Shown: in pieces, positions 1 to 64,000 of the stretch
How positions within the stretch are numbered: position 1 is the first letter of the stretch
How the letters are laid out: every line of letters begins with the position of its first letter
NCBI RefSeq assembly: GCF_021462505.1
Contig: NZ_JAKEDV010000003.1
Location: 1 to 64,000 of the forward strand
Length of the DNA stretch: 64,000 bases
Direction: 5' to 3'
Source of the DNA: Thermus brockianus
GTDB taxonomy: Bacteria > Deinococcota > Deinococci > Deinococcales > Thermaceae
Notes under the pieces: model-generated
Seen by the model: only the letters and a program-made list of their open reading frames with translations
Told to the model about the DNA's origin: nothing
Databases searched by the model: none
Translations under genes and position numbers: made by a program

Positions 1-312
1 GGCCTCAAGGGGCTCGCTTCTTCCCTGGGGCTGGAGCTTGAGGTGGTGGCCCGTCCCTACGCGGGGGTGCGAGGGGTCTGGGTGCGGGAGGGGGAAGAGG
101 CGCCGGAGCTTCCGCGGGAGAGGGGGTTCAAGCCCTTGCCCAAGCGGTGGGTGGTGGAGCGGACCTTTGCCTGGCTTGGGCGGAACCGGCGGTTGTCCAA
201 GGACTATGGTCAGCCGTCAGGCTACCTTGTGCAAAATCCTCGGATGAGCGAGGCCTGGGTGTATCTGGGCATGCTACGCTTGTTGGTGAAGCGGCTGGCC
301 AGGGCCGCGTAG
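1..312 (+). CDS. IS5-family transposase, C-terminal part (partial)
   Basis: The frame is open from base 1, so only the last 103 residues are visible. [18 protein letters not shown] is the hallmark C-terminal segment of IS5/IS427 DDE transposases and holds the catalytic glutamate (VER). After SKDY, where relatives usually have a short linker before SEAW, this copy has about seven extra residues (around [13 protein letters not shown]) in frame. Whether that leaves it active cannot be judged. The final [17 protein letters not shown] helix is normal for the family. Confidence 0.85.
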
Positions 313-342
313 CTGGCCGTGGAGGGGTTTTACGACAGCCTC
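1..342 (+). mobile_element. IS5-family (IS427-like) element, right end
   Basis: The window opens inside an insertion sequence. The transposase C-terminus ends at 312 and is followed by a probable terminal inverted repeat at 323-342, which read outward-in begins GAGGCTGTCGTAAAA. The next three bases are TTA within CTTAG, the kind of short target duplicated by IS427-group elements. The left end lies outside the window, so the terminus and duplication cannot be confirmed by comparing both ends. Confidence 0.7.
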
Positions 343-443
343 TTAGCTCACACCCCCATCATGAAACAAGTCAAGGGTAATATGTCCCGAAAAGGGCTTT
401 TTCTTGTACCCGGCCAAGCCTTCGGCCGCCCTCGCCTTCCCGG

Positions 444-449
444 TATACT
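444..449 (+). promoter_or_regulatory. -10 box of a leaderless promoter (2H phosphoesterase)
   Basis: TATACT ends 6 bases before the GTG at 456, so transcription should start at or next to the start codon. TTCGGC at 421-426, 17 bases upstream, is a possible weak -35. Confidence 0.6.
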
Positions 450-455
450 GGCGGC

Positions 456-962
456 GTGTACGGGGTGCTGGTGTGGCCGCCCCCTGACCTGCGAGCCTTT
501 TTGGAAGGTTTGCAGGCTCACCACGGGGTGCGGGGGTTCGGCCCCCCCCACCTGAACCTGCGCCAGCCCTTTGATTGGCCCTATGAAGAGGAGGCCCTGA
601 AGATCGCCTTGGAAGGCATCCTGCGGGGGCACGCTCCCTTCCGGCTGCGGCTTGGCGAGTGGGGTTATTTCCCCCAGGGGGTGGTCTACCTCCGGGCCTA
701 CGGCGGCACGCCTTTCCGCCGGCTTTACCACGCCCTGGAGCCCCTGGCCCCGCCCTTGAAGGAGATAGAGGGCCCGAGCTACCTGCCCCACATTACCCTG
801 GCCTTGGGGCTTTCCGAAGCGGAGGCCAAAACCTTGGCGGAAGGGCTTCCCCCCCCGCCCCGGCGTTCCTTTTGGGTAAAGGAGGTGGCCTTGGTGAAGG
901 ATCGGGAGGGGGAAGACCTCGTGGAGGTGGCGCGGTTTCCCCTCCTTAACCCAAGGCGATGA
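456..962 (+). CDS. 2H phosphoesterase / 2'-5' RNA ligase-like protein
   Basis: A 168-aa protein with the two HxT/S-like signatures of the 2H phosphoesterase superfamily: HLNL near residue 34 and HITL near residue 110. The first motif has Asn where Thr or Ser is usual. Relatives ligate or hydrolyse 2',5' or cyclic phosphates on RNA ends. A GTG start at 456 is chosen because no Shine-Dalgarno is visible and a -10 box lies 6 bases upstream. It converges on the decayed transporter at 946-1530 with a short overlap. Family assignment is firm, substrate unknown. Confidence 0.75.
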   Translation: MYGVLVWPPPDLRAFLEGLQAHHGVRGFGPPHLNLRQPFDWPYEEEALKIALEGILRGHAPFRLRLGEWGYFPQGVVYLRAYGGTPFRRLYHALEPLAPPLKEIEGPSYLPHITLALGLSEAEAKTLAEGLPPPPRRSFWVKEVALVKDREGEDLVEVARFPLLNPRR

Positions 963-1530
963 GGCTTAGGAGCACCCCCAGGGCGCGGGCAGGGCCGAGG
1001 CGCTCCCCTAAGAAGAGCCAGGCCAAGGCCACGGTGGTGGCGGGGTAGAAGGAGGAAACCGAGGCGGCCACGTCCAGCCGCCCCGCCTGGGCGGCGAGGA
1101 GGACCCAGGGAGGGACGGCCTTGGGAAGATGGACCTTGGGCTGGGGAAAGAAGAGGAGGACCAGGGCGAAGGCGGTGAGCTTGCCCAAGGCGGCGGGCCA
1201 GGGGAGGCCTTCCACCCGGTCCATGTGGACGTAGAAGCCGCCTAAGCTTAGCCCGGCGAGAAGGGCCCAGGGGCTTGGTTCTCCCTTCGGGCCTCGAGGC
1301 CAGCCACACCCCCAAAGCCCCGCCCCAAAGGGCGAAGGGCAGGTCCTGGGGGTGGAAGGGCTCCTGGCAGGCCCCGGCCAAAGCCAGGAAGGGGAGCCCT
1401 CCCAGGGGGGAGGTCCAGAGGACCACCGCCTGCGGGCGGTTTTGGCCTCCGTCCCGCCCCTGAAAGTCCCCCACCCCCAGGTGAGGGCGGAAAGGAGGCG
1501 GAAGCCCAAGGCGAGGCCCGTGGCGTCCAT
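946..1530 (-). pseudogene. Degraded EamA/DMT-family transporter
   Basis: The coding signal switches frame. The start (MDATGLALGFRLLSALTWGW) and the C-terminal half (from about SPWALLAGLSLGGFY to LGERLGPARALGVLLSLIAL) share one frame. The part between about 1460 and 1270, giving SPLGGLPFLALAGA and FALWGGALGVW, is in another. About 60 residues of the first EamA repeat and a stretch of the second (near AQAGRLDVAASVSSFYPA) also seem missing against a normal protein of about 280 aa. An intact member would be a 10-helix metabolite exporter; this copy is very probably dead. It starts directly after the rpoD terminator T-run. Confidence 0.75.
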
Positions 1531-1563
1531 AAAAAAGGCCCCAGGCGGGGCCAGCGCCTGGGG
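1531..1563 (-). terminator. Rho-independent terminator of rpoD
   Basis: On the minus strand a 9-bp stem (CCCCAGGCG / CGCCTGGGG, 1539-1547 with 1555-1563, 7-base loop) is followed by CC and six T residues. It lies 11 bases past the rpoD stop. Confidence 0.85.
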
Positions 1564-1573
1564 GGAAGGCGGC

Positions 1574-2886
<1,313 letters not shown>

Positions 2887-2890
<4 letters not shown>

Positions 2891-4020
2891 CGCCGTCCTC
2901 CCTCCTTTTTGGCGTAAAGCACCTTGTACTCCCTCACCAAGAGGGTTTTGAAGGCGCCGAAGCGCTCCTCCAGCAAGGGCTCGTACTTGAGAAAGGGGTT
3001 AGCCACCAGGAAAAACCCACCGCCCGGCGCTAGCCGGGCCGCCGCCGCTTCCACGAACGCCTGGGCCACATCCAGGATGACCGCACCCCCCACGTGAAAA
3101 GGGGGGTTCGTAACTATGATGTCAAACTGCTCCCCTTCCGTCAAGGCCTCGTCCACGTCCGAGTGCAGGACTCGCGCCTGGAGGTGGTTTTCCGCCAAGC
3201 TCCGGTTTAGGGAGAGTACCGAGACCAGATCGTCCTCCACCGCCGTCACCTCGCCACCCCACTGGGCGAGGGGCAAGGTGAGGGCTCCGTAGCCCGCCCC
3301 CAGGTCCAGCACCCGCTTGCCCCGCACCCCTTCCGGGCCTAGGGCGTTCCGGAGGGCTTGGAGGAGCAGGATGGAGGCGGGGTCCACCTTGCCGGCGGAA
3401 AAGACCCCGGGGAGGTGGTGGAAGGTGAAGGTTTCCCCGAAAAGCCTGGCCTGGAAGCTCCGCCAGAGGGCGGGGAGGGGCGGGGCCTCCTTTTCCTTCT
3501 CCAGAAGGGCCACCCGCACCGGGCCTTCCCGCCGGATCACCTCGCCGTACCCGAAAAGGGCCTTGGCCTCTTTGAAGTAGCGCTCAAAGCCCTTGTTCTT
3601 ATCCCCCGCCAGGTACGCCCTCCCCCCAAGGCGCAGGGCCCGGGCGGCGGCCACCAGGGTGGCCTCCACGTAGGCGGTGCCCCGGCCCGCGGGAAGAGTG
3701 AGGACCACCAGATCGTAAGCGCCTTCCTCCGCCTCCCATGGGGGGGCGAGGCGGGCCCTTAGGCCGCTTCGTTCCAGGCAGCGGAAGGCGGCCCGGGAGG
3801 TTTCTAGCCTTTCCACCGCCATCCGCCCTTCCAGGGGGAGGCTCGCCCAGCCCACCCCCGGGTTCAGGTCCAAGGCGCGCTCCCCGAAGGGGGCCACGGC
3901 CTTCTGCAAGGCCTCGTAGACGGGGTCCCGGTAGCCGCGGGCCCCGGGCTTCACGTAGAGGAAGCCGCCTTCCCGGGGCAGGGGGGTGAGGCGGTGGTAG
4001 GCCTCGAGGGTCAGGCTCAC
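2887..4020 (-). CDS. rsmC: 16S rRNA (guanine-N2) methyltransferase, RsmC-like
   Basis: A 377-aa protein with two tandem methyltransferase-like folds. The C-terminal one is the active type: SAM motif [17 protein letters not shown] near residue 240 and catalytic NPPFHVGG near 305. The N-terminal one lacks these, as in RsmC proteins that methylate G1207 of 16S rRNA. The start is GTG, with -10 TATCCT eight bases upstream and -35 TTGCCC. It is divergent from aspartate kinase and overlaps rpoD by 4 bases, placing the sigma gene in the same transcript. Confidence 0.9.
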
Positions 4021-4028
4021 GTCTTTTC

Positions 4029-4057
4029 AGGATACGGGGCTTGGGAAGGAAGGGCAA
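4029..4057 (-). promoter_or_regulatory. rsmC-rpoD promoter
   Basis: Minus strand: -35 TTGCCC (4052-4057), 17-bp spacer, -10 TATCCT (4029-4034). The GTG start of rsmC is 8 bases beyond the -10, so the mRNA is leaderless or nearly so. Confidence 0.65.
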
Positions 4058-4069
4058 ATGTGATAGCAT
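4041..4069 (+). promoter_or_regulatory. Aspartate kinase promoter
   Basis: -35 TTGGGA (4041-4046), 17-bp spacer and -10 TAGCAT (4064-4069). It overlaps the divergent rsmC promoter. The predicted leader is about 33 nt. Confidence 0.55.
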
Positions 4070-4080
4070 TCCTTTTCAAA

Positions 4081-4103
4081 CCGCCCCAGGGGCGGGAAGG
4101 AGG
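4081..4103 (+). promoter_or_regulatory. Stem-loop next to the Shine-Dalgarno of ask
   Basis: CCGCCCC and GGGGCGG (4081-4095) form a short stem immediately before GAAGGAGG (4096-4103), five bases before the GTG start. The same layout occurs before mdh and yceI. Confidence 0.55.
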
Positions 4104-4108
4104 CGAGC

Positions 4109-5326
4109 GTGGCCCTGGTGGTTCAAAAGTACGGCGGCACTTCCGTGGGCGACCTGGAGCGCATCCACAAGGTGGCCCAGCGCATCGCTCATTATCGGGA
4201 GAAGGGGCATAAACTTGCGGTGGTGGTGTCGGCCATGGGGCACACCACGGACGAGCTCATCGCCCTGGCCAAGCGGGTGAACCCGAGACCTCCTTTCCGC
4301 GAGCTGGACCTCCTCACCACCACGGGGGAGCAGGTTTCCGTGGCCCTCCTGTCCATGCAGCTTTGGGCCATGGGCATCCCCGCCAAGGGGTTTGTGCAGC
4401 ACCAGATCGGCATCACCACCGACGGGCGCTACGGGGATGCCCGCATCCTCGAGGTAGACCCAAGGCGCATCCAGGAGGCTATGGAGGCGGGCTACGTGGC
4501 GGTGATCGCTGGCTTTATGGGCACCACCCCGGAAGGGGAGATCACCACCCTGGGCCGGGGGGGCTCGGACACCACCGCCGTGGCCATCGCCGCCGCTTTG
4601 GGGGCCAAGGAGTGCGAGATTTACACGGACACGGAAGGGGTTTACACCACGGACCCCCACCTGATCCCCGAGGCCCGGAAGCTGGAGGTCATCGGCTACG
4701 ACCAGATGCTGGAGATGGCAGCCTTGGGGGCGAGGGTGCTTCACCCCCGGGCGGTCTACTACGCCAAGCGCTACGGGGTGGTGCTCCACGTGCGCTCTAG
4801 TTTTTCCTACAATCCCGGTACCCTGGTGAAGGAGGTCAGTATGGAGATGGGCAAGGCGGTGACGGGGGCGGCGTTGGACCTGGACCACGCCCAGATTGGG
4901 CTTATCGGCATTCCCGACCAGCCGGGCATCGCCGCCAAGGTCTTCCAGGCCTTGGCGGAACGGGGCATCGCCGTGGACATGATCATCCAGGGGGTGCCTG
5001 GCCACGACCCTTCCCGGCAGCAGATGGCCTTCACCGTGAAGAAGGACTTCGCCCAGGAGGCCCTCGAGGCCCTAGAGCCCGTCTTGGCCGAGATCGGCGG
5101 CGAGGCCATCCTCAGGCCGGACATCGCCAAGGTGTCCATCGTGGGGGTGGGACTCGCCTCGGCCCCGGAGATCCCCGCCAAGATGTTCCAGGCGGTGGCC
5201 TCCACGGGGGCCAACATTGAGATGATCGCCACCAGCGAGGTGCGCATCTCCGTCATCATCCCCGCCGAGTACGCCGAGGCCGCCCTGCGCGCCGTGCACC
5301 AGGCCTTTGAGCTGGACAAGCCCTGA
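4109..5326 (+). CDS. ask: Aspartate kinase, alpha subunit (full length)
   Basis: A 405-aa enzyme that phosphorylates aspartate, the first step to threonine, methionine and lysine/diaminopimelate. The kinase domain (about 1-240) begins VQKYGGTSVGD and contains GRGGSDTTAVA. Two ACT domains (about 260-400) bind feedback effectors. The GTG start has a strong Shine-Dalgarno. A second start at 4841 yields a separate small regulatory subunit from the same frame. The stop overlaps the next ATG by one base (TGATG). Confidence 0.96.
   Translation: MALVVQKYGGTSVGDLERIHKVAQRIAHYREKGHKLAVVVSAMGHTTDELIALAKRVNPRPPFRELDLLTTTGEQVSVALLSMQLWAMGIPAKGFVQHQIGITTDGRYGDARILEVDPRRIQEAMEAGYVAVIAGFMGTTPEGEITTLGRGGSDTTAVAIAAALGAKECEIYTDTEGVYTTDPHLIPEARKLEVIGYDQMLEMAALGARVLHPRAVYYAKRYGVVLHVRSSFSYNPGTLVKEVSMEMGKAVTGAALDLDHAQIGLIGIPDQPGIAAKVFQALAERGIAVDMIIQGVPGHDPSRQQMAFTVKKDFAQEALEALEPVLAEIGGEAILRPDIAKVSIVGVGLASAPEIPAKMFQAVASTGANIEMIATSEVRISVIIPAEYAEAALRAVHQAFELDKP
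4841..5326 (+). CDS. Aspartate kinase, beta subunit from internal in-frame start
   Basis: Codon 245 of the kinase is an ATG preceded by a perfect AAGGAGGT (4829-4836) with a 4-base gap. Translation from it gives a 161-aa protein consisting of just the two ACT domains. Overlapping in-frame alpha and beta subunits are known for aspartate kinases of Thermus and Bacillus, where the enzyme is an alpha2beta2 tetramer. The ribosome site sits in coding sequence that also specifies Val-Lys-Glu-Val, so it appears kept on purpose. Confidence 0.85.
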   Translation: MEMGKAVTGAALDLDHAQIGLIGIPDQPGIAAKVFQALAERGIAVDMIIQGVPGHDPSRQQMAFTVKKDFAQEALEALEPVLAEIGGEAILRPDIAKVSIVGVGLASAPEIPAKMFQAVASTGANIEMIATSEVRISVIIPAEYAEAALRAVHQAFELDKP

Positions 5327-5786
5327 TGGAACGGGAGGCGCTTTCGTGGGACGAGCTTCTCGCCTGGGTCCGCCTCCTTGCCGAGAAGCTCCGGGATGAA
5401 CCCGTTGACCTCCTCCTGGGCATCGCCCGGGGAGGCCTCATCCCCGCCGCCCTTCTGGCCCAGGCCCTTTCCATCCGGAATATCCTCACCGCGGCGGTGA
5501 TGTTTTACGAGGGGGAAGAAACGCTTCCCGAGCCCGTCTTCCTCCAGTTCCCCCCTGACCCCCTCCTCTTCGGCAAGCGGGTCTTGGTGGTGGACGATGT
5601 CTGGGACTCGGGCCGCACCGCTTACGCCGTGAAGGGGCGCATCCGGAAGGCGGGGGGCGTGCCCGTGGTGGCCACCCTCCACTTCAAACCGGGCCGCAAC
5701 CAGGTGCCGGACCGACCCGATTTCTACGCCAAGGAAACGGGGGCCTGGGTGGTCTACCCGTGGGCCCCCGAGGTCTGGCTTAGGGA

Positions 5787-5790
<4 letters not shown>
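5326..5790 (+). CDS. Type I phosphoribosyltransferase
   Basis: A 154-aa protein with the PRPP-binding loop [14 protein letters not shown] near residue 85 and an early IARGGLIPA loop. These place it with xanthine/hypoxanthine-type phosphoribosyltransferases. The base it uses cannot be told from sequence. It is translationally coupled to ask by a one-base stop/start overlap, and it converges on mdh with a 4-base overlap. Confidence 0.8.
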
Positions 5791-6770
<980 letters not shown>

Positions 6771-6775
6771 GCGTA

Positions 6776-6807
6776 CCTCCTTTGGGCTTACGCCCAAGGG
6801 GATTTTA
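6776..6807 (-). promoter_or_regulatory. mdh leader: -10 box, stem-loop and abutting Shine-Dalgarno
   Basis: Minus strand: TAAAAT (6802-6807) is a candidate -10. Next, TTGGGC-GTAA-GCCCAA (6782-6797) forms a perfect 6-bp hairpin whose 3' side runs straight into AGGAGG (6776-6781). An almost identical arrangement precedes yceI (25588-25610). Confidence 0.55.
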
Positions 6808-6809
6808 CG

Positions 6810-8543
6810 CTAAAGCCCCCGGTAGATGCGCCGCTCCGCCTCTATGGCCTGGTCCAGCTCCTGGATTTCCTTGAGGAGCTCCAGCCGGGGTTCCTGGGCT
6901 AAAAGGGCCTTGAGCTTGGCCCGCCTTTCCAGGTAGTAGGCTTCCCGCAGGCGGGCCAGGGTCTTTTCCATGATCTCGGGGAAGCGGGGCTCTTCCAGGG
7001 GCGGGGCCATCATGAGCTTTTCCAGGAAAAGCCCTCCCGCCTCCTTGCGGCTTAGCACCTGCCTTAGGTAGTCCCGCCGGGGCTCCCGCCGGGCTAGGTC
7101 CAGGAACTCGGCGAGGAGGGAGCCCTCAGGGGGCCAGACGTGGTCGGAAACGTAGAGAACCCAACCCGAGAAACGCTCCTCGGGCAGGGAGAGGAGAAGG
7201 GCCATGACGTCCAGCTCTAAAAGGAGGGCCCGGTCCTTGGGCTCGGCCTTGGGGGGCGGGGGTGGGGCGGGCCGGCCTCGTTTGCGGCTTGCCAGGTACT
7301 CCTCCAGTTGCCTCGGGGAAAGGCCCAGCTTTTCCACCACCAGGGCCTTAAGCCGCTCGGCCACGGGATCAAAGGGCTCGGGGGAAAGCATCCTCGGGGT
7401 GAGGGCCTCGAGGACCTTCCGCTTGTGCTCGGGCCGGGAAAGGTCTAGGCCCTTGGCGGTTTCCTGGAAGCGGAACTCCACCTCGGGGAGCGCCTCCTCG
7501 AGGGCCCTTTGGAAAAGGGCGGGGCCATCTTCCCGCTTGAGGAGCTCCCCGGGGTCTTTGACGGGCAGGCGCACGGCGTAGAAGAGAAACTGCCGGGCCA
7601 TCTCCAGGTCTAGGCTTTGCAAGGCGGCCTTCTGCCCCGCCTCGTCGGCGTCAAAGGCCAGGTAGACCTCCCGCACCTCTTGGCTTTTCAAAAGCCTGGC
7701 CTGTTCCTCGGAAAGGCCTGCGCCCAGCACGGCCACGGTTTCGCCAAAGCCCATCTGGTGCAGGGCGATGGCGTCAAAAAGCCCCTCCACCACGATGGCC
7801 CGCCCCTCCCGGAGCCTGGCCCTGGCCTCGGGGTAGGCGAAGAGGACCTCCCGCTTGCGAAAAAGGGGGGTTTCCGGGGAGTTCAGGTACTTGGGGGTTT
7901 CCTCCCCCAAGGCCCTTCCCGTGAAGGCCACGATGCGGCCCAGGTGGTCCTTGATGGGGAAGGTGATGCGGTGCCGGAAGCGGTCAAAGAAGCGCCCGTC
8001 CTTCTCCGCCAGCACCCCAGCCTTTACGCCCTCTTCCGGGCTCACCCCGTGGCGCACGAGGTGGGTGAGAAGGCCATCGGCCTTGGCCGGGGCATAGCCC
8101 AGGCCAAAGCGGGCCACGCTTTCCTCGGTGAGGCCCCGGTTTTGGAGGTAGCCCTTGGCCTCCTCCGAGGCGGCGAGGCCTTCCTGGAAGTAGGCCTGGG
8201 CCAGGCGCAATACCTCCAGAAGCTCCTTGCGGTTTTGCGGGGCGCCGGGCTTTTTGGGAAGCTCCACCCCGGCCTCCTCCGCCAGGCGCTCTAGGGCTTG
8301 GGGGAAGTCCAGGCCCTCTATGCGCTCCACGAAGGCGAACAGGTCCCCGCCCGCCTTGCAGCCGAAGCAGTGGAAGAGGCCCTTTTCCTCGTCCACGTAG
8401 AAGGAAGGGGTCTTCTCCTGGTGGAAGGGGCAAAGGCCCTTCCAGCGCCCCCGGCCTGCGGGCTTTAAGGCCACGTAACGCCCCACCACCTCCTTTAAGG
8501 AGAGGCGGCGCTTGATGGCCTCTACCGCTTGCGCCGTGTCCAT
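6810..8543 (-). CDS. dnaG: DNA primase
   Basis: A 577-aa primase that lays RNA primers for replication. An N-terminal CHC2 zinc ribbon (CPFHQEKTPSF... FHCFGC, about 38-62) is followed by the catalytic core with the Toprim motifs VVEGLFDAIAL (about 250) and LAFDADEAGQKAAL. The last 130 residues form the helicase-binding region. The start overlaps the end of the upstream cyclase-like gene by 22 bases. The length is close to that of other Thermus primases. Confidence 0.96.
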   Translation of the reverse strand: MDTAQAVEAIKRRLSLKEVVGRYVALKPAGRGRWKGLCPFHQEKTPSFYVDEEKGLFHCFGCKAGGDLFAFVERIEGLDFPQALERLAEEAGVELPKKPGAPQNRKELLEVLRLAQAYFQEGLAASEEAKGYLQNRGLTEESVARFGLGYAPAKADGLLTHLVRHGVSPEEGVKAGVLAEKDGRFFDRFRHRITFPIKDHLGRIVAFTGRALGEETPKYLNSPETPLFRKREVLFAYPEARARLREGRAIVVEGLFDAIALHQMGFGETVAVLGAGLSEEQARLLKSQEVREVYLAFDADEAGQKAALQSLDLEMARQFLFYAVRLPVKDPGELLKREDGPALFQRALEEALPEVEFRFQETAKGLDLSRPEHKRKVLEALTPRMLSPEPFDPVAERLKALVVEKLGLSPRQLEEYLASRKRGRPAPPPPPKAEPKDRALLLELDVMALLLSLPEERFSGWVLYVSDHVWPPEGSLLAEFLDLARREPRRDYLRQVLSRKEAGGLFLEKLMMAPPLEEPRFPEIMEKTLARLREAYYLERRAKLKALLAQEPRLELLKEIQELDQAIEAERRIYRGL

Positions 8544-11116
8544 ACCTTCCCCCGCTCAGCCCAGAGGTGTTGGACCCACCTCCCCAGGATACCGTATCCC
8601 CGGAGTTCCCGTCCCGGGGGTTCGCCGGCGAGCAGGCCCTGCCAGGCCCGGGTGAGGGGGACCGAGGGGGTAAAGCCCAGGAGGTGCTCCACCGGCTCCC
8701 CGCTTTCCAGGAGCAGTTGGGCCCTTAAAAGCCTTGCCGCCTCGTGGTGGACGGCGAAGCCCGTGCGGTGGGTCTGGTAGAGGAGGTGCTGGGAGAGGGC
8801 CTGGGCCTTCCTCGGCGCCGTGGGCCAGAGGTATAGGGCCAAGGAGGTGAGGGCCAGGTGGTGGACGTAGGGGTTGGCGAGGCGGCGGGCTTCCCGCAGG
8901 GCCTCTTTGAAAAAGGGCACGGGGTCCAGGCCCTTTTGCCAGCGGTGATGGGCCAGGGCCAAGGCGGCGAGGCCCCGGCCGTCCGGGTGCTTGAGGGCCT
9001 CCTGGAAAAGGTCCTCGCGGAAGTGGCCCCTAAGGGTCCAGGCGGTGAGGAGGGCGGCGGCGAGCCAGGGGTGGGGGGCTTCCCGGTAGTAGGCCTCCCC
9101 CTCCGAAAGGGCCTGGGGCAGGTGGCCCGTTTCCAGAAGGAGGCGCAACCGGGTGGCCCGGAAGCGCACCTGGGCCTCGAGGTCCCCTTCCCCCCCTTCC
9201 GCCAAAAGGGTTTCCGCCTCCCGGTAGCGGCCCAGGTCCATGAGGAGCCCTGCCCGGAGGCTTCGGCGGTGAAGGTGGAGCGGTGGGGGTAAGGCGGGGT
9301 GGAAGGGGCTTAGAACCTCCAGGGCCCGCTGGGGCTGGAAGCGGCGCCAAAGGGCCCCGGCCAGGAGGAGGCGGGCCTGGGCTTCCTCCAAGGGGTAGGG
9401 CTTGAGCCCGGGGAGGAGGGGGAGGAGGTCTAGGGGGTCCTTGGCTTCCCGGAAGGCTTGGAGGATGGGGTCTTGGGACCTGGGGCCTTCCCGGGCCTCC
9501 TCCCCTTGGCCCAAGGAGGCGCGGGCATCCTGAAGCTCTTGGGCCAACACCGCCTTCCAAGACGGGGGGGCCACTTGGAGGGCCTTCTGGTAGTGGGGGA
9601 TGGCCCTTTCGGGGCGGCCTTCCCGCCAGGCGGACTGGGCCAGGGAGCGGAGGATTTGGGCGGCTTCCAGGGCTTTCCCGGCCTGGGCCAGGTGGAAAGC
9701 GGCCTGGGGTAGGTTCTGCGCTTCCAGGTGAAAGCGGGCGGCCTCCCCGTGCCAGGCCCTGGCCGTGGCCTCGGGGACCAGGGCCAGGGCGGCTTCCCGC
9801 ACCCCCGCCAAAGGGCTTTCCCCTTCCAACAGGCCCTCCCGGAGGAGCCTCTCCTTGGAGAAGGGGCCCACCAGTTCCTTCACCAAGGCTTCTGGGGCCT
9901 CCCCCAAGACCCCGTAGGCCAAAAGGGCCCGCCTCTCCCCCGGGGGCAGGGCGTCCAGGGCGGGCTGGAGGGCGAGGAGGGGAGGCGCTTTCCTCCCCTT
10001 TAGGGCCAGGCTAGGGGCGAAGAGGGGAAGGCGGCTTTCCACCAGGAGGAGGAGGTTTTCGGGAAGCTCGCCTTGGAGGAAGCGCTCCAGGGTGCGGTCG
10101 GGGGTGTGGAGGTCCTTGAGGACCACGAGGAGGGGCCTTTCCAAGCTGGCCAAAAGCCGCTTCCAGGCCTCGAGGATGGCCGCCTCCAGGTCCTCGCGGG
10201 GCCAAGGGGGGCGGCCCTGGAGGCCCAGGCTATAGCGGAAGGCCAGGGCGAGGGGGGCGGGGAGGCCCGCCTTGGCCAGGAGGGCATCGGGGTCGCCCAA
10301 GGCGGCTTCCACCGCCTGGCGGAGGCTTGCCCGCAAGGGGGTTTCCGGGCCCATGCGCTCCAGGAGCGCCACGGGAAAGGGAGGGTTTTGCAAAAGCTTC
10401 TCTATAAGAAGGCTTTTGCCGCTTCCCGGGGGGCCCACCAGGTTGAGCCGGGCGGGGGGGTGGGCCAGGGCGCGGCGCACCTCCTGGAGGAGGCGCAGTC
10501 CCTCGGGGTCCAGGGCGATTTCCACCCGCTGTACCCGGTGTACCGGCACCTCCCCCAGGCCCCGGGCCTCCCGGTGGCCCAAGAACTCCGCCCGGGCCCC
10601 CTGGGCCAGGGCCAGGGTGGTGGCGTCCGCCAGGACCTCCCCCGGGGCGGCCAGTTTGGAAAGCCGCTCCGCCAGGACCACGGGGCTTCCCACCGCCGTG
10701 GGCTCCCCCGCTTGGCCGCTTCCCAAAGGGGCCCAGAGCACCTCCCCGCTCGCCACCCCGGCCCGGGCGGGAAAGGGGGAAGCCTTCACCATGTCCAGGG
10801 CGGCCTCCAAGGCCCGCCAGGGCTCCAGGCCCCTGGCCCGCGGTGCCCCAAAGAGGACCAAAATCCCGTCCCCCAGGAAGCGGTGGACGAAGCCTCCTCG
10901 AGCCCGGGCGGCCCGGGCGGCCCCTTCCAGGGCCCCCTGTAGCCGCGCGTAGGCGGAGTCCAGGCCTTCTTGGAAGCCCCGACTGGAGTCCACCAGGTCA
11001 AAGAAGACCACGCTGACAAAGCGCCGCTCCTCGGGCAGGATGGCTCCTAGGGCACGGCCACAGGCCATGCAGAACCGGGCCTCGGGGGGGTTTTTGTGCC
11101 CGCACTCGCAGCGCAC
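8522..11116 (-). CDS. Zinc ribbon - class III cyclase-like - ATPase - TPR protein
   Basis: 864 aa, probable cytosolic signalling protein. A zinc ribbon (CxC near residue 3 and CMAC near 16) leads into a class III nucleotide cyclase domain (about 30-200). Its metal aspartates are visible in VVFFDLVDSS and FLGDGILVLFG. The usual transition-state Asn is replaced (VGSPVVLAERL instead of GDxVNxAxRL), so cyclase activity is doubtful. A P-loop ATPase follows (GPPGSGKSLLIEK, about 228), then helical TPR-like repeats to the end. GTG start two bases after the 132-aa gene; overlaps dnaG. Confidence 0.8.
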   Translation of the reverse strand: MRCECGHKNPPEARFCMACGRALGAILPEERRFVSVVFFDLVDSSRGFQEGLDSAYARLQGALEGAARAARARGGFVHRFLGDGILVLFGAPRARGLEPWRALEAALDMVKASPFPARAGVASGEVLWAPLGSGQAGEPTAVGSPVVLAERLSKLAAPGEVLADATTLALAQGARAEFLGHREARGLGEVPVHRVQRVEIALDPEGLRLLQEVRRALAHPPARLNLVGPPGSGKSLLIEKLLQNPPFPVALLERMGPETPLRASLRQAVEAALGDPDALLAKAGLPAPLALAFRYSLGLQGRPPWPREDLEAAILEAWKRLLASLERPLLVVLKDLHTPDRTLERFLQGELPENLLLLVESRLPLFAPSLALKGRKAPPLLALQPALDALPPGERRALLAYGVLGEAPEALVKELVGPFSKERLLREGLLEGESPLAGVREAALALVPEATARAWHGEAARFHLEAQNLPQAAFHLAQAGKALEAAQILRSLAQSAWREGRPERAIPHYQKALQVAPPSWKAVLAQELQDARASLGQGEEAREGPRSQDPILQAFREAKDPLDLLPLLPGLKPYPLEEAQARLLLAGALWRRFQPQRALEVLSPFHPALPPPLHLHRRSLRAGLLMDLGRYREAETLLAEGGEGDLEAQVRFRATRLRLLLETGHLPQALSEGEAYYREAPHPWLAAALLTAWTLRGHFREDLFQEALKHPDGRGLAALALAHHRWQKGLDPVPFFKEALREARRLANPYVHHLALTSLALYLWPTAPRKAQALSQHLLYQTHRTGFAVHHEAARLLRAQLLLESGEPVEHLLGFTPSVPLTRAWQGLLAGEPPGRELRGYGILGRWVQHLWAERGKVWTRRKR

Positions 11117-11118
11117 GG

Positions 11119-11517
11119 CTACTCCCGGAAGAGCATTAGGGGAGGGTGGAGGAGGACCTCGGCCTTGGGGGGCAGGGGAGCCTCGGCGTGGACCACCACG
11201 GGAAGGGGGGCCTTTAGGAGGTAAAATCCTTCCCCTAGGGGCACCGCCTCCCCGCCCAGGCGGTAGCGGTCCTTTTTTCGTTCCAGGAAGGGGGCGCCTT
11301 CCAAGGGCCTGGCCTCCGCCACCACCCCGTGGAGGAGGACGCGGGTGGGCCCCGTGGGGGCCGGGGGGGCACCCCGGTCAAAGGCGTAGACCAGGACGCC
11401 CTCCGCCAGGGCCTCGAGGAGGGGGCTCCCCCAGGGCTCGGGGAAAAGGTGGGCCAAAATGGCGTGTTCCCGGAAGCGGGCGTAAAAGGTTTCGGGGCTT
11501 TCCTCCACCGGGGCCAT
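11119..11517 (-). CDS. Hypothetical protein (132 aa)
   Basis: I recognise no family. The protein is soluble-looking, with FYARFREHAILAHLFPEPWGSPLLEALAEG near the start and a proline-rich, beta-like second half. There is no signal peptide or membrane segment. It starts just after the lipoprotein terminator, with -10 TAAACT six bases before the ATG, so it is probably leaderless and heads the transcript containing the cyclase-like gene and dnaG. A role linked to either is possible but unsupported. Confidence 0.65.
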   Translation of the reverse strand: MAPVEESPETFYARFREHAILAHLFPEPWGSPLLEALAEGVLVYAFDRGAPPAPTGPTRVLLHGVVAEARPLEGAPFLERKKDRYRLGGEAVPLGEGFYLLKAPLPVVVHAEAPLPPKAEVLLHPPLMLFRE

Positions 11518-11518
11518 G

Positions 11519-11546
11519 GGAAAAGTTTAAGGGCCCCGAAGGGCCC
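11519..11546 (-). terminator. Terminator with UUCG tetraloop after the lipoprotein gene
   Basis: Minus strand: GGGCCC-TTCG-GGGCCC (11531-11546) followed by TTAAACTTTT. A GC stem closed by a UUCG loop with a T-rich tail is a typical intrinsic terminator. Confidence 0.75.
11524..11529 (-). promoter_or_regulatory. -10 box of a leaderless promoter (132-aa gene, cyclase-like gene, dnaG)
   Basis: TAAACT on the minus strand, 6 bases before the ATG at 11517. The hexamer lies inside the T-rich tail of the preceding terminator, so one gene's terminator and the next gene's promoter share bases. Confidence 0.55.
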
Positions 11547-11568
11547 CTGGGAAGCCGGCTTTGGGGGA

Positions 11569-12129
11569 TTAGGGGGTGTAGGTGAGGGTGAACTGCTCTT
11601 CCACGGGGTAGGCCTGCCCGTTCACCCAGGTGGTGCCGGAGAGGGTGTAGCTTAGGGCGAAGCCGTTCTCGTACACGGCCTGGACCCGAATTTCCAGGGA
11701 AAGCCGCAGGCTATAGGTTTGGCCCCGGAAGATGGCTTGGCCCTGGCCTTGGTGGCGGTAAACGAAGGAGGCCGCGCTCCCCGTGCCTTGGGCCCAGCCG
11801 GTGTACGTGAGGGAAAGGTTGCGGTACTCCAGCGGCTCGGGCTCGGCGAAGGCGCACCGCTCCCCTTGGAGGCTCCCCGAGAAGCTCCCCCCGTTTTCGC
11901 TCCAGTCGGCGCTGTGCTGGACCGCCAGACTCCCCCCGGCGGGGCAGGCCTTGGTCAAGGTGAGGCTGATGCCCGCCGGGCTTAAGCTTCCTTGGGGCTC
12001 GGGGGCTTCGGGCACAAGCAAGGGAGCCAGGGGCTTCACCATGGCCTCCACGTCCTGGGCGCTCAGGGATGGCCCTTGGGTGCAGGCGCTGAGGAGGCCC
12101 GCTAGGAGAATACCCGGTATAAAAAGCAA
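11569..12129 (-). CDS. Lipoprotein of unknown function
   Basis: 186 aa with a lipoprotein signal peptide: hydrophobic start and lipobox LLSAC, giving a mature N-terminal Cys near residue 16. The rest is a beta-rich secreted domain of unknown fold (YTGWAQGTGSAASFVYRHQG and similar strands). The only usable start in frame is a TTG at 12129. The preceding codons encode basic residues, so an unconventional upstream start is possible. It lies 19 bases after the helicase stop and may be co-transcribed with it. Confidence 0.65.
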   Translation of the reverse strand: MLFIPGILLAGLLSACTQGPSLSAQDVEAMVKPLAPLLVPEAPEPQGSLSPAGISLTLTKACPAGGSLAVQHSADWSENGGSFSGSLQGERCAFAEPEPLEYRNLSLTYTGWAQGTGSAASFVYRHQGQGQAIFRGQTYSLRLSLEIRVQAVYENGFALSYTLSGTTWVNGQAYPVEEQFTLTYTP

Positions 12130-12148
12130 CCTTAAACGCTTTATGGCT

Positions 12149-14371
12149 TTAGTTTAGAGTTCGCCCAGGAGCCCTGTCAAGGTCCCACGCTTGCCGCCAG
12201 GCCAGGGCCTGGGCCAGGTGGAGGGCCGCCTTCTTGTCCAGGTACTGGTTGCCGTTCCCGCACTTGGGGGAGAGGACGCACCGGGGGCAGCCCTCCTCGC
12301 AGGGGCAACGCTTGAGGAGTTCCAGGGTGGCCCGTACCCACTCGGGAAAGCGGCGGGCGGCGGCCCGGGCGTAGCCCACCCCGCCGGGGTAGCCGTCGTA
12401 GATGAAGACGGTGGGGCCGGCGCCGGAAGGGAGGGGCCTGGGGTAGAAGGGGTAGGAGAGCCCCCCGATGTCCTGCCGTTCCGCCAGGACGAAAAGGGGC
12501 AGGAGGCCGATCATGGCGTGCTCCAGGGCGTGGATCCCCCCGGGGATCTGGTGGGGGGGCACCGCCTCCGGGGGGTGGAACCAAAGGGCCTCCGTGGGGA
12601 AGGAGACCTCGGGAAGCTCCAAGGGCACCTCCTCCAGGACGCTTCCCGTGAAGAAGCGCTTCTTCACGTAACCCACCACCCGTTCCCGGATGACCACCTT
12701 CCCCACCCAGACCCCCTGGCCTACGGGCTCCCCGGTGAGGACCTCCAGGTCCGTTTCCGCCCGGGGCTCGGTGTAGTAGTCCTCCAGGGCGGGGAGGAGC
12801 CAGATTTCCCGTCTCGAGGGGTCCACGTTCCGCACCAGGTAGCTTTCCCCCCCGTGGAGGTAGATGGCCCCGGGGTGGGCTTCCCAGTAGGCCTGGCGCT
12901 CGTCCAGGTAGCCCAGCACCTCCCCTTCTGGGCCCCTCAGGGTGAAGGTGGCCCCAAGGCCCCTCAAGGAGAGCGCCCGGTGGGGCCGCCTCCTTTGGGT
13001 GTAAAAGCGGCCCTCCTTCTCCTGGAGTTCCGCCAGGGCCTCCCGGCAAAGCACCTCCTCCCGCGAAAGGGGCATCTCCCAGGCGGCGGCGTGGAGGTGC
13101 AGGGGGCAGAGGACGGGGTTCTTGGGGTCGGCCACCGCCATCTCGGGGGGGGTTTCCAGGAGGAGCTCGGGGCGGTGGAGGAAGTACTCGTCCAGGGGGT
13201 CTTCCCGGGGGATGTAGACCACCAGGGCCCGCCGCTCCCCCCGCCCCGCCCGCCCTGCCCGCTGCCAGAAGGCGGAAACCGAGCCGGGGTAGCCCACCAG
13301 GACCACGGCGTCCAGCTCCCCGATGTCCACCCCGAGCTCCAGGGCGCTGGTACTCACCAGGACCCGCACCGCCCCCTCCTTCAGGGCCTCCTCCAGCTTC
13401 CGCCTTTCCCGGGCGGTGTAGCCCGCCCGGTAGGGCCTGACCCCGGGGTGGGCGGCGTAGCGGGCGATGAGCTCGGCGCTTTTGCGGGCGTTGGCGAAAA
13501 CCAGGGCCCTAAGCCCCCCTTCCGCCAGGGCCCGGGCCAGGTAGGCGGCCTCGAGGAGGGGGCTTCGCCGCCTTTCCCCTTTGCGGTCTAGGGGCTTGGG
13601 CAGGAGGACCAGGAGTTCCCTTTCCGAACGGGCCACCTCCTCCTTGAGTTCGGCGAAGGGAAGGCCCGTGAGGTTTTCCGCATGTTCCCGGGCGTTGCCG
13701 ATGGTGGCGCTGGCGGCGATGACCTGGGGGTTCGCCCCGTAGTGGCGGGCGAGGCGGAGGAGGCGGAAGAGGACCAGGGCCACGTGGGTGCCGAAAACCC
13801 CCCGGTAGGCGTGGAGTTCGTCCAGGACGATGTAGCGGAGGCGGGCAAGGAAGGGGGCCCACTCCCCGTGCCGGGGCAGGAGGCCGAAGTGGAGCATATC
13901 GGGGTTGGAGAGGAGGACCTGGCCTTCTTCCCGCGCCCGTTTCCGGGTGCTTCCCGGGGTGTCCCCGTCGTAGGGGTAGACCCCTTTTGCCCCCAGGGCC
14001 TCCGCCATGGCCCTAAGGCGCCGGAGCTGGTCGTGGGCTAGGGCCTTGGTGGGGAAGAGGAGGAGGCTCGTTTCCCCTTCTAGGGCGGCCTTGAGCACGG
14101 GGATTTGGAAGACGAGGCTCTTGCCGGCGGCGGTGGAGTAGGCCATGACCAGGTTTCGGCCCGCCGCCACCAGGTCCAAGGCTTCCTGCTGGTGGCGGAA
14201 GGGCATGAGCCCCAAGGCTTCCAAGACCCCAGCGAAGGGCCCCTGGGGCGCCACCCTTTCCGGGGGTCTTCGGGGAAGGAGGCGGGCGAAGACGATGCGC
14301 CCCTGGAACTCGGGGTCGGCCTCGAGCCACTCCCGGTAGCTCTCCCACCCCCTGAGGGCTTCGGGCAGCAC
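12149..14371 (-). CDS. MrfA/YprA-like superfamily 2 DNA helicase
   Basis: A 740-aa ATP-dependent helicase. Motif I is [13 protein letters not shown] (about 81), motif II is LDELHAYRG, then SATIGN (III), and QRAGRAGR (VI, about 385). The C-terminal third carries the DUF1998-type cysteine cluster [16 protein letters not shown] (about 694-709). This layout is that of MrfA/Hrq1-like proteins, which in Bacillus take part in mitomycin-lesion repair with the nuclease MrfB. No MrfB-like nuclease is adjacent. GTG start six bases after a -10-like CATAAT, divergent from ybjQ. Confidence 0.85.
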
Positions 14372-14376
14372 CCCCT

Positions 14377-14383
14377 TATTATG
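14377..14383. promoter_or_regulatory. Overlapping divergent -10 boxes (helicase and YbjQ gene)
   Basis: On the plus strand TATTAT (14377-14382) ends 6 bases before the ATG at 14389. On the minus strand CATAAT (14383-14378) ends 6 bases before the GTG at 14371. The two boxes occupy the same seven base pairs, so polymerase can serve only one gene at a time. Confidence 0.6.
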
Positions 14384-14388
14384 GGCCC

Positions 14389-14709
14389 ATGATCCTCACC
14401 ACTACCCCAGACGTGGAAGGGCACCGGATTGAGGCCTACTTGGGCGTGGTTTTCGGCGAGGCCATCGTGGGCGCCAACCTTTTCCGGGACCTTTTCGCCC
14501 AGATCCGGGACATCGTGGGCGGCCGGAGCGGGGCCTACGAGGCCGAGCTCAAACGGGCGCGGGAGATCGCTTTAGCGGAGCTGGCGGAGGCGGCCAGGCG
14601 GCTTGGGGCGGACGCCGTGGTGGGCATAGACGTGGACTACGAGGTCCTGGGCCAGGGCAACTCCATGCTCATGGTCACCGTAAGCGGCACCGCTGTGCGC
14701 CTTGCCTAA
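14389..14709 (+). CDS. YbjQ/UPF0145 family protein
   Basis: A 106-aa protein that is the whole UPF0145 domain: ILTTTP start, [29 protein letters not shown] in the middle and [17 protein letters not shown] near the end. These small pentamer-forming proteins have no established function, though a heavy-metal role has been suggested from related folds. It is leaderless and converges on the GNAT gene with overlapping stop codons. Confidence 0.85.
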
Positions 14710-15329
14710 AGCTGCCTCACCCAGACCTCGTGGATCACGGGGTGGCCGTGGTAGGGGGCCCAGAAGGGGGTGGCCCGCTTGGCGTAGAGGCGGAAGCCTA
14801 GGCTCCGGTAGAGCTTGCGGGCGGCTTGGTTGGCGCGGGTGGTGGAAAGCTGCACCCCGGGCACCCCTTTTTCCTTGAGGCAGTCCAAGAAGGCGGCGAG
14901 GAGGGCCCGGCCCGCCCCGTGGCCCTGGGCCTCGGGGCGCACGGAGATATGCAGGTGGGCGGGGTAGCGGTCCTTGGGGGCCTTCGGGCCTGGGAAAAGG
15001 AGGAGGCGGAGGAGGTAGCGGAGGTGGGGCAGGGTGGGGCCGTAGCGGCCGAGGAGGAGCCTGAGGAGGAGAAGGGGTAGCCGGGGGAGGAGGTCAAGGA
15101 GGAGCGCCCGATCGGAGCAGGCCCCGAGGATATAGCCCACCACCTCCCCCCCTTCCTCGGCCACCAGGTTGCAACACCCCCGCCTGAGGTAAGGGGCCAC
15201 GAAGAGCTCCCCCCAAAGGGTCTCGCTGGGGAAGACCTGCCTGCCCTCCCTGCCCAGAAGGAGGGTTTGGTGGGAGATGCGGGCGATGGCGGGGAGGTCT
15301 TGGGGCGTGGCCCGCCGCACCTTGGGCAC
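14706..15329 (-). CDS. GNAT-family N-acetyltransferase
   Basis: 207 aa with the GNAT acetyl-CoA loop [15 protein letters not shown] near residue 133 and the downstream [14 protein letters not shown] motif. An unusually Leu/Arg-rich insert (about 80-112, [19 protein letters not shown]) lies between the second and third core strands and may cap the substrate site. The GTG start sits six bases after TAGACT, so it is leaderless and divergent from the PIG-L gene. Substrate unknown. Confidence 0.8.
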
Positions 15330-15335
15330 GGTTCC

Positions 15336-15341
15336 AGTCTA
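15336..15341 (-). promoter_or_regulatory. -10 box of a leaderless promoter (GNAT gene)
   Basis: TAGACT on the minus strand, 6 bases before the GTG at 15329. Confidence 0.55.
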
Positions 15342-15349
15342 CCCCCGGG

Positions 15350-15355
15350 TAGAAT
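15350..15355 (+). promoter_or_regulatory. -10 box of a leaderless promoter (PIG-L gene)
   Basis: TAGAAT overlaps the first ATG (15354) of the deacetylase frame and ends 7 bases before an in-frame GTG at 15363. If this box is used, the protein starts at the GTG. Confidence 0.5.
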
Positions 15356-16439
15356 GCCCCTCGTGCGCCGTCTGGCCCCGTGGCAGTGGCTTCTCCTTCT
15401 TCTCCTCGCCTATTTCGCCCTGGCGGAGGCCCTGAGGCTTTGGCTGGGGCTCGTTTGGGCGGAACGGGTGGCGGTCCTCCTGGCGGCCTTGGGGGTTTGG
15501 GCCTTCATCAACGGGCGCTTCCTCTTCGCCTACTACCACGCTTTTTTCGCCTCCTTGAGGACCCGGGGGCTTCCCGTGGCGGAGGAGCCGGGGGAGGAGC
15601 ACCTCCTCGTCCTCGCCCCCCATCCCGACGACGAGGTGTTGGCGGCGGCGGGGCGCATGCGCCGGGTGGCCCTCCGGGGCGGGCGGGTCACGGTGGTCTA
15701 CCTCACCTCGGGGGACGCCTTTGACCTGGCGGCGGGTAGCCCCTTGCCCTCCCAGGAAGCCATGCGCCGCTTGGCCTTAAGGCGCATGGTGGAGGCCTGG
15801 CGGGGCCTCGAGGCCCTGGGGCTTCCGCGGGAAAGCGCCATCTTTCTGGGCTTTCCCGACCAGGGGCTTTTCGCCCTCTTCACCACCCACTACTACCTGC
15901 CCTGGGAAAGCCCCTACACCGGCCTAAAGGCCGTGGCCTACCCCGGGTGTTACCGCCCCGGGCTCCCCTATACGGGAAAGGCCCTGGAGGGGGTCTTGCT
16001 GGAGCTCTTGCGGGCGCTTAGGCCAAGCCGCATCCTCCTGCCAAGCCCCCTGGACGCCCACCGGGACCACCAGGCCACCGCCTACTTCGGCATGCAGGCG
16101 GCGGCGGCCTTGGGGATGGAGGGGCTTTTGGAGTACTACGTGATCCACGGGGGGTACCAGTACCCCCTGCCCAAGGGCCTCCACCCCCGGCTTCCCCTCT
16201 ACCCGCCGCCTAGGGGAAGGGGGCTTCCCTGGCGGCGCTTTCCCCTCACGGAAGCGGAGGTGCGCCTGAAGGAGAGGGCCATCCGGGCCCACCGGAGCCA
16301 GATGCGCCTTTTGGGGCGGTTTCTCCTGGCCTTCGTGCGCCAGAACGAGCTCTTTAGCCCCTTGCCCATCCCCGCCAAGGAAGCCTTAGCCGCGGAGGAG
16401 GAGGGGTGGGCCGTCCTCGAGGGGCGGGAGGTCCTCTAG
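15354..16439 (+). CDS. Membrane-anchored PIG-L family deacetylase
   Basis: About 361 aa. Two hydrophobic segments at the N-terminus (about 8-30 and 36-58) anchor a PIG-L domain with the zinc motif APHPDDEVLAAAG near residue 87 and the second metal/catalytic motif DAHRDHQATAYFG near 230. The family removes N-acetyl groups from GlcNAc-linked lipids or thiol precursors (MshB, BshB, PIG-L). With the anchor, an envelope glycolipid substrate is plausible. The start may be the GTG at 15363 (see promoter). It converges on scpB with a 54-base overlap. Confidence 0.85.
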   Translation: MPLVRRLAPWQWLLLLLLAYFALAEALRLWLGLVWAERVAVLLAALGVWAFINGRFLFAYYHAFFASLRTRGLPVAEEPGEEHLLVLAPHPDDEVLAAAGRMRRVALRGGRVTVVYLTSGDAFDLAAGSPLPSQEAMRRLALRRMVEAWRGLEALGLPRESAIFLGFPDQGLFALFTTHYYLPWESPYTGLKAVAYPGCYRPGLPYTGKALEGVLLELLRALRPSRILLPSPLDAHRDHQATAYFGMQAAAALGMEGLLEYYVIHGGYQYPLPKGLHPRLPLYPPPRGRGLPWRRFPLTEAEVRLKERAIRAHRSQMRLLGRFLLAFVRQNELFSPLPIPAKEALAAEEEGWAVLEGREVL

Positions 16440-16907
16440 GCTCTCCAGGCCGAAGACCTCCAGGAAGCGCTCCGTGGTGCCGTAGAGCTTGGGCCGGCCC
16501 GGGGCCTCCTTCTCCCCCACCACCCGGATTAGCCCCCTTTCCAGGAGGCTTTCCAGGACGCCCTCCACGCTTTTGCCCCGCATGGCCTCCAGTTCCGCCC
16601 GGGCCACGGGCTGGTGGTAGGCGATGAGGGCGAGGACCTCCAGGGCCGCCCGGGAGAGCCTGGGGGGGCTCGGCTTAAGCACCTTCTCCACGGCGGGAAG
16701 CGCCTTCTCGTGCACCACGAGCCGCCATCCCCCGGCCACCCGCTCCAGGGCCACCCCCAGGTGGCCCTCCGCCAGGTCGGCCTCCAAGGCCTTGAGGGCC
16801 CGAAGGATCCCTTCCTCCGGGTGGCCCAGGGCGCGAAGCTCCTTGAGGCCCACGGGCCTGCCCGCGGCGAAGAGGACGGCGAGGATTTCCGCCTTCAGGC
16901 TAAGCAT
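16386..16907 (-). CDS. scpB: Segregation and condensation protein B
   Basis: A 173-aa kleisin-associated subunit of the SMC condensin complex. Two winged-helix domains are visible: AEILAVLFAAGRPVGLKEL at the start, then LSRAALEVLALIAYHQPVARAELEAMRGKSVEGVLESLLERGL (about 84-126), the family hallmark. scpA is not adjacent. The ATG overlaps the tsaC stop region by 8 bases, so the two are co-translated. Confidence 0.92.
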   Translation of the reverse strand: MLSLKAEILAVLFAAGRPVGLKELRALGHPEEGILRALKALEADLAEGHLGVALERVAGGWRLVVHEKALPAVEKVLKPSPPRLSRAALEVLALIAYHQPVARAELEAMRGKSVEGVLESLLERGLIRVVGEKEAPGRPKLYGTTERFLEVFGLESLEDLPPLEDGPPLLLRG

Positions 16908-17493
16908 CCCTGAGGTAGGGGAGAAGGGCCTCCTTGGGGATGGCCCCTTCCCTTAGGACCTCCCCCGTGCGCAGGTCCACCACGCTGGAGGCAAGCCCTC
17001 CCGCCTCCCCGGGGAAGATGTAGTCCACGGCGAAGGCCTTCGCCTCCTCCGCCGTGCGCACCGGCGCTTCCCCGCTCCGGTTCAGGCTGGTGGCGGCGGT
17101 GTAGCCCCCAACCTGGCGGAGAAGCGCCCGCAGGACCTCGTGGGCCGGCATCCTTAGGCCCACGGAGCCGTCCTTGCTGATCCAGGGGGGGATGTTTTTC
17201 CCGGGCACCACCACGGTGAGCCCCCCGGGCCAGAAGGCCTCCGCCAGGCGCAGGAACTTGGCCTCGAGGGGGCCTAGCTCGGCGAGCTTTAGGGCGCTTT
17301 CCAGGTCCGCCACCAGGACCTGTAAGGGCTTTTCCTCCGGCCGCCCCTTGACCTCGTAGATGCGGCGGCAGGCAGCCTCGTCCTCCATGCGGGCGAGGAC
17401 CCCGAAGACCGTGTCCGTGGGGAAGGCCACAAGCCCACCCTCCCTTAGGGTGCGGGCCGCTTCCTCCAGTTCCCTTTGGTATACTTCTGCCAT
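16900..17493 (-). CDS. tsaC: L-threonylcarbamoyladenylate synthase (TsaC/Sua5)
   Basis: A 197-aa YrdC-domain enzyme that makes threonylcarbamoyl-AMP from Thr, bicarbonate and ATP for the t6A37 modification of ANN-decoding tRNAs. GGLVAFPTDTVFGVLA (about 19-34) and KGRPEEKPLQVLV (about 49-61) are the nucleotide and substrate motifs; TAATSLNRSGEAP follows. It lacks the C-terminal Sua5 domain. The start codon ATG (17493-17491) shares two bases with the divergent pilC ATG. Confidence 0.92.
   Translation of the reverse strand: MAEVYQRELEEAARTLREGGLVAFPTDTVFGVLARMEDEAACRRIYEVKGRPEEKPLQVLVADLESALKLAELGPLEAKFLRLAEAFWPGGLTVVVPGKNIPPWISKDGSVGLRMPAHEVLRALLRQVGGYTAATSLNRSGEAPVRTAEEAKAFAVDYIFPGEAGGLASSVVDLRTGEVLREGAIPKEALLPYLRDA
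17480..17485 (+). promoter_or_regulatory. -10 box of a leaderless promoter (pilC)
   Basis: TATACT ends exactly 6 bases before the pilC ATG at 17492. It lies within the first codons of the divergent tsaC gene. Confidence 0.65.
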
Positions 17494-18712
17494 GCCAGTC
17501 TACCAGTATAAGGCCCGCGACCGGCAGGGCCGCCTGGTGGAGGCCACCATTGAGGCCGAGGACCTGCGCACCGCCGCCCGGCTCCTCCGCGACCGGGGCC
17601 TTTTCGTGGCCGAAATCAAGGAGCCGGGAAAGGGGCTTAGGGCCGAGGTGCGGCTTCCCGCTTTGGAGCGGGGGCCGGGGCTAAAGGACCTGGCCATCTT
17701 CTCCCGGCAGCTCGCCACCATGCTGGGGGCAGGCCTCACCCTCCTCCAGTCCCTGGCCATCCTGGAAAGGCAGACGGAAAACAAGAAGTTCCGGGAAATC
17801 CTCAAGCAGGTGCGGGCGGACATTGAAGGCGGCATGGCTTTTTCCGAGGCCTTAGCCAAGCACAAGCTCTTCTCCCGGCTTTACGTGAACCTGGTGCGGG
17901 CGGGGGAGACCTCGGGGGGCTTGGACGTGATCCTGGACCGCCTCGCCACCTTCTTGGAGAAGGAGCTGGAGCTAAGGGGCAAGATCAGAAGCGCCATGAC
18001 CTACCCGGTCATCGTCTTCGTCTTCGCCGTGGGCGTGGCCTACTTCCTCCTCACGGGCATCGTGCCCCAGTTCGCCCAGATCCTCACGGACCTGGGCTCG
18101 GAGCTTCCCCTCCTTACCCGCTTCCTCATCGCCGTTTCCAACCTGCTTCGGGCGGCCACCCTGCCCCTCCTCCTTCTGGCGGTGGTCCTCTTCTTCGTCT
18201 ACCGCTGGTACTACAGCACCCCGCAGGGGCGGAAGGTCATTGACCGGATCAAGCTCCGCATCCCTGTCTTCGGTAGCCTGAACCGCAAGACGGCCGTGGC
18301 CCGCTTCTCCCGCACCCTGGCCCTCCTTCTGGGGAGCGGGGTGAACATCGTGGAGTCTTTGGACATCACCAAGGGTACGGCGGGGAACGTGGTGGTGGAG
18401 GAGATCGTGGAGGCGGCCAAGCAGAGGATCCAGCAGGGCGACCCCTTGAACCTCACCCTGGCCCAGCACCCCTTCATCTTCCCCCCCATGGTGAGCTCCA
18501 TGGTGGCCATCGGCGAGGAGACGGGAGCCTTGGACACCATGCTCAACAAGCTGGCGGACTTCTACGAGCGGGAGGTGGACGAGACGGTGGCGAGCCTCAC
18601 CGCGGCCATTGAGCCCCTCATGATCATCTTCCTGGGCGTGATCGTGGGCATGATCGTGGCCGGGATGTTCCTGCCGCTTTTCAAGATCATCGGCACCCTC
18701 TCCGCGCAATAA
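17492..18712 (+). CDS. pilC: Type IV pilus inner-membrane platform protein PilC
   Basis: 406 aa, GspF/PilC family. It anchors the PilF/PilT motors and is needed for pili, twitching and DNA uptake in Thermus. Two repeats of the T2SSF domain are seen: LAIFSRQLATMLGAGLTLLQSL (about 70) and VARFSRTLALLLGSGVNIVESL (about 270), with three membrane segments (about 170-190, 220-240, 375-400). The start MPVYQYKARD matches the family and sits behind a leaderless promoter. It overlaps the EVE gene at its 3' end by 26 bases, convergent. Confidence 0.95.
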   Translation: MPVYQYKARDRQGRLVEATIEAEDLRTAARLLRDRGLFVAEIKEPGKGLRAEVRLPALERGPGLKDLAIFSRQLATMLGAGLTLLQSLAILERQTENKKFREILKQVRADIEGGMAFSEALAKHKLFSRLYVNLVRAGETSGGLDVILDRLATFLEKELELRGKIRSAMTYPVIVFVFAVGVAYFLLTGIVPQFAQILTDLGSELPLLTRFLIAVSNLLRAATLPLLLLAVVLFFVYRWYYSTPQGRKVIDRIKLRIPVFGSLNRKTAVARFSRTLALLLGSGVNIVESLDITKGTAGNVVVEEIVEAAKQRIQQGDPLNLTLAQHPFIFPPMVSSMVAIGEETGALDTMLNKLADFYEREVDETVASLTAAIEPLMIIFLGVIVGMIVAGMFLPLFKIIGTLSAQ

Positions 18713-19139
18713 GCCTCGCTGCCACCTCCGGGGGGACCGGCATCACGGAAAGCCGGTTCCCCTTTTTCACGAGGGGGTGGTCGGGGGGGAAGCAGGCCTT
18801 GAGCTCGGCCAAGGGAATGAGGGGCCAGGCCTCGAGGAAGGCCACCTCCACCGTGTACCAACGGGGCCGCTCCGGGGTGGCCTTGGGGTCGTGGTAGGGG
18901 CTACGGGGGTCAAACTGCGTGGGGTCGGGGATCCCCGTGCGCACCACCCGGCAGAGCCCGGCGATCCCCGGGGGGTTGGCGCCCGAGTGGTAGAAGAAGC
19001 AGAGGTCCCCCGGTTGCATCCTTAGAAGGAAGTTCCGGGCCTGGTAGTTCCGCACCCCGTCCCAGATGGCCTGCCCTTCCCGCCTGAGGTCCTCTATGCT
19101 ATACACCTCGGGCTCGGACTTCAAAAGCCAGTAGGCCAT
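18687..19139 (-). CDS. EVE-domain protein
   Basis: 150 aa comprising one EVE domain: YWLLKSEPEVYSIEDL at the start, WDGVRNYQARNFLLRMQPGD, FFYHSGANPPGIAGLCRV and DPKATPERPRWYTVEV. EVE domains are PUA-like and bind modified DNA bases or RNA. Here it stands alone, as in the thymocyte nuclear protein 1 type. It is leaderless, with TAGACT seven bases before the ATG. Confidence 0.9.
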   Translation of the reverse strand: MAYWLLKSEPEVYSIEDLRREGQAIWDGVRNYQARNFLLRMQPGDLCFFYHSGANPPGIAGLCRVVRTGIPDPTQFDPRSPYHDPKATPERPRWYTVEVAFLEAWPLIPLAELKACFPPDHPLVKKGNRLSVMPVPPEVAARLIARRGCR

Positions 19140-19146
19140 GCCGCCC

Positions 19147-19152
19147 AGTCTA
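19147..19152 (-). promoter_or_regulatory. -10 box of a leaderless promoter (EVE gene)
   Basis: TAGACT on the minus strand, 7 bases before the ATG at 19139. Confidence 0.5.
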
Positions 19153-19209
19153 AAGCCCCCTTTAGCCTGGGCAAAGCAGGGAAAGGGGGGGAGGGGAGAG
19201 GATGGGAAT

Positions 19210-19689
19210 ATGCGGACGCTTCTCCTCTTTCTCCCCTTCTTGGCGGCTTGTTCCCTGACCCTGGAGGTGGTCTACCCGGGCCACCGGATCTCGGACCTTA
19301 GGACGCAGTCCACCTACTGCGCCTATGCCAACACCCGCCTGGACTATCGCTTCTACCTGGAGGGCAGGCTGGACAGGCTGGAGTTCTACTGGCTTCCCGA
19401 AGGGGTCCACCCCGAAAACGCCCGGCCCGAGGAGCGGGCGACCCTTAGAGGCCCCATCTACGGGGGGCTTGTCCGGGGCTTCGTGGAGGTGACGCCGGAA
19501 GGGGTCATCCAGGCGGTTTCCGCCACCTCCCCCCAAGGGGCCGTGGCGCCCCAGGGGATTGGCGTGGAGCCCAACCTGCCTCCCCGGCGGCTTTGGTTGC
19601 GCGGCTTCACCGGGGGGCTTGCCGGGCCCTTTGTGGCGGGAAACCCCGTCTATCCGGACGCCTCGGCCTTCTGCGACCCCGCTTGGTAG
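19210..19689 (+). CDS. Lipoprotein of unknown function
   Basis: 159 aa with a short lipoprotein signal, MRTLLLFLPFLAAC, giving a lipidated Cys at residue 15. The mature part has a conserved-looking strand set (LDYRFYLEGRLDRLEFYWLPEG, FVEVTPEGVIQAVSAT) and two further cysteines, one near residue 37 and one near the end. No family recognised. A GAGGGGAGAGGA stretch just upstream can act as ribosome site. An earlier in-frame start would remove the signal peptide from the N-terminus, so this ATG is preferred. Confidence 0.7.
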   Translation: MRTLLLFLPFLAACSLTLEVVYPGHRISDLRTQSTYCAYANTRLDYRFYLEGRLDRLEFYWLPEGVHPENARPEERATLRGPIYGGLVRGFVEVTPEGVIQAVSATSPQGAVAPQGIGVEPNLPPRRLWLRGFTGGLAGPFVAGNPVYPDASAFCDPAW

Positions 19690-19692
19690 CCT
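19687..19692 (+). promoter_or_regulatory. -10 box of a leaderless promoter (glcD-like gene)
   Basis: TAGCCT, overlapping the lipoprotein stop codon, ends 6 bases before the ATG at 19699. Confidence 0.5.
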
Positions 19693-19698
19693 TAGGGC

Positions 19699-21048
19699 AT
19701 GGGGGTCTTGGAGGCGGCGAGGGAGGAGCTTAGGCGGCTTTTGGGCAAAAGGGCCCTCCTTTCCCGGCCGGAGAAGGAGGTCTACCGCTACGACGCCATC
19801 CTGGTGGGGGAGGAGCCCTTGGCGGTGGCCCTGCCCAGGACCCGGGAGGAGGTGCAGGCCCTGGTGCGCCTCGCCCGGAAGTATGGGCTACCCCTCGTGC
19901 CCCGGGGGGCGGGAAGCGGGCTTTCCGGGGGCTCGGTGCCCCTGGGGGAGGCCATCGTGGTGGCCTTCACCCGCATGGACCGCCTGGCCATAGACCCCGT
20001 GGCCCGCACCGCCTGGGCCGAGCCCGGGGTGACCACGGCCCGCCTCTCCGAGGCGGCGAAGCCCTTTGGGCTCTTCTACTCTCCTGACCCCGCCTCCTAC
20101 CGCACCAGCACCCTGGGGGGCAACCTGGGGGAGAACGCCGGGGGGCCCCTTTGCTTCAAGTACGGGGTCACGGGGGACTACCTCTTGGCCTTGGAGTTCG
20201 TGGACGCCTTCGGGGAGGCCCACCTCCTGGAACGGAAGGCCTTTGACCTCCCCGGGCTCTTGGTGGGGGCGGAGGGCACCTTGGGCCTCATCACCGGGGC
20301 CCGGGTGCGGCTTTTGCCCATCCCCCGGCACCGGGCCACCCTCATGGCGGCTTTCCCCGCGGTGGAAGCCTTGGCGGAGGCGGTTTCCCGGGCCATCGCC
20401 CTGGGGGCGGTGCCGGCGCGGCTAGAGTTTTTGGACCCGGCTTGCGTGGACGCCGTGGAGGACTACCTGGGCATGGGCCTACCCCGGGGGCACGCCCTCC
20501 TCCTGGTGGAAACGGACGGGGACGAGGCCGAGCTCGTCCAGGAGGAGCTTTCCCTCCTGGAGGAAACCGCCAAGGCCCATGGGGCAGAGGTCCGAAAGGC
20601 CCAGGACGAGCAAGAGGCCGAGGCCCTTTGGCGGGCCCGGCGGGCGGTGAGCCCGGCCTTGGGGCGGATCCGGCCCAAGCGGGTGAACGAGGACATCGCC
20701 GTGCCCCGCTCCGCCCTGCCGGAGGTGGTGCGGGAGATCCGGGCCTTGGGGGAGGCGTATGGCCTCATCGTGGTGCAGTTCGGGCACATCGGGGACGGGA
20801 ACCTCCACCCCAACATCCTCTTTGACCCCAGGCGGGAGAGCGAGGAGAGGGTATGGGAGCTCGCCCACGAGATCGCCCGGGTGGCCCTGCGGCACGGGGG
20901 GGTGCTTTCCGGGGAGCACGGGATTGGCCTCATGAAGCGGAAGTTCATGGCGGAGGCGGTGGATGGGGAGACCCTCGAGGCCTTCCGCCAGGTGAAGGCG
21001 GCCCTGGACCCTGGGGGGCTTTTCAACCCGGGCAAGCTCCTCCCCTGA
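19699..21048 (+). CDS. FAD-linked 2-hydroxyacid oxidase/dehydrogenase (GlcD-like)
   Basis: A 449-aa flavoprotein of the GlcD/D-lactate dehydrogenase family. The PCMH FAD-binding domain spans about 40-220 ([34 protein letters not shown]). The C-terminal substrate domain has [13 protein letters not shown] (about 357) and [15 protein letters not shown] (about 407), including metal- and substrate-binding His residues. It oxidises glycolate, lactate or a similar acid. No glcE or glcF partner is adjacent, so single-subunit D-lactate dehydrogenase is equally likely. Confidence 0.88.
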
Positions 21049-21094
21049 GGTTTTTTGCACACAATTTTCACACATTTTGGACAAAAGTGGTTAC
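21049..21094 (+). promoter_or_regulatory. A/T-rich upstream region of the diguanylate cyclase
   Basis: The stretch is strikingly A/T-rich for this genome, with the near repeat ACACAATTTT / ACACATTTT. It presumably holds the promoter, but I cannot place a convincing -35/-10 pair or a Shine-Dalgarno. Confidence 0.35.
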
Positions 21095-22045
21095 ATGGAC
21101 CGCTTGGGCCGCCTCCTCTACCTGGCCGCTTGGCTCGGCCTTCCCGTGGGCATCGGCCTCCAGCTCTACTTCTACCCGCCCAAGGCCCCGGGGCTTTGGT
21201 GGGTCTATGGCGCCTTCGCCCTCCTTTTCCTCTTCGCCCTAACCCGAGGGCCGAAGCGGGCTCCCAGGTTCCTGGTCCACGGGCTTGGGGCCTACCTCCT
21301 CTTTGAGCTTTGGCGGGCCCAGGGGGAGGGGTGGGTGGTGGGGTTCTGGTCCTCGGCCCTCTACCTTCTGGCTGCCCTTGCCTACCCCGTGCCCTGGGCC
21401 TTGGCGGCCTCGGGCTTTTGGGGAGGGCTCCTGGTTTTTGCCCCCCTCCTTTGGGGGTGGGAGCGCCCCTACTACGCCCACTTCGCCCTAAGCCAGCCCG
21501 TCCTCCTGGCCCTCACCCTCCTCCTCGCCCGCTTCCGGGAGCTCTACGGCCAGGCCCGCTTCTGGCGGGAACAGGCCCTCACCTGCCCCCTCACGGGCCT
21601 TCCCAACCGCCGGGCCCTGGAGATGGCCCTGGAGCGGGAGGCGGCCCGGGTGGAGCGGGGGGCTAAGCCCTTTAGCCTGATCCTCTTGGACCTGGACGAT
21701 TTCAAGCGGGTGAACGATGAGAAGGGCCATCCCGAGGGGGACCGGCTCCTGAAGGAGGTGGCCCGTTATCTGGTGGCCCACGTGCGCCGGGGCGACCTGG
21801 TGGGCCGTTTTGGAGGAGAGGAGTTCGCCATCCTCCTGCCGGAGACGGACCCCCTCCAGGCCACCCGCCTAGCCGAGCGGCTTCGGGAGGGCCTTAAAGC
21901 CCTGGGCACCACGGCGAGCTTCGGCGTGGCCTCCTACCGGGGGGACCTTTCCGAGCTCTACCAAAGGGCGGACGAGGCCCTTTACCAGGCCAAGCGGGCG
22001 GGGAAGGACCGCGTGGTCCGGCGCACCGATCAGGGGAGCCGGTAG
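21095..22045 (+). CDS. Membrane-bound GGDEF diguanylate cyclase
   Basis: 316 aa. Five to six hydrophobic segments fill the first 150 residues, then a GGDEF domain (about 165-310) that makes cyclic di-GMP from GTP. The active-site motif is GGEEF, a catalytically competent form. An inhibitory I-site RRGD lies five residues before it, so product feedback is expected. ATG at 21095 is preferred; an in-frame TTG at 21077 would add six residues. It converges on tyrA with a 16-base overlap. Confidence 0.88.
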
Positions 22046-23109
22046 CCCGCCCCCTCCAGGACCCGCTTAGCCTCCTCCCGCTCCTCCCGGGTGGCGAAGG
22101 AGAGGCGCAAGGCCCCCGCCGCCTCGCGGATGGTGAGAACCTCTATGTCCTTGATGTTCACCCCCGCTTCCCCTAAGGCGGTGGCGATGCGGGCGATCTC
22201 CCCGGGGCGGTCCGGCACCTGGACCACCAGGTCGTACATCTCGGGGAGGAGGCTTCGCCGCACGATGGGGAGGCTATCCCGGGTGCGCTTGGCCTCCTCG
22301 GCTACCCGCAAGAGGCCCTCGGGTTCGTCCAGAAGATCCTCGAGGTCCAAAAGCACCGCCCTTAGCTCCTCTATGGCCTCCTTCAGGGCCTCCTTGTTCT
22401 CCACCACCATGTCCCGGCTCATCCTGGGGCTTCCCGAGGCCACCCGGGTGAGGTCGCGGAAGCCCCCGGCGGCCAGGAACATGAGGAGTTCCTTGTGGGG
22501 GCTTTGCGCCACCAGGCGGTTTAGGGCCACGGCCAGGAGGTAGGGGAGGTGGGAGATGCGGGCCACCAGTTGGTCGTGGAGGGAGGGGGGCATCTCCAGG
22601 GGGTAGGCCCCCAGGGCCTCCACCAGGTGCCGTATCCCCTCCCGGGCCTTGGGGTCCGTGCGGGCCGTGGGGGTTAGGACCCAGACGGCGTTTTGCAAGA
22701 GCCCGGCGTGGGCGTTTTCCACCCCGGCCCGCTCGCTCCCCGCCATGGGGTGGCCCCCCAGGTAGTGGGGAAGAAGCCCCTCCAGCTGGGCCACCACCTT
22801 GCCCTTGACGCTGCCCACGTCCGTCCAGAGGCTTTCGGGGTGGGCCAAGGGGGCCAGGGCCTTGGCGAGGCCGGGCAGGGCCCCCACGGGGGCGGCGAGG
22901 ATGCCCAGGGAAAGCTCCCCCACCCAAGGCCCTAGCTCCGCATGCACCCGGTCCGCCACCCCCAGGAAGAGGGCCTTCTCCAGGGCCAAGGGGTCTTGGT
23001 CGTAGGCGTGCACCTCCTGGGCCAGGAAGCGCTCCTTAAGCCCCAAGGCCACACTCCCCCCCAGGAGGCCCACGCCGAAGATGCCCACCTTGCCGAAGAG
23101 GGGCTTCAT
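22030..23109 (-). CDS. tyrA: Prephenate dehydrogenase with C-terminal ACT domain
   Basis: A 359-aa NAD(P)-dependent enzyme of tyrosine synthesis that oxidatively decarboxylates prephenate. The Rossmann motif GVGLLGGSVALGLKE is at about 11-25, the catalytic region has GGHPMAGSERAGVENA, and an ACT domain (VVQVPDRPGEIARIATALGEAG, about 291 on) probably senses tyrosine. It overlaps aroF by 4 bases (ATGA), so it is translationally coupled and lies under the aroF leader. Confidence 0.95.
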   Translation of the reverse strand: MKPLFGKVGIFGVGLLGGSVALGLKERFLAQEVHAYDQDPLALEKALFLGVADRVHAELGPWVGELSLGILAAPVGALPGLAKALAPLAHPESLWTDVGSVKGKVVAQLEGLLPHYLGGHPMAGSERAGVENAHAGLLQNAVWVLTPTARTDPKAREGIRHLVEALGAYPLEMPPSLHDQLVARISHLPYLLAVALNRLVAQSPHKELLMFLAAGGFRDLTRVASGSPRMSRDMVVENKEALKEAIEELRAVLLDLEDLLDEPEGLLRVAEEAKRTRDSLPIVRRSLLPEMYDLVVQVPDRPGEIARIATALGEAGVNIKDIEVLTIREAAGALRLSFATREEREEAKRVLEGAGYRLP

Positions 23110-24140
23110 GCCAGGGCAGGGGTGGAAAGGCTCTTATCCAGGGCCGCCACCAGGCGGCGCACCTTTTCCATAAGCTCGGCGAACTCGTGCTCGTGAAGTT
23201 GCTGCGCCGCATCGGAAAGGGCCTTCTCCGGCTCGGGGTGGGTCTCCACGATGAGGCCGTCCGCCCCAGCGGCGAGGCCCGCCAGGGCCAGGGGGATGAC
23301 CCATTCCCGCTTGCCCGCCGGGTGGGAGGGGTCCACCCAGACGGGGAGGTGGGTCCAGCTTTTGAGAACGGGCACGGCGGAAACGTCCAGGGTGAAGCGG
23401 GTGGCCTTCTCAAAGGTGCGGATGCCCCGCTCCACCAGGATGACCTGCATGTTCCCCCGGGAGAGGATGTACTCGGCGCTCATCAAAAACTCTTCCAGGG
23501 TCATGCTCATGCCCCGCTTGAGGAGGACGGGTTTCTTGGCCTCCCCCACCGCCTGGAGGAGGGGGAAGTTCTGGGCGTTGCGGGCCCCGATTTGGAAGGC
23601 GTCGGCGTACTCCGCCACGAGCTCCACCTGTTCGGGGGAAAGGACCTCCGTGACCACGGGAAGGCCCGTTTCCTTGCGGGCCTCGGCCAGGATCTTTAGC
23701 CCCTCCACCCCCAGGCCCTGGAAGGCGTAGGGGCTCGTGCGGGGCTTGAAGGCCCCGCCCCGGAGCATCCCCGCCCCGTGGGCCTTCACGTAGCGGGCCG
23801 CCCTCAGGGTCTGCTCCCGGGACTCCACCCCGCAGGGGCCCGCCGCCACCAGGACGTGCCCGCCCCCCGTCTTCCCCGTGGGGAACTCCAGGACGGTGGG
23901 GAAGGGCTGGACCTCGAGGCTCGCCAGCTTCCAGGGCTTGGAGATGGGGATGACCTCCGCCACCCCCGGAAGCGCCCGGAAATGTTCCATGAGTTCCGGG
24001 GTGGGGCCCCGCCCAATGGCCCCCACCAGGGTGGTTTCCACCCCGCGGGAGACGTGGGGCCGGTAGCCCACCTTCTCAATCTCCCGCACCACCTCTTCCA
24101 GCTCCGCCTCCGTGTGTCCCCGCTTCATCACGATGAGCAT
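23106..24140 (-). CDS. aroF: 3-deoxy-7-phosphoheptulonate synthase (DAHP synthase)
   Basis: 344 aa, first enzyme of the shikimate pathway, condensing PEP with erythrose 4-phosphate. An N-terminal ferredoxin-like regulatory domain (about 1-70, MLIVMKRGHTEAELEEVV) precedes the TIM barrel with GPCGVESREQT (about 100), RGGAFKPRTSPYAFQG and GARNAQNFPLLQ. This is the Thermotoga-type enzyme, whose N-domain mediates Tyr/Phe inhibition. It is first gene of aroF-tyrA, preceded by GGGAGGGG and an attenuator-like leader. Confidence 0.95.
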   Translation of the reverse strand: MLIVMKRGHTEAELEEVVREIEKVGYRPHVSRGVETTLVGAIGRGPTPELMEHFRALPGVAEVIPISKPWKLASLEVQPFPTVLEFPTGKTGGGHVLVAAGPCGVESREQTLRAARYVKAHGAGMLRGGAFKPRTSPYAFQGLGVEGLKILAEARKETGLPVVTEVLSPEQVELVAEYADAFQIGARNAQNFPLLQAVGEAKKPVLLKRGMSMTLEEFLMSAEYILSRGNMQVILVERGIRTFEKATRFTLDVSAVPVLKSWTHLPVWVDPSHPAGKREWVIPLALAGLAAGADGLIVETHPEPEKALSDAAQQLHEHEFAELMEKVRRLVAALDKSLSTPALA

Positions 24141-24150
24141 GCTCCCCTCC

Positions 24151-24184
24151 CAAAAACCTTGGGCGCCCCCTTTGGGGGGCGCCC
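24151..24184 (-). terminator. Attenuator terminator in the aroF leader
   Basis: Minus strand: GGGCGCCCCC(C)-AAA-GGGGGCGCCC (24184-24161) forms a very stable 10-bp stem, followed by AAGGTTTTTG. It lies between the leader peptide and the aroF start, where it would cut off transcription before aroF unless the alternative pairing forms. Confidence 0.75.
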
Positions 24185-24223
24185 GGTTGCGGTGAAAGCC
24201 TATGCGGACCGCAGGGCGCCCCC
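24174..24223 (-). promoter_or_regulatory. Candidate antiterminator pairing in the aroF leader
   Basis: The 10-base segment GGGGGCGCCC of the terminator's 3' arm also occurs inside the leader-peptide coding region (24223-24214). That earlier copy can pair with the terminator's 5' arm (24184-24174), excluding the terminator. The two copies are 53 bases apart. Confidence 0.65.
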
Positions 24224-24265
24224 GGCGGGATAATAAAAGCCGAAGTAGCGCCCTAGCCTCCGCAT
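24200..24265 (-). CDS. Tyr/Phe-rich leader peptide of the aroF-tyrA operon
   Basis: A 21-codon frame from an ATG at 24265 to TAG encodes MRRLGRYFGFYY followed by PAGGALRSA. Five of six consecutive codons (YFGFYY) are Tyr or Phe, the end products of the operon's pathway. It begins about 10 bases after the -10 box and ends before the terminator hairpin. A ribosome finishing the peptide would cover the first GGGGGCGCCC copy and allow termination; one stalled at the first Tyr/Phe codons would leave it free. Confidence 0.8.
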   Translation of the reverse strand: MRRLGRYFGFYYPAGGALRSA

Positions 24266-24275
24266 ATTGCCCCCA

Positions 24276-24305
24276 AGTTTAGGGGGCATCCCCGCGGCCT
24301 GTCAA
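24276..24305 (-). promoter_or_regulatory. aroF-tyrA promoter
   Basis: Minus strand: consensus -35 TTGACA (24300-24305), 18-bp spacer, -10 TAAACT (24276-24281). The -35 lies within the last codons of the upstream VOC gene. The transcript would start a few bases before the leader peptide ATG. Confidence 0.8.
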
Positions 24306-25046
24306 GCGCACCTGCGCCCCCACGGGGTCCAAAAGGGTTTCCTCCCGCCCAAAGGGGTCCAGGAGGGTGTAGGCCACGAGCCCCGTGGCCCCTTCCGGGG
24401 CCCTCCTTGGCCCCGCCCAGGTGTTGGCCCCCACGTGGTGGTGGTACCCGTCCCAGGCGAAGAAGAGGGCCCCGGGGTAGGTGCGCAAGGTGACCGCCAT
24501 GCCGAGCCTCCCGGCGAAGAAGGCCTCCGCCCCCTCGAGGCCTTCCACGTGCAGGTGGAGGTGGCCGAGGAGGGTTTCCGGGGGCAGGGGGGTGGCCTTG
24601 GGGTTTTCCGCCAGGAGCCTTTCCAGGTTGAGGGGCAGGGTGAACATGAGGGGCCCCTTGGGCCACTCCCCTTGGGGGCGGTCCCGGTAGAGCTCCAGGC
24701 CGTTTCCCTCGGGGTCGCGGAAGTAGAGGGCCTCGGAAACCCCGTGGTCCGCCGCCCCTTCAAAGTGGGCCCCCGCCTCGAGGAGCCTCCGGAAAACCCC
24801 GGCCAGGGCCTTGCGGTCCGGGAGGAGGAGGGCGAAGTGGTATAGCCCCAGGGAGGGGTAGGGCCTTAGGGGCGCCTCGGGGTCGTGGATAAGCTCTAGG
24901 CAAAACCCCCTTCCCTCGGGGAAGAGGCGGTAGCGGGGTGGGTCCGCCTCCACCTTTAGGCCCAGAAGGTCCCGGTAAAACCCCAAGGCGGCCCCCAGGT
25001 CCCGCACCCTTAGGGCCAAGGAGAGGAGCCGCCTGGGAAAGGGCAT
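24279..25046 (-). CDS. VOC-family ring-cleavage dioxygenase-like protein
   Basis: 255 aa with two vicinal-oxygen-chelate modules. Module one (about 5-125) has LALRVRDLGAALGFYRDLLGL, LGLYHFALLLPDR and FRDPEGNGLELYRDRP; module two (about 160-250) has GHLHLHVEGLEGAEAFFAGRLG and DGYHHHVGANTWAG. His and Glu ligands for one metal are present (YHFA, LHLHV, GNGLELY), resembling catechol 2,3-dioxygenase CatE of Bacillus. The true substrate is unknown. The start overlaps the yceI stop by one base. Confidence 0.8.
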   Translation of the reverse strand: MPFPRRLLSLALRVRDLGAALGFYRDLLGLKVEADPPRYRLFPEGRGFCLELIHDPEAPLRPYPSLGLYHFALLLPDRKALAGVFRRLLEAGAHFEGAADHGVSEALYFRDPEGNGLELYRDRPQGEWPKGPLMFTLPLNLERLLAENPKATPLPPETLLGHLHLHVEGLEGAEAFFAGRLGMAVTLRTYPGALFFAWDGYHHHVGANTWAGPRRAPEGATGLVAYTLLDPFGREETLLDPVGAQVRLTGRGDAP

Positions 25047-25582
25047 TACCCGGCCACCGCTTCCTTTTCCTTCACCGCCTCGGTGTCCACGCTAAAGCGC
25101 ACCTCTTCCCCCACCAGCACCCCGCCCATCTCCAGGGGCACGTTCCAGGTGAGGCCGAAGTCCTTGCGGTTCAGCTTCCCCTCAAAGTGGGCGGCCATGC
25201 GCTCGTTGCCCCAGGGGTCCTTGGCGGGGCCATGGGTTTCCACCTCAAAGGCGAGGGGCCGGGTCACGCCGCGGATGGTCACCTCCCCTTCCACCCGGTA
25301 GCGCCCTTCCCCCAAGGGGGTGATGCGCTCGCTTCGGAAGACGATCTCGGGGTGGTTTTCCACGTCCAAAAAGTCCGGGGAGCGCAGGTGGTTGTCCCGG
25401 TCCGCCACCCCGGTGTGGATGCTCTTGGCGTCCAGGCGGGCCTCCACCCGGAGGGGCTTGCCGCTTTCGTCCGTCTCCACGTATCCCTCCTTGAGGTTGA
25501 GGGTGCCCTTGACCGTGGCGATCATCATATGCCGCACGGCGAACTCCACGCTGGTGTGGGTGGGGTCTAGTTTCCAACGCAT
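25046..25582 (-). CDS. YceI-family lipid-binding protein
   Basis: 178 aa, one YceI domain: WKLDPTHTSVEFAVRHMMIATVKG at the start and LDAKSIHTGVADRDNHLRSPDFLDVENHPEI in the middle. The family is a lipocalin-like barrel; its T. thermophilus member is known to bind a polyisoprenoid. There is no signal peptide, so it is probably cytoplasmic. It heads a two-gene unit with the VOC protein and has a well-formed promoter, a stem-loop abutting the Shine-Dalgarno, and two direct repeats at the promoter. Confidence 0.92.
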   Translation of the reverse strand: MRWKLDPTHTSVEFAVRHMMIATVKGTLNLKEGYVETDESGKPLRVEARLDAKSIHTGVADRDNHLRSPDFLDVENHPEIVFRSERITPLGEGRYRVEGEVTIRGVTRPLAFEVETHGPAKDPWGNERMAAHFEGKLNRKDFGLTWNVPLEMGGVLVGEEVRFSVDTEAVKEKEAVAG

Positions 25583-25587
25583 ACGGG

Positions 25588-25610
25588 CCTCCTTTGGGCC
25601 TTCGGCCCAA
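25588..25610 (-). promoter_or_regulatory. Stem-loop abutting the yceI Shine-Dalgarno
   Basis: Minus strand: TTGGGCC-GAA-GGCCCAA (25610-25594) runs directly into AGGAGG (25593-25588), five bases before the ATG. The mdh leader has the same design with a related stem. Confidence 0.6.
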
Positions 25611-25614
25611 GAGG

Positions 25615-25650
25615 ATAATATCTAAAGCGCTATAAGAGGTCAAGCGCTAT
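25615..25650 (-). promoter_or_regulatory. yceI promoter with two direct repeats (candidate operator)
   Basis: Minus strand: -35 TTGACC (25638-25643), 17-bp spacer, -10 TATTAT (25615-25620). The 9-mer AAGCGCTAT on the plus strand occurs at 25625-25633 (in the spacer) and 25642-25650 (overlapping the -35), 17 bp apart. Each has the palindromic core AGCGCT, also found in the LacI-gene operator at 29751-29760. Confidence 0.65.
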
Positions 25651-26458
25651 CCCGGATAGTACGAAGGCCGGAAGGGAAGCCCTAAGGCCTCGGCGAAGGC
25701 CTCTAGGCCCAGGCGGTCCGGCTCCTCCAGGTGGTAGCGGAAGTTCCAGAGGTAGTGCTGGAGGAGAGCCGGGTCCACGCCAAGCCGCTTTCCCTCCGCC
25801 TCCGCCACCTCCTTAAGCCGGCCCAATCCCTCCCGCCTAGCCCGCCTGAGGGCCTGGACCAGGGCTTTGGGGGGAGGGTTTTCCTTGCGGTAGGCCCATA
25901 CGGCGAAGACGAAGGGAAGGCGGGTCCTTTGGAACCAGAGGGCCGAGAGGTCCATCACCTCCACCTCCCCAAAGCGGGTGGGGAGGGCGTGGGGGGTTTC
26001 GGGGAGTTCCTTTAGGAGGCCAGCGTAGGCCTTTATGGCCCGGTCCCCGATGAGGAGGACGCCGTCGTGGTCTTCCAGGAGCTCCAAGCCCCCAGTCGCC
26101 TGGGCGTAGGCGGGGTTCAGCCCCTTTTCCCGGAGGAGGAGCTTGAGGAGTTCTACGCTGGTGGCGCTTTCCGTGGTGAGGGCGATGCGCTTTAGGGCCT
26201 TTAGGGGCACCTTGTGGAAGAGGTTCACGGAGTACACCCGGCCCAGCACCGCCACGGAGAAGTCGGGAAGGAGGCCCAGGGCGTCTTGGTGCTTCAGGTA
26301 GAAGTAGCTGGAAACCAGGGAAAGCCCCACCTCCCCCGAGAGCACCATGCGGTTCAGCTCCGCCGGCACCCCGTGGCGGAGGGCAAACCCGTCCGCTTCC
26401 AGGAAGCGGTAAAGGGGGGCGGTGTTGGCGTAAAGGGGCACCCCCAGGACGTAGGCCA

Positions 26459-26459
<1 letters not shown>
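25647..26459 (-). CDS. mqnA: Chorismate dehydratase (futalosine menaquinone pathway)
   Basis: A 270-aa MqnA that converts chorismate to 3-enolpyruvylbenzoate for menaquinone synthesis. The fold is a two-lobed periplasmic-binding-like domain: VPLYANTAPLYRFLE at the start, AELNRMVLSGEVGLSLVSSYFYLKH, and FVFAVWAYRKE near 200. It is coupled to mqnE by a one-base stop/start overlap. It ends beside the yceI promoter region. Confidence 0.94.
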
Positions 26460-27577
<1,118 letters not shown>

Positions 27578-27583
27578 GGGGGC

Positions 27584-27589
27584 AGTCTA
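27584..27589 (-). promoter_or_regulatory. -10 box of a leaderless promoter (mqnE-mqnA)
   Basis: TAGACT on the minus strand, 6 bases before the GTG at 27577. Its first three bases are the stop codon of the PIN-like gene. Confidence 0.55.
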
Positions 27590-28252
27590 CTCCCCAAGGA
27601 GGCGCCTGACCAGGGCCTCCACCTCTTTCCGCCTACCCCCCACGCTCCTTTCGGGGAGGAGGTTCCGGAGGTAGCGGTCGGTGAGGAGGAGGTCCACGTA
27701 GGGGTAGACCGTGGCCGCCATCACCGCATCCAGGAGGTCGGAAGGGCGGGGCTTGCGGGTGGGGTCCGTGGCCATGCGGGCGAGGAGCTGGGCGAGGAGG
27801 CGGACGAAGGGCACCTCCTTTAGCCCCGTGCGGGAGAGGATCTCCGCCCGGGCGGTGTGGAGGGCCTCGAGGGGAGGAAGCCCCCTTAGCCTTTCCGGAA
27901 GCCCCTGGAAGGGGGAGAGGTCCGCCGGCACCTCCCAGCTTCCCCCCCGCCAGAGGAGGTCTTCCCGGTAAAGCCCTCGCCTTTGCCGCCAGGCCACCTC
28001 CTGCCAGGGGCGCACCCAGTACCCCTCCGAGAGCTGGCCGAAGAGGGCCTGCAGGGCGGGGAGGAGGTAGCCCGCCTTCTCCTTAGGTCCCCTTTGCGGG
28101 TAAAGGGTTTCCAGGACGTGGAAGGGGCTCGGCGGGGCCAAAACCCTCCCCTTTAGGGCCTCGTAGAGCCGGCCGAAGGCCTCGTGGCCCCGTTGGCCCA
28201 GGAGGTGCTTGGCCATGCGGCTTGCGTGGTTTTGGTCCAGGTAGACCAGCAC
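27587..28252 (-). CDS. PIN-like domain protein
   Basis: About 221 aa. VYLDQNHAS at the start, PSDLLDAVMAATVYPYVD near 175 and LLLTDRYLRNLL give the acidic residues expected of a PIN-type RNase active site. There is no adjacent antitoxin, so a toxin role is not implied. GTG at 28252 is chosen because it overlaps the upstream TAG as TAGTG; an in-frame TTG at 28276 would extend into the yqhA-like gene. Confidence 0.65.
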   Translation of the reverse strand: MLVYLDQNHASRMAKHLLGQRGHEAFGRLYEALKGRVLAPPSPFHVLETLYPQRGPKEKAGYLLPALQALFGQLSEGYWVRPWQEVAWRQRRGLYREDLLWRGGSWEVPADLSPFQGLPERLRGLPPLEALHTARAEILSRTGLKEVPFVRLLAQLLARMATDPTRKPRPSDLLDAVMAATVYPYVDLLLTDRYLRNLLPERSVGGRRKEVEALVRRLLGE

Positions 28253-28695
28253 TACTCCTTGGCCTTGGCGAGCCAAAGCGCCCCCGCCAGGAGGGCCACG
28301 CCTCCGGCGAAGAGGAGGAAGTCCAGGGCGCTATTGGGCTTGAAGCCCAGCGCCTTCTCAAAGAACTTCACCACCAGGATCATGACGATGACCTGGCCCA
28401 GCTTGGCCTTTAGGTCCGAAAGGCTTTCCACCGCCAGGATGTTCCCCATGGGGAGCTCCAGGGGGCGGATGAAGAGCTCAAAAAGGCCCAGGGAGAAGAG
28501 GAGGAAGACGGCGGCCAAAAGGGCCAGGTCCACCGCCCCCACCAGGGCGGGAAGGGCCTCCTCGAGGGGGTGGGAGAGGGCCTTTAGGGCTTCGGTAAAA
28601 GCGTTCCAGGCAAAGTAGAAGGCCCCCAGGAGAAGCCCCGCCACCGGCAGGAGCATGACCCAGCGGATGAGGTGGGCGAAGGTTTCCAGGCGCAT
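28252..28695 (-). CDS. YqhA/UPF0114 family membrane protein
   Basis: A 147-aa integral membrane protein with about four helices (12-32, 50-72, 97-117, 124-142). LFELFIRPLELP and NILAVESLSDLKAKLGQVIVMILVVKFFEKAL are the UPF0114 signature. Function is unknown. It follows the LacI-type regulator by three bases and is coupled to the PIN-like gene. Confidence 0.85.
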   Translation of the reverse strand: MRLETFAHLIRWVMLLPVAGLLLGAFYFAWNAFTEALKALSHPLEEALPALVGAVDLALLAAVFLLFSLGLFELFIRPLELPMGNILAVESLSDLKAKLGQVIVMILVVKFFEKALGFKPNSALDFLLFAGGVALLAGALWLAKAKE

Positions 28696-28698
28696 GGC

Positions 28699-29733
28699 TT
28701 AGGGCACGTAGGGCACGGCGGGCGGGGTTCCGGTGGAGGCCCTTTCAATGAGGAGGGGCTCAAAGCGTACCTCCCTTGGGGGGCCGGCGTACCCTTGCAT
28801 CCTTTCCAGGAGGAGTTGCGCCGCCTTCGCCCCCATGGCCTCCACGGGCTGGGCGATGGTGGAAAGCCCCACCTCCTCGGCGAAGGGGTGGCCGTCAAAC
28901 CCTAGGACCCGCACCTCCTTGCCCAGGGTGAGGCCGAGCCTTTCCGCCTCCTCCATGACCCCCAGGGCCACCTGGTCGGCCCCGGCGAAGACGTTGAGGG
29001 GCGGGGAGCTCTTCTCCAGGAAGTGACGGAGGGCAAGCCGCCCCCCTTCGGGGGAGAGGCGGGTGGTGTAGAGGTGGTCCTCCGGGAAAGGCCTGCCCCG
29101 CTCCTTTAGCGCCTCCAAAAACCCCGCCATGCGCTCGGCGAAGACCGTGTGGCGGAAGGCGCGGTCGGGCTCCTCCTCCACCTTCACGGCGAAGATGGCC
29201 CCGGGGAAGCGGGCCAGGTAGGTGCCCGCCATGTGCCCGCCCAGGAAGTTGTCCAGGTAGACGGAGTCGTACCGGGGGTTTTTGGTGTCCACCAGGACCA
29301 CGGGCCGATCCGTGGGGAGCTTTCCCCCTTCAAAGTGCTCCGTGAGGTCGTAGGAGGCGAGGATGAGGCCGTCCGTGAGGTAGGCCAGGGTGTGGCTCTC
29401 CAAATAGCGCCTGAGCCTGGCCTCGGAGAGGATGGGGAAAAGGGCCAGGTCGTAGCGCTTTTCCAGGAGGACGCTCTCTATTCCCTCTATGAGCCTGCGG
29501 TAGAACTCCGTGGCCACGAAGGGGAGGAGGACGCTCACCGTGTAGCTCCTGCCCCCGGCGATCCGGCGGGCGTGGGGGTTAGGGGTGTAGCCCAGTTCCT
29601 CCATGGCCCTTAGGACCCGGGCCCGGGTTTCCGGGCGCACCGCAGGGTGGTTGTTGAGCACCCGGCTCACCGTGCCCAGGCCCACGCCGGCCCGGGCGGC
29701 CACCTCGTGGATGGTGGGCTTCTTCTTTCTCAT
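28699..29733 (-). CDS. LacI-family transcriptional regulator
   Basis: 344 aa. The N-terminal HTH (KPTIHEVAARAGVGLGTVSRVLNNHPAVRPETRARV) and hinge are followed by a sugar-binding-like domain (about 60-335) with FAGADQVALGVMEEAERLGL and VLGFDGHPFAEE. The start is fixed by the HTH, although the frame stays open far upstream. Two inverted repeats sit between its -10 box and the ATG and are probably its own operators. No sugar genes adjoin, so the effector is unclear. Confidence 0.92.
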   Translation of the reverse strand: MRKKKPTIHEVAARAGVGLGTVSRVLNNHPAVRPETRARVLRAMEELGYTPNPHARRIAGGRSYTVSVLLPFVATEFYRRLIEGIESVLLEKRYDLALFPILSEARLRRYLESHTLAYLTDGLILASYDLTEHFEGGKLPTDRPVVLVDTKNPRYDSVYLDNFLGGHMAGTYLARFPGAIFAVKVEEEPDRAFRHTVFAERMAGFLEALKERGRPFPEDHLYTTRLSPEGGRLALRHFLEKSSPPLNVFAGADQVALGVMEEAERLGLTLGKEVRVLGFDGHPFAEEVGLSTIAQPVEAMGAKAAQLLLERMQGYAGPPREVRFEPLLIERASTGTPPAVPYVP

Positions 29734-29750
29734 GGCCTGGCACCTGGGTG

Positions 29751-29774
29751 GAAGCGCTTCATGGAAACTTCCAT
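29751..29774. promoter_or_regulatory. Two LacI-type operators
   Basis: GAAGCGCTTC (29751-29760) is a perfect palindrome with a central CG, as is typical of LacI-family sites. ATGGAAACTTCCAT (29761-29774) is a perfect 6-bp inverted repeat with a two-base centre. They abut and lie just downstream of the lacI-type -10 box, a good place for autorepression. The plsY-like gene starts divergently 44 bases away. Confidence 0.6.
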
Positions 29775-29778
29775 CCTC

Positions 29779-29807
29779 AGGATAGGGCAACGGGAGGCCT
29801 TTTGCAA
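29779..29807 (-). promoter_or_regulatory. Promoter of the LacI-type regulator
   Basis: Minus strand: -35 TTGCAA (29802-29807), 17-bp spacer, -10 TATCCT (29779-29784). The leader of about 38 nt contains the operators. Confidence 0.6.
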
Positions 29808-29817
29808 GAATGGGGGC

Positions 29818-30348
29818 ATGGGGTACGTGCTCTTGGCCTACCTCCTGGGCTCCTTGGTGGGGGGGCTTCTCTTCTTTCCGGAGGTGCGGGGAAAGGACCT
29901 TCCGGGGGGTTCGGGGGTTTTCCGGCAGAAGGGGCCCTGGGCCGCCCTTGGGGTGGTGCTCTTTGACGTGGGCAAAGGGGCCTTGGTGGGGTTTTTGACC
30001 CCTGAGGCTTGGCGCCCCTGGGCTGGGGCGGCGGTGGTGGCGGGGCACACCTGGCCCCTTTTTTTCCGCTTCCGGGGGGGCGGGGGCATCGCCCCCTCCT
30101 TGGGCTTCTTCCTGGTATGGTTCCCACAGGAGGCCCTTCTTTCCGCCCTTTTCGCCCTCCTGGTGGCGGGCGTCTACCATCTCCTTTGGTGGCGGAGGAG
30201 GCGGGGGGTTTACCCCATCCCCTTTGGGGCCCTTTTCGGCTACCTGGTCTTTTTCCTGGAGGTGCCCGGGGAGGGCCGGCTTGCGGTGTTGCTGGTGGCC
30301 CTGGTGGTGGCCTTGAGGGGCCTACAAATCCTGAAGGGAAGGTGGTAG
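29818..30348 (+). CDS. PlsY-like acyltransferase homologue (diverged)
   Basis: 176 aa with four to five membrane segments. YVLLAYLLGSLVGG, FDVGKGALVGF and AGHTWPLFFRFRGGGGIAPSLG follow the PlsY (acyl-phosphate:glycerol-3-phosphate acyltransferase) pattern. Two usually strict motifs are altered: GSGNxGATN reads GSGVFRQKG, and the Lys of GGKG is Gly. It may be a paralogue with changed or lost activity. The start is set by the first membrane helix; no Shine-Dalgarno is seen. It is divergent from the LacI gene. Confidence 0.7.
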   Translation: MGYVLLAYLLGSLVGGLLFFPEVRGKDLPGGSGVFRQKGPWAALGVVLFDVGKGALVGFLTPEAWRPWAGAAVVAGHTWPLFFRFRGGGGIAPSLGFFLVWFPQEALLSALFALLVAGVYHLLWWRRRRGVYPIPFGALFGYLVFFLEVPGEGRLAVLLVALVVALRGLQILKGRW

Positions 30349-30351
30349 CTT
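30346..30351 (+). promoter_or_regulatory. -10 box of a leaderless promoter (FAH gene)
   Basis: TAGCTT, whose TAG is the plsY-like stop codon, ends 6 bases before the ATG at 30358. Confidence 0.45.
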
Positions 30352-30357
30352 TGGGGC

Positions 30358-31152
30358 ATGAAGATCCTGAGGTTTAACGGCGGGAGCTGGGGCATCCTGG
30401 AAGGGGAAGTGGTCTTGGAAACCGATGGCCCCGGGGGGAACCCCACGGGCAGGCGCTACGATTTGGCCTCGGTCCGGCTTCTGGTGCCGGCGACCCCGAG
30501 CAAGATCGTCTGCGTGGGGCGAAACTACAGGGAGCACATCCGGGAGATGGGGCACGATTTCGGCCACGACCTCCCCCAGGAGCCCGGGCTCTTCCTCAAG
30601 GCCCCGAACGCCCTGGCCCACCCGGGCAACCCCATGGACCCCTGGAACACGGGGGATGCGGTGCCCTACCCCTTCTTCACGGGGGAGCTCCACTACGAGG
30701 GGGAGCTCGCCGTGGTGGTGGGGGACCGGATGCGCAACGTCCCTCCGGAAAAGGCCTTGGACCACGTCCTCGGGTATACCGCGGCCGTGGACATCACCGC
30801 CCGGGACGCCCAGAAGAAGGACCTGCAGTGGGTGCGGGCCAAAAGCGCCGATAAGTTCCTGCCCTTGGGGCCTTGGCTGGAAACCGATCTGGACCCCCAG
30901 AACGTCTGGATCCGCACCTACGTGAACGGGGAGCTTCGGCAGGAGGGGCACACCTCCCAGATGATCTTTAGCGTGGCGGAGATCCTCTCCTATATCTCCA
31001 CCTTCATGACCCTGGAGCCCTTGGACGTGGTCCTCACCGGAACCCCGGAAGGGGTGGGGGCCCTGGAGCCTGGGGACCGCCTCGAGGTGGCGGTGGAGGG
31101 CGTAGGCACCCTCCACACCCGCATCGGCCCCAAGGAGGAGCGGCCGTGGTGA
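30358..31152 (+). CDS. Fumarylacetoacetate hydrolase family protein
   Basis: 264 aa with the FAH fold: [33 protein letters not shown], and the metal-binding acids in [12 protein letters not shown] and [29 protein letters not shown] closes the active site. Relatives hydrolyse or isomerise acylpyruvates and 2-hydroxydienedioates in aromatic breakdown, or decarboxylate oxaloacetate. The substrate cannot be fixed. It overlaps the MBL gene by 7 bases. Confidence 0.87.
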
Positions 31153-32045
31153 GGGTGTTGGACCTGGGGTTCCAGGGGGCGGAGAGGGTGATCGCCAGTT
31201 TCCTCCTGGATACCCCCCAAGGGCCCGTCCTGATAGAAACGGGCCCCGAAAGCACCTATCCCCGCCTGGTGGAAGGCTTAAGGGCTCACGGGGTGGAGCC
31301 CGAGGCGGTGCGCCACGTCTTCGTCACCCACATCCACCTGGACCACGCCGGGGCCGCCTGGCGCCTGGCCGAGCTTGGGGCCACGGTCTACGTCCACCCC
31401 AAGGGGGCCCCTCACCTGGTGGACCCCTCCAAGCTTTTGGCCTCGGCGGAGCGCATCTATGGGGCGCTCCTTAAGCCCCTCTGGGGGGAGCTAAAGGGCA
31501 TCCCCCCGGAAAGGGTGCGGGCCCTCGAGGACGGGGAGGTGGTGGACCTGGGCGGGGTGAAGGTGCAGGCCTTGGAAACCCTGGGCCACGCCTCCCACCA
31601 CCACGCCTACCGGGTGGAGGGGGTGGTCTTCGCCGGGGACATCGCCGGGGTGCGCATCGCCCCGGGGCCGGTGCTTCCCCCCACGCCCCCCCCGGACATC
31701 CACCTGGAAAGCTGGTACGCCTCCTTGGACCGCCTCCTCTCCCTGCGCCCCGAGGCCCTCTACCTCACCCACTTCGGGGCGTACCGGGACGTGGAGGCGC
31801 ACCTTCTCGCCCTGCGCCAGGTCCTGGAGGATTGGGCGGGCTTTACGCTAAGCCGCCTTAAGGAAGGCCTCTCCCAAGAGGAGATGACCCGGCGCTTTGA
31901 GGCCTACTGGCGGGAGGGCCTGAAGCGGGCGGGGGTGGACGAGGCGGGGATGCGCCTTTACGAGCTCGCCGACCCCCCTTACATGAACCTGCAGGGGCTG
32001 GTGCGCTACTGGCAGAAACACCACCCCGAGGCCCTGGAGGGCTAG
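31146..32045 (+). CDS. Metallo-beta-lactamase fold hydrolase
   Basis: A 299-aa MBL-fold protein with the metal motif [13 protein letters not shown] (about 59), a third His in [10 protein letters not shown] (about 149), and VFAGDIAGV supplying the bridging Asp. A helical C-terminal extension (about 215-299, [20 protein letters not shown]) is typical of a T. thermophilus subgroup of unknown substrate. It starts inside the FAH gene and ends one base before purN. Confidence 0.87.
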
Positions 32046-32918
32046 ATGGCCTGGCCCTTTCCCCTGGGCCAGAGGGCCCGGATGGCGGTCCTGGCCTCCG
32101 GGCGGGGGACGAACCTGGAGGCCCTGCTTCAGGCCTTCCCCCCTGGGAACCCCTTGGGGGAGGTGGTCCTCGTCCTCTCCGACAACCCCGAGGCCCCTGC
32201 CCTGGAGCGGGCCAGGAGGCGGGGGGTGCGGGCGGAGGCCCTTCCCTGGCGGGGACGGAAGGCCTTTGAGGGGGAGGCCCAGGCCCTTTTGCGGGCCATG
32301 GAGGTGGACGTGGTCCTCCTCGCCGGCTTCATGCGCCTCCTCTCCCCGGGCTTCGTGGAAGGGTGGTATGGCCGCCTCCTCAACATCCACCCTTCCCTCC
32401 TCCCCGATTACCCCGGCCTCCACGTGCACCGGCGGGTCCTGGAGGCGGGGGAAAAGGAAACGGGCTCCACGGTCCACTTCGTGGACCAAGGGGTGGACAC
32501 GGGGCCCATCGTCCTCCAGGGGCGGGTGCCCGTCCTGCCTGGGGACCGGGAGGAGGAGGTGGAGGCCCGGGTTCTCCGCCTGGAGCACTGGCTTTACCCC
32601 AGGGCGGTGCGCCTCCTGCTCTTGGGCCTGGCCCGGCCCCCCGAGGCCTTCTTGGCCTTTCGGGAAGCCCTTTACGCCCTGCCCCCTAGGGAGCGGGCCC
32701 TTTACGCCCGGGCCCTTTCCGCCCTGGCCCTTTGGGGCAAGGAAGAGCTTTGGCCCGAGGCCTTCGCCGCCTCCCGCAACCCTTGGGTGCGGGGGGCCTT
32801 TCTCCTCGCCCACCTCCTCGCCGCGCCCCACCTGCCCCTGCGGGAGGAGCTTGCCCGCCTGCCCGAGGTGGGAGGGGCGGCCTTGGCGCTTTGGGAGCGG
32901 GTAGAATCCCCCCTATGA
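32046..32918 (+). CDS. purN: Phosphoribosylglycinamide formyltransferase with extra C-terminal region
   Basis: 290 aa. Residues about 12-200 are a complete GART: LASGRGTNLEALL, the catalytic LLNIHPSLLPDYPGLH, and GSTVHFVDQGVDTGPI. It formylates GAR in purine synthesis using 10-formyl-THF. Usual PurN is 190-210 aa; here some 85 helical residues follow (ARPPEAFLAFREALYALPPRE and on), of unknown role. The stop overlaps the purD start as ATGA. Confidence 0.93.
   Translation: MAWPFPLGQRARMAVLASGRGTNLEALLQAFPPGNPLGEVVLVLSDNPEAPALERARRRGVRAEALPWRGRKAFEGEAQALLRAMEVDVVLLAGFMRLLSPGFVEGWYGRLLNIHPSLLPDYPGLHVHRRVLEAGEKETGSTVHFVDQGVDTGPIVLQGRVPVLPGDREEEVEARVLRLEHWLYPRAVRLLLLGLARPPEAFLAFREALYALPPRERALYARALSALALWGKEELWPEAFAASRNPWVRGAFLLAHLLAAPHLPLREELARLPEVGGAALALWERVESPL
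32902..32907 (+). promoter_or_regulatory. -10-like box before purD
   Basis: TAGAAT within the last purN codons ends 7 bases before the purD ATG at 32915. It could give purD an additional leaderless transcript besides read-through from purN. Confidence 0.4.
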
Positions 32919-34162
32919 GGGTTCTGGTGGTGGGCGGCGGGGGGCGGGAGCACGCCCTCCTTTGGAAGGCGGCGGAAAGCCCGCTGGTGGAGAAGCTGTA
33001 CGCTGCCCCCGGCAACGCCGGGATGGCGGCCTTGGCGGAGCTCGTCCCTTGGAATGGGGACGTGGAGGCTTTGGCGGACTGGGCCTTGGCGGAGGGCATA
33101 GACCTCACCCTGGTGGGGCCCGAGGCCCCCTTGGTGGAGGGGATTGCCGATGCCTTCTTGGAGCGGGGCCTGAAGATCTTCGGCCCCACGCAGAAGGCGG
33201 CCATGATTGAGGGCTCCAAGGCCTTCGCCAAGGGGCTTATGGAGCGCCACGGCATCCCCACGGCCCGCTACCGGGTCTTCACCGAGGCCCTCGAGGCCCT
33301 GGAGTACCTGGAGGAGGTGGGGGTGCCCATCGTGGTGAAGGACTCGGGGCTCGCCGCCGGCAAAGGGGTCACGGTGGCCTTTGACCTACACCAGGCCAAG
33401 CAGGCGGTCCTCAACCTCCTCTCGGGCCCCGAGGGGGGGGAGGTGGTGATAGAGGAGTACCTGGAGGGGGAGGAGGCCACGGTGCTCGCCCTCACCGACG
33501 GGGAGACCATCCTTCCCCTCCTCCCTTCCCAGGACCACAAGCGCCTCCTGGACGGGGACCAGGGCCCCATGACCGGGGGGATGGGGGCGGTGGCCCCGTA
33601 CCCCATGGACACCGCCACCCTGCGCCGGGTGGAGGAGGAGATCCTGAAGCCCTTAATCCGGGGCCTCCGGGCGGAAGGGGTGGTCTACCGGGGGGTGGTC
33701 TACGCCGGGCTCATGCTCACCCGGGAGGGCCCCAAGGTCCTGGAGTTCAACGCCCGCTTCGGCGACCCCGAGGCGCAGGCGTTGCTTCCCCTCTTGCGAA
33801 GCGACCTGGTGGAGCTCGCCCTTAGGGTGGCGGAGGGAAGGCTTGCGGGAACCGAGCTTTCTTGGAAGGAAGGGGCCGCCGCCTGCGTGGTCCTGGCCGC
33901 CCCCGGCTACCCCGAGGCCCCCAAAAAGGGCATCCCCCTCCACGTGCCCGAGCCCCCGGAAGGGGTCCTGGTCTTCCATGCGGGCACCCGGTGGGAGGGG
34001 GGGCGGCTTCTTTCCACTGGGGGGAGGGTTTTGAACGTGGTGGGCCTGGGGAAGGACCTGGAGGAGGCCCTGGCCCGGGCCTACGCCTTCATCCCGCGGG
34101 TGGGCTTCCCGGGGGCGGTCTACCGGAAGGACATTGGGCAGAAGGCCCTTAGGGCCCGCTAG
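32915..34162 (+). CDS. purD: Phosphoribosylamine-glycine ligase
   Basis: A 415-aa ATP-grasp enzyme, second step of purine synthesis. MRVLVVGGGGREHALLWKAAES at the start, LTLVGPEAPLVEGI, the ATP-grasp PIVVKDSGLAAGKGV (about 142) and LEFNARFGDPEAQ (about 274) are diagnostic. The start is set by the family N-terminus and the ATGA overlap with purN. It converges on the exonuclease gene with a 4-base overlap. Confidence 0.97.
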   Translation: MRVLVVGGGGREHALLWKAAESPLVEKLYAAPGNAGMAALAELVPWNGDVEALADWALAEGIDLTLVGPEAPLVEGIADAFLERGLKIFGPTQKAAMIEGSKAFAKGLMERHGIPTARYRVFTEALEALEYLEEVGVPIVVKDSGLAAGKGVTVAFDLHQAKQAVLNLLSGPEGGEVVIEEYLEGEEATVLALTDGETILPLLPSQDHKRLLDGDQGPMTGGMGAVAPYPMDTATLRRVEEEILKPLIRGLRAEGVVYRGVVYAGLMLTREGPKVLEFNARFGDPEAQALLPLLRSDLVELALRVAEGRLAGTELSWKEGAAACVVLAAPGYPEAPKKGIPLHVPEPPEGVLVFHAGTRWEGGRLLSTGGRVLNVVGLGKDLEEALARAYAFIPRVGFPGAVYRKDIGQKALRAR

Positions 34163-36036
34163 TACTTGAGCCGGGCCAGGGGGAGCCGCTTGCAGGCGGA
34201 AAGCACCGCTCCCAGGGTGGCGTAGCCCTTCTCCTTCAGGAGGGGCACCATGCGGGCGAAGACCTCCGCGGTCATGAGGGCGTCCCCGAGGGCGGTGTGC
34301 CGGCCGAGCACGGGGACCCCGAAGCGCTCCGCCAGGGCCTCGAGGCGGTGGTCCTTGAGGTCGGGGAAGAGGAGGTGGGCGAGGAGGAGGGTGTCCACCA
34401 AGGGGGGCTCCCCCACCCCCACCTTCCGCAGAAAGGCCAGGTCAAAGGCCCCGTTGTGGGCCAGGAGCACCGTGTCCTCCAGGAAGGCCTTGAAGGCGGG
34501 GAGGACCTCTTCCAGCCTGGGCTTGCCCTTAAGCATCTCCCAGGTGAGGCCGTGCACCTCCGTGGCCGCCTTGGGGACGGGGCGCCCGGGGTCCACCAGG
34601 GCCTCAAAGGTTTCCTGGTAGAGCACCTTTCGCCCCAGCACGTGCACCGCCCCTAGGGCGATGATGGCGTCCTTTTCCGGGTCTAGGCCGGTGGTCTCCA
34701 GGTCAAAGGCGGTGTAGAGGAGGCCCTCCAAGGGGGCCTCCTCCAGGGCCTCCGGCACCTGGAGCAGGGCGGGGTCCACCACCTCGGCCCGGGGTGGGGG
34801 TCCTTGGGGGACGGGGAGGCTTGGCGCTTCCCTGGCCGGGAGGAGGAGGTGAAGCCGGCCACCCTCCCGCCAAAGGCTTCCCCGGGCGGCCTCCACCGCC
34901 TCCTGCAGGAGGGGGTGGGGCTTTGGGGCGGGGTGGGGGAAGCTTAGGGTGAGGCGGAAGAGACCCCCTTGCCGTGCCCCTTCCAGAAAGACCTCCTCCT
35001 CGTTTCCCAAGGTGGCGGCGAGGCCCCGGGCCAGGGCGTAGGTGTCCGCTTGCACCAAAAACCCCTCGGCCCCTTCCCTTAGGGCAAACCCCGGGGAAAG
35101 CCCCGCCTCCCGCTCCAGGGCCTCCGCCAAAAGGGAAAGGAGGTCTTCCGCCCGCACCTCCTCCACCTGCGCCGGGGCCTTGAGCGCTTCCACCAGGTGG
35201 GAAAGGGCCTCCGCCGTGGCCCGGGCTTGGGCGAGGAGGGGGTGGGGCACCTCCTCCGCCAAGGCCTCCACCATGGCCCTAAGCCCCGCCAGCTTGTCCC
35301 TTAAGCGGTGCAAGGTGGCCTCCTTTAGCTCCCCCTCCTCCTGCGCCTCTTCCAAAAGGAGCAGAAAGCCCCCTTCCGCCAAGGCCACCGCCTGGAGGCG
35401 CAGGGGCCCCCTGGGCCCTTGGGTGAGGAAGCGCTCCTCGGGGAGGGCCAGGGCGTGGGCCAGGAGCCCCCGGTCTAGGAGGCCGAAGAGGCTCTTGCCC
35501 GCCCCTAGCCCTTCCCCAAGGAGCCTGCGGGCCGGGGGGTTGTAGAGGAGGACCTGGCCCTTTGGGCTTGCCAGCACCACCCCTTGGGGCAGGTGGGCGA
35601 TGAGGGCGGCCAGGATTTCCCGCTCCCGCTCCAAGAGGGCCTTGGCCTCGGCGATGCGGGTTTCCACCTCCTTTTCCAGGGCTTCCTTTTCCTCGGCCAG
35701 GCGGTTGATGAGCCTGGCCAAGGCCTGAAGCTCAAAGGGTCCCTTGAGGCGCAGGCGGTGGCCGGGATGGGCCAGGAGGACCTCCGCCTCCTGGCCCAGG
35801 GCCCGGGTGGCGGCCAGGTACCCCAGGAAAAGGGGGTGGAGGAGGGCGGCCAGCACCAGGGCGAAGAGGAGGCCCAGGAAGAGGAGGAGAAAGGCCTTCT
35901 CCTGGGCCACCCGGAGGAGTTCCCGTGCCAGGGCCTCCTCCCCTTGGAGGAGGAGGAAAAGCCCCGCCCCCACCGTCCCCCCCACCAGGAGGAGGCCCAA
36001 GAGGAGGGCGCCCAAAAAGCGCAGGGCCTCCCTCAT
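34159..36036 (-). CDS. Membrane pseudo-histidine kinase fused to a DEDDh exonuclease
   Basis: 625 aa. Two membrane helices (about 8-30, 46-72), a HAMP-like and coiled-coil stretch, a PAS-like domain (about 145-210) and a kinase-like region (about 230-405). The H-box is altered (LHRLRDKL for HELRTPL) and I see no N or G boxes, so it is probably inactive. Residues about 440-620 form a DnaQ/PolC-type 3'-5' exonuclease with intact motifs: FDLETTGLD (Exo I), HNGAFDLAFL (Exo II), and H...D in GRHTALGDALMTAEVF (Exo III). Last gene of the kinase operon; overlaps the receiver by 4 bases. Confidence 0.85.
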   Translation of the reverse strand: MREALRFLGALLLGLLLVGGTVGAGLFLLLQGEEALARELLRVAQEKAFLLLFLGLLFALVLAALLHPLFLGYLAATRALGQEAEVLLAHPGHRLRLKGPFELQALARLINRLAEEKEALEKEVETRIAEAKALLEREREILAALIAHLPQGVVLASPKGQVLLYNPPARRLLGEGLGAGKSLFGLLDRGLLAHALALPEERFLTQGPRGPLRLQAVALAEGGFLLLLEEAQEEGELKEATLHRLRDKLAGLRAMVEALAEEVPHPLLAQARATAEALSHLVEALKAPAQVEEVRAEDLLSLLAEALEREAGLSPGFALREGAEGFLVQADTYALARGLAATLGNEEEVFLEGARQGGLFRLTLSFPHPAPKPHPLLQEAVEAARGSLWREGGRLHLLLPAREAPSLPVPQGPPPRAEVVDPALLQVPEALEEAPLEGLLYTAFDLETTGLDPEKDAIIALGAVHVLGRKVLYQETFEALVDPGRPVPKAATEVHGLTWEMLKGKPRLEEVLPAFKAFLEDTVLLAHNGAFDLAFLRKVGVGEPPLVDTLLLAHLLFPDLKDHRLEALAERFGVPVLGRHTALGDALMTAEVFARMVPLLKEKGYATLGAVLSACKRLPLARLKY

Positions 36037-36392
36037 GCCCCCTCCAAGAGCCCCCGCACCCGGGCGAGGAAGTCCTCCGTGGCGAAGGGCTTGCCCAAAA
36101 ACCCCTCCGCCCCCAGGGCCTCCGCCTTGGCCCGGTCCGCCTCCCGGCCCCGGGCGGTGAGGACCAGGACCTTGGGGGGGCTTGGGCGGGCTTTTAGGCG
36201 CTCCAGGACGGCGAAGCCGTCTAGGCCAGGGAGCATCAGGTCTAAGACCACCAGGTCCACGGGGCCTCGCTCCACCGCCTCGAGGGCCTCCTCTCCCGTC
36301 TTGGCCAAGGCCACCTCGTACCCTGCCTTGCGCAGGAGAAACTCTAGGGGCACCAAGATGCTCTCCTCGTCATCCACCAAGAGAACCCGCAT
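36033..36392 (-). CDS. Stand-alone response regulator receiver
   Basis: 119 aa consisting of only a receiver domain: acidic pocket LLVDDEES (residues 6-8), phosphoacceptor Asp in LVVLDLMLPG (about 51), the Thr/Ser in LVLTARG and Lys in LGKPF. There is no DNA-binding or other output domain, unlike CrbR, the LuxR-type partner of CrbS. It overlaps the kinase by 23 bases and the exonuclease by 4. It probably works by binding a partner protein. Confidence 0.92.
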   Translation of the reverse strand: MRVLLVDDEESILVPLEFLLRKAGYEVALAKTGEEALEAVERGPVDLVVLDLMLPGLDGFAVLERLKARPSPPKVLVLTARGREADRAKAEALGAEGFLGKPFATEDFLARVRGLLEGA

Positions 36393-38868
36393 CCGCCACC
36401 TCCAAGGGCAAGGTAAAGGCGAAGGCCCCGCCTTCCCCTTCCTCCAGGTAAAGCCTTCCCCCCAAGGCCTCGGCAAGGCGCCTTGCCAGGTAAAGGCCAA
36501 GCCCCGTGCCGCCCGAAAGGCTTTGGAAGGGCTCAAAGATCCGGGGCCGGGCTTCCGCCGGGACCCCAGGGCCATCGTCCAGGACGCGGAAAAGGGCTTC
36601 TTGCCCTTTTGGGGCAAGCTCCAGGCGTACCCGGCTTTTGGCGTGGCGCACGGCGTTGGTGAGGAGGTTGAGGAGCACCTGGAGAACCCGGTCCCGGTCG
36701 GTGTGGGTGAAGAGTGGGGTCAAGGCCCTTTCCAGTCTAATTCCCCGCTCCCGGGCCAGGGGTTCGGCGAGGCTTAGGGCCTCCTCCGCCAAGGCCTTTA
36801 GGTCCGTGGGCCGCTTCTCCAAGGCGGGGTTTGCCTGGAGCCTGGCGTAGGCCAGGATTTCCTCCACCAGGCGGGAAAGCCTTTCCGTTTCCTTGGCCAG
36901 GAGGGCGGTGAAGCGCCCTTTTTCCTCCTCCGGGAGGTCCGGGTGGTCCCGCAGGATCTCCGCCAGGGCCCGCACGGCGGTGAGGGGGGTCTTGAGCTCG
37001 TGGGAAACCGCCCAAAGGAGCTCGTCCTTGGCTTGGTCCAGGGCCTTGAGCCGCTCGTAGGCCTCGGCCAGCTCCCGCCTTGCCGCCTCCAGGGCTTGGG
37101 CGTAGGCCCGCACCTCCTTGGACTCGCGGGCCGCCTCCTCCAGGAGGGGGGTGTAGCCCTCTTCCCCGGGGGCCTTTTGCGTGACGGAAAGGAGTAGGAG
37201 CCTCGCCGTGGCCGGGCCGATGGCGGAGGAGAGGAGGGCTTCGGCCCGCAGGGCGGCCTCCCTCCCCGAAAGCCCCTGGGCTTCCCTCAGGAAACCCTCC
37301 GCCGCCTCCCGGCCCAAGACCCTTTCCAAAAGGGCGGCGAGCGCCCCCACCTCCCCGGTGCGCCCTTCCCGTTGGGGTCTTCCCCGGCTAAAAAGGGAGA
37401 TGCCCAGGGTAAGGGCCAGGTTTACCCCAAAGCTCACCAAAAAGCCGTGGGTGATGGGGTCTAGGCCCTTTAGGCCCAAGAGCCCCTCCGGGCGCAGGAG
37501 GGGGTGGGGGCCTTCCAGGAAGGCCTGGGGAAGCCAGCCCGAGCGGGCCAGGGCGGGCAGGAAGAGGGTGTAGGCCCAGAGGAGGATCCCGGCCACGAGC
37601 CCCGCCAAGGCCCCTGTGCCCGTGGCCCCTTTCCAGTAGAGGCCGAGGAGGGCCGCCGGGGCCAGCTGGGTCACGGCCACGAAGGAGATGAGCCCCATGC
37701 CCACCAGGGCGTAGGCCTCCCCCGCCAGGCGGAAGTAGAGGTAGGCGAGGAGCATCACGAAGAGGATGGCGAGCCTTCGCCAAAGGAGGAGGCTTCCCAG
37801 GGCCCGGTAGCGCAGGAGGAGGGGGGAGAGGAGGTGGTTGGAAAGCAGGATGGAAAGGGCAAGCCCCTCCACCACCACCATGGCCGTGGCGGCGGAAACC
37901 GCCCCCAAGAAGGCCAGGAAGGCCACCCAGGGGTTTCCCGCAAGAAGGGGCAGGGCGAGGACGTAGAGGTCGGGGTTTTCCCCGGGCAAAAGAAGCCTTC
38001 CCCAGAGGGCCAAGGGGAGGATGGGCAGGTTGATGAGGAGGAGGTAGAGGGGGAAGGCCCAGGCGGCCTTGGGCAGGTGGCTGGGGTCTTGGCTTTCCAC
38101 CACCCCCACGTGGAACTGCCGGGGCAGGAAGAGGAAGGCGAGGGCGGAAAGCGCCACCAGGCTCACCCAAGCGAGGTGCCCGGAAAGCCCCTCGGGGGGC
38201 AGGAGGAGGGGGTGGAGGTCGGGGCGGGCTTGGGCGAGGGGAAAGGGGTTTCCCAGGCTCAGGAGGACGAAGGCGCCCACCAGGAGGAGGGCGAAGAGCT
38301 TCACCAAGGACTCAAAGGCCACCGCCAGGACCAGGCCCGGGTGGCGCTCCGAGGGGTCCAGGCGGCGGGTGCCGAAGAGGATGGCGAAGAGGGCGAGGAG
38401 AAGGGCGGTGAGGAGGGCCACGTCCGCCAGGGGAGCCTTTTCCCCGCTTAGGAAGAGGAAGGCTTGGGCGATGGCCTTAAGCTGCAGGGCCAGGTACGGC
38501 AAAAGCCCCACCACCAAAAACCCCGCCGCCAGGGGGGCTAGGGGCCCGGGGCCGTAGCGGAGGTGGAGGAAGTCCGCCCAGGAGGTGAGGCGGTGGGTCT
38601 TGGCCAGGGCGAGGAGCCTCCCGTGGAGCCAGGGCCAGAGGAGGAGGGTGAGGGTGGGGCCCAGGTAGATGGGGAGGAAGGTGGCCCCCTCCGTGGCCGC
38701 CCGGCCGGCGCTCCCCAGGAAAGTCCAGGCGGTGGCGTAGACCGCCAGGGAGAGGGCGTAGACCCAAGGGCTTTGCGTGAGGCGCGGGCGGCCTTCCCCC
38801 CACAGGGCCACCAGGAAGAGGAGGCCGAGGTAGAGGAAAAGGCCTAAAAGAAGCGTCCAAGGGCTCAT
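36370..38868 (-). CDS. SLC5 transporter-histidine kinase (CrbS/CbrA-like)
   Basis: 832 aa. The first 495 residues are a sodium:solute symporter-like domain with about 13 helices, followed by a helical STAC-like linker (about 500-570), a coiled coil and a complete kinase: H-box WAVSHELKTPLTAVRALAEIL (about 620), N-box NLLTNAVRHAK, G1 DDGPGVP, G2 GGTGLGLYLARRL. In gammaproteobacteria CrbS of this layout controls acetyl-CoA synthetase (the acetate switch); three such synthetases lie nearby here. It is coupled to the 58-aa gene upstream by ATGA. Confidence 0.9.
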   Translation of the reverse strand: MSPWTLLLGLFLYLGLLFLVALWGEGRPRLTQSPWVYALSLAVYATAWTFLGSAGRAATEGATFLPIYLGPTLTLLLWPWLHGRLLALAKTHRLTSWADFLHLRYGPGPLAPLAAGFLVVGLLPYLALQLKAIAQAFLFLSGEKAPLADVALLTALLLALFAILFGTRRLDPSERHPGLVLAVAFESLVKLFALLLVGAFVLLSLGNPFPLAQARPDLHPLLLPPEGLSGHLAWVSLVALSALAFLFLPRQFHVGVVESQDPSHLPKAAWAFPLYLLLINLPILPLALWGRLLLPGENPDLYVLALPLLAGNPWVAFLAFLGAVSAATAMVVVEGLALSILLSNHLLSPLLLRYRALGSLLLWRRLAILFVMLLAYLYFRLAGEAYALVGMGLISFVAVTQLAPAALLGLYWKGATGTGALAGLVAGILLWAYTLFLPALARSGWLPQAFLEGPHPLLRPEGLLGLKGLDPITHGFLVSFGVNLALTLGISLFSRGRPQREGRTGEVGALAALLERVLGREAAEGFLREAQGLSGREAALRAEALLSSAIGPATARLLLLSVTQKAPGEEGYTPLLEEAARESKEVRAYAQALEAARRELAEAYERLKALDQAKDELLWAVSHELKTPLTAVRALAEILRDHPDLPEEEKGRFTALLAKETERLSRLVEEILAYARLQANPALEKRPTDLKALAEEALSLAEPLARERGIRLERALTPLFTHTDRDRVLQVLLNLLTNAVRHAKSRVRLELAPKGQEALFRVLDDGPGVPAEARPRIFEPFQSLSGGTGLGLYLARRLAEALGGRLYLEEGEGGAFAFTLPLEVADAGSLGG

Positions 38869-39041
38869 GGCCGGCGGAAGAGGAGAAAGGCCAGAAAGAC
38901 CACCAAGGCCCAGGCCCCGAAGAGGTAGAGGTAAAGGGGGGGAAGCCCCAAAGGCCCCTCCACCCCCCGGAAGAGGAGGCTTAGGGGCAGGGTGAAGAGG
39001 AAGAGGGCGAGGAGGAAAAGGGCAAAGGCTTTTTCCTTCAT
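38865..39041 (-). CDS. 58-aa two-helix membrane protein
   Basis: A 59-codon frame begins with ATG at 39041 and reads MKEKAFALFLLALFLFTLP, a loop (RGVEGPLGLPPLY), then a second helix AWALVVFLAFLLF and the tail RRP. Both ends overlap neighbours as ATGA: the nucleotidyltransferase stop upstream and the kinase start downstream. Its place resembles that of small partner subunits of SLC5 transporters (DUF485, DUF4212), and I infer a similar role for the transporter-kinase. No named family recognised. Confidence 0.75.
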   Translation of the reverse strand: MKEKAFALFLLALFLFTLPLSLLFRGVEGPLGLPPLYLYLFGAWALVVFLAFLLFRRP

Positions 39042-40786
39042 CGCAGGTTAAAGCGGCTTGCCGTGCTCTCCTGGATTTCCTGGATGGCCCTAAACCCCTC
39101 GAGGGCCCGCCGTTTTTCCCCAGCGGAGAGGGCGGTCCAGAGCACCCGGTTCTCCACGGGCCTCCCTTCCCGGAAGGCCTTGAGCTGGTGGGCGAGCCGC
39201 AGGCCGAAGAAGAAGCGGAAGGCCTCCTCCAGCCTTTCCGCCCCTTCCCGGCTTAGCGTCCCCGCTTCCGCCGCTATGCGTAGCCTTTCCACCGTGCCCT
39301 TGGCGGCGCTTCCCGCCAGGAGGGCGTAAAGCCTCGCCAGGGACACGATGGGGGCGAGGGCGGAGCGCTTGAGGTCTATAAAGCCTTCTTCCGTGCGCAC
39401 CCGGCCCAGGAAGCCCAAGGGGGGGCGGAACTCCAGGCTGGCCCGGGCCAGGTGGTAGAGGAAGACCCCCCGCTTGGCCCCTTCCAGAATGGCTTCCTCC
39501 AGGGGTTTCAGGGAAAGGGCCCCGGCGGCGCTCCGGAAGTCAAAGAAGATCTGGGTTTCCAGGAGGGCCTGGGGCTCGGGGGTTTCCATGAAGCGGCGGA
39601 AGGTGGCGATCCAGTCCGCCAGGGGCATGCGCCAGCGGGTGGCCATGTAGCCCCCTTTGCACTCGGGGATCCCCGCCTGCAAAAGCCCCCCCACCACCCG
39701 CTCCGCCAGGGCCTGGAAGTAGGCCTCGTGCCCTCCTTCCGCCAGGACCAAGGCGTTGTCTTGGTCGGTGAGGAGGGCTTGCTCCTTTCGGCCTTCCGAG
39801 CCGAAGACCATGAAGCTATAGGGGATAGGGGGTGGCCCTAAGGCCGCTTCCGCCTCCTTCACCAGGCGCCGGATCAGGGCATCGTTCAAGGAGGCCACCA
39901 CCCGACCGATCTCCAGGGCCTCGAGGCCCTTTTGAAAAAGCCCCTCCACCAGGTGGGCCACCTCGGCGCTATAACGGGCGAGCTCCAGGCGCTCAATCCG
40001 CCGCAGGAGGAGAAGGGGGCTTTGCGCCTGGTGAAGGAGAAGGTCCGTGTGGGTGACCACGCCCACCAACTTCCCCCCTTCCGTGAGGGGCAGGTGGTGG
40101 ATCCCCCGCTCCACCATGGCCGCCACCGCCTCGTAAAGGGGGGTATCCGCCGGCAGGGCGAAGAGGGGAGCGGTCATCACCGCCGCCACGGGCGTGGAGG
40201 GGGGAAGGCCCTCCGCCAGCACCCGGTTTCTCAGGTCCCGGTCCGTGAGGATGCCCGGGGGGTCCGAGGCCACCAGGAGGCTACTTATGCCCTCCTCCCG
40301 CATCCTCCTCGCCGCCTCCTGCACCGGGGCCTCCGGGGCGATGAAGACGGGCTTTCGCCGCACGAGCCGCCCCACGGGGGCGAAGAGGGAGAGGTCGGGC
40401 AGGGCCCTAAGCCGTACCCGTTCCACCAGCCCCTGCCCGAAGAAGCGGGCGGCCTCGGGGTAGGCGAGGAGCTTGCGGAAGCTCTCCTCGGGGAAACATA
40501 GGAGGCGCACCGGGGTCTTGGCCACCACGCTAAACGCCGGGGGCTCCCCGGAAAGGAGGGACGGGAACCCGAAAAACTCCCCGGGCTCCAGGGTGTCCAC
40601 CTCCCTTTCCCCGTCCCGGAGGGCCACCTCTCCTTCCAGGACCAGGTAGACCGCCCGGGCCGGCCTTCCCCCTTGCTCCAGGAAAGGGGTGCCTGGGGGG
40701 TGGCGCTCCTCCCTGGCCTCTTGAAGGAGGGCTTCCCGTTCAGCCTCGGGAAGGGCGTTCAGGGGTGGGACCGTTCTTGGGTCCAT
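39038..40786 (-). CDS. cNMP-binding/CBS/DUF294 nucleotidyltransferase-like protein
   Basis: 582 aa. A cyclic-nucleotide-binding-like domain (about 10-120, LEPGEFFGFPSLLSGEP), two CBS motifs (about 145-260, VQEAARRMREEGISSLLVA and LYEAVAAMVERGIHHLPL), then a DUF294 nucleotidyltransferase domain with FGSEGRKEQALLTDQDNALV (about 340), and a helical C-terminal DUF294_C part. It resembles the GlnD-type sensory nucleotidyltransferases that accompany acetate permease and CrbS genes in proteobacteria. It overlaps the upstream membrane gene by 47 bases. Confidence 0.88.
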   Translation of the reverse strand: MDPRTVPPLNALPEAEREALLQEAREERHPPGTPFLEQGGRPARAVYLVLEGEVALRDGEREVDTLEPGEFFGFPSLLSGEPPAFSVVAKTPVRLLCFPEESFRKLLAYPEAARFFGQGLVERVRLRALPDLSLFAPVGRLVRRKPVFIAPEAPVQEAARRMREEGISSLLVASDPPGILTDRDLRNRVLAEGLPPSTPVAAVMTAPLFALPADTPLYEAVAAMVERGIHHLPLTEGGKLVGVVTHTDLLLHQAQSPLLLLRRIERLELARYSAEVAHLVEGLFQKGLEALEIGRVVASLNDALIRRLVKEAEAALGPPPIPYSFMVFGSEGRKEQALLTDQDNALVLAEGGHEAYFQALAERVVGGLLQAGIPECKGGYMATRWRMPLADWIATFRRFMETPEPQALLETQIFFDFRSAAGALSLKPLEEAILEGAKRGVFLYHLARASLEFRPPLGFLGRVRTEEGFIDLKRSALAPIVSLARLYALLAGSAAKGTVERLRIAAEAGTLSREGAERLEEAFRFFFGLRLAHQLKAFREGRPVENRVLWTALSAGEKRRALEGFRAIQEIQESTASRFNLR

Positions 40787-41111
40787 AATCCGGGGTGAGC
40801 CAGGCGAGGAGGGGGACCAGGAAGTGGTAGGCCGCCTGCCCGCCCAGGGCTAGGGTCAGCCCTAAGCCCAGGACAAAGGCAGGGGGCAGAAGGACGAAAA
40901 GCCGCACCACGCGCCCTAGGCCTGGCGGGGGAAGGGGCCAAAGCCGGTGGTAAAAAACGCCAAGGCCCATGCCTATCAGGGCCGCGAGGGCAAGGCGCAG
41001 GAGGAAGCCGGGGGTGGGGAAGGGAAGGCCCAGGGCGTAGTGGCCCCCTAGGTAGAAGAGGAAGAGGGCCGTCAAGCTTCCCAGGTAAAAGCGGAGGTAG
41101 CCAAGTACCAT
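40740..41111 (-). CDS. Small membrane protein (123 aa)
   Basis: Three to four hydrophobic segments (about 5-25, 33-53, 65-90, 92-108) with a charged, proline-rich tail. No family recognised. It is first gene of the sensor operon, with TAGAAT five bases before the ATG. The 3' end is read in two frames because the nucleotidyltransferase gene starts inside it. Confidence 0.65.
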   Translation of the reverse strand: MVLGYLRFYLGSLTALFLFYLGGHYALGLPFPTPGFLLRLALAALIGMGLGVFYHRLWPLPPPGLGRVVRLFVLLPPAFVLGLGLTLALGGQAAYHFLVPLLAWLTPDYGPKNGPTPERPSRG

Positions 41112-41116
41112 ACTTC

Positions 41117-41122
41117 ATTCTA
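41117..41122 (-). promoter_or_regulatory. -10 box of a leaderless promoter (sensor operon)
   Basis: TAGAAT on the minus strand, 5 bases before the ATG at 41111. It probably drives the five overlapping genes of the sensor operon that follow. Confidence 0.5.
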
Positions 41123-41130
41123 GGGTGAGG

Positions 41131-41164
41131 CCAAAAGGAAAACCCCCCGGGGAGCCCCGGGGGG
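41131..41164 (-). terminator. Terminator after the symporter gene
   Basis: Minus strand: CCCCCCGGGG-CT-CCCCGGGGGG (41164-41143), a 10-bp stem, then TTTTCCTTTT. It separates the symporter unit from the sensor operon. Confidence 0.85.
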
Positions 41165-41171
41165 TTTGGCC

Positions 41172-42841
41172 TTAGTGCTCTGCCGCCTGGCCCGCCCCTT
41201 TGGGCACGCGGATCTCGTCCACCAGCTTCTGGATCTCTGCGGGGGGCGGGGGCGTGGCCCGGGAGACCAGGTAGGCTACCAGGAAGTTGAGGAGCATGCC
41301 CACGGTGCCGATGCCCTCCGGGGAGATACCGAAGACGAAGCGGGGCCAGCCCAGGTAGTTCGTGCCCACGATGTAGGTGGCGGTGAAGATCAGCCCTACG
41401 AGCATCCCGGCCACCGCCCCCTGGGTGTTCATCCTGCGGTCAAAGATGCCCAGGAGGATGGCGGGGAAGAAGGTGCTGGCGGCAAGCCCGAAGGCAAAGG
41501 CCACCAGCTGGGCGATGAAGGCGGGCGGGTTGATGCCAAAGGGGGCTGCGAGGACCGTGACCAGGAGGATCACCACCCGGGCGATGGTGAGCTTGGTGGT
41601 CTCCGAGGCCTGGGGGTTGATGATGCGGGTGTAGAGGTCGTGGGAGATGGCGCTGGCCATGACGATGAGAAGCCCCGCCGCTGTGGAAAGCGCCGCCGCC
41701 AGGCCGCCTGCCGCCACCAGGCCTACCACGATGGGGGAAAGCTTCGCCACCTCGGGGGTGGAGAGGACGATGATGTCCCGGTCAATGGTGATCTCGTTGG
41801 TGTCGCGGCTAGCGGTGATTTGGTAGATGCGTCCCCGTTTTTGTCCTCCAGCTTGAGAAGGCCCGTCTTGCTCCACTTCTGCACCCAGTCAATCTGCTGC
41901 ACTTCCTCCACCGGCTTGTTGGCCAAGGTGTTCAGGAGGTTGTACTTGGAGAAGACGGCCACAGCGGGGGCGGTGGTGTAGAGAAGGGCGATGAAGAGGA
42001 GGGCCCACCCGGCGCTCCAGCGGGCGTCGGAGGCCTTGGGCACGGTGTAGAAACGGATGATCACGTGGGGTAGGCCGGCCGTACCCACCATGAGGGTTAG
42101 GGTGATGAGGAAGACGTTGAGCTGGCTCAGGCTTTGGAAGGGCTTGACATATTCGTTGAGGCCAAGTTCCACCTGCAGTTGGCTAAGCCGCACAGCGAAG
42201 TCTGAGAAGGTGAAGGCGAGCTGGGGGATGGGGTTTCCCGTGAGGAGGTTGGCGAGGGCGATGCCGGTGATGAGGTAGGCGATGATGAGCACGGTGTACT
42301 GGGCCACCTGGGTCCAGGTGATGCCCTTCATCCCACCGATTACGGCGATGAAGGCGGTGACCAAAACGGCGGCCCACACGCCCGTGGCCACATCCACCCC
42401 TAGATAGCGGGAAAGGACGATGCCCACGCCCCGGAGCTGGGGCACCACGTACACGAAGGAAACGAAGAGGGCGGAGATCACCGCCACCACCCGGGCCACG
42501 TTGGAGTAGTACCGGTCCCCCACGAACTCGGGCACGGTGAACTTGCCGTACTTGCGCAGGTAAGGGGCGAGGAGGAGGGCGAGGAGGACGTACCCTCCCG
42601 TCCAGCCCATGAGGTACACCGCCCCGTCAAACCCGAGGAAGGAGATGAGGCCTGCCATAGAGATGAAGCTCGCCCCCGACATCCAGTCGGCGGCGGTGGC
42701 GGCCCCGTTGGCCACGGGGGGTACGCCGCGGCCTGCCACGTAGAACCCCGTGGTCTCCCGCACGCGGGCCCAGTAGCCGATGCCCAGGTAGAGGGCGAAG
42801 GTGAGGAGTACGATGATCCAAGTCCAAACTTCCGCGGTCAT
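41172..42841 (-). pseudogene. Sodium:solute symporter (SSS/SLC5, VC2705-like), frameshifted
   Basis: Two frames cover one protein of about 555 aa. The N-terminal part (42841 to about 41840: MTAEVWTWIIVLLTFALYLGIGYW, WMSGASFISMAGL) holds the first nine or so helices. The rest, from RIYQITASRDTNEI to 41172, is in the -1 frame. The shift falls at an A5-C-G4 run (41833-41842); one added base there restores a single frame. Its DUF4212 partner precedes it, and synthetase genes lie beyond, so acetate or another short acid is the likely substrate. Recent mutation or homopolymer sequencing error cannot be separated. Confidence 0.85.
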
Positions 42842-42850
42842 ACCAACCTC

Positions 42851-43102
42851 CTAGTCCTCAAAGCCGTACTTCCGGTCCAAAGCGGCCATGCGGTAGGCGT
42901 AGTAGAAGATGAGGATCACAAACACGTAGATGCTCCCCTGCTGGGCGATCCAAAACCCCAAGGGGGGGCCGCCGAAGAGGCGGATGGCGTTGAGGGGTTC
43001 TGCCAAGAGGATGCCCAAGACATAGCCAACCAAAGCCCAAATGATGAGGAGGTTTCGGATAAGGTTTAGGTTTTCCTTCCAGTAAGCTTCTAGCCCGCTC
43101 AT
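42851..43102 (-). CDS. DUF4212 small subunit of the sodium:solute symporter
   Basis: 83 aa with two helices: WKENLNLIRNLLIIWALVGYVLGILLA then GGPPLGFWIAQQGSIYVFVILIFYYAYRM, ending DRKYGFED. This is the DUF4212 family, always found next to SSS symporters of the VC2705 type. ATG at 43102 is preferred because GGGAGGGAG lies just before it and the family begins here. It ends ten bases before the symporter start. Confidence 0.9.
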   Translation of the reverse strand: MSGLEAYWKENLNLIRNLLIIWALVGYVLGILLAEPLNAIRLFGGPPLGFWIAQQGSIYVFVILIFYYAYRMAALDRKYGFED

Positions 43103-43120
43103 AACTCCCTCCCCCGCTTG

Positions 43121-43139
43121 GGAAGCGGTACGCGCTTCC
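43121..43139 (-). promoter_or_regulatory. Stem-loop in the symporter leader
   Basis: GGAAGCG-N5-CGCTTCC forms a 7-bp hairpin in the 5' untranslated region, shortly before the GGGAGGGAG ribosome site of the DUF4212 gene. Confidence 0.5.
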
Positions 43140-43170
43140 GCCAGCAAAGCTTCCCTCGCGGTTAGCGGCA

Positions 43171-43199
43171 ATCTTAGGGAAGGATGAGGGGGGTGTCAA
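43171..43199 (-). promoter_or_regulatory. Symporter operon promoter
   Basis: Minus strand: -35 TTGACA (43194-43199), 17-bp spacer, -10 TAAGAT (43171-43176). The leader is about 60 nt. Confidence 0.75.
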
Positions 43200-43229
43200 G
43201 AAACGGGGGCTTTGCGACCATGCGCAAAA
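43194..43229. promoter_or_regulatory. Candidate operator shared with the acs region
   Basis: From the -35 box on the plus strand, GTCAAGAAACGGGGGCTTTG (43195-43214) matches GTCAAGAAAGGGGGGCTTTG at 47738-47757 in 19 of 20 positions. An inverted repeat follows, TTTGCG-N6-CGCAAA (43211-43228). Confidence 0.65.
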
Positions 43230-43267
43230 GCCAGGGTTTCCCCGGGGAGAAGGGGGGCTAGGAAGCC

Positions 43268-43293
43268 AAAACCCACCCCCTCGAGGGGGTGGG
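43268..43293 (-). terminator. Terminator after the second acyl-CoA synthetase
   Basis: Minus strand: CCCACCCCC-TCGA-GGGGGTGGG (43293-43272), 9-bp stem, followed by TTTTGG. It lies 17 bases after the stop at 43311. Confidence 0.8.
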
Positions 43294-43310
43294 GAGGTGA
43301 GGAGAGGAGG

Positions 43311-45194
43311 CTACTCCTCCAGGGTGGAGAGGTCCCCGGGGTCCTTGCCCAGTTCCTGGGCTTTGAGGAGGCGGCGCAGGATCTTCCCCGAGCGCGTCTT
43401 GGGGAGCTTCTCCAGGAAGACCACCTCGCTGGGGGTGGCGATGGGCCCCAACTCCCTGCGCACGTGCTGCACGATGCTTTCCCTTAGCTCCTCCGAAGGG
43501 GTTTGCCCGGCGCGCAACACCACGAAGGCCTTGATGGCCTCCCCCTTCAGGGGGTCGGGCACGCCGATCACCGCCGCCTCCGCCACCGCCGGGTGGGAAA
43601 CCAAGGCGCTCTCCACGTCCGCGGTGCCGATGCGGTGGCCGGCCACGTTGAGGACGTCGTCCGCCCGGCCCAGGATGCTGAAATAACCCTCCTCGTCCAT
43701 CACCGCCACGTCCCCGGCGGCGTAGACCCCTCCCGGCACCTCGCGCCAGTACTGGAGGTAGCGCTCGTGGTTGCCCCAGACGGTGCGCATCATGTGGGGG
43801 AAGGGCCTTTTGAGCGCCAAAAGCCCCCCTTGCCCCGGGGGGACGGGCTTCCCCTCCTCGTCCACCACCAAGGCCTCCACCCCCGGCAAGGCTACCCCGG
43901 CAAACCCCGGCTTGGCGGGAAGGGCGAGGGGGGTGCCCAGGGTGGGCCCGCCCAGCTCCGTCTGCCACCAGTTGTCCGCCACGAAGCCCCGCTGGCCCCC
44001 CTCCACCAGGTGGGCGTAGGCCCAGCGCAGGGCCTCGGGGTTTAGGGGCTCGCCCGCCACGGCGAGGAGGCGCAAGGAGGAGAGGTCGTACCGCTTGGGC
44101 CACTCGGGGCCGTACTTCATGAAAAGCCGCACCGCCGTGGGGGCGGTGAACATCACGTTCACCCGGTACCGCTCCACCACCTGCCAGAAGGCCCCGGGGT
44201 CGGGGTAGTCCGGGGCCCCTTCCCGGAGCACGGAGGTGATGCCTTCCAAGAGGGGGGCGTAGACGATGTAGGAGTGGCCCACGATCCAGCCGATGTCGCT
44301 GGTGGCCCAGAAGACGTCCTCGTCCTTCACGTCAAAGAAGGTGCGCAGGTGGTAGGTGGTGCCCACCATGTAGCCCCCGTGGACGTGGACCACCCCCTTG
44401 GGTTTGCCCGTGGAGCCCGAGGTGTAGAGGATGAAGAGGGGGTGTTCCGCCTCCACCATCTCCGCCCGGGCCTCCGGGGGGGTGTTCCAGAGGAGCTCGT
44501 GGAGGTCGTAATGCCCCTCGGGAAGCTCCGCCCGGTAGGCCCGTTGGAACCAGATGACCTTCAGGGGAAGGTCCCGAATGGCCTCCTCCACGATGGACCG
44601 GAGGTCCACGCCCTTCCCCCTCCGGTAGCTCACGTCCCCGGCGATGAGGAGCTTGGCCCCGGCATCCAGGATGCGCTCCCTCAAGGCCGCCACCCCGAGC
44701 CCGGCGTAGACCACGCTGTGGATGGCCCCCAGGTAGGCCACGGCCAGCATGGCGATGACCCCCTCCAGGGTGAGGGGCATGTAGATCACCACCCGGTCCC
44801 CCTTGCCCACCCCAAGCCCTTTAAGCGCCGTGGCCAGGCGGCGCACCCGGTCCAGGAGTTCCCCGTAGGTGAGCTTCGCTTCCCGGCCGTCCTCGGAGAG
44901 GTAGAGGAGGGCCACCTTGTTCCTCAGGCCCCGCTCCACGTTGCGCTCCAGGGCGTTGTAGACGGCGTTGGTGGTGCCCTCCAGGAACCAGCGGTGCTCG
45001 GGGAGGTGCCACTCCAGGACCTTCTGGAAGGGCTTCTCCCAGTAGAACCGCTTCGCCCACTCCCCCCAGAAGCCCTCGGGGTCTTCCAGGCTCCGCCGGT
45101 ACTCCGCAGCGAGGTCCTTCAGGTTGGCCGCTTGCCGCAAGGGTTCTGGGGCCCAAAGCCTTTCTTCCGCCCTAAGGAGTTTTTCCACCGCCAT
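43311..45194 (-). CDS. AMP-forming acyl-CoA synthetase (Acs/PrpE-like)
   Basis: 627 aa, homologous end to end to acetyl-CoA synthetase. ATP loop [20 protein letters not shown] (about 264), DNWWQTELGG (Trp of the acyl pocket), hinge region [21 protein letters not shown] and catalytic Lys in [13 protein letters not shown] near the end. At the pocket position where Acs has Val (GTVGEP) this protein has Ala (AVAGEP), a change associated with a larger acyl group, so propionate is a fair guess. The ATG lies inside the 3' end of the IclR-fusion gene (23-base overlap). Confidence 0.9.
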   Translation of the reverse strand: MAVEKLLRAEERLWAPEPLRQAANLKDLAAEYRRSLEDPEGFWGEWAKRFYWEKPFQKVLEWHLPEHRWFLEGTTNAVYNALERNVERGLRNKVALLYLSEDGREAKLTYGELLDRVRRLATALKGLGVGKGDRVVIYMPLTLEGVIAMLAVAYLGAIHSVVYAGLGVAALRERILDAGAKLLIAGDVSYRRGKGVDLRSIVEEAIRDLPLKVIWFQRAYRAELPEGHYDLHELLWNTPPEARAEMVEAEHPLFILYTSGSTGKPKGVVHVHGGYMVGTTYHLRTFFDVKDEDVFWATSDIGWIVGHSYIVYAPLLEGITSVLREGAPDYPDPGAFWQVVERYRVNVMFTAPTAVRLFMKYGPEWPKRYDLSSLRLLAVAGEPLNPEALRWAYAHLVEGGQRGFVADNWWQTELGGPTLGTPLALPAKPGFAGVALPGVEALVVDEEGKPVPPGQGGLLALKRPFPHMMRTVWGNHERYLQYWREVPGGVYAAGDVAVMDEEGYFSILGRADDVLNVAGHRIGTADVESALVSHPAVAEAAVIGVPDPLKGEAIKAFVVLRAGQTPSEELRESIVQHVRRELGPIATPSEVVFLEKLPKTRSGKILRRLLKAQELGKDPGDLSTLEE

Positions 45195-47703
45195 AGCTTT
45201 CCTCCAGTCCCGAGGTGTCCCCCGGGTCTAGGCCCAAAAGCTCCGCCTTTAAGAGGCGCCGCAGGATCTTGCCGCTCCGGGTGCGGGGGAGGCTTTCGGC
45301 GAAGAGGACCCGGGGCGGGGGCACGGGGCCCAGGTGGCGCAGGAGGTGGGCCTTGAGCTTTTCCGCCAGGAGGGGTTTGAGCTCCTCGGGTACCGCCTGC
45401 TTGGGCACCACGAAGACCACGATCTCCTCCCCCTCTTCCCCCGGGACCCCAATGGCCGCCGCCTCCGCCACCTGGGGGTGGGTGAGGGCGGCGGCCTCCA
45501 CCTCGGCGGTGCCGAGCCTGGCTTCCCCCACCTTGATCACCTCCTCCGAGCGCCCCAGGATGCGGAAATACCCCTCCTCGTCCATCACCGCCAGGTCCCC
45601 GGTCCAGTAAAGCCCCCCCTGCCAGGGGTTTCCCCCTCCAAGGAGGTCCACCAGCTGGGCGGGGCCCGCCCGGAGGAGGACCAGGTGCCCCTTGGCCCCC
45701 GGGGGGAGGACCTCGCCCCGCTCGTCCACCACCCGGGCCTCCACCCCGGGCAGGGGCACCCCCACGAAGCCCGGCTTGGCGGAAAGGGTGAGGGGGGTGG
45801 CGAGGGCCGGGGCCCCTAGCTCCGTCTGCCACCAGTTGTCCACGGGCCAGGCCAGGTTCTCCCGGGTCCAGCGCCACACCTCCGGGGCCAAGGCCTCCCC
45901 CACGCTCCCCACCAGGCGCAGGCCCGTGGGCCTGGCCTCCCCGTGGCGCCTTAGGGTGCGGAGCAGGGTGGGGGAGGTGAGGAGGACGTCCACCCCAAGC
46001 CGGGCCAGGCGCTCGTAGAAGGCGGCGGGGCTTGGGTGGTCGGGCCGGTCTTCCGCCAGGAGGCTCGTTCCCCCAAGGAAAAGGGGGGCGTAGAGGCCGA
46101 AGGAATGGCCCACCACCCAGAAGAGGTCGGCGGTGGTGTGGAAGACCTCCCCCGGTTTCAGGTCAAAGAGGTAGCGGAGGGCCCAGGCCACCCCCACCAT
46201 GTACCCCCCGTGGCCGTGGACCACGCCCTTGGGCTTCCCCGTGGAGCCCGAGGTGTGGAGGAGGAAGAGGGGGTGGTGGGCGGGCACGGGCACGGGGTCC
46301 ACCGGCCTCCCTTCCGAAACCCTTTCCCAAAACTCCGTGCTCCCCCGCGCGTGCCAGAGCACGGGGAGGTCTAGCCCCGCTATGGCCGCCTCCACCACGG
46401 GGCGCAAGGGGACCAGTTGCCCCCTGCGGTAGTAGCCGTCGGCGGCGAGGAGGAGGCGGGCCTGGCTTTGGAGAAGCCTTTCCCTTAAGGCCTCAGGTCC
46501 AAGGCCCACGGGCAAGGCCACGTGCACCGCTCCTATGCGGGCCAGGGCCAAAAGGGCTAAGGCAGCCTCGGCCCCTGTGGGCATGTAGAGGGCCACCCGG
46601 TCCCCGGGCCGGACCCCTAAACCCCAAAGGAGGCCCGCCAGGCGGGCGGAGAGCTCCTTGAGTTCCCGGTAGGTCCACTTTTCCAGGCGCCCTTCCCCGT
46701 CCAGGGTGAGGAGGGCCACCTGTTGGGCCCTTTCCGGGAGGTGGCGGTCCAGGGCGTTTAGGGCGGCGTTGGTGAGCCCCCCTTGGAACCAGCGGCGGCT
46801 TTCGGGGTCGTAGGCCTTTTCCCAGGGCTTTTCCCAGAAGAACGCCCGGGCGAAGGGGCCAAAGAAGCCCTCGGGGTCCTCGAGGGCCTCCCGGTAGGCG
46901 GCGGCGAAGTCCTGCAGGTTGGCCTTCTCCTTGAGCCCTGGGGGAGGGTCCACCACCTCCACCCGGAAGCTCCCCTCCGGGGGCGGGGCGAGGCTTGGGG
47001 GCTCGGGGGGCTTGAGGTAAGGGGAAACCTGGGCCACCTCGGAAAGGGCCCGGGCCAGGCGGCTAAAGGCGAAGGGGAAGCGCCGGGCCGGCACCACCAC
47101 GCCCAAGGCCCCGAGGAGCTCCCCGCCTGGGCCAAAAAGGGGGGCGGCCAAGGCGGAAAGCCCCAAGGCGTACTCCTCCATCTCCGCCGCCAGGCCCGAT
47201 TCCCGCACCCGTTTGAGCTCCTCCTCCAGGGCCAAGGGGTCCGTGAGGGTATAGGGGGTGCGGGGGCGGAGAGGGGGGAGGGGCAGGGCGTGGAAGGCCA
47301 GGAGGACCTTGCCCAGGGCCAGGGCGTGGGCCTCCTCGGGGAGAGTTTCCCCCAAGGGGTGGGGCTGGCCCTGCCGCCCCCGGGTCTTGAGCCGCACCCC
47401 TTCGGGGGTGAGGAGGGCCAGGTAGCAGCGCTCCCGCGTGCGCAGGTAAAGCTCCTCGAGGGCCTCCTCCAAGGGCGTGGTCTCCACCCTCAGGGGCTTG
47501 GCGCTTCCTAGGCGGTAGCCCCTTTCCCCTTTAACGGCGAAGCCTTCCTCCACCAGGCTATTGAGAAGGGCGTAGGCGGTGGAAAGGCTTTTCCCCAGGA
47601 GGCGGGCCACCTCCTTCACCTCTACCCCCTCGGGGTGCTCCGCCAGGTAGGCCAGGATGCGCAAGGCGGCCTGGACGGTGGAGAGGCTTCGCTTCTTGGC
47701 CAT
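45172..47703 (-). CDS. IclR-type regulator fused to an acetyl-CoA synthetase-like enzyme
   Basis: 843 aa in one uninterrupted frame. Residues about 1-60 are an IclR winged helix (STVQAALRILAYLAEHPEG, LGKSLSTAYALLNSLVEEGF); about 75-235 is the IclR effector domain (YALGLSALAAPLFGPGGELLGALGVVVPA). From about 262 (LKEKANLQDFAAAYREALEDPEGFF) a full AMP-forming synthetase follows: [51 protein letters not shown] and PRTRSGKILRRLL with the catalytic Lys. The acyl-pocket Val is kept (GSVGEA). Start ATG at 47703 fits IclR N-termini and has GGGGG upstream. Confidence 0.9.
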   Translation of the reverse strand: MAKKRSLSTVQAALRILAYLAEHPEGVEVKEVARLLGKSLSTAYALLNSLVEEGFAVKGERGYRLGSAKPLRVETTPLEEALEELYLRTRERCYLALLTPEGVRLKTRGRQGQPHPLGETLPEEAHALALGKVLLAFHALPLPPLRPRTPYTLTDPLALEEELKRVRESGLAAEMEEYALGLSALAAPLFGPGGELLGALGVVVPARRFPFAFSRLARALSEVAQVSPYLKPPEPPSLAPPPEGSFRVEVVDPPPGLKEKANLQDFAAAYREALEDPEGFFGPFARAFFWEKPWEKAYDPESRRWFQGGLTNAALNALDRHLPERAQQVALLTLDGEGRLEKWTYRELKELSARLAGLLWGLGVRPGDRVALYMPTGAEAALALLALARIGAVHVALPVGLGPEALRERLLQSQARLLLAADGYYRRGQLVPLRPVVEAAIAGLDLPVLWHARGSTEFWERVSEGRPVDPVPVPAHHPLFLLHTSGSTGKPKGVVHGHGGYMVGVAWALRYLFDLKPGEVFHTTADLFWVVGHSFGLYAPLFLGGTSLLAEDRPDHPSPAAFYERLARLGVDVLLTSPTLLRTLRRHGEARPTGLRLVGSVGEALAPEVWRWTRENLAWPVDNWWQTELGAPALATPLTLSAKPGFVGVPLPGVEARVVDERGEVLPPGAKGHLVLLRAGPAQLVDLLGGGNPWQGGLYWTGDLAVMDEEGYFRILGRSEEVIKVGEARLGTAEVEAAALTHPQVAEAAAIGVPGEEGEEIVVFVVPKQAVPEELKPLLAEKLKAHLLRHLGPVPPPRVLFAESLPRTRSGKILRRLLKAELLGLDPGDTSGLEESYGGGKTP

Positions 47704-47736
47704 CTGCCCCCATCTTGCCCTTGGTAGGCCCTTCCC

Positions 47737-47789
47737 TGTCAAGAAAGGGGGGCTTTGGCAAATGGTGAAAAACCCCCCTTTTCTTGACC
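47737..47789. promoter_or_regulatory. Inverted repeat joining the divergent acs and IclR-Acs promoters
   Basis: GTCAAGAAAGGGGGG (47738-47752) and CCCCCCTTTTCTTGAC (47773-47788) are inverted copies 20 bp apart. Each contains a TTGAC -35: minus-strand TTGACA (47737-47742) for the fusion gene and plus-strand TTGACC (47784-47789) for acs. A protein on this element would control both genes. The minus-strand -10 is poor (CAAGAT, 19-bp spacer), suggesting a need for activation. Confidence 0.75.
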
Positions 47790-47812
47790 CTGCCCATGCC
47801 TCCTCCTATCCT
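47784..47812 (+). promoter_or_regulatory. acs promoter
   Basis: -35 TTGACC (47784-47789), 17-bp spacer, -10 TATCCT (47807-47812). The leader is short and carries AAAGGAGGGGG before the ATG at 47833. Confidence 0.75.
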
Positions 47813-47832
47813 CAAGGGCAAAGGAGGGGGAT

Positions 47833-49779
47833 ATGGACCGGATTGAAGGCGTGCTCAAGGAAGAGCGGGTGTTCTACCCGAGCGAGGCCTTTCGCCAGCA
47901 GGCCCACATCAAGAGCGAGGAGGAGTACGAGCGCCTTTACGAGGAAAGCCTAAAGGACCCCGAGGGCTTCTGGGGACGGGTGGCCTCGGAGCTCCACTGG
48001 TTTGAGCCCTGGCAGAAGGTTCTGGAGGGGGACCTCCCCCACCCCAAGTGGTTCGTGGGGGGGAAGACCAACCTCTCCTACAACGCCCTGGACCGCCACG
48101 TGAAGACCTGGCGCAAGAACAAGGCGGCCCTCATCTGGGAAGGGGAGCCTGGGGAGGAGCGGGTCCTCACCTACCACGACCTCTGGCGGGAGGTGCAGAA
48201 GTTCGCCAACGTCCTAAAAAGGCTTGGGGTGAAGAAGGGCGACCGGGTCACCATCTACCTCCCCATGGTTCCCGAAGCGGCCATCGCCATGCTGGCCTGC
48301 ACCCGCATCGGGGCGGTGCACTCCGTGGTCTTTGGGGGCTTTTCCTCTGGGGCTTTGGCCGACCGCATCAAGGACGCCCAGGCCAAGGTCCTCATCACCG
48401 CCGACGGCGGTTACCGCCGGGGCGGCATCGTCCCCTTGAAGCAGAACGCCGACGAGGCCCTCAAGGAAACCCCCAGCGTGGAGCACGTGGTGGTGGTGCG
48501 CCGCACCGGGGAGGAGGTCCCCTGGACCCCGGGGCGGGACCACTGGTGGCACGAGCTCATGGAGGCGGTCCCCGACCGCTTGGACCCCGAGCCCATGGAG
48601 GCGGAAGACCCCCTCTTCATCCTCTACACCTCGGGCTCCACGGGCAAACCCAAGGGCGTCCTCCACACCACGGGCGGCTACATGACCTACGTCTACTACA
48701 CCACCAAACTGGTCTTTGACCTCAAGGACGAGGACGTCTACTGGTGCACCGCCGACGTGGGCTGGATCACCGGCCACTCCTACGTGGTCTATGGGCCCCT
48801 CCTCAATGGGGCCACCACGGTGATGTACGAGGGGGCCCCCAACTGGCCGGAGCCCGACCGCTTCTGGCAGATCGTGGACAAGTACGGGGTGACCATCCTC
48901 TACACCGCCCCCACCGCCATCCGGGCCTTCATGAAGTGGGGGGAGGGGTGGCCCGCCAAGCACCGCCTGGAAACCCTGAGGCTTCTCGGCACCGTGGGCG
49001 AGCCCATCAACCCCGAGGCCTGGCTTTGGTACTACCAGGTGATCGGGAAAGGGCGGTGCCCCATCGTGGACACCTGGTGGCAGACGGAAACGGGGGGCAT
49101 CATGATCACCACCCTGCCCGGGGCCCATCCCATGAAGCCGGGGCACGCCGGCAAGCCCTTCTTCGGGGTGAAGCCGGAGATTTTGGACAGCGAGCACAAG
49201 CCCGTGGAGAACCCGGACGAGGGCGGCCACCTCTGCATCACGAGGCCCTGGCCCAGCATGCTCCGCACGGTCTGGGGCGACCCGGAGCGGTTTATCCAGC
49301 AGTACTTCAGCCAGCACCCCGGGGTCTACTTCACCGGGGACGGGGCGCGGCGGGATAAGGACGGCTACTACCTGATCCAGGGCCGGGTGGACGATGTCCT
49401 GAACGTGGCGGGCCACCGCCTGGGCACCATGGAGATTGAGTCCGCCCTGGTCTCCCACCCGGCGGTGGCGGAGGCGGCGGTGGTGGGCCGCCCTGACCCC
49501 ATGAAAGGGGAGGCCATCGTGGCCTTCGTGACCCTGAAGGAGGGGTATACGCCTTCCGATGCCCTCAGGGACGAGCTCAAGGCCCACGTGGCCAAGGTGA
49601 TCGGCCCCATCGCCCGCCCCGACGAGGTGCGCTTCACCGACGCCTTGCCCAAGACCCGCTCCGGCAAGATCATGCGCCGCCTCCTGCGGCAAATCGCCGC
49701 CGGGGAGAAGGAGATCAAGGGGGACACCTCCACCCTCGAGGACCGCTCCGTGGTGGAGAAGCTGAAAGAGGGGGCCTAA
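47833..49779 (+). CDS. acs: Acetyl-CoA synthetase
   Basis: A 648-aa AMP-forming enzyme, the canonical member of the three here. FHPS-like start ([21 protein letters not shown]), [20 protein letters not shown] (about 264), [22 protein letters not shown] (about 417), [34 protein letters not shown] and [14 protein letters not shown], whose Lys is the usual acetylation target. It activates acetate for the TCA cycle and glyoxylate use. Strong Shine-Dalgarno. Divergent from the IclR-Acs fusion across a shared inverted repeat. Confidence 0.97.
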
Positions 49780-49793
49780 GGCCCCGGCCTTGG

Positions 49794-49817
49794 GCCCGGC
49801 GGGCTAGCCCGCCGGGC
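49794..49817. terminator. Bidirectional hairpin between acs and the NTF2-like gene
   Basis: GCCCGGCGGG-CTAG-CCCGCCGGGC is a perfect 24-base palindrome between convergent genes. It includes the NTF2-like stop codon. The T-tract is weak on both sides, so its strength as a terminator is uncertain. Confidence 0.6.
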
Positions 49818-50190
49818 TCTTGTGCACGTGCACCACCTTCCACCCCTCGGGGAAGCGTACCGCCACCCGGCTCTCGTTCACCGCCCGGTGCCTTAGGCCG
49901 CCTTCCTCCTCCAGGGTGAGGAGGAGGGTGTAGCTGAAGATGGCCACGTCCCCATAGCGCTGGAGCCTTCTTTCCAAGAGGTCTATCCGGTAGGGCCTGC
50001 CCTGGGTGGCCCAGCGCTTCTCCACCATGAAGCGGTGGAACTCCAAGCCGTCCAGGCGGTGGGGGGTGACGAACCACTCGTAGAGGGAGAGCTCAGGGTG
50101 AGTGGTGGCGGCGTAGGCGGCGTAGTCCCCCTCGTAGATGCTCCTTAGGTGTTCTTCCAGAAAACCCCAAAGCTCGGCCTCCCCTTCCAC
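49804..50190 (-). CDS. NTF2/SnoaL-like protein (128 aa)
   Basis: ELWGFLEEHLRSIYEGDYAAYAATTHPELSLYEWFVTPHRLDG and the strand GWKVVHVHKSPAG at the end are typical of cone-shaped NTF2-like folds of the DUF4440 / CaMKII-association type. Some such proteins are enzymes and some just bind ligands or oligomerise; no catalytic set is recognisable. It starts three bases after the mutase and is surely co-transcribed with it. Confidence 0.7.
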   Translation of the reverse strand: MEGEAELWGFLEEHLRSIYEGDYAAYAATTHPELSLYEWFVTPHRLDGLEFHRFMVEKRWATQGRPYRIDLLERRLQRYGDVAIFSYTLLLTLEEEGGLRHRAVNESRVAVRFPEGWKVVHVHKSPAG

Positions 50191-50193
50191 GGC

Positions 50194-51738
50194 TCACCTC
50201 CCCGGCTGGTACTCCCCCCACTCCTCCCGCAAGACCCCGCAGACCTCCCCCAGGGTGGCCCGGCGGCGGAAGGCCTCGAGGACATAGGGGAAGAGGTTTT
50301 CCTGCCCCCTGGCTGCCTGGCGCAGGTTCTCAAGGCCCACCCGGACGCTTTCCCCGTCCCGGTTGGCCTTGAAGGCGGCGAGCTCCCGCTTCCTCCTTTC
50401 GTGGAGCTCCGGGTCAATGCGCTGCACGGGCACGGGTTCGTTCAGGGGGCTATTGGGGTCAAAGAAGCGGTTCACCCCCACGATGATGCGCTTGCCCTCC
50501 TCCACCTCCTTCTGGAACTGCCAGGCGGACTCCTCTATGGCCCGCTGGAAGTAGCCCGCCTCCACCGCGGCCACGGCCCCGCCCAGGGCGTCTATCTCGG
50601 CGATGAGCCTCTCCGCCTCCTTTTCCAGGGCATCCGTGAGATGCTCCACGTAGAAGCTCCCCCCCAAGGGGTCAATGGCCTTGGTCACCCCGCTTTCGTA
50701 GGCCAGGATCTGTTGGGTGCGCAGGGCGAGGAGGGCGCTTTTCTCCGTGGGCAGGCCCAGGGCCTCGTCGTAGGCGTTGGTGTGGAGGCTTTGCGTGCCC
50801 CCAAGCACGGCGGCCAGGGCCTGGTAGGCGGTGCGCACCACGTTGTTCAGGGGTTCTTGGGCGGTGAGGGTGGAGCCCCCGGTCTGGGTGTGGAAGCGGA
50901 GCATCCAGCTTTTGGGGTCCTTGGCCCCGAACTCCTCCCGCATGATGCGGGCCCAAAGCCGCCTGGCCGCCCGGAACTTGGCCACTTCTTCCAAGATATC
51001 CCCGTGGGCGGCGAAGAAGAAGGAGAGCCTGGGGGCGAAGGCGTCCACGTCCAGGCCCCGCTCCAGGGCCGCCCGCACGTAGGCCTTCCCGTCCGCCAGG
51101 GTGAAGGCAATCTCCTGGGCGGCGGTGGCCCCGGCCTCCCGGATGTGGTAGCCGGAGATGCTGATGGTGTTCCACTTGGGCACGCGCTTGGCGCAGAACT
51201 CAAAGATGTCCGTCACCAGGCGCATGGAAGGGCCTGGGGGGTAGATGTAGGTGCCCCGGGCGAAGTACTCCTTGAGGATATCGTTTTGCACCGTGCCCGA
51301 GACCTTGTCCCAGCTTACCCCCTGCTCCTCCGCCACCAGGAGGTAGAGGGCGAGGAGCATCATGGCGGGGGCGTTGATGGTCATGCTGGTGGAGACCCGG
51401 TCCAAGGGGATGCCCTCAAAGAGCTTGCGCATGTCCTCGAGGGTGGCGATGGACACCCCCACCCGCCCCACCTCCCCCACGCTCATGGGGTGGTCGGGGT
51501 CCAGGCCGAGCTGGGTGGGCAGGTCAAAGGCCACGCTGAGGCCGGTCTGGCCCTGGGCGAGAAGGTATCGGTAGCGGGCGTTGGACTCCTCGGCGGTGGA
51601 GAAGCCGGCGTACTGGCGCATGGTCCAGAGCCGGTCCAGGTACATCCGCGGGTAGATGCCCCGGGTGAAGGGGTATTCCCCCGGGCGGCCGAGCTTTTCC
51701 CGGTACCCCTCGGGCAAGGACTCAAAGAGGCCTTCCAT
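50194..51738 (-). CDS. Methylmalonyl-CoA mutase, large catalytic chain
   Basis: 514 aa covering the acyl-CoA TIM barrel only; the B12-binding domain must be a separate chain encoded elsewhere, as in other split mutases. [27 protein letters not shown] includes the Tyr found in methylmalonyl-CoA mutases where isobutyryl-CoA mutases have Phe. [26 protein letters not shown] and [17 protein letters not shown] follow. It links propionyl-CoA breakdown to succinyl-CoA, fitting the nearby synthetases. It lies nine bases after the 45-aa gene. Confidence 0.9.
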
Positions 51739-51747
51739 GCTTTAGTT

Positions 51748-51885
51748 TTACAGGAAGAGCCGGAGGAGAAGAAGGGCCAAGAAGAGGACCCCCAGGATGA
51801 GGAGCAAAGGGGGCAAGAGGAGGCTATAAAGGGCCAGCACCAAGGCAAAAAAGTCCTTCCAGTCGGGCCTGGGCTCCTTCTGCAC
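51748..51885 (-). CDS. 45-aa single-helix membrane protein
   Basis: From a GTG at 51885: MQKEPRPDWKDFFALVLALYS, then a long hydrophobic run LLLPPLLLILGVLFLALLLL and RLFL. TATGCT lies exactly six bases before the GTG, so the transcript is probably leaderless and continues into the mutase. The charged N-terminus and one or two tightly packed helices suggest a small membrane peptide; function unknown. Confidence 0.6.
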   Translation of the reverse strand: MQKEPRPDWKDFFALVLALYSLLLPPLLLILGVLFLALLLLRLFL

Positions 51886-51891
51886 CCCCTT

Positions 51892-51897
51892 AGCATA
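51892..51897 (-). promoter_or_regulatory. -10 box of a leaderless promoter (45-aa gene and mutase)
   Basis: TATGCT on the minus strand, 6 bases before the GTG at 51885. Confidence 0.55.
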
Positions 51898-51946
51898 CCC
51901 TCTTCGCCGCCTGGCTTTCCCGCTTCCTAGCTACATCCCCTTTTGA

Positions 51947-51952
51947 TAGCAT
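51947..51952 (+). promoter_or_regulatory. -10 box of a leaderless promoter (HxlR-min operon)
   Basis: TAGCAT ends 6 bases before the ATG at 51959. Confidence 0.55.
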
Positions 51953-51958
51953 TAGCCC

Positions 51959-52264
51959 ATGGCCCTGTCCAAAAACGCCCGGAAGGCGCTTAAGGTCCTG
52001 GCCCGCCGGGGGGCTCCCGAGGTCCTCTTCGCCCTAAGCCGGGGAGCCTCCCGCTTCTCCGACCTGGAAAGCCTTCTTGTCCTCTCCCCGAGGACCCTGG
52101 CGGAGAGGCTTCGGGAGTTCCACCTTTTGGGCTTCGTGGAGCGGCGGGCCTACCCCGAGGTGCCGCCTCGGGTAGAATACACCCTGACCCCGCGGGGCAA
52201 GCGGGTTTTGGATTTCCTGCGCGGATTGGAGGACGTATTGGAGCCCAAGGAGGAGGTGCGGTGA
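51959..52264 (+). CDS. HxlR-like winged-helix regulator
   Basis: 101 aa. ARRGAPEVLFALSRGASRFSDLE, then the recognition helix LSPRTLAERLREFHLLGFVERRAYPEVPPRVEYTLTPRGKRVL, is the HxlR pattern. It lacks the conserved Cys used by some redox-sensing members. Its stop overlaps the minD GTG (GTGA), an unusual pairing of a small regulator with division-site genes; whether it controls them is unknown. Confidence 0.85.
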   Translation: MALSKNARKALKVLARRGAPEVLFALSRGASRFSDLESLLVLSPRTLAERLREFHLLGFVERRAYPEVPPRVEYTLTPRGKRVLDFLRGLEDVLEPKEEVR

Positions 52265-53064
52265 AAGCCAAAGCCATCGTGGTCACATCGGGCAAGGGCG
52301 GGGTGGGGAAGACCACCACCACCGCCAACCTGGGGGCGGCCTTGGCCAAGCTGGGGGAGAAGGTGGCGGTGGTGGACGTGGACGTGGGCCTCCGCAACCT
52401 GGACGTGGTCATGGGCCTCGAGGGGCGGGTGGTCTTTGACCTCATTGACGTCCTGGAGGGGCGGGCCAAGCCCCGGCAAGCCCTCATCCGGGACAAGCGG
52501 GTGGAAAACCTCTACCTCCTTCCCGCCTCCCAGACCAAGGACAAGGAGGCCCTGGACCCCGCCAAGTTCAAGGAGCTCGTCCAGTTCCTCCTCACCGAGG
52601 AGGGGTTTGACCGGGTGCTCATTGACTCCCCCGCCGGGATTGAAAAGGGCTTCCAGACCGCCGCCACCCCGGCGGAAGGGGCCTTGGTGGTGGTGAACCC
52701 GGAGGTGAGTAGCGTCCGGGACGCCGACCGCATCATCGGCCTCTTGGAGGCCCGGGAGATCCGGGAAAACTACCTCGTCATCAACCGCCTCCGCCCCAAG
52801 ATGGTGAGCCGCGGGGACATGCTCTCCGTGGAGGACGTGGTGGAGATCCTGGGCCTAAGGCCCATCGGCATCATCCCCGAGGACGAGCAGGTCATCGTTT
52901 CCACCAACCAGGGGGAGCCCTTGGTCCTCAAAGGGACGGGCCCCGCTGTCCAGGCCTTCTTGGACACCGCCCGGCGGATGCGGGGCGAGGAGGTGCCTTT
53001 CCGCCACCTGGACGAGGCCCAGGGCTTTTTGGGCGTCCTGCGCAAGCTCTTTGGGGGTCGGTGA
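52261..53064 (+). CDS. minD: Septum site-determining ATPase MinD
   Basis: A 267-aa deviant-Walker ParA/MinD ATPase that recruits MinC to the membrane. P-loop SGKGGVGKTTTTANLG (about 11), VVDVDVGLRNLDVVMGLE, and a C-terminal amphipathic membrane-targeting tail (FLGVLRKLFGGR). GTG start overlapping the upstream TGA. minC is not in this cluster. It overlaps minE as GTGATG. Confidence 0.96.
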   Translation: MKAKAIVVTSGKGGVGKTTTTANLGAALAKLGEKVAVVDVDVGLRNLDVVMGLEGRVVFDLIDVLEGRAKPRQALIRDKRVENLYLLPASQTKDKEALDPAKFKELVQFLLTEEGFDRVLIDSPAGIEKGFQTAATPAEGALVVVNPEVSSVRDADRIIGLLEAREIRENYLVINRLRPKMVSRGDMLSVEDVVEILGLRPIGIIPEDEQVIVSTNQGEPLVLKGTGPAVQAFLDTARRMRGEEVPFRHLDEAQGFLGVLRKLFGGR

Positions 53065-53285
53065 TGTGGTGGCGCAAAAAGAGCAAGGAGAAGGCCAAGG
53101 AAAGGCTTAAGCTGGTCCTGGCCTACGACCGGGCCAGGCTTTCCCCGGGCCTGGTGGAAAGCCTGAAGAAGGACCTCTTGGAGGTGCTCCGCCGCTACTT
53201 CCCCGCCCAGGAGGAGGGCCTCGAGGTGGCCCTGGAGGAGCGGGGGGAGAAGATGGTCTTGGTGGCGGACATCCCCTTGCGCTGA
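53064..53285 (+). CDS. minE: Cell division topological specificity factor MinE
   Basis: 73 aa, short for the family (usually about 85). The N-terminal basic helix (KSKEKAKERLKLVLAYDRARL) is the MinD-binding and anti-MinC part; LKKDLLEVLRRYFPAQEEGLEVALEE is the dimerisation part. ATG at 53064 overlaps the minD TGA; GTG at 53061 is possible. Confidence 0.92.
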   Translation: MWWRKKSKEKAKERLKLVLAYDRARLSPGLVESLKKDLLEVLRRYFPAQEEGLEVALEERGEKMVLVADIPLR

Positions 53286-53286
53286 G

Positions 53287-54372
53287 GTGGGCGTGGTCCT
53301 TAGGCGGCCGAACCCCTTGGCATACGACTGGGGGCTCATCCTTTTGGCCCTTTTCTTGGCCGTCCTCGGGGTTTTTAACCTGAGGAGCGCCGCTCCTGAC
53401 CCTAGCCTCGTTTCCCGGCAGGTCTTGGCCCTCGTCCTGGGCCTTGGGCTTGCGGTGGGGGTCCAGTTCTTTACCCGCCGCCTCCTCTTCGCCTGGGCCT
53501 ATCCCCTCTACGCCTTTTCCTTGGCCCTTCTGGTGGCGGTCTTGGCCTTCGGCAAGGAGATCAACGGGGCCAAGGCGTGGTTTGTGCTAGGCCCCTTGCA
53601 GTTCCAGCCCCTGGAGCTCGCCAAGGTGGGCCTCGTCCTGGCTCTCTCCCGCTTCCTTGCGGAAAGGCCCATCCGCCGCCTTTGGGACTACGTCTTGCCC
53701 GCCCTCCTCGTGGCGCCGGCGGCGGGGCTTCTCCTCCTCCAGCCCGACCTTGGGGGCACCCTGGTGGTCCTCTTCGGGGCCTTTACCGTGCTCTTCGTGC
53801 GGGGGCTACCTTGGAAGCACCTCCTCATCGGGGCCTTGGCCCTCGTCCTCCTCGTGCCCACCGTGATCTGGCCCAACCTCAAGCCCTACCAACGGGAGCG
53901 GGTCCTGATCGTCTTAGACCCCTACCGCGATCCCCTAGGCCAGGGCTTTCAAGTGATCCAGTCCACCATCGCCATCGGCTCCGGCGGGCTTTTCGGCAAG
54001 GGGTATGGCCAGGGGACCCAGACGCAACTGGGCTTCGTACCCTTCCGGCACACGGACTTCGTCTTCGCCGTTTGGGCGGAGGAGTGGGGTTTCGTGGGGG
54101 TGGTGGGCCTCCTTGGGCTTTACGCCCTTCTCGTGGTGCGCCTCTTTGGCCTGGCCCTGGAGTGTTCCCGGATGGAAGACCGCCTTTTCCTTGCCGGGAT
54201 TGGGGGCATGTTGGCCTTTCAGGTCTTGGTGAACCTGGGGGTGGCCCTGGGGGTGATGCCCGTCACTGGCCTCACCCTGCCCCTTTTCTCCTATGGAGGG
54301 TCCAGCCTCATGGCCACCCTCTTCGCCTTGGGTCTGGTCCTCCTCGTCCACCGGGACCGGGCGGCCCTCTAG
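53287..54372 (+). CDS. rodA: Peptidoglycan glycosyltransferase RodA
   Basis: A 361-aa SEDS protein with ten membrane helices that polymerises lipid II during elongation with a class B PBP. GREINGAKAW-type motif appears as KEINGAKAWFVLG, with QPDLGGTLVV and the catalytic Asp in PFRHTDFVFAVWAEEWGF (about 254). GVMPVTGLTLPLFSYGGSS near the end is diagnostic. It resembles the structurally characterised T. thermophilus RodA. GTG at 53287, one base after minE; GTG at 53293 is an alternative. Confidence 0.95.
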   Translation: MGVVLRRPNPLAYDWGLILLALFLAVLGVFNLRSAAPDPSLVSRQVLALVLGLGLAVGVQFFTRRLLFAWAYPLYAFSLALLVAVLAFGKEINGAKAWFVLGPLQFQPLELAKVGLVLALSRFLAERPIRRLWDYVLPALLVAPAAGLLLLQPDLGGTLVVLFGAFTVLFVRGLPWKHLLIGALALVLLVPTVIWPNLKPYQRERVLIVLDPYRDPLGQGFQVIQSTIAIGSGGLFGKGYGQGTQTQLGFVPFRHTDFVFAVWAEEWGFVGVVGLLGLYALLVVRLFGLALECSRMEDRLFLAGIGGMLAFQVLVNLGVALGVMPVTGLTLPLFSYGGSSLMATLFALGLVLLVHRDRAAL

Positions 54373-54377
54373 CCTGC

Positions 54378-54383
54378 TAAACT
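54378..54383 (+). promoter_or_regulatory. -10 box of a leaderless promoter (potABCD)
   Basis: TAAACT ends 7 bases before the GTG of potA at 54391, just after the rodA stop. Confidence 0.5.
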
Positions 54384-54390
54384 GGGCCCC

Positions 54391-55458
54391 GTGGCGGACG
54401 TGCTGGTGCGCCTATCGGGGGTGCGCAGGACCTTCGGCGGGGTGGTGGCCTTGGACGGGGTGGACCTGGAGGTGCGAAGGGGGGAGTTTTTTAGCCTTCT
54501 CGGGCCCTCCGGGTGCGGAAAGACCACGCTTCTTAGAATTCTCGCCGGGTTTGACACCCCGGATGCCGGGCGGGTGGAGATCGCCGGGAAGGACATGGCG
54601 GGGGTCCCCCCCTACGACCGGCCCGTGAACACCGTCTTCCAGAACTACGCCCTCTTCCCCCACATGACCGTGGAAGCGAACGTGGCCTTCGGCCTCAGGA
54701 TGAAGGGCTTGCCCCAGGCTGAGGTGAAGCGGAAGGTGGCTTGGGCCTTGGAGCTCGTGGACCTCGTGGGCCTGGAGAAGCGCTACCCCAGGGAGCTATC
54801 CGGGGGGCAGAAGCAACGGGTGGCCTTGGCCCGGGCCTTGGTCTTGGAGCCCCTGGTCCTCCTCCTGGACGAGCCCCTTTCCGCCCTGGACGCCCGGCTT
54901 CGCCAGGAGCTTCGGGTGGAGCTGATGCAACTCCAGAGGCGGCTTGGCACCACCTTCATCTTCGTCACCCACGACCAGGAGGAGGCCTTGGTCATGTCCG
55001 ACCGCATCGCCGTGATGCGCGCGGGGCGCATCGTGCAGGAGGGGCTTCCCGACGAGGTGTACGAAAGGCCCAAAAACCGCTTCGTGGCGGAGTTTCTAGG
55101 CCGCTCCAACTTCCTTTCCGCCAAGCCCCACCCCTTGGGGGCGGAAACCCCCGTGGGCCCTTTACGGCTCAAGGAGCCCTTGACGCAGGCGGCCACCCTG
55201 GCCATCCGCCCGGAAAAGATCCGCCTCTACCCGGCGCAAAACGGGGCCCCCGCCCGGGAGAACCTGGTGCGGGCGGTGGTGGAGGAGATCGTCTACACGG
55301 GGGCGGAGAACCAGTACTACCTGCGGGCGGGGGAGGTGCGGCTCCTGGCCTACACCCTGAACCAGGACCTGCAGGAGCCGGGGGCGGAGGAGTTCGGGTA
55401 TGGGGAGGAGGTCTACGCCTACCTCCCCCCGGAGAACCTGGTGGTGGTCCATGAATGA
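54391..55458 (+). CDS. potA: Spermidine/putrescine ABC transporter ATPase
   Basis: 355 aa. Walker A GPSGCGKTTLLRIL (about 39), Q-loop FQNYALFPHMTV, signature LSGGQKQRVALARAL (about 134), Walker B LLLLDEPLSALD and switch His in FVTHDQEEAL. The C-terminal TOBE-like domain (about 235-355) is of the Pot/Fbp type. It energises uptake of polyamines, which Thermus makes and uses in unusual long and branched forms. GTG start; overlaps potB by 8 bases. Confidence 0.93.
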   Translation: MADVLVRLSGVRRTFGGVVALDGVDLEVRRGEFFSLLGPSGCGKTTLLRILAGFDTPDAGRVEIAGKDMAGVPPYDRPVNTVFQNYALFPHMTVEANVAFGLRMKGLPQAEVKRKVAWALELVDLVGLEKRYPRELSGGQKQRVALARALVLEPLVLLLDEPLSALDARLRQELRVELMQLQRRLGTTFIFVTHDQEEALVMSDRIAVMRAGRIVQEGLPDEVYERPKNRFVAEFLGRSNFLSAKPHPLGAETPVGPLRLKEPLTQAATLAIRPEKIRLYPAQNGAPARENLVRAVVEEIVYTGAENQYYLRAGEVRLLAYTLNQDLQEPGAEEFGYGEEVYAYLPPENLVVVHE

Positions 55459-56311
55459 GGCGGCGACCCCTAGCCAGCGCCTCTTCCGGGTCCTGGTCAC
55501 CGTGGGACCGGGGGGGCTTTGGCTTCTCCTTTTCGTGCTCCTTCCCTCCCTTTTGGTCCTCCTCGCTTCCTTCCTCACCCGGGGGCCTTACGGGGAGCTC
55601 GGCCCGCCCCTTGGCCTGCACAACTACGCCCGGGCCTTGGAGCCCCTTTACCTCGAGGCCTTCGCCCAAAGCCTCTTGGTGGGCGTTTGGGCCACGCTCC
55701 TTTCCGCCCTTTTAGGCTACCCCTTGGCCTTTTACATCGCCCGCCACCCCAAGCGGGACCTCCTCCTCTTTTTGCTCCTCTTACCCTTCCTCACCAACTT
55801 CCTCATCCGGGTCTACGCCTGGCTCGTGTTGCTCCAACGGGAAGGGCTCGTGAACGCCCTTTTGGGGGCTTTTGGCCTTGGTCCTTTCCCCTTCTACCCC
55901 TCCTTTGGCGCCGTGCTCTTGGCCACGGTCTACACCTTCTTGCCCTTCTTTGTCCTGCCGGTGTACGCCAGCGTGGAAAGGTTGGACTGGCAGCTATTGG
56001 AAGCGGCCTACGACCTTGGGGCAAGGCCTTTTAGGGCTTTTCTTCACGCGGTGCTTCCCCAAACCTACCCGGGGCTTTTTGCCGGAAGCGTCCTCGTCTT
56101 CATTCCCGCCATGGGCACCTTTGTGGTGGCGGACCTCTTGGGGGCTGGGCGGGTGGTCCTCATCGGCAACCTCATCCAGCAGCAGTTCGGCGTAACCCGG
56201 GACTGGGCTTTCGGGGCGGCGTTGAGCGTTTTTCTCATGGGCTTCGTTCTCCTAAGCCTTTACCTCTACGCCCGCATCCAGGGGGAAAGGGGGCTTGAGG
56301 AGCTGGTATGA
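55451..56311 (+). CDS. potB: Polyamine ABC transporter permease PotB
   Basis: 286 aa with six membrane helices and the binding-protein-dependent permease EAA loop EAAYDLGARPFRAFLHAVLPQTYPG (about 192-216), which contacts the ATPase. LPFLTNFLIRVYAWLVLLQREG is typical of PotB. ATG at 55451 starts inside the potA end; the stop overlaps potC by 4 bases. Confidence 0.92.
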   Translation: MNEAATPSQRLFRVLVTVGPGGLWLLLFVLLPSLLVLLASFLTRGPYGELGPPLGLHNYARALEPLYLEAFAQSLLVGVWATLLSALLGYPLAFYIARHPKRDLLLFLLLLPFLTNFLIRVYAWLVLLQREGLVNALLGAFGLGPFPFYPSFGAVLLATVYTFLPFFVLPVYASVERLDWQLLEAAYDLGARPFRAFLHAVLPQTYPGLFAGSVLVFIPAMGTFVVADLLGAGRVVLIGNLIQQQFGVTRDWAFGAALSVFLMGFVLLSLYLYARIQGERGLEELV

Positions 56312-57087
56312 GGCGGCTTCTTTCCCTGCACGCCCTTTTGGTCTACGCCTTCCTCTACCTTCCCCTTTTGGTGATCGTGGCCCTGTCCTTCAACGAGAGC
56401 CGCCGGGGGGTGCGCTTCACCGGCTTCACCCTGGACTGGTACCGGGCCCTGTTCCAGGACCCCAGGGTCTTGGAGTACTTCGGGAACACCCTGGCCGTGG
56501 CCTTGGTGTCCACCCTGGTGTCCACGGCCTTGGGCACCCTGCTCGCCTTGGGCATGGTGCGCTACCGCTTCTTCGGCAAAGAGCTCTTGCGCTACCTCCT
56601 CTACATCCCCGTGGTGATGCCCGACGTGGTCATGGGGATCTCCCTCCTCCTCCTTTTCGCCTTTTCCCGGGAGCTTTTGGGCTTCCCTAGGCTTTCCCTC
56701 CTCACGGTGATCCTGGGGCACATCACCTTCCAGTTGGCCTTCGTGACCCTGGTGGTGCGCTCCCGGCTCCTCCTCCTGGACCCCGCCTTGGAGGAGGCGG
56801 CCCGGGACCTGGGGGCCAGGGGGTTCCAGACCTTCCTCCACGTGACCCTCCCCTTGGCCTGGCCGGGGGTGGCGGCGGGGGCGCTTCTCGCCCTTACCCT
56901 GTCCCTGGACGACTTCGTGGTCACCTTCTTCACCGCAGGCCCCGGGGCCACCACCTTGCCCCTTTACATCTATTCCAGTGTGAAGCTGGGCGTAAGCCCC
57001 AAGGTGCACGCCCTCTCCACCCTCATCGTGGGCCTTTCGGCGTTTTTTCTGGCGTTGGGGTATGCTCTTTCCCGGAGGCGGGTATGA
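56308..57087 (+). CDS. potC: Polyamine ABC transporter permease PotC
   Basis: 259 aa, six helices, EAA loop EEAARDLGARGFQTFLHVTLPLAWPG (about 161-186). LSLDDFVVTFFTAGPGATTLPLYIYS is characteristic of PotC. Four-base ATGA-type overlaps on both sides show strict coupling with potB and potD. Confidence 0.93.
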   Translation: MRRLLSLHALLVYAFLYLPLLVIVALSFNESRRGVRFTGFTLDWYRALFQDPRVLEYFGNTLAVALVSTLVSTALGTLLALGMVRYRFFGKELLRYLLYIPVVMPDVVMGISLLLLFAFSRELLGFPRLSLLTVILGHITFQLAFVTLVVRSRLLLLDPALEEAARDLGARGFQTFLHVTLPLAWPGVAAGALLALTLSLDDFVVTFFTAGPGATTLPLYIYSSVKLGVSPKVHALSTLIVGLSAFFLALGYALSRRRV

Positions 57088-58139
57088 GGCGAGGGTTGGT
57101 TCTCCTTCTGTTGGCGGTTTTGGTCCTCCTCGGGGTTTTCCTCCTGCGGCCTAGGCCGGCCCAGGGGGAGGGTACCCTCTACTTCCTGAACTGGGCCGAC
57201 TACATCCCCGAGGAGCTCGTCAAGAAGTTTGAGGCGGAAACGGGGGCCAAGGTGGTCCTGGACACCTTTGAGTCCCCCGAGGCCATGCTGGCCAAGCTGA
57301 AGGCGGGGGCGGACCAGGAGTTTTCCCTGGTGGTGGCCCCGGACTACTACGTGCTCCAGATGGCCCGGGAGGGCCTCCTCGCCCCCTTGGACAAGGGGAG
57401 GCTTGCCAACCTTAAGAACCTGGACCCCTTCTTCCAAGACCCCCCCTACGACCCGGGGTTGCGGTACTCCGTCCCCTACCTTTGGGGTACCACGGGCATC
57501 GCCTACCGGGAGGACCTGGTCCAGGGCCCTGTGGACTCCTACGCCGTCTTTTTTGACCCCGCCCGCCAGGTGGGGCCCTTCCTCCTCCTGGACGAGATGC
57601 GGGAGACCATTGGGGCGGCCCTCAAGTACCTGGGCTACTCGGTGAACACCACGGACCCCGCTGCCTTGGAAAAGGCCAAGGCGCTCCTCCTTAGCGCCAA
57701 GGGGCGTTCCGTGGGGTTTGCGGGCGGTGTAGAGGCCCTAAACCGCATCCTGGCGGGGGATGCAGCCCTTAGCCTCGCCTACTCGGGGGACGTGCTCCAG
57801 GCCCGGCAGGAGGACGAGCGCCTCCGCTACGCCATACCGAAGGAGGGGGGCACCCTTTGGACGGACGCCATGGTGGTCCTGGAGCGGGGGCCGGCAAAAG
57901 CCCTGGCCTACCGCTTCATAGACTTCCTCTTGGAGCCGGAAAACGCCGCCGCCTTGGCCGAGTACACCCGCTACGCCACCCCCGTGGCCGCCGCCATTCC
58001 CCTTCTTCCCGAGGAGATGCGCCAAGACCCCGTGGTCTTCCCCCCGGAGGAGGTGCGGGCCAAGCTGGAGTACCTGAAGGACCTGGGGCCGGACATCGCC
58101 CTCTTTGACCGGGTTTGGACCGAGGTAAAGGCCCGCTAA
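57084..58139 (+). CDS. potD: Polyamine-binding protein PotD
   Basis: A 351-aa extracytoplasmic binding protein. A basic start and a hydrophobic segment (5-22) without lipobox Cys act as signal peptide or anchor. TLYFLNWADYIPEELVKKFE, VPYLWGTTGIAYRED and LSLAYSGDVLQARQED are PotD/PotF motifs that line the polyamine site with Trp and Asp residues. Which polyamine is bound cannot be read from sequence. Confidence 0.93.
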   Translation: MRRGLVLLLLAVLVLLGVFLLRPRPAQGEGTLYFLNWADYIPEELVKKFEAETGAKVVLDTFESPEAMLAKLKAGADQEFSLVVAPDYYVLQMAREGLLAPLDKGRLANLKNLDPFFQDPPYDPGLRYSVPYLWGTTGIAYREDLVQGPVDSYAVFFDPARQVGPFLLLDEMRETIGAALKYLGYSVNTTDPAALEKAKALLLSAKGRSVGFAGGVEALNRILAGDAALSLAYSGDVLQARQEDERLRYAIPKEGGTLWTDAMVVLERGPAKALAYRFIDFLLEPENAAALAEYTRYATPVAAAIPLLPEEMRQDPVVFPPEEVRAKLEYLKDLGPDIALFDRVWTEVKAR

Positions 58140-58162
58140 AGGTGCCTTGGCGGGGGATGGGG

Positions 58163-58168
58163 TAAGCT
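58163..58168 (+). promoter_or_regulatory. -10 box of a leaderless promoter (cytochrome gene)
   Basis: TAAGCT ends 6 bases before the ATG at 58175. Confidence 0.5.
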
Positions 58169-58174
58169 GGACCC

Positions 58175-58552
58175 ATGAGGAAGCTTTGGGCCCTTCTCCT
58201 CGTCTTGGGCCTGGCCTGGGGCCAAGGGGTAGAGGCCCTTTGGGTGAGGTCCTGCGCCCAGTGCCACGGGGAGAAGGGCCAAGGGGTGCGCCCCTACCCC
58301 TCCCTGCAGGGGGTGGCCTCCTTTTTCGCTACCCCGGAGGGGCGGCGCTACCTGGTCCTGGTGGTCCTCTACGGCAAAAAGGGCGAGGCCGGCCTTATGC
58401 CGGGGTTTTCCCAACTCAAGGACGAGGAGCTCGCCGCCCTCCTAAACCACCTCCGCACCCTCCTCGGGGCCAAGGGCGAGCCCTTTACCCCGGAAGAGGT
58501 CCGGCGGGGGCGAGGCCTGAACCTCACCCCCGACCAGGTGAAGCGCCCCTAG
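58175..58552 (+). CDS. Small c-type cytochrome
   Basis: 125 aa, exported: signal peptide MRKLWALLLVLGLAWGQG, heme motif CAQCH (about 29-33) and a likely distal Met ligand in AGLMPGF (about 74). DEELAALLNHLRTLL is the C-terminal helix of class I cytochromes c. The tail after about 95 is charged. Electron partner unknown. It converges on ilvD with a 4-base overlap. Confidence 0.85.
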   Translation: MRKLWALLLVLGLAWGQGVEALWVRSCAQCHGEKGQGVRPYPSLQGVASFFATPEGRRYLVLVVLYGKKGEAGLMPGFSQLKDEELAALLNHLRTLLGAKGEPFTPEEVRRGRGLNLTPDQVKRP

Positions 58553-60216
58553 AGGGGCTCTTCCAGGACAGCGCCCTCGTCCGCTTGGCGCACCAGGGCG
58601 GCGTAGCGGGCGAAGAGGCCCCGGGTGAAGGCGGGTGGGCGGGGTTGCCATCTCGCCTTGCGCCGGGCGAGTTCTTCTTCGGAAAGGAGGACCTCGAGGC
58701 GGCGGTTCTCCACGTCAATCCGGATGGTGTCCCCTTCTTCCAGGAGGGCGATGGGGCCTCCCACGAAGGCCTCGGGGGCGATGTGGCCGATCATGAGGCC
58801 CCGGGTTCCCCCGGAGAAGCGGCCGTCCGTGAGGAGGGCCACCTCGGGGCCGAGGCCCTCCCCCACGATGGCGCTGGTTACGGAGAGCATCTCCGGCATG
58901 CCGGGGGCTCCCTTGGGCCCCACGTAGCGGATGACCACCACGTCCCCCGGGCGGATCTCCCCTTTTAGGACCTTTTCCATGGCCGCCTCCTCCGAGTCAA
59001 AGACCCGGGCGGGGCCTTGGAAGAAGGTGCGCTCCGTGCCGGCGAGCTTGAGGACGGCCCCTTGGGGGGCGAGGTTCCCCTTAAGGACCACCAGGCCTCC
59101 CTGGGGCTTGAGGGCCTTATCCACGGGGAAGACCACCCGTTGCCCTTCCTTTTCCCGGTAGGCCCTTTCCACCTCTTCCGCCAGGGTTCTCCCCGTGAGG
59201 GTCTTCTCGTCCCCAAAGAGGAGGCCCGCCTCCAAAAGCCGCCGGAAGACGAGGGCCGTCCCCCCGGCCTCAAAGAGCTCCCAGGCGGTGTAGGTGCCCC
59301 AAGGCCTCAGGTCGGCGATGACGGGGGTCTTGCGGGAAACCTGGTCAAAGTCGTCCAGGGTGAGCTCCACCCCCGCCTCCCTGGCCATGGCCAGGAGGTG
59401 GAGCACGGCGTTGGTGCTCCCCCCCGTGGCGGCCACGGTGGCGATGGCGTTGAGGAAACTCTTCCGGGTGAGGAAGTCCTTGGGCTTCCAGTCCTTGGCG
59501 ATGGCCTCCGCCAGGATTTTCCCCGCTTCCCGAGTGGCCCGGGGCTTGTCCGGGTGGACGGCGGGGATGGCGTTGTAGCCGAGGGGGGAGAGGCCGAGGG
59601 CCTCGAGGGCCATGGCCATGGTGTTGGCGGTGTACTGGCCGCCGCAGGCCCCGGGGCCCGGGATGGCCCGCTTCTCTATCTCCAATAGCTCCTCGTCCGA
59701 GAGCTTACCCGCCGCCCGCTGGCCCACCGCCTCAAAGACCTCCACGATGGTGAGCTTCCTTCCCCGCCACTCCCCGGGGGCGATGGTGCCCCCGTAGAGG
59801 ACCATGCCGGGAACGCCGCTCCGGATGACGCCCATGGCCCCCCCGGGGATGGTCTTGTCGCAGGCGGAGAGAGCCACCATCCCGTCGTAGAGGTAGCCTT
59901 GGGCCACGAGCTCCACGCTGTCGGCGATGACCTCGCGGCTTACAAGGCTTGCCCGCATGCCCGGGGTGCCCATGCTGATGCCGTCGGAGATGGCGGGGGC
60001 CCCGAACTCAAAGGGCACGAGACCCGCCTCCCTAAGGCCCGCCTTGAGGTCCAAGGCCAGGGTGCGCAGGTGGAAGTTGCAGGGCATCCCGTCGGTGAAG
60101 GTGTTCACCACCCCCACGAAGGGCCTTTGGAAGTCCTCGTCCCCTACCCCCACCGCCCGGAGCATGCTGCGGGCGGGGGCCTGTTGCAATCCCTTCTTGA
60201 TGCGGTCGGATCTCAT
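58549..60216 (-). CDS. ilvD: Dihydroxy-acid dehydratase
   Basis: A 555-aa iron-sulfur enzyme of branched-chain amino-acid synthesis that dehydrates dihydroxyisovalerate and its homologue. The cluster Cys residues appear in MPCNFHLRTL (about 45), SACDKTIPGG (about 117) and GACGGQYTANTM (about 190). The start MRSDRIKKG has GGAGGGA upstream. It is last gene of the leu operon and overlaps the SDR gene by 4 bases. Confidence 0.97.
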   Translation of the reverse strand: MRSDRIKKGLQQAPARSMLRAVGVGDEDFQRPFVGVVNTFTDGMPCNFHLRTLALDLKAGLREAGLVPFEFGAPAISDGISMGTPGMRASLVSREVIADSVELVAQGYLYDGMVALSACDKTIPGGAMGVIRSGVPGMVLYGGTIAPGEWRGRKLTIVEVFEAVGQRAAGKLSDEELLEIEKRAIPGPGACGGQYTANTMAMALEALGLSPLGYNAIPAVHPDKPRATREAGKILAEAIAKDWKPKDFLTRKSFLNAIATVAATGGSTNAVLHLLAMAREAGVELTLDDFDQVSRKTPVIADLRPWGTYTAWELFEAGGTALVFRRLLEAGLLFGDEKTLTGRTLAEEVERAYREKEGQRVVFPVDKALKPQGGLVVLKGNLAPQGAVLKLAGTERTFFQGPARVFDSEEAAMEKVLKGEIRPGDVVVIRYVGPKGAPGMPEMLSVTSAIVGEGLGPEVALLTDGRFSGGTRGLMIGHIAPEAFVGGPIALLEEGDTIRIDVENRRLEVLLSEEELARRKARWQPRPPAFTRGLFARYAALVRQADEGAVLEEPL

Positions 60217-60947
60217 GCGTCCCTCCAACTGGCGGTCTTGCCGTGGTACTGCCTGGCCTTGGAAAGGAGGCGCACCAGGGCCTTGGCCGCCTCCTCCGGC
60301 GTGAGGAGAAGGCCTTCTTCCTTGTAGCCTCTAAAGACCCGCTGGAGCACGGGAGCGGCGCTTCCTTGGGCCTCCCGGGCCTGGCGTTGCATCTCCGTTT
60401 CCACCACCCCGGGCCGGAAGACAAAGCAGGCGACCTCGGGCACCTCCGCGGCCAACTGCCGCGCCAGGTGCTCCTCCGCCGCCTTGGCCACGGCGTAGGC
60501 GCCGATGCCGGGGAGGTTCGTTTCCGCCGCCCCCGAGCCCACGTACACCGCAAGCCCCTCCCCCCGCCTCCGCAGGAGGGGGTAGGCGAAGCGGGCGAGC
60601 TGGTAGCCGGCGAGGAGGTTGGCCTCGAGGACCTCCATAAAGAGCGCCTCCGCCATCTCGTAGAGCAAGGGCCCCGGGTGCAGGACCCCGGCGTTGTGGA
60701 TGTAGCCGAGGAAGTTGCCTAGGCCTTCCGCTTTTTCCACCAGGACCTCGGCCACCTCGGCCTTGCCGGCGCTCCCCGCCACGTGGGCCACCCTGGCCCC
60801 CAGGGCCCGGGCCTCCTCCGCCACCGCCCTTAGCGGGGCTTCCGAGCGGGCGTTCAGGACCAGGTCGTAGCCCGCCTTGGCGAGCTCCAGGGCGAGGGCC
60901 CTGCCGATGCCCCGGCTCGCCCCGGTGAGGATGAGGGTTTTTCTCAT
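60213..60947 (-). CDS. Short-chain dehydrogenase/reductase
   Basis: 244 aa. Cofactor motif LTGASRGIGRALALELAKAGYDLVLNARSE, NAG at about 87-90 (YIHNAGVL), catalytic Ser in YVGSGAAET and YxxxK in AYAVAKAAEEHLA (about 153). The basic/acidic pattern after the second strand does not decide NAD against NADP. The place between leuB and ilvD hints at amino-acid metabolism, but no specific step is indicated. Good Shine-Dalgarno. Confidence 0.88.
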   Translation of the reverse strand: MRKTLILTGASRGIGRALALELAKAGYDLVLNARSEAPLRAVAEEARALGARVAHVAGSAGKAEVAEVLVEKAEGLGNFLGYIHNAGVLHPGPLLYEMAEALFMEVLEANLLAGYQLARFAYPLLRRRGEGLAVYVGSGAAETNLPGIGAYAVAKAAEEHLARQLAAEVPEVACFVFRPGVVETEMQRQAREAQGSAAPVLQRVFRGYKEEGLLLTPEEAAKALVRLLSKARQYHGKTASWRDA

Positions 60948-61377
60948 AGGAGTTCCTCCGTGGGGATTTCCACGCCGAGGAAGGAGAGCCGCTTGCCCGG
61001 GCCCAGGGTTTCCACTTCCCCGTAGGAGGCCCCTTGGGGGTGGCGGTGGACCAAAATCCTTTGGCCCTCGAGGTCCACCACCCAGGCCTCGGGCACACCC
61101 CCTTGGGCGTAGAGGTGGAGCTGGGTGGAGAGGTCGTAGCGCAACGAGGTGTCGGCCACCTTCACCACCAGAGGGTTTTGCCCGGAGAGCAGGGCTTTCC
61201 CTTCTAGGACCAAGGGGGCCAAGGGGCTTGTTAACCTGCGGACGATGGCGGCGCACCTAGGACCGATAGGGCGCATCTCCACCAGATCCCCTTCCACCAG
61301 CTCAAGCCGTAGGTCCTCGGGGAAAACTCCCGCCTCCACCCTCCGATGGAACTCTTCCAGGGAAATCCGGTGACGGG

Positions 61378-61381
<4 letters not shown>
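60944..61381 (-). CDS. Uma2/DUF820-family protein with internal deletion
   Basis: 145 aa, a paralogue of the next gene (182 aa). The N-terminal FHRRVEAGVFPEDLRLELVEGDLVEMRPIG and C-terminal LHLYAQGGVPEAWVVDLEGQRI align well. About 37 residues between SGQNPL and VVKVADTS are missing, including the conserved Pro-Asp strand of the nuclease-like core. It is probably inactive, or a shortened fold. Four-base overlaps on both sides keep it in the operon. Confidence 0.75.
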
Positions 61382-63562
<2,181 letters not shown>

Positions 63563-63574
63563 GCTTTCCCTCCC

Positions 63575-64000
63575 TTAGCGCGCGCCCACCACGCCGAAGA
63601 CCTCCCGGGCATCGGCGATCTCTCCCGCCACCGCTGCCGCCGCCACCATCAGGGGGCTCATGAGCACGGTGCGCCCCCTGGGACTTCCCATGCGCCCCTT
63701 GTAGTTGCGGTTGGAGCTGGAGGCGGCGAGCTCATCCCCCTCGAGGCGGTCCGGGTTCATGGCCAGGCACATGGAGCAGCCTGGGTTGCGCCACTCAAAC
63801 CCCGCCTCGCGGAAGACCTCGGCGATGCCCTCCTCCTCGGCCCGCTTCGCCACCCACTCCGAGCCCGGCACCACCAGGGCCCGCACTCCCTTCTTGACCT
63901 TGTGCCCCTTGAGGTAGCGGGCCACCTCCCGGAGGTCGGAAAGCCGGGCGTTGGTGCAGCTTCCGATGAAGGCCACCTGGATGGGCACCCCCTTGATGGG
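63575..64000 (-). CDS. leuC: 3-isopropylmalate dehydratase large subunit, C-terminal part (partial)
   Basis: The frame continues past the window edge; 141 C-terminal residues are visible of about 470 expected. [19 protein letters not shown] supplies the first [4Fe-4S] Cys, and [14 protein letters not shown] supplies the other two. [20 protein letters not shown] is the conserved aconitase-superfamily segment. It ends 12 bases before leuD. Confidence 0.95.

Follow-up and report, generated by a model that had tools for sequence, protein, structure and literature searches.

The stretch of Thermus brockianus DNA analysed here (64,000 nucleotides, hereafter called the window) carries an aroF-tyrA operon on its minus strand, behind a short reading frame rich in Phe and Tyr codons and a hairpin of the terminator type. 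The question raised by this locus is whether the supply of these two amino acids governs the operon, and by what means. An earlier note, made on the letters of this DNA, had read the arrangement as a Tyr/Phe leader-peptide attenuator. That reading is supported by the sequence tests described below, in which the codon block and both of the exclusive pairings were found to be kept in relatives. The element is very probably a ribosome-mediated transcription attenuator that senses a shortage of charged tRNA-Phe or tRNA-Tyr and controls aroF-tyrA, as judged from comparative sequence evidence. The comparison set comprised 111 genomes, all of them outside Deinococcus. It yielded 45 aroF upstream regions from Thermaceae, namely 27 from Thermus and one from a sister genus (together the 28 Thermus-type regions) and 17 from Meiothermus/Calidithermus.

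Organization of the aroF-tyrA upstream region

All of the features described here lie on the minus strand. The aroF gene (23106..24140, with its ATG at 24140) encodes a type I beta DAHP synthase of 344 aa with a ferredoxin-like regulatory domain (PF18152, PF00793, TIGR01361). The tyrA gene (22030..23109), which overlaps the aroF stop, encodes a prephenate dehydrogenase of 359 aa with an ACT domain (PF02153, PF20463, PF01842). Upstream lies a gene of the VOC/glyoxalase family (24279-25046), within whose 3' end a -35 hexamer, TTGACA (24300..24305), was found; the -10 hexamer, TAAACT (24276..24281), overlaps the TAA stop of the same gene (24281-24279). The two hexamers have an 18-bp spacer and 10 of 12 matches, and one such promoter was found where shuffled sequences led us to expect 0.1. 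TTGAC is kept in the aroF upstream regions of 45 of 45 relatives, 38-41 nt 5' of the leader ATG. From the distance to the -10 hexamer, the putative transcript start is A24268 or A24267 (24266..24268), so that the leader transcript is probably nearly leaderless, with a 5' UTR of about 2-3 nt. The earlier note had placed the start within the upstream gene; the promoter does lie there, but the inferred start falls about 10 nt 3' of that gene's stop. In the Deinococcus-Thermus phylum, a start codon often follows closely on a TANNNT box, and an earlier survey counted about 40% of the genes as leaderless (PMC3160421).

The leader ORF (24200..24265) has 21 codons, reads MRRLGRYFGFYYPAGGALRSA*, and is conserved in 28 of the 28 Thermus-type leaders. 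Its aromatic block consists of codons 7, 8, 10, 11 and 12. Among all windows of six residues in the six reading frames, only 3 of 115,808 contain five or more aromatic residues. The leader stop is separated from the aroF start by 59 nt here and by 58-62 nt in Thermus. This interval contains a GC hairpin of 10 perfectly matched bp (24184-24161); after AAGG comes the T5 tract (24152..24156) of a predicted intrinsic terminator, 4 nt 3' of the stem. The purine-rich ribosome-binding site of aroF, GGGAGGGGA (24143..24151), is outside the terminator. The promoter, the 21-codon frame, and the 10-bp GC hairpin with five T residues before aroF are thus all present as the earlier note had them. The 4-nt offset of the T-run from the hairpin is atypical and less canonical than in Meiothermus, and in some Thermus species the run has just 3-4 T.

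Three mutually exclusive pairings

The 3' arm of the terminator (region 4, 24161..24170) has the sequence GGGGGCGCCC, which recurs within codons 15-18 of the leader ORF (region 2, 24214..24223), just 3' of the regulatory codons. Region 3, GGGCGCCCCC (24175..24184), is therefore common to two helices, the terminator with region 4 and an antiterminator with region 2 as its 5' arm. This double occurrence of one 10-mer, at 24223-24214 and 24170-24161, had already been noticed, and the predicted exclusiveness of the two pairings is borne out in the folds. GGGGGCGCCC and its complement occur as 10-mers at three places in the 64-kb window, all of them at the leader. The full arm motif has a single occurrence in the 2.35-Mb genome, and 40 dinucleotide shuffles did not produce it. 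Hairpins of 10 bp as such number seven per strand in the window, versus 2.3 per shuffle.

Two further structures were absent from the earlier note. The antiterminator is extended by 5 bp, UGCGG (24209..24213) pairing with CCGCA (24188..24192, read 24192-24188) in the fold and in the pair counts; this extension is paired in 88% of the cells of the counts over 26 distinct sequences. A long 1:2 hairpin lies within the ORF. In its interior the region 1 core, UAGGGCGC (24248..24255), pairs with the region 2 side at 24219-24212 in folds and pair counts, and its outer arm, UAUGCGGA (24259..24266), pairs with UCCGCAUA (24208-24201) at the end of the ORF. The helices of this hairpin are AUGCGGA/UCCGCAU on the outside, UAGGGCGC/GCGCCCUG, and CUUCGGC/GCCGGGG. 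When folded with no ribosome, the leader forms the long 1:2 hairpin and the 3:4 terminator. When the leader is masked to a ribosome at codon 11 and region 4 is not yet made, regions 2 and 3 pair over 10 bp together with UGCGG:CCGCA. The three structures (1:2, 2:3 and 3:4) are mutually exclusive in folding at both 37 and 70 C, and the leader RNA has a fold z of -4.5 (-4.3 to -6.6 in relatives). Folding of the full transcript with a stalled ribosome gave the terminator in several species and the antiterminator in others at 37 C; at 70 C the antiterminator wins at four loci (L001, L012, L020 and L037) and not at two (L027 and L043). With the terminator still the most stable form in several species at 37 C despite the stalled ribosome, the switch would depend on the co-transcriptional order of synthesis.

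The position of the ribosome was modelled by assuming that about 12-13 nt are covered from the A site. With the stall at codon 11 or earlier, the probability of the 2:3 pairing is 0.87-1.00; at codon 12 it is about 0.6, and from codon 13 onwards it is 0. Under this model, the regulatory codons end exactly where the geometry requires, that is, with the A site at codon 12 or earlier. In the window's own sequence, folded with no ribosome before region 4 is made, the 2:3 pairing stands at 0.74, and transcription may not be shut off completely when there is no translation.

The codons themselves are unusual. In the neighbouring genes, Tyr is encoded by TAC 65 times and by TAT 5 times, and Phe by TTC 72 times and by TTT 23 times, whereas among the 28 Thermus-type leaders codon 10 is TTT in all and codon 11 is TAT in 27. 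The run TTT TAT TAT (codons 10-12, 24238-24230) is largely kept in Thermus despite the dominance of TTC and TAC nearby. This retention suggests selection on loop structure or on decoding rate; the TTT and TAT codons may serve to keep a loop unpaired and rich in A/U.

Conservation across the Thermaceae

Each of the 45 aroF upstream regions from Thermaceae has the promoter, the leader ORF, the pairing arms and the terminator. Phe10 and Tyr11 do not vary among the 28 Thermus-type leaders, and every one of these leaders has an aromatic residue at codon 8 (Phe in 27, Tyr in 1); 19 of them have one at codon 7, and 23 at codon 12. All 17 Meiothermus/Calidithermus leaders have an aromatic core, usually FFGYFYWP, and a Trp codon, which the earlier note did not have, is present in 16 of the 17. 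The alignment of Tyr/Phe codons that the note had proposed as a check thus turned out in its favour, with the Phe/Tyr block in every Thermus-type leader. Leader lengths are 21, 24, 26, 27, 28 and 33 codons, the changes being in whole codons with the frame intact. The leader stays with aroF where the sequence further upstream differs (L016 and L024), and the order aroF-tyrA is kept at the three more distant loci that were checked (L069-L071). Five Thermaceae genomes (G027, G028, G041, G044 and G046) gave no match to this aroF at E-values up to 1e-95; the second DAHP synthase was the only one seen in them.

In the pair counts, the terminator stem (3:4) is paired in 100% of the cells. For 1:2 and 3:4 together the figure is 93% in Thermus and 87% in Meiothermus, and for 2:3 it is 96% in each (95.9% in both clades). 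Controls in which the arms were slid reached 37-67% in Thermus and at most 54% (1:2 and 3:4) and 75% (2:3) in Meiothermus, so that for 2:3 they attained at most 67-75% in the two clades. The earlier note had also proposed a search for compensatory changes in both pairings, and here the outcome is divided. Within Thermus, the pair counts revealed no compensatory change in the helices of the terminator and the antiterminator; their arms hardly vary, which is why a covariation signal is absent and the comparison silent. Between the genera, the pairings are kept with different arms: region 3 is GGGCGCCCCC in Thermus versus GCUUCCGGGG in Meiothermus, regions 2 and 4 have changed along with it, and all of the RNA arms differ while forming the same three exclusive pairings. 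In the Meiothermus 1:2 and 3:4 helices, six pairs carry changes in both partners; cells of this kind number 11, which 1 of 500 shuffles matched. Within single Meiothermus genomes, the 2:3 match is only slightly better than in mononucleotide shuffles (median p about 0.13); its strength is its constant position across the 17 genomes.

Proposed mechanism and alternatives

Every feature of classic attenuation that can be tested in sequence was found: a leader ORF, a cluster of regulatory codons, a 3:4 terminator, an exclusive 2:3 pairing, and a 1:2 hairpin within the ORF. For this reason, we adopted ribosome-mediated attenuation, for which the parts, their conservation, the exclusive foldings and the codon-exact geometry come directly from the sequences. 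The transcript start, translation of the leader, stalling, termination and the response are what the model adds by inference. Transcription would begin 2-3 nt before the leader ATG, with the ribosome trailing the polymerase. When Phe or Tyr is scarce, the ribosome would stall with codon 7, 8, 10, 11 or 12 in its A site, covering region 1 and leaving region 2 free; free region 2 and the emerging region 3 would then pair (10 bp plus UGCGG:CCGCA), no terminator would form, and aroF-tyrA would be transcribed. When Phe and Tyr are plentiful, the ribosome would reach the stop codon and cover region 2, and the 3:4 terminator would end transcription. In the absence of translation, the 1:2 hairpin would favour formation of the terminator. 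A more tentative extension, which we regard as possible but rather doubtful, is that a combined Phe, Tyr and Trp sensor in Meiothermus/Calidithermus was narrowed to Phe and Tyr in Thermus, that a shortage of any one of these would open the shared pathway at its first step, and that the F-G-x-F-Y-x-P core may add stalling that depends on the nascent peptide.

The same core could also act alone as a TnaC- or SecM-like arrest peptide, stopping the ribosome in response to a free aromatic amino acid or some other signal, with the same RNA switch following. Neither Gly9 nor Pro13 varies any more than the aromatic residues do, and genera with different RNA arms share the order F-G-..-F-Y-..-P. However, in both genera the Gly and Pro codons form part of RNA stems or adjoin them, which could explain their conservation; the N-terminal part of the leader is of variable length and sequence; and Tyr, Pro or Arg can stand at codon 12 in Thermus, as Trp or Arg can at the matching place in Meiothermus. 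The aromatic codons, moreover, specify the very amino acids that the controlled pathway makes, as is predicted for attenuation by codon starvation, and such an arrest is improbable as the main signal. Control at the RNA level without translation, by a riboswitch, a T-box or an RNA-binding protein acting on 1:2 versus 2:3, would agree with the strong and conserved structure (z of -4.3 to -6.6), but it leaves unexplained an intact ORF whose length changes in whole codons and whose aromatic codons lie at the switch point. No Rfam family was recognized at threshold (all 8 hits were below the gathering scores, and none was a leader or T-box family), and we consider this kind of control very unlikely.

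Nor does it seem at all likely that translation of the leader acts mainly on translation of aroF, through coupling or reinitiation, and less on termination. The gap between the leader stop and the aroF start is short, and for Deinococcus-Thermus one study proposes that ribosomes reinitiate at leader ORFs (PMC4833913). That proposal, however, concerns gaps near 10 bp, and the study sets a minimum of about 40 bp for attenuators, which the gap here reaches. In addition, a hairpin of the terminator type with its T-run lies in between, and the aroF ribosome site is outside it. This genome is GC-rich and has many strong hairpins, and the one here might be the terminator of the upstream gene and the ORF a product of chance, with aroF-tyrA unregulated at this point. 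Such a coincidence is barely credible, since the reading frame and the aromatic codons are kept in 45 of 45 genomes, and the leader, with its own promoter, and the terminator persist at the two loci with a different upstream sequence.

Relation to known attenuators

The Escherichia coli pheL-pheA and pheM-pheST attenuators have a leader peptide with Phe codons, 1:2, 2:3 and 3:4 pairings, and an intrinsic terminator, and their leader ORF is preceded by a Shine-Dalgarno site. They sense Phe alone, whereas the Thermus leader has both Phe and Tyr codons. E. coli trpL and the Thermus trpE leader are similar in anatomy, but with Trp codons in place of Phe and Tyr codons. The Thermus aroF leader resembles pheL and pheM in its leader peptide, three pairings, terminator and aromatic target (regulation: PMC11802643); E. 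coli aroF is controlled by TyrR instead (PMC11802643). According to PMC4046766 and to Neshat et al. 2014 as given in PMC11802643, the aroF operon of Corynebacterium glutamicum has a leader, AroR, with Phe-Tyr-Phe, which responds to Phe and not to Tyr, and stalling of the ribosome at aroR raises transcription. Both there and here, a short Phe/Tyr leader ORF precedes a DAHP synthase gene in a phylum rich in leaderless starts. The two differ in phylum, and the Thermaceae leaders have more Tyr codons, with Trp in addition in Meiothermus. The parallel, which the earlier note did not draw, is a functional one. Shared logic in Thermus and Corynebacterium would point to the device having been invented more than once.

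A putative attenuator before aroA-Ibeta > tyrA of Thermus thermophilus, taken from the Merino database, was listed in a study of TyrA in 2005 (PMC1173090, Table 7), likewise absent from the earlier note. As the operon and the genus are the same, this is very probably the same element. The listing is a table entry only, with no codons, peptide or Meiothermus relatives, and the term "leader peptide" does not occur in the main text (PMC1173090). No aromatic leader peptide of Thermus was described in the open-access literature that we searched. The leader peptide and its conservation are therefore new, as is the difference between Phe+Tyr and Phe+Tyr+Trp, the attenuator itself having already been predicted; a classic type of control device gains a further, well-conserved member here, and no new type is involved. 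If correct, it would provide a well-anchored case of codon-starvation attenuation in Deinococcus-Thermus, one that has to function near 70 C with a nearly leaderless transcript and three competing GC-rich pairings. It would also offer a natural comparison of how sensing drifts while the operon remains constant, with Phe+Tyr+Trp in Meiothermus, Phe+Tyr in Thermus, and Tyr-only leaders of a different type in sister families. For the field, it mainly adds detail to an attenuator already predicted.

Other aromatic amino acid genes and sister families

Before trpE of Thermus, a nearly leaderless leader of 11 codons (10 in one), xxxxxxxWWPG*, is followed by a terminator of the CCCCGGGG type. The WWPG leader was found in 21 of the 28 trpE loci scanned (L075, on C3 of the same genome, and L112-L138 from further Thermus), and an attenuator at trpE was reportedly described for T. 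thermophilus in 1988. With leaders at both trpE and aroF, attenuation seems to be a habit of Thermus for the aromatic amino acids. No leader attenuator was seen before the second DAHP synthase, which is fused to chorismate mutase, in the one relative inspected (L028), where the promoter runs straight into the ATG and the gene is apparently leaderless; nor was a leader present in the upstream region read for pheA.

In two sister families of the same order (f4 and f5; L049-L068), a different leader occurs about 30-160 nt before aroF-tyrA. Its core, GGxGA-[MV][ED]DGY[GP]GY, has Tyr codons and lies behind a GGAGGTG-like site, and no clear intrinsic terminator was recognized by eye. This leader may represent a distinct Tyr-sensing element, and a strict DNA motif derived from it occurs once per genome in six genomes.

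Follow-up and report, generated by a model that had tools for sequence, protein, structure and literature searches.

A membrane-bound pseudokinase-exonuclease beside a single-domain receiver in an acetate gene cluster of Thermus brockianus

Genes of the exoK cluster

The window analyzed here, a stretch of 64,000 nucleotides at the start of contig NZ_JAKEDV010000003.1 from Thermus brockianus, carries the following genes:

34159..36036, minus strand: exoK (a name coined in this study), 625-aa membrane pseudokinase-exonuclease, single ORF
36033..36392, minus strand: receiver-only response regulator (REC), 119 aa, with acceptor Asp51 and K101 (Pfam, alignment)
36370..38868, minus strand: 832-aa fusion of an SSS-type symporter domain and an intact histidine kinase (profile search)
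39038..40786, minus strand: cNMP-binding/CBS/DUF294 nucleotidyltransferase-like protein, 582 aa (profile search)
40740..41111, minus strand: small membrane protein, 123 aa (ORF; kept in Thermus operons)
41172..42841, minus strand: VC_2705-family sodium/solute symporter of the actP type (profile search)
43311..45194, minus strand: acetate--CoA ligase (acs), 627 aa (TIGR02188, 728.3 bits, cut-off 724.95)

The receiver gene lies directly upstream of exoK, and its stop codon overlaps the exoK start by four bases (ATGA). In Thermus, this overlap is part of the gene order actP-small membrane protein-DUF294-SSS-HK-REC-exoK. A profile search of the 119-aa receiver found no output domain, and the acceptor Asp and the Lys are kept in 32 of 32 receivers of the family. 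The symporter-kinase scores 57.5 bits for HisKA and 83.8 bits for HATPase_c, while its SSF score of 22.3 bits falls just under the cut-off of 22.8. With an intact symporter-kinase and a receiver gene overlapping exoK, an earlier note that had placed the exonuclease in one operon with a real kinase and a receiver is confirmed. Its term "acid sensing" is better narrowed to a monocarboxylate (acetate/pyruvate) context, as acs and an actP-type symporter are present in the cluster. In this assembly, a frameshift of one base breaks the actP-type gene into two ORFs (41723-42841 and 41172-41876). The 123-aa protein, for which the profile search yielded no family match, occupies the position taken by DUF4212 proteins elsewhere. 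Neither promoters nor terminators can serve as an argument, since 12 terminator-like sites were counted where 11.9 are expected by chance, and one promoter-like site where 0.3 are expected.

Domain architecture of ExoK

Within exoK, the following regions were delimited:

35770..36033, minus strand: two membrane helices (residues 2-30 and 48 to about 75), leading into a HAMP-like helix that extends to residue 89 (AlphaFold2)
35347..35595, minus strand: PAS domain, about residues 148-230 (weak in Pfam here, fold match)
35185..35322, minus strand: DHp-like hairpin, residues 239-284 (AlphaFold2, alignment, fold match)
34828..35163, minus strand: CA-like domain without N, G1 and G2 boxes, residues 292-403 (alignment, AlphaFold2, fold match)
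34231..34719, minus strand: DEDDh 3'-5' exonuclease domain, residues 440-602 (Pfam, alignment, fold match)

The earlier note had described two membrane helices, PAS-like and kinase-like regions and an exonuclease in one chain and had suggested a structure prediction, and all of these parts are recovered in the ORF and in the AlphaFold2 model (mean pLDDT 84.0, pTM 0.40), which has helices at residues 2-30, 48-89 and 101-147, the PAS domain at 152-230, hairpin arms at 239-261 and 266-284, the CA-like domain at 292-403 and the exonuclease starting at 440. In ExoK itself PAS and HisKA score below the Pfam cut-offs; PAS exceeds its cut-off in the relatives L059 and L105, HAMP gives a weak match in the relative L045, and in fold comparison the modelled PAS domain resembles PpsR Q-PAS1 (Z 13.0, rmsd 2.1, 97 aligned). 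Among 26 Thermus genomes, 20 encode the chain without a break, which shows that the fusion is genuine rather than a read-through product; an assembly artefact is ruled out also by the single chain found in other phyla. The exonuclease is a separate bare gene, adjoining DUF294, in two other Thermus genomes (G003, G012), but not in the window. The reading frame is broken in G009, G024 and G021, all assemblies of 1-6 contigs, with two of the breaks within a C-rich stretch; these breaks may be sequencing errors.

By residues, profile and fold, ExoK carries an intact DEDDh exonuclease of the RNase_T/DnaQ type, in agreement with the original reading of the gene. RNase_T (PF00929) matches residues 443-593 with an E-value of 4.8e-33 (115.5 bits, cut-off 24), all 89 aligned relatives share the catalytic residues D445, E447, D532, H580 and D585, and the predicted domain superimposes on the PolC exonuclease with Z 24.4 (rmsd 1.8, 188 aligned). 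ExoK thus shares catalytic domain, fold and residues with the PolC/DnaQ epsilon-type exonucleases (PDB 2p1j, 9qpc), but unlike these it comes without a polymerase and is tied to membrane and signalling domains. Housekeeping proofreading was rejected as its main role because exoK lies in the acetate cluster and the same genome holds a further DnaQ-type match elsewhere (G000:C1). Anti-phage defence was likewise discarded: the PADLOC models concerned (DEDDh, PDC-S48) match the DEDDh domain only, and none was found for the DUF294 protein or the kinase of the operon.

Judged from its motifs, on the other hand, the kinase part of ExoK has lost catalysis. Among 63 aligned receiver-linked forms of the ExoK type, the N-box is kept in none and the G1 and G2 boxes in one each, while the symporter-kinase ORFs of the same loci keep them in 20, 19 and 18 of 22 cases, respectively. 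The stated lack of ATP-binding boxes therefore holds, and no alignment arose that restores kinase motifs in ExoK. The H-box, which had been called broken, is so only in part: in the window protein the phosphoacceptor position still holds a His (H243), whereas the acidic residue that follows it is replaced by R244, this next residue being mostly Arg in the Thermaceae. The phosphoacceptor His is found in 19 of 22 Thermaceae sequences (Phe in L011 and L020, Arg in L169) and in 0 of 41 receiver-linked forms from Pseudomonadota. A basic residue three positions further on (His+3, R246 in ExoK) occurs in 62 of the 63 receiver-linked forms, as Arg in 40/41 Pseudomonadota and as Lys or Arg in 22/22 Thermaceae. 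The predicted DHp-CA region retains the kinase fold, matching HK853, EnvZ and PrrB with Z values of 10.7-12.2, although the rmsd is high for some (HK853: Z 12.2, rmsd 10.0, 165 aligned), and DivL is matched as well; the modelled CA-like domain resembles the CA domain of PrrB (Z 11.5, rmsd 2.8, 112 aligned) and DivL (Z 10.7, rmsd 2.9, 112 aligned).

Distribution of ExoK and co-occurrence of hairpin and receiver

The exoK arrangement is conserved in Deinococcota and Pseudomonadota and is not an oddity of Thermus. Clear relatives are present in 37 of 299 sampled Pseudomonadota genomes, the order kinase-REC-exonuclease recurs in Paracoccus denitrificans PD1222 and, as deduced from ORFs, in Cupriavidus necator N-1, and ExoK is 34-35% identical to L059 and L060, with architecture and gene order common across the phyla. 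In L173 and L174, exonuclease, CBS and DUF294 are fused in one chain. Among the titles and abstracts listed in a literature search that covered few subscription journals, none describes the ExoK architecture.

The DHp-like hairpin is present in all 63 loci with a receiver directly upstream; of the 24 loci lacking one in this position, 21 have no hairpin or a shortened one, while one has it scrambled and two have it intact. These counts derive from a table of 87 rows with a length cut of 51 (63/18/6/0), in which 63 rows have receiver and hairpin and none has a receiver without hairpin. Of the rows without upstream receiver, 18 fall below the cut and six at or above it, the latter comprising the intact hairpins of L102 and L151, L166, whose aligned length is kept but whose sequence was judged by eye to be scrambled, and L114, L116 and L118, which are shortened and, together with the 18, make up the 21. 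Bare or otherwise fused exonucleases (L138-L145, L170), two frame-broken loci with a receiver upstream (L043, L044) and two bare exonucleases with an over-long ORF that creates a false segment (L046, L047) were omitted from the counts. For the tree, near-identical Thermus rows (L004, L005, L014, L015, L018) were also left out, giving 82 rows and, under strict coding, 58/21/3/0; the shortened hairpins of L114 and L116-L118 can be scored either way, so that the class with neither element numbers 21 or 17.

On the exonuclease tree, the hairpin changes at least 8 times and receiver adjacency at least 10 times, and in independent pairs on supported branches the hairpin never opposes the receiver. 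The corresponding sign test (5 pairs, two to four in the same direction, none opposite, p 0.125-0.5) is underpowered. Among seven genomes searched that lack any full-length symporter-kinase, six are also without an intact hairpin (G027, G003, G012, G124, G594, G595) and G283 has one. A symporter-kinase search that scored no more than 23 candidates per genome gave 4 misses out of 39, which may be false.

Possible function of the dead kinase part

The notion that the receiver signals to the nuclease as output thus gains comparative support from the 63/63 hairpins, the repeated hairpin changes, the lack of any receiver-adjacent form without hairpin and the His+3 residue, but stays tentative given the underpowered sign test and the lineages that run the exonuclease without hairpin or receiver. 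We consider it somewhat probable that ExoK is a DivL-like pseudokinase, whose dead transmitter reads the receiver and gates the fused nuclease. The symporter-kinase would sense acetate, pyruvate or a similar acid and phosphorylate the single-domain receiver; REC~P would dock on the DHp-like hairpin in the manner of DivK~P on DivL in Caulobacter, and the resulting change would pass through the CA-like domain and linker to switch the DEDDh exonuclease at the membrane. Phosphorylation, docking and switching are inferred; the gene comparisons, among them the docking-type His+3 residue that is retained while the catalytic His is lost, suggest that a small partner, REC, controls the exonuclease by docking on the dead kinase part.

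DivL acts on the kinase CckA and thus has its output through a separate kinase, whereas ExoK carries its candidate output, a nuclease, within its own chain. DivL likewise is a PAS-DHp-CA pseudokinase without phosphoacceptor that keeps a basic His+3 and has a single-domain receiver as partner, and its R553 (Y550+3) is required for DivK~P binding (PMC4211667); the receiver of ExoK is known as a gene neighbour only. The CrbS/R acetate switch also combines a symporter-kinase, a type to which the Thermus kinase belongs with a borderline SSF score, with acs and actP, neighbours that the exoK cluster shares, but CrbR is a transcription activator, whereas the 119-aa Thermus receiver has no DNA-binding or other output domain; the accessible parts of the reports on this switch do not mention an exonuclease (PMC5715377, PMC5436829). 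In Pseudomonas putida, an operon of an RNase_T exonuclease (PP_0353) and a CBS-domain protein (PP_0354) stands under MxtR/ErdR (CrbS/CrbR); PP_0353 is a published acetate/pyruvate-switch gene and a target of the two-component system (PMC9927547). Its control by a symporter-type kinase and its location next to actP in some Pseudomonas resemble the exoK context, while the accessible part of that report mentions no membrane part, pseudokinase part or adjoining receiver for PP_0353 (PMC9927547).

It is possible, though in our view less probable, that the exonuclease is an independent enzyme of acetate/pyruvate metabolism, that membrane part, PAS and hairpin merely anchor and dimerise it, that the receiver addresses the symporter-kinase alone or another partner and that the link between receiver and hairpin reflects the shared history of the long operon form. 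The bare PP_0353 does function, and its deletion slows growth on pyruvate (PMC9927547); bare exonucleases adjoin DUF294 in the two Thermus genomes mentioned above, and several alphaproteobacteria that lost the hairpin (L114, L116-L118, L129-L133, where it is reduced or missing) keep a symporter-kinase and, in most cases, a receiver-only gene close to it elsewhere in the genome. The latter observation, together with L153 and L154, which lack a hairpin despite a close family receiver in a divergent neighbouring unit, and the intact hairpins of L102 and L151, speaks against docking of the receiver, and since hairpin-less genomes still hold receiver and kinase, the hairpin is linked to operon position and not to mere presence of a receiver. 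A form with membrane part, PAS and exonuclease persists without hairpin, in some lineages without hairpin or receiver, which implies that the nuclease is able to act, or to be controlled, independently of REC. However, a pure dimeriser need not retain the hairpin in 63 of 63 receiver-adjacent forms or a basic His+3 despite lost catalysis, and no further output of the receiver is evident within the Thermus operon.

Two further readings concern the fate of the kinase remnant. That the Thermus hairpin is an Hpt-like phosphotransfer module, in which H243 accepts phosphate from REC~P and phospho-His sets nuclease activity, is in keeping with the conserved His of most Thermaceae and with the intact Asp and Lys of the family receivers, but the replacements in L011, L020 and L169 and the loss throughout the receiver-linked Pseudomonadota forms imply that the family works without a phosphoacceptor His and make it improbable. 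More improbable still is the view of ExoK as the decayed remnant of a second sensor kinase, fused by chance to a DnaQ-type nuclease and free of signalling constraint: kinase boxes are lost and three frames broken, yet architecture and gene order recur across phyla, all catalytic residues of the nuclease are kept and the frame breaks may not be biological.

As for the substrate of the nuclease, the most economical guess is something made by the DUF294 nucleotidyltransferase-like protein next door, since both enzymes belong to one operon and form a single chain in other bacteria. A more speculative extension, to which we assign a low probability, is a phospho-controlled "writer and eraser" operon, in which the DUF294 protein (GlnD/GlnE-like, with CBS and cNMP sensors) would add nucleotides to an RNA or a protein that takes part in acetate/pyruvate metabolism, to be removed again by the REC-gated membrane exonuclease. 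If so, a two-component system would control a nuclease enzymatically, without a transcription factor.

Response regulators mostly act on DNA, and to our knowledge there are few cases of a lone receiver acting through a dead kinase, DivL being the example found. If control of ExoK by the receiver is true, a family conserved in Deinococcota and Pseudomonadota would extend dead-kinase wiring to nucleic-acid or nucleotide turnover, with the natural hairpin-less variants as ready-made controls, and would offer a testable mechanism for the unexplained need of a PP_0353-type exonuclease in growth on pyruvate.

Fold and chemistry of the exoK product

The minus strand at 34159-36036 holds a single open reading frame of 625 aa, here named exoK, with a clear DEDDh exonuclease at its C-terminal part (PF00929, E 4.8e-33) that matches a PolC-type exonuclease structure by sequence (E 4.9e-34) and by fold (Z 24.4). 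The AlphaFold2 model (alignment of 39 sequences, mean pLDDT 84.0), in which domain placement is unreliable (pTM 0.40), begins with two membrane helices, continues through a helix of HAMP-like and coiled character and a PAS fold to a hairpin of two helices, and ends in an alpha/beta domain followed by the exonuclease. Modelled alone (pLDDT 85.1), the middle segment resembles PAS domains (Z 13.0, rmsd 2.1, 97 aligned), the histidine-kinase core of HK853 (Z 12.2, 165 aligned, rmsd 10.0), the PrrB CA domain (Z 11.5, 112 aligned, rmsd 2.8) and DivL (Z 10.7, 112 aligned, rmsd 2.9). The earlier note, which had described PAS-like and kinase-like regions followed by an intact DEDDh exonuclease in one chain, was therefore correct on the former; as a whole its observation is confirmed. 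Judged from sequence, the product is to be classed with DEDDh exonucleases and not with histidine kinases.

ATP-binding boxes, likewise reported as absent, were found in almost none of the 63 relatives with a receiver gene directly upstream (N 0, G1 1 and G2 1 of 63, vs. 20, 19 and 18 of 22 symporter-kinase control ORFs). The supposedly broken H-box is altered only in part: in most Thermaceae, Arg replaces the Glu that follows the phosphoacceptor, but His itself persists, both here (H243) and in Thermaceae overall (19/22), as opposed to 0/41 Pseudomonadota. A basic residue at His+3 is kept in 62/63. The kinase part is thus predicted to be dead, albeit with His still at H243.

Operon and relatives

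Along transcription, the order is acs, actP-type symporter, 123-aa membrane protein, cNMP/CBS/DUF294 protein, symporter-histidine kinase, 119-aa receiver (REC) and exoK. Relevant features, including two from other Pseudomonadota (loci L173 and L174), are:

43311-45194, acs, scoring over the TIGR02188 cut-off
41172-42841, actP-type symporter, VC_2705 family
L173:1154-3286, exonuclease-CBS-DUF294 fusion, 710 aa
L174:1500-3617, exonuclease-CBS-DUF294 fusion, 705 aa

The real kinase and receiver noted as operon partners are indeed present, the symporter-kinase having intact boxes and the receiver sharing ATGA between its stop and the exoK start. In this assembly the actP-type symporter gene is interrupted by a single-base frameshift, either a sequencing error or a recent break; its counterpart in an almost identical genome from the species (L171) is unbroken (556 aa). 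Immediately upstream of acs lies an 856-aa ORF (45172-47742) whose N-terminus resembles a helix-turn-helix regulator (by eye of the IclR type) and whose body resembles an acetate--CoA ligase (NF001208, 481 bits from residue 266, under cut-off).

The pseudokinase-exonuclease fusion is conserved, and no description of it was found in the literature searched. An unbroken full-length copy occurs in 20/26 Thermus genomes, and Thermaceae match the family profile in 28/49 genomes (E 1e-40). Of the 299 Pseudomonadota genomes sampled, 37 have a profile match of E 3.2e-73 or better and 259 have one at 1e-30, mostly via the exonuclease domain alone; further samples gave 15/240 in one class and 26/48 in another (E 1e-60). 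Paracoccus denitrificans PD1222 has a matching order (DUF294, a small protein, symporter-kinase, receiver and, last, a relative of 706 aa annotated merely as "exonuclease domain-containing protein"), and in Cupriavidus necator N-1 the exonuclease adjoins the receiver, as read from ORFs. Within the fetched Pseudomonadota stretches, which are of unequal length and partly end at contig ends, receiver-linked and other loci contain DUF294 in 30/39 and 19/21 cases, an actP-type symporter in 23/39 and 11/21, and an acs-type gene in 16/39 and 8/21, respectively.

The direct fusion of DEDDh exonuclease to CBS-DUF294 nucleotidyltransferase-like domains in L173 and L174 argues that nuclease and DUF294 share one pathway. 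DUF294_C has been classed with GlnD/GlnE-type nucleotidyltransferase C-termini (PMC3710099). PP_0353 of P. putida, a stand-alone relative, is reported to form an operon with a CBS protein, to be among the MxtR/ErdR target genes and to slow growth on pyruvate when deleted; a role in mRNA decay is speculation by the authors of that study (PMC9927547).

Other arrangements were also seen. The same exonuclease type is joined to an EamA-type transporter at L158:8274-9782, with a DUF294 gene opposite. Two Thermus genomes carry the pseudokinase and exonuclease parts in separate frames (L043:7824-9736, L044:8268-10177); the shift sits in a C-rich hinge stretch and may be a sequencing error or slippage. 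Two others (L046, 6885-7466; L047) have a bare exonuclease at the same chromosomal spot adjoining purD, along with a DUF294 protein that is shorter and a symporter that differs, but neither kinase nor receiver. A 172-173-aa protein lies between DUF294 and exonuclease in alphaproteobacterial clusters (L061:5665-6186, L062:5664-6182); it gave no Pfam match over cut-off and occurs in 9/21 loci without vs. 3/39 with an upstream receiver.

Hairpin and receiver

If the receiver acts on the exoK protein, the hairpin (residues 239-284) is expected wherever the receiver occurs. Among 87 loci, it is present in all 63 with a receiver directly upstream and gone or reduced in 21 of the 24 without; of the remaining three, it is scrambled in L166 and intact in L102 and L151. 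The hairpin alone is deleted, with the CA-like part retained, in L045 (another Thermaceae genus), L127 and L168, both are lost with membrane and PAS parts retained in L061, L062, L129-L133, L153, L154 and others, and it is shortened in L114 and L116-L118. The exonuclease-domain tree requires no fewer than 8 changes of hairpin state and no fewer than 10 of receiver adjacency; across supported branches no pair ran in the wrong direction, but the pairs are too few for a firm test (5; p 0.125-0.5).

Whole-genome search did not find a full-length symporter-kinase in seven genomes (G027, G003, G012, G124, G594, G595, G283), among which only G283 (L102) has an intact hairpin; it is present, in some cases partial, in at least 35 of 39 receiver-linked genomes. 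The genomes of L114, L116-L118 and L129-L133 still have symporter-kinases elsewhere, most with receivers nearby, and in L153/L154 a hairpin-less exonuclease stands beside a divergent unit holding a close family receiver. These cases weigh against a simple receiver-hairpin story. The hairpin thus tracks operon partnership and not the mere genomic presence of a receiver. The suggestion that REC may signal to the exoK protein is strengthened by the co-occurrence, though supported only in part.

A proposed DivL-like mode of action

The nearest worked precedent for exoK and REC is DivL, a pseudokinase described as lacking kinase and phosphatase activity, whose DHp surface binds the phosphorylated single-domain DivK and in which R553A, three positions after Y550, is reported to abolish binding (PMC4211667). 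By analogy, REC would be phosphorylated, REC~P would dock on the exoK hairpin in the fashion of DivK on DivL, and the docked REC~P would set the activity of the fused exonuclease. We propose that exoK would work like DivL, with the difference that it carries a nuclease as its own output.
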